This document shows positions 1 through 5,850 of a DNA stretch of 5,850 nt, piece by piece. Below the pieces are notes generated by a model, which ran no database searches, was not told where the DNA came from, and was given only the letters and a program-made list of their open reading frames with translations. Each line of letters begins with the position of its first letter. Position 1 is the first letter of the stretch. The stretch comes from Gemmatimonadota bacterium (GTDB taxonomy: Bacteria; 4572-55; J002). Location of the stretch: positions 1 to 5,850 of the forward strand of contig RFFQ01000198.1 in assembly GCA_003697105.1 (NCBI GenBank), written 5' to 3'. A program made the position numbers and the translations under genes.

Positions 1-143
1 AAGGTAAAATCACCCGGCACTTCTTTCTCATGGGGCGGCAAAAGTTGCTCATCACCAACGCCGTGCAACGATTCCGCATCCAAAATAACATCGACGACGG
101 TGCCTTTGAGAAAATGAACGCCTTTATCAATTTTAAAGCATGA
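1..143 (+). CDS. C-terminal end of an unidentified protein (5' truncated)
   Basis: The frame whose first full codon is at position 3 is open to a TGA at 141-143 and gives the last 46 residues of a protein that begins outside the window. The tail is basic and hydrophobic at first (RHFFLMGRQKLLITNAVQRF) and ends in INFKA. The composition looks like real coding sequence, with no rare-codon runs or low complexity. The stop lies within an ATGA overlap with the next small frame, and the gene runs towards a hairpin terminator at 334-364. I do not recognise the family from this fragment and assign no function. Confidence 0.7.
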   Translation, partial: GKITRHFFLMGRQKLLITNAVQRFRIQNNIDDGAFEKMNAFINFKA

Positions 144-295
144 GTTTTCCAGAGTTTTCAGAGAAAGTAGAAGAAAGTGGACTTTTTTTCAAGTTTTGTC
201 GTGTACTATGCCGGGCGCTTTATACAGAAGAAACACGAAACATCATCGCTAAAAGATTTGAAAAAGATATTGATATGTTTCACTATACGTTTTAA
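140..295 (+). CDS. Possible small protein of 51 aa, translationally coupled to the upstream gene
   Basis: An ATG at 140-142 overlaps the TGA of the preceding gene (ATGA) and opens a 51-codon frame ending in TAA at 293-295. The product is charged and probably helical: an acidic start (SFPEFSEKVEESG), a cysteine-containing hydrophobic stretch at about residues 15-28 (LFFKFCRVLCRALY), then EETRNIIAKRFEKDID and an aromatic end (MFHYTF). No Shine-Dalgarno sequence is evident upstream, so expression would depend on re-initiation after the upstream stop. The frame fills most of the gap before the terminator, which supports a real gene. Its length and lack of family resemblance leave room for chance. 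No function can be given. Confidence 0.45.
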   Translation: MSFPEFSEKVEESGLFFKFCRVLCRALYTEETRNIIAKRFEKDIDMFHYTF

Positions 296-333
296 GCGAT
301 AAGCGGAGTATTGCTGGGTTACATGAATAAAAC

Positions 334-364
334 AAAAGGCGATCCGGTCATGGATCGCCTTTTT
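334..364. terminator. Bidirectional intrinsic terminator between convergent genes
   Basis: A perfect 8-bp GC-rich stem, GGCGATCC (338-345) and GGATCGCC (352-359), encloses a 6-nt loop. It is flanked by AAAA (334-337) and TTTTT (360-364), which extend the pairing. Read on the plus strand, the stem is followed by a T tract and would end transcription of the genes at 1-295. Read on the minus strand, the A-rich flank (AAACAAAA) becomes a U-rich tail and would end the STAS operon, whose last stop is 27 bp away. The placement between two convergent transcription units fits this double role. Confidence 0.9.
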
Positions 365-390
365 GAATCCAGAAAACATAAGGAATGGTG

Positions 391-729
391 TCAACCAAAA
401 CTCTTGATCGCGTCCTCTTCGTTGGTAAAATTTTCAAAGACGGTAATCAGTTGGGTCACGGTAAGGAGATGTTCAATGCGCTTGGTGGCATTTAACAATT
501 TTAGTTCACCTCCCGCATTTCGCATACTGGTTAAACAGGAGATCAAGCTACCCAACCCACTACTATTGATCCGGGGGACACCTCCCAAGTCAATCAACAC
601 TTTACGTTGTCCTTCTGCGATCAATTCTTTAATTTTATCTTGGAGTTTAACTGCATCTGGACCACCGACCAGCTCGCCTTTGAGTTCCACAACGATGACA
701 CCGTGTGCATAACGGGTATTAATTTTCAT
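391..729 (-). CDS. STAS-domain protein, anti-sigma-factor antagonist (SpoIIAA/RsbV-like)
   Basis: This 112-aa protein is a single STAS domain, the normal length for stand-alone members. The fold pattern is visible: beta strands at the start (VIVVELKGEL, 11-20), a helix near 26-39, the strand KVLIDLGG (43-50), then the signature INSSGLGSLI (54-63), and a late strand-helix ending ITVFENFTNEEDAIKSF. In the family a serine in the DSSG loop is phosphorylated by a partner kinase/anti-sigma factor. Here Ser56 aligns with that site, and the preceding Asp is Asn55, a variant that I recall from other bacterial STAS proteins. The start is supported by AGGAGG (complement of 735-740) five bases upstream. 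The gene lies 35 bp downstream of the PilB-like gene, without a visible promoter of its own, so the two are probably co-transcribed. No kinase or sigma factor gene is present here. The partner-switching role is inferred from the family. Confidence 0.93.
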   Translation of the reverse strand: MKINTRYAHGVIVVELKGELVGGPDAVKLQDKIKELIAEGQRKVLIDLGGVPRINSSGLGSLISCLTSMRNAGGELKLLNATKRIEHLLTVTQLITVFENFTNEEDAIKSFG

Positions 730-764
730 CTTATCCTCCTGAGATGATGAGTAAATGTATCAAG

Positions 765-2447
765 TTAAGAAAACGCTTTGGCAATTTCATCAAGTGTGGT
801 GATACCCCGCGCAAATTTTAGTAAGGCATCTTCTTTTATCGGTCGCATGCCTTCTTTGATGGCTTCCATCCGAATTTCATGCGAAGGTGCGCCTTGGATC
901 ATCATATCGGCAATTCTAGGGCTGACCGGCATGACCTCAAACACGGGTTGTCGCCAGCGATAGCCGGTGTGATAGCAACGGTCACATCCTTTCCCGACAT
1001 AATAGGTTCGTCCGGCTAATTTCTGGGGGTCAATGCCAAACCGGACAAACCGGTCTTCTTCAATCTCAGTTGGTGTTTTGCAATGTTCGCAAATTTTACG
1101 AACAGACGCCTGAGTGACGACACATTTCAAAGTTTCGGCGAGTAATCGGATATCTATTTCTCGATTCATCAATTGTGTAAGTGCGTCTTCTGTTCCGTGC
1201 GAACCCACCAGCCCGTATACCCGGCAACGGGTGGCGAGATGCGTGGCAATGCCCAAAATCGCCGTGTCGGAGAGATCACTAATCCCAATCACATCTAAAT
1301 CTTCATCCTGCAAAAATTGTAATGCCGTTGGTAAACTCAATGCCCCTTTGATATTCACTTCCACTTGATTGACCCCTTCCATATAATACTCAATGGGGTC
1401 TTCAATACTCACCACATTTTGGTGTTCGGTATTTGCGGTGTTGAGAATGGAATAATAGGTGCGCATTTTTTCGGTTTTATGGGGTCCGGCAAACACAATT
1501 AAGCCATAGTGCCCACTAATTGCTTTGGAAAGGTCACTAAACGCTTTCCGTTGCAAACCCAATTGGCTAATATCAAGACTTAAGTCATTCTGATTCCAGA
1601 TTTTAATCAGGATTTTATCACCATACAAGGTAGGGTAAATTTGAGCCATCATGCGTACCGGATGGTCGTTTATGGTAGCCGAAATTTGGCTTATTTTGGG
1701 TTGGCGACGGGCGGCCCGATCAAATTTAAACAGATTTTCCAGTCGGGATTGGATTTCGGTTCGCATTCGGATGGGCGGGCTGGCTTCCTCATGCAAAACA
1801 CCGTCAATGCGAAACCGAATCCGGATTTTGCGCTCAAAGGGTTCAATATGGATAGCACTTGCTCCTTTCAGAATCGCATCTAAAATCACGGAATTGAGGA
1901 GGGTTGCGGCGGGTGGATCATCGGGGGCATGTCCCCCTGCGGACGTATCGGATAAGGGGTCTTGGACAATCACTTCTACGTTCCCACCGGTGGTGACGGG
2001 CAGTTTGCCCAAAGCGTCCGAAGTGGGGTAGTACTGCATCAGGGCTTGGTCGATGGCGGTTTCCGAAGCCACAAGCGTATGAATATCAAAACCGGTACGG
2101 AATCGAATATCATCAATTGCGATCATGTCTGTGGGGTCAGACATCGCTACCGTCAATCCCTTTTTCCCTTCTCGTCCAATGGGTATCACCTTATATTTAT
2201 AAGCCATATCCGAAGAAATCAGATTTAATGTACTCTGATCGATGGAGACGCTCCCGAGGTCAATTCGCGCAATGCCCAATTGGCGGCTGATCCCCGTTAA
2301 CAATTGGTCTTCGGTCAGGTAGTTCATCGCCACCAAATGACTACCTAATTTACCACCATGTTTTTTCTGTGCGGTTAGGGCTTGTTTGAGTTGAGCCTCC
2401 GTGATCAAGCCTTCCGCGAGCAACATTTCGCCCAATCTGCGAGCCAT
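765..2447 (-). CDS. PilB/GspE-family protein with MshEN domain and degenerate ATPase core (probable pseudo-ATPase)
   Basis: The 560-aa protein has the layout of a type IV pilus/type II secretion assembly ATPase. Residues 1-140 form an MshEN (T2SSE_N) domain. It has the paired 24-residue motifs of the cyclic-di-GMP-binding family: R4-L5-G6...G13...L20...L24..Q27, a five-residue spacer, then K33-L34-G35...L49...Q56, with Asn42 where Gly is usual. Residues 180-560 match the GspE core: GASAIHIEPFERKIRIRFRI (195-214, usual ASD reads ASA), a conserved Asp-box VVSIEDPIEY (345-354) and two zinc-type pairs C453-x2-C456 and C488-x2-C491. The catalytic parts are lost. Walker A, normally GPTGSGKTTT, reads GPHKTEKMRT (321-330). 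The Walker B region, normally ending GEIRD, reads DVIGISDL (385-392). The usual STLHTNDA reads LVGSHGTEDA (413-422). Alignment continues in frame on both sides, so this is substitution and not a frameshift. GGAGGA precedes the ATG. A c-di-GMP sensing or structural role is likelier than motor activity. Confidence 0.92.
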   Translation of the reverse strand: MARRLGEMLLAEGLITEAQLKQALTAQKKHGGKLGSHLVAMNYLTEDQLLTGISRQLGIARIDLGSVSIDQSTLNLISSDMAYKYKVIPIGREGKKGLTVAMSDPTDMIAIDDIRFRTGFDIHTLVASETAIDQALMQYYPTSDALGKLPVTTGGNVEVIVQDPLSDTSAGGHAPDDPPAATLLNSVILDAILKGASAIHIEPFERKIRIRFRIDGVLHEEASPPIRMRTEIQSRLENLFKFDRAARRQPKISQISATINDHPVRMMAQIYPTLYGDKILIKIWNQNDLSLDISQLGLQRKAFSDLSKAISGHYGLIVFAGPHKTEKMRTYYSILNTANTEHQNVVSIEDPIEYYMEGVNQVEVNIKGALSLPTALQFLQDEDLDVIGISDLSDTAILGIATHLATRCRVYGLVGSHGTEDALTQLMNREIDIRLLAETLKCVVTQASVRKICEHCKTPTEIEEDRFVRFGIDPQKLAGRTYYVGKGCDRCYHTGYRWRQPVFEVMPVSPRIADMMIQGAPSHEIRMEAIKEGMRPIKEDALLKFARGITTLDEIAKAFS

Positions 2448-2498
2448 GTCTCCTCCAAACTGATGAAGCCATCGCCATTTAAGGATTTAATTTTCACA

Positions 2499-2528
2499 AG
2501 TTTACTACATGCTCTCAAGGATTGTCAA
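2499..2528 (-). promoter_or_regulatory. Predicted sigma-70 promoter of the PilB-like/STAS operon
   Basis: On the minus strand a consensus -35 box TTGACA (complement of 2523-2528) is followed after 18 bp by TAAACT (complement of 2499-2504), which matches four of six -10 positions. Transcription would begin near 2492 and give a leader of about 45 nt before the ATG at 2447. The promoter is back-to-back with the plus-strand promoter at 2575-2603, so both share a divergent regulatory region of less than 200 bp. Confidence 0.6.
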
Positions 2529-2574
2529 GCAATTTCCTTGTACCACACAGGACGGCGCATAACCGGAAAACTTC

Positions 2575-2603
2575 TTGACAAATTTGACGTCGTCCGGTAG
2601 GAT
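2575..2603 (+). promoter_or_regulatory. Predicted sigma-70 promoter of the small membrane-protein gene
   Basis: A perfect TTGACA (2575-2580) is followed by a 17-bp spacer and TAGGAT (2598-2603), four of six matches to the -10 consensus. The start would fall around 2609-2612, exactly at the left arm of the inverted repeat 2609-2632. The leader to the ATG at 2644 would be about 33 nt. Read-through into the SLOG genes is possible, because no terminator hairpin with a T tract follows the small gene. Confidence 0.7.
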
Positions 2604-2608
2604 CATTT

Positions 2609-2632
2609 AACTATTTTTTATCTGAAATAGTT
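2609..2632. repeat. Perfect inverted repeat at the predicted transcription start (operator or leader hairpin)
   Basis: The arms AACTATTT (2609-2616) and AAATAGTT (2625-2632) are exact reverse complements separated by 8 nt. The repeat begins at the predicted +1 of the promoter at 2575-2603 and ends directly before the ribosome binding site GGGAG (2633-2637). It could be a repressor operator, or a weak AT-rich hairpin in the leader that affects ribosome access. It lacks a GC stem and a following T tract, so it is not an intrinsic terminator. Confidence 0.55.
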
Positions 2633-2643
2633 GGGAGTTTATC

Positions 2644-2796
2644 ATGTTCACAACATTTGCTAAATACATACTGCTGGCAATGGTCATTCTGGTGATTGTG
2701 GGACTTATCGCGAAGACCTTCAAACTGGCACTGGGTTTCGCACTGGGTTGCTTGCTGATCGCCGGAGTACTCTACCTACTCGATAAAATTTTATAA
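2644..2796 (+). CDS. Small two-helix membrane protein, 50 aa
   Basis: An ATG at 2644 preceded by GGGAG (2633-2637) at six bases opens a 50-codon frame ending in TAA at 2794-2796. The product is almost entirely hydrophobic. It has a first membrane helix at about residues 8-23 (YILLAMVILVIVGLIA), a short basic turn AKTFK (23-27), a second helix at about 28-46 with Gly/Ala spacing (LALGFALGCLLIAG) that suits helix packing, and a charged end DKIL. With a consensus promoter and a good ribosome binding site it is very likely real despite its size. It lies 104 bp upstream of the SLOG operon on the same strand. I recognise no family. A role as partner, regulator or toxin-like component of the adjacent SLATT protein is possible but is only inferred from position. 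Confidence 0.8.
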   Translation: MFTTFAKYILLAMVILVIVGLIAKTFKLALGFALGCLLIAGVLYLLDKIL

Positions 2797-2821
2797 CCTG
2801 CTGGTATTTCCCACGAAAGAG

Positions 2822-2851
2822 TTGACGCATCCCTCCTATTTGTGATATACT
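2822..2851 (+). promoter_or_regulatory. Predicted extended -10 promoter of the SLOG/SLATT operon
   Basis: TTGACG (2822-2827, five of six) is followed after 18 bp by TATACT (2846-2851, five of six). The -10 box is preceded by TGA, giving the TGn extension that compensates for a long spacer. The start would be near 2858 with a leader of about 43 nt. The -10 box overlaps the left arm of the inverted repeat at 2849-2873, which suggests that this promoter is repressible. Confidence 0.72.
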
Positions 2852-2873
2852 TATTTTTGCCGGGAAAATAAGT
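2849..2873. repeat. Perfect 9-bp inverted repeat overlapping -10 and +1: candidate operator
   Basis: The arms ACTTATTTT (2849-2857) and AAAATAAGT (2865-2873) are exact reverse complements with a 7-nt spacer (TGCCGGG). The left arm covers the last bases of the -10 box and the whole region up to the predicted start near 2858. The transcript would therefore carry only the right arm, so this is better explained as a DNA site for a dimeric repressor than as an RNA hairpin. The arms resemble those at 2609-2632 (AACTATTT), so one regulator might serve both promoters. No regulator gene is seen in the window. Confidence 0.6.
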
Positions 2874-2900
2874 CGAATATCATCTTAGAAGGTTGTTACT

Positions 2901-3659
2901 ATGATTAAAGTAAAATCTATTTATTTGAATAATCATCCGGCAACGATAATTCAAACAAGTCAGGATGAACCGCCACACCGGATCGTCCAAAAGCTTGATA
3001 TACCATCGCCCCGGGCGGTGCTTGTCCTCAATGGGGGAACAGCTAAACTGGATGAGAACTTGCAGGAACATCTCCGTCGATTGCTCCAAGAGGGTGTTGC
3101 CAAATACGTTGCGGAACACGGTGTTGTAGTGGTCACCGGTGCTACCGATGCCGGCATTTTTTCAATATTTGGTGAGGGATTACACCGTTACAACGTTCAA
3201 ACCCCCTGTATTGGCGTAGCCGTAAAAGCATTGGTCACCTGGAAAGGTCGCCTGCCCCGATGGTTACCCCACCAGTGGCTGGACAACGGGCGCGAACCCT
3301 TAGAACCCCACCATACCCATTTTGTACTGGTGGATGGTAAGAACTGGGGCGACGAAACGGAAATGATGTACCGTCTGGTACAAGAACTCTCCCAAAATTG
3401 CCCCTCATTGGCAATTTTTGCTGGCGGCGGCACCATTACCCTCGGTGAAATGGAACTCAATGTCAGCCAACAACGACAGATGATTTTGATCGAAGGTAGT
3501 GGACGCACCACCGATTCGGTGGTCGAGGAACATTCGGGAATCTCAACGGTAAATCCGCGCTTTACCAACATCGCCAAAAAAGGTCGAATATCGATATTTT
3601 CATTGCAGGATAATCCAGAAAAATTGGAACAGATGATTCATCACCTGCTGTTTTCATAG
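2901..3659 (+). CDS. Stand-alone SLOG domain protein of the prokaryotic TRPM type (LSDAT)
   Basis: The 252-aa protein is one SLOG (Rossmann-like, nucleotide-ligand-binding) domain of the TRPM-related class. The motifs in order are VLVLNGGTAKLDE (40-52), VVTGATDAGI (77-86), PLEPHHTHFVLVD (133-145), WGDET (149-153), FAGGGT (173-178) and LIEGSGRTTD (196-205). They correspond to the NHxHFLLVD, EGG and VxGSGRxxD motifs of the MHR1/2 region of animal TRPM channels, where SLOG domains bind ADP-ribose-type ligands. No membrane segment or signal peptide is visible, so it should be cytosolic. AGAAGG (2887-2892) lies eight bases before the ATG. The next gene, 21 bp downstream, carries a second copy of this domain fused to SLATT modules, so the two arose by duplication or work as a pair. 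The ligand is unknown. The PGGxGT signature of LOG/lysine-decarboxylase-like enzymes is absent, so an enzymatic LOG role is unlikely. Confidence 0.9.
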   Translation: MIKVKSIYLNNHPATIIQTSQDEPPHRIVQKLDIPSPRAVLVLNGGTAKLDENLQEHLRRLLQEGVAKYVAEHGVVVVTGATDAGIFSIFGEGLHRYNVQTPCIGVAVKALVTWKGRLPRWLPHQWLDNGREPLEPHHTHFVLVDGKNWGDETEMMYRLVQELSQNCPSLAIFAGGGTITLGEMELNVSQQRQMILIEGSGRTTDSVVEEHSGISTVNPRFTNIAKKGRISIFSLQDNPEKLEQMIHHLLFS

Positions 3660-3680
3660 TGGGTTAGGAGGTTCACCGGC

Positions 3681-5699
3681 ATGCTTGAAAAATGGAAGGG
3701 GATACTCAACACAGATTTAAAACAGGTAATGGCAAAAAATGATCCAGCAGTGACCCCCGGTGAACTACCAGAGTCCGAAGAGCATTCCAACCCAGAAAAA
3801 GCCAGCCCAGATCATCCCGAGGCAACGATCATTACATTCCCCAACGGCAACCAAGCTCGCTTGACCACCACTCCAATTGGTCGTGATCCGCAGGAAATCC
3901 TAGATGAATTGGGAATTAAGCCCCCGAAAGCGCTCATTTATAGTGTGGGCGGAACCTCTGGGTTAGATGACCGTCTCCACGCTCGGTTACAGCAATTATA
4001 CAGTCGGGCAATCGCCCGCACTGCCGCAGAGGTGGAAGCAATTACCGTCGATGGGGCAACAGAAGCTGGCGTTATCCAACTAATGGGGCAAGGCGTGGCA
4101 GACCGGGGTCGTAAATCAATTTTGCTCGGCGTTGCCCCGATTTCAAAAGCAACCTATCCGGGAGATCCGCATCGCGCTGAAAAAGAAGAGTGTTACCCAC
4201 TCGATCCCAATCACACCCATTTTGTGCTGGTGGAATCCGAAAATAACGATTGGGGCAACGAAACCTCAACAATGTGCGCCTTGTTGGAAGCACTCGGAAG
4301 CAATTCTATCAGTGCCGTGACCATCCTAGCAAATGGGGGTGAAGTCGCTAAAAGTGAAGTGCTTTACAGTGTGCGGCATGGCTGGCCCGTGATCATCATT
4401 GAAGGGAGTGGACGGGCAGCGGATGAAATCCTGAAACTATGGTATGAAAAACCAGACCGCATTGATGACCCCATACTTTCCGAAATTATCGAAGAGGGTA
4501 TTATCCATCCCTACCATATTGATGATCCCATCAATGGTATGGAACGCCTGATCAAACGCCTCTTACAAGAAGACGTTATCCTAAAAACCGCTTGGGAATG
4601 GTTTGCCGTTTATGATAAAAATGCCATCCTAAAACAGACCGAATACAAACGGCGCCAAAAACAAATTTTGCAGTTAGGGGTTATCGGGACGGGATTAGCC
4701 ATCATCAAAAACCTATATGAAACATCGATTCAGGCGGCTTTGGGAAATTTCCTAACAAACCCCATCATTGAGACCCTCTACCTCTCCCTCGATAATATGC
4801 TCTACGTGATTATTCTAGCCGTGCCGATCTTGTTGACGATGCTTTCCGACAAGCAAAACAAGCGAAACGCCGGTATGAAACAACTCTATTTGCGTGCAAG
4901 TGCGGAAATGCTCAAACGGGACATCTACTCCTATCGTGCCAAAGCGGGAGCATACGGGGTAGAAGAACTGGAGGGCACCAGTCCCGAAGCCAAATTACAG
5001 GAAAAATTGGATCACATTAGTACCCAATTAGCGCAATCTGATGTGATGACATCCGCACTAGAGCCACATGAGGGTCCCATCCCCCCACAGTATGGTGCGG
5101 CACCCGGCGATGATGGATTTAGCTACCTGACACAGGAAAAATATGTTCAATTCCGTTTGCAAGACCAACTGGACTATTACAAGAAAAAAACCCTTAAATT
5201 AGAAAAACAAAAGGAGCGATTGCACAACTTAATCCTGATCTTTGGCGGCATCGGAACATTACTAGCCGCGATTGGCTTGCAAATTTGGATTGCCCTAACC
5301 ACTGCTCTGGTCACCGCATTTACAACGATGCTGGAATACGAAAAGGTCGAGGAAAATCTGCAAAAATTCAACCGTGCCGCCATTGAGTTAGCAAATGTCA
5401 AAAGTTGGTGGAACTCACTCTCACCGGAACAACAAGCCCGCCCGAAAAACATTGATCTGCTCATCAACCGGACAGAAGATATTCTGGAAGGCGAATTCCG
5501 CCAGTGGTTCCAACAAATGCAACAAGCGGTTGAAGAACAGGCAGAAGAAACCAGTGAAGCCACCGGTCTGGAACGGGAGAATAAAACCAAACCCATCCTC
5601 GAGTTTTTGGGAACGGAAAATCCCAAAACGGAAGACTCCGCCTCGCCAAAACAGACTGCCAACACCGCCACTACTTCCAAACCAGTACCCCCTGATTGA
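3681..5699 (+). CDS. TRPM-type SLOG sensor fused to two SLATT membrane effector modules, 672 aa
   Basis: After an acidic, proline-rich N-terminal stretch (about 20-48), residues 49-255 form a TRPM-type SLOG domain: LIYSVGGTSGLDD (85-97), VDGATEAGV (123-131), LDPNHTHFVLVES (174-186), WGNET (191-195), ILANGGE (215-221) and IIEGSGRAADE (239-249). Residues about 300-426 look like a SLATT_3 module: KRRQKQ, membrane helices near 329-346 and 372-389, then KRNAGMK and the LKRDIYSYRAKAGAYG motif (411-426). Residues about 480-615 look like SLATT_1: RLQDQLDYYKKKTLKLEKQ (492-510), helices near 514-533 and 535-550, LEYEKVEENLQKFNRAA (551-567) and a final WFQQMQQAV (609-617). The last 50 residues are polar and probably disordered. 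By family knowledge, SLOG senses a nucleotide ligand and SLATT is a predicted pore-forming or membrane-perturbing effector. The four helices place it in the inner membrane with the SLOG domain cytosolic. AGGAGG (3666-3671) lies nine bases before the ATG. Activity in defence or stress is inferred. Confidence 0.92.
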   Translation: MLEKWKGILNTDLKQVMAKNDPAVTPGELPESEEHSNPEKASPDHPEATIITFPNGNQARLTTTPIGRDPQEILDELGIKPPKALIYSVGGTSGLDDRLHARLQQLYSRAIARTAAEVEAITVDGATEAGVIQLMGQGVADRGRKSILLGVAPISKATYPGDPHRAEKEECYPLDPNHTHFVLVESENNDWGNETSTMCALLEALGSNSISAVTILANGGEVAKSEVLYSVRHGWPVIIIEGSGRAADEILKLWYEKPDRIDDPILSEIIEEGIIHPYHIDDPINGMERLIKRLLQEDVILKTAWEWFAVYDKNAILKQTEYKRRQKQILQLGVIGTGLAIIKNLYETSIQAALGNFLTNPIIETLYLSLDNMLYVIILAVPILLTMLSDKQNKRNAGMKQLYLRASAEMLKRDIYSYRAKAGAYGVEELEGTSPEAKLQEKLDHISTQLAQSDVMTSALEPHEGPIPPQYGAAPGDDGFSYLTQEKYVQFRLQDQLDYYKKKTLKLEKQKERLHNLILIFGGIGTLLAAIGLQIWIALTTALVTAFTTMLEYEKVEENLQKFNRAAIELANVKSWWNSLSPEQQARPKNIDLLINRTEDILEGEFRQWFQQMQQAVEEQAEETSEATGLERENKTKPILEFLGTENPKTEDSASPKQTANTATTSKPVPPD

Positions 5700-5740
5700 C
5701 TGACAAAAGCTATTTAACTCATTTATTATCAACAAAAAAG

Positions 5741-5769
5741 TTGCGCTTTGATTTGATTTGGTTTAGATT
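5741..5769 (+). promoter_or_regulatory. Weak candidate promoter for the gene starting at 5812
   Basis: TTGCGC (5741-5746), a 17-bp spacer and TAGATT (5764-5769) have the right geometry for a sigma-70 promoter. The -35 box matches only the TTG and the -10 box four of six positions. The surrounding 5700-5811 spacer is AT-rich with imperfect TTTGA repeats and has no convincing terminator hairpin for the SLATT gene. Read-through from that gene is an alternative source of transcription. Confidence 0.3.
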
Positions 5770-5811
5770 TTTCCATCTCAATTTACTTGACCCCTCATTC
5801 GTGGAGTAGCG

Positions 5812-5850
5812 ATGGAAACATTGACCCTTTACCGAGCCGTTTTAAGAATA
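5812..5850 (+). CDS. N-terminal start of an unidentified protein (3' truncated)
   Basis: An ATG at 5812 with GGAG (5803-5806) five bases upstream opens a frame that runs to the window edge, giving the 13 residues METLTLYRAVLRI. The ribosome binding site and its position after an AT-rich spacer support a real start. The gene is on the same strand as the SLOG/SLATT genes, 112 bp after the SLATT stop, so it might belong to the same transcription unit. Too little is visible to name the family. Confidence 0.55.
   Translation, partial: METLTLYRAVLRI

Follow-up and report, generated by a model that had tools for sequence, protein, structure and literature searches.

A TRPM-Type LSDAT Domain Fused to Tandem SLATT Modules: a Candidate Ligand-Gated Effector of a Thoeris-Like System

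Introduction

In Thoeris, the product of a TIR enzyme triggers a membrane effector (PMC11204291). ThsA effectors of the TM-macro type bind ADPR and cluster their transmembrane helices, and are encoded beside the TIR gene (PMC11204291). A broader group of nucleotide-centered conflict systems built from SLOG and SLATT domains was predicted earlier, and that work (Burroughs et al., 2015), according to the papers citing it (PMC7159879, PMC9503650), envisaged SLATT as an effector that forms pores in response to nucleotides. TIR genes with two-TM SLATT neighbors have been reported in firmicute phages (PMC9503650). In the TRPM2 channel, ADPR is contacted by Tyr295, Arg302 and Arg358 (PMC6759353).

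Here we analyze a locus in which a TRPM-type LSDAT domain is fused to two SLATT-like membrane modules. An earlier note on this DNA knew of no experimental description of such an arrangement. The literature searched likewise contained no experiment on it, but the arrangement is less undescribed than claimed, since the citing papers attribute the general idea of nucleotide-driven SLOG-SLATT conflict systems to Burroughs et al. (2015).

Organization of the Locus

The window, by which we mean the whole 5,850-nucleotide stretch analyzed, carries three co-directional ORFs encoding proteins of 50, 252, and 672 residues, and their positions and shared direction agree with the earlier note (Table 1). 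The stand-alone LSDAT gene and the fused gene are separated by 21 bp and a GGAGG precedes the second start; they therefore form an operon-like pair. The peptide ORF lies 104 bp upstream of the LSDAT gene, with one promoter-like site between the two and a second (TTGACA-17-TAGGAT) preceding the peptide ORF itself. As 11 such sites were found against 5.0 ± 2.4 in shuffled sequence, both are only suggestive. The contig ends within a repeat, 151 bp downstream of the fused gene. Its last ~104–130 bases are found again where two further contigs (C104 and C52) end, and its first 210 bases at several others, indicating that the assembly breaks at these repeats and leaves the gene after the fused gene unreadable.

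Table 1. Features of the locus, in window positions.
Feature	Position	Strand	Basis
ORF of the 50-aa hydrophobic peptide; inclusion in the system unsupported	2644..2796	+	No family, no relative
Promoter-like site just 5' of the LSDAT pair	2822..2851	+	TTGACG-18-TATACT, TG before -10
Stand-alone LSDAT (TRPM MHR1/2-type SLOG) protein, 252 aa	2901..3659	+	LSDAT_prok profile, AlphaFold model
Fused LSDAT - DUF4231/SLATT - SLATT_1 protein, proposed ligand-gated membrane effector	3681..5699	+	Pfam, NCBIfam, model, homologs, alignments, tree
LSDAT domain of the fused protein	3936..4487	+	Profile match, 151 bits
First membrane module, DUF4231/SLATT-like, residues 313-426	4617..4958	+	DUF4231 profile and hydrophobic peaks
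Second membrane module, SLATT_1, residues 488-609	5142..5507	+	SLATT_1 profile and hydrophobic peak

The 50-aa ORF, which encodes a two-helix peptide, is a plausible one, and it was previously suggested that its product joins the other two proteins in a single complex as a pore partner. Its direction, its good start context and the strong hydrophobicity of the peptide over its entire length are compatible with such a role. However, the peptide matched nothing in Pfam, NCBIfam or PADLOC, tblastn recovered no relative in the 70-odd loci compared, none was found in a sister genome, and the ORF has a promoter-like site of its own. The peptide was rejected as a component on these grounds and a three-part complex is very improbable; nor was a conserved trio found when the gene neighborhoods of homologous loci were compared.

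The Two LSDAT Proteins

The Pfam profile LSDAT_prok (PF18171, cut-off 25.4 bits) matches both larger proteins, as had been anticipated: the stand-alone protein with E 8e-48 (162.7 bits) and residues 86–269 of the fused protein with E 3e-43 (147.7 bits). In the fused protein the domain is followed by two membrane modules. The first matches DUF4231 (E 3e-5; 25.0 bits against a cut-off of 24.7) and contains two alignment-averaged hydrophobic peaks, at residues 328–346 and 373–391. The second matches SLATT_1 in Pfam (E 1.6e-22; 80.3 bits against 26.3), exceeds the NCBIfam cut-off too, and has a hydrophobic peak at residues 527–545. The earlier description as a SLOG domain with two SLATT modules is thus correct as to the fusion and the number of modules, but the SLATT_3 family that it proposed was not borne out. 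This family reached 18.9 bits against an NCBIfam cut-off of 45 and had no Pfam match in the protein, so the first module is best named DUF4231/SLATT-like. The AlphaFold model (pLDDT 80.4) places the LSDAT domain at residues ~49–295, followed by long helical SLATT modules, for which sequence comparison with solved structures gave a chance match only.

The stand-alone protein was modeled with a pLDDT of 92.6. Its best structure matches are nearly all TRPM proteins, with a query TM-score of up to 0.82 (TRPM4 MHR1/2), and together with the profile match this bears out its earlier identification as a TRPM-like SLOG protein. Across the LSDAT models, which match TRPM MHR1/2, query TM-scores to TRPM channels are ~0.67–0.82, and the relationship to TRPM2 is detectable by sequence (phmmer E 2e-7). 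Two of the three ADPR-contact positions are retained. The Tyr295-equivalent position is W or F in all 34 aligned LSDATs and the Arg358-equivalent is R in 30 of them; W149 and R202 of the stand-alone protein align with the adenine-stacking Tyr and the phosphate-binding Arg. The position equivalent to the ribose-binding Arg302 is never R in the 34, and Arg358 is absent from several fused homologs, including archaeal ones beside TIR genes. The ligand may therefore differ from ADPR.

The SLOG superfamily includes N-glycosidases (LOG), whose motif is PGGxGTxxE. Could the LSDATs be LOG-type enzymes that make or destroy a signal, with SLATT as a membrane anchor only? In the alignment an acidic residue lies a few positions past an invariant GG, as in the LOG motif, and a soluble LSDAT beside a membrane-bound one would suit a producer/consumer pair. 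However, the GT of the motif is not retained, the closest solved relative (TRPM MHR1/2) binds rather than catalyzes, and in many homologous loci a TIR partner already supplies an enzyme. We regard a purely enzymatic role as improbable.

Distribution of the Fusion

A genome scan with a single protein query returned no homologs, which were found with an alignment query. The fusion occurs at ~30 loci, is scattered patchily over nine or more phyla of bacteria and archaea, and is present on two plasmids. Its frequency is 12/195 in Myxococcota and 1/398 genomes in an archaeal phylum, and full fusions were found in 2/400 Chloroflexota. The tree of fused homologs clusters by phylum, without wild transfer. 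An origin of the fusion in phages or viruses was rejected, as no LSDAT-SLATT was found in phage records or viral contigs. In cyanobacteria, LSDAT and DUF4231 are encoded by separate neighboring genes in 25/31 loci; the pair occurs widely in Nostoc, next to genes of a housekeeping type.

The pairing of a stand-alone LSDAT with the fusion, which the earlier note took as part of the system, is not conserved: no intact stand-alone LSDAT gene lies beside the fused gene in the other fused loci examined, and the fused protein thus usually stands without one. The nearest analog is an LSDAT-SLATT-LSDAT arrangement in Scytolyngbya (L058), and the second LSDAT gene seems peculiar to the window. This bears on a toxin-antitoxin-like reading, in which the stand-alone LSDAT would be a sponge or inhibitor silencing the fused toxin and no TIR would be needed. 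A small soluble gene placed first in the operon with a 21-bp gap, homologous domains that could form inactive heterodimers and the Scytolyngbya arrangement are consistent with it, but a pairing missing elsewhere makes it more doubtful still than the enzymatic role. The stand-alone protein is possibly a second sensor, a ligand sponge or a ligand-processing enzyme.

TIR Genes Adjoin Many Fused Loci

Pfam-verified TIR domains are encoded next to fused genes in architectures that vary by clade: a CAP12/PCTIR gene overlapping the fused gene by 4 bp (L023), a TIR x3-WD40 gene at 10 bp (L024), a TIR-4TM gene at 74 bp in a Nitrososphaerales archaeon (L041), a TIR-nSTAND-pentapeptide gene at 97 bp in a Nitrosocosmicus archaeon (L025), a TIR x5-WD40 gene at 551 bp (L037) and a SIR2-TIR gene at 849 bp (L021). 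A TIR gene lies within ~5 kb in 11 of 22 fused loci (9 by a strict count, P ~3e-12), where 0.32 would be expected from per-genome TIR counts; on the same strand and at most 1 kb downstream the numbers are 8 (6 strict) and 0.016. A fresh Myxococcota sample gave directly adjacent TIR genes in 7/9 loci, and in Chloroflexota tandem SLATT proteins without LSDAT are also found downstream of TIR genes. Defense islands could place TIR and SLATT genes side by side with no direct link between them, but spacings of -4 to 22 bp speak against this. The neighboring TIRs retain the catalytic Glu and several resemble ThsB or CBASS TIRs. The TIR protein, which the earlier note could not see, is the likely signal producer.

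About half of the fused loci are without a nearby TIR gene and only 1/31 cyanobacterial split loci has one, so another trigger operates in some loci. In the window no TIR gene is visible up to the contig end in the repeat at 5850. In the sister genome there is none in the flank upstream of the fused gene (L006/L026), and there too the contig ends right after the gene. The source genome encodes multi-TIR proteins elsewhere, and for the window itself we infer a TIR partner from its homologs.

The same distribution has to be weighed against a role in physiology. Animal TRPM2 is a stress-type channel, and LSDAT-SLATT could likewise be a stress or physiology sensor, a membrane channel gated by ADPR or nucleotides that follows the NAD metabolism of the cell itself. 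It would then play no role in phage defense, and the TIR pairing would reflect general NAD-signal metabolism. The Nostoc pair, almost without TIR, the grouping of the tree by phylum and the absence from the phages and viral contigs searched all fit. The patchy occurrence, the plasmid copies and the likeness of partner TIRs to ThsB and CBASS effectors do not, and we consider a stress sensor unlikely.

Proposed Mechanism and Implications

The evidence suggests that TIR and LSDAT-SLATT constitute an unrecorded Thoeris-like defense system. We favor, with a probability of roughly 55%, a conflict system that is Thoeris-like, TIR-triggered and probably antiphage, in which the fused protein serves as the ligand-gated membrane effector. 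The earlier proposal that ligand sensing is coupled to a membrane effector is supported by the recurrence of the fusion across phyla and by TIR pairing far above chance. Infection or stress would activate the TIR enzyme, which would convert NAD+ to an ADP-ribose-type signal. The LSDAT domain, a homolog of the MHR1/2 cleft with which TRPM2 binds ADPR, would close on this signal and cause the tandem SLATT helices to oligomerize or rearrange; the inner membrane would be permeabilized, and growth would stop or the cell die. The stand-alone LSDAT would most likely bind the same ligand and tune the response as a buffer, co-sensor or ligand-processing enzyme.

More tentatively, these loci may represent a distinct Thoeris-like class of immunity in bacteria and archaea, in which TIR enzymes would signal to a TRPM2-type (MHR1/2) receptor joined to a pore of tandem SLATT modules. 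Such a system would be the prokaryotic counterpart of ADPR-gated TRPM channels and possibly their evolutionary origin. This reading, to which we do not commit, would include a second soluble receptor added in the window's candidate phylum, acting perhaps as buffer or co-receptor. The fused loci connect three subjects so far treated apart: TIR enzymes producing NAD-derived signals, SLATT membrane effectors, and the domain with which animal TRPM channels sense ADPR. If a TIR product opens the effector through an MHR1/2-type receptor, then immunity in bacteria and archaea contains the gating logic of TRPM2, in which an NAD metabolite leads to a membrane current. This is directly testable through specific genes, for example the Myxococcota pairs of TIR-TM and LSDAT-SLATT.

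Relationship to Known Systems

The logic proposed for LSDAT-SLATT, by analogy, is that of Thoeris, and the TM-macro ThsA variant likewise places a TIR gene beside a membrane protein with an ADPR-type sensor (PMC11204291). The parts differ. The sensor is a TRPM-type LSDAT rather than a macro domain or the SLOG domain of ThsA, and the effector is a tandem SLATT. The fused proteins match none of the PADLOC models, including those for ThsA of the SIR2-SLOG or TM-macro type. The counterpart of ThsB would be the TIR protein encoded next to the fused gene in homologous loci, whereas none was seen in the window before its contig ends. Compared through the papers citing them, the systems predicted by Burroughs et al. 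(2015) draw on the same domain families as the window, from which the second LSDAT gene seems to set it apart. The cyanobacterial LSDAT and DUF4231 pair (L008, L048–L075) has the same sensor and the same kind of two-TM module, but in two separate genes, with a single DUF4231 and rarely a TIR neighbor. LSDAT-SLATT lacks the TRP channel, MHR3/4 and NUDT9-H of TRPM2, has SLATT as its membrane part and does not keep the ribose-binding Arg302. With animal TRPM2 and chanzyme TRPM2 it nonetheless has in common the fold and sequence of MHR1/2, together with the positions of the adenine-stacking aromatic residue and the phosphate-binding Arg.

Domain Content of the Window Genes

The window is one entire contig (C84, 5850 bp) of a 4.18 Mb draft genome, and simple ORF calling recovered all three ORFs from which the earlier note had assembled a candidate nucleotide-sensing membrane system. 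The 252-aa protein, proposed to be of SLOG type, gave a clean match to Pfam LSDAT_prok. For the 672-aa protein, described as a SLOG domain with two SLATT modules, Pfam returned LSDAT_prok, DUF4231 and SLATT_1 (the last also with NCBIfam), but the first membrane module did not pass the SLATT_3 profile and exceeded the DUF4231 cut-off by just 0.3 bits. The two LSDAT genes are separated by 21 bp, with a strong Shine-Dalgarno preceding the second, and the opposite-strand genes are apparently unrelated to them. The 50-aa peptide, suggested as a third component, ends 104 bp upstream of this pair, and separate promoter-like sites precede the peptide and the pair. It matches no protein family and has no relatives in any fetched locus or in the sister genome (one other genome of the phylum), and was therefore left out of the system.

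Distribution of the Fused Protein

An alignment-based scan of 84,980 species genomes yielded 67 relatives, with homologue sampling that relied on two short peptide patterns and with many locus flanks cut. Both genomes examined from the window's phylum carry the fused gene (the sister copy is interrupted by a contig end); the stand-alone LSDAT was not found in the sister genome. Full fusions also occur in Thiotrichaceae (Pseudomonadota), Brocadia (Planctomycetota), Chloroflexota, Verrucomicrobiota, Bacteroidota, Myxococcota, Acidobacteriota and Nitrososphaerota, with plasmid copies in Hymenobacter and Chlorohelix, while LSDAT and DUF4231 are separate neighbouring genes in 25 of 31 cyanobacterial loci. 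The fusion is patchy (12/195 Myxococcota genomes, 1/398 in the archaeal phylum, two full-length examples among 400 Chloroflexota genomes). Since its tree groups by phylum, with the window and sister proteins joined at full support, this patchiness points to loss or old transfer, not rampant recent transfer. A long insertion splits the LSDAT domain of two Chloroflexota fusions (L033, L034). The glycosyl hydrolase 108 / muramidase-like / peptidoglycan-binding neighbours in two Bacteroidota loci are perhaps phage-type lysins.

Features of the window and of homologue loci (L-numbers)
Feature	Location	Relation to fused gene	Remark
STAS-domain protein, MshEN-T2SSE ATPase	window 391-2447		- strand; Pfam
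50-aa peptide	window 2644-2796		+ strand
Stand-alone LSDAT, 252 aa	window 2901-3659		+ strand
LSDAT-DUF4231-SLATT_1, 672 aa	window 3681-5699		+ strand
Sequence recurring on other contigs	window 1-210, 5721-5850		brackets the locus
TIR	L023	4-bp overlap	downstream, same strand
TIR	L024	10 bp	downstream, same strand
TIR	L041	74 bp	downstream, same strand
TIR	L025	97 bp	downstream, same strand
TIR	L037	551 bp	downstream, same strand
TIR	L021	849 bp	downstream, same strand
TIR, sub-threshold	L034	85 bp	
TIR remnant or micro-TIR	L022:7938-8162	4-bp overlap	74 aa, hydrophobic helix at end
TIR	L014, L020, L028, L030, L038	~0.8-3.3 kb	
Glycosyl hydrolase 108 / muramidase-like / peptidoglycan-binding genes	L013:5261-8821, L021:9028-9612	adjoining	Bacteroidota
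Tandem SLATT fused to TPR-S sensor	L073:199-3360, L076:3574-6777		cyanobacteria; separate LSDAT gene adjoins, in L076 also TIR/WD40 gene

LSDAT as a Candidate Sensor

The stand-alone LSDAT model (pLDDT 92.6) found its best solved matches in TRPM channels (query TM-scores up to 0.82), except for one ciliary-tip central-pair protein (PDB 9nw3_6A; single LSDAT-like fold, 0.76) that, judged from the model, is a eukaryotic stand-alone relative. TRPM was again the best match for the fused protein, modelled at pLDDT 80 as LSDAT followed by long-helix modules. A phmmer alignment with zebrafish TRPM2 pairs W149 and R202 of the stand-alone LSDAT with Tyr271/295 and Arg334/358, which contact ADPR (PMC6759353; mutants in PMC6914804). 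D occupies position 79 in 33 of the 34 sequences aligned; the stand-alone protein is unusual in carrying T there, like zebrafish TRPM2. Arg302 of TRPM2 is not conserved. Because the Arg358 position is substituted in several fused homologues, the ligand may differ between clades.

TIR Neighbors of the Fused Genes

Neighbour clustering around fused genes brought out TIR proteins, confirmed with Pfam, whose architecture varies between lineages. They lie within ~5 kb in 11 of 22 loci (nine by strict rules) against 0.32 expected from TIR counts per genome, the loci being partly non-independent (two close kin each in Thiotrichaceae and Nitrososphaerota). Among nine further Myxococcota loci, none used in forming the TIR idea, seven have a directly adjacent TIR (five ~12-22 bp downstream, one 28 bp upstream, one divergent; LSDAT only partial in one, L134). 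The chance of this is ~1e-17, or 1e-12 with three close relatives merged, in a sample that shares ancestry. Full-length TIRs that align keep the catalytic glutamate position, and some match ThsB or CBASS TIR profiles. In four Chloroflexota loci a tandem SLATT without LSDAT directly follows a TIR gene; there, in separate genomes (L165, L167, L168, L170; L164 cut), the operon runs ~460-aa peptidase-like protein, ~1000-aa TIR, 430-460-aa tandem SLATT and ~775-aa protein. The literature searched, confined to open-licence papers and so able to miss a report, gave no description of TIR with LSDAT-SLATT.

The window contig stops 151 bp past the fused gene, within sequence repeated on two other contigs, so for the window itself we infer the TIR step. 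Elsewhere in its genome there are genes for at least four TIR proteins. Three (contigs C57, C11, C62) have three to five tandem TIR domains, and one, read at full length, combines three TIR domains with TM helices. These multi-TIR proteins resemble those that Thioploca and Halobeggiatoa encode beside the fused gene.

Proposed Mechanism

A Thoeris-like mechanism is the most economical reading: TIR would produce an NAD-derived signal, LSDAT would bind it, and the SLATT tandem would then act on the membrane. SLATT has been predicted to be a nucleotide-responsive pore (PMC7159879, PMC9503650). The precedent for such LSDAT-SLATT action is the TM-macro ThsA of Thoeris, which binds ADPR and whose TM helices cluster (PMC11204291).
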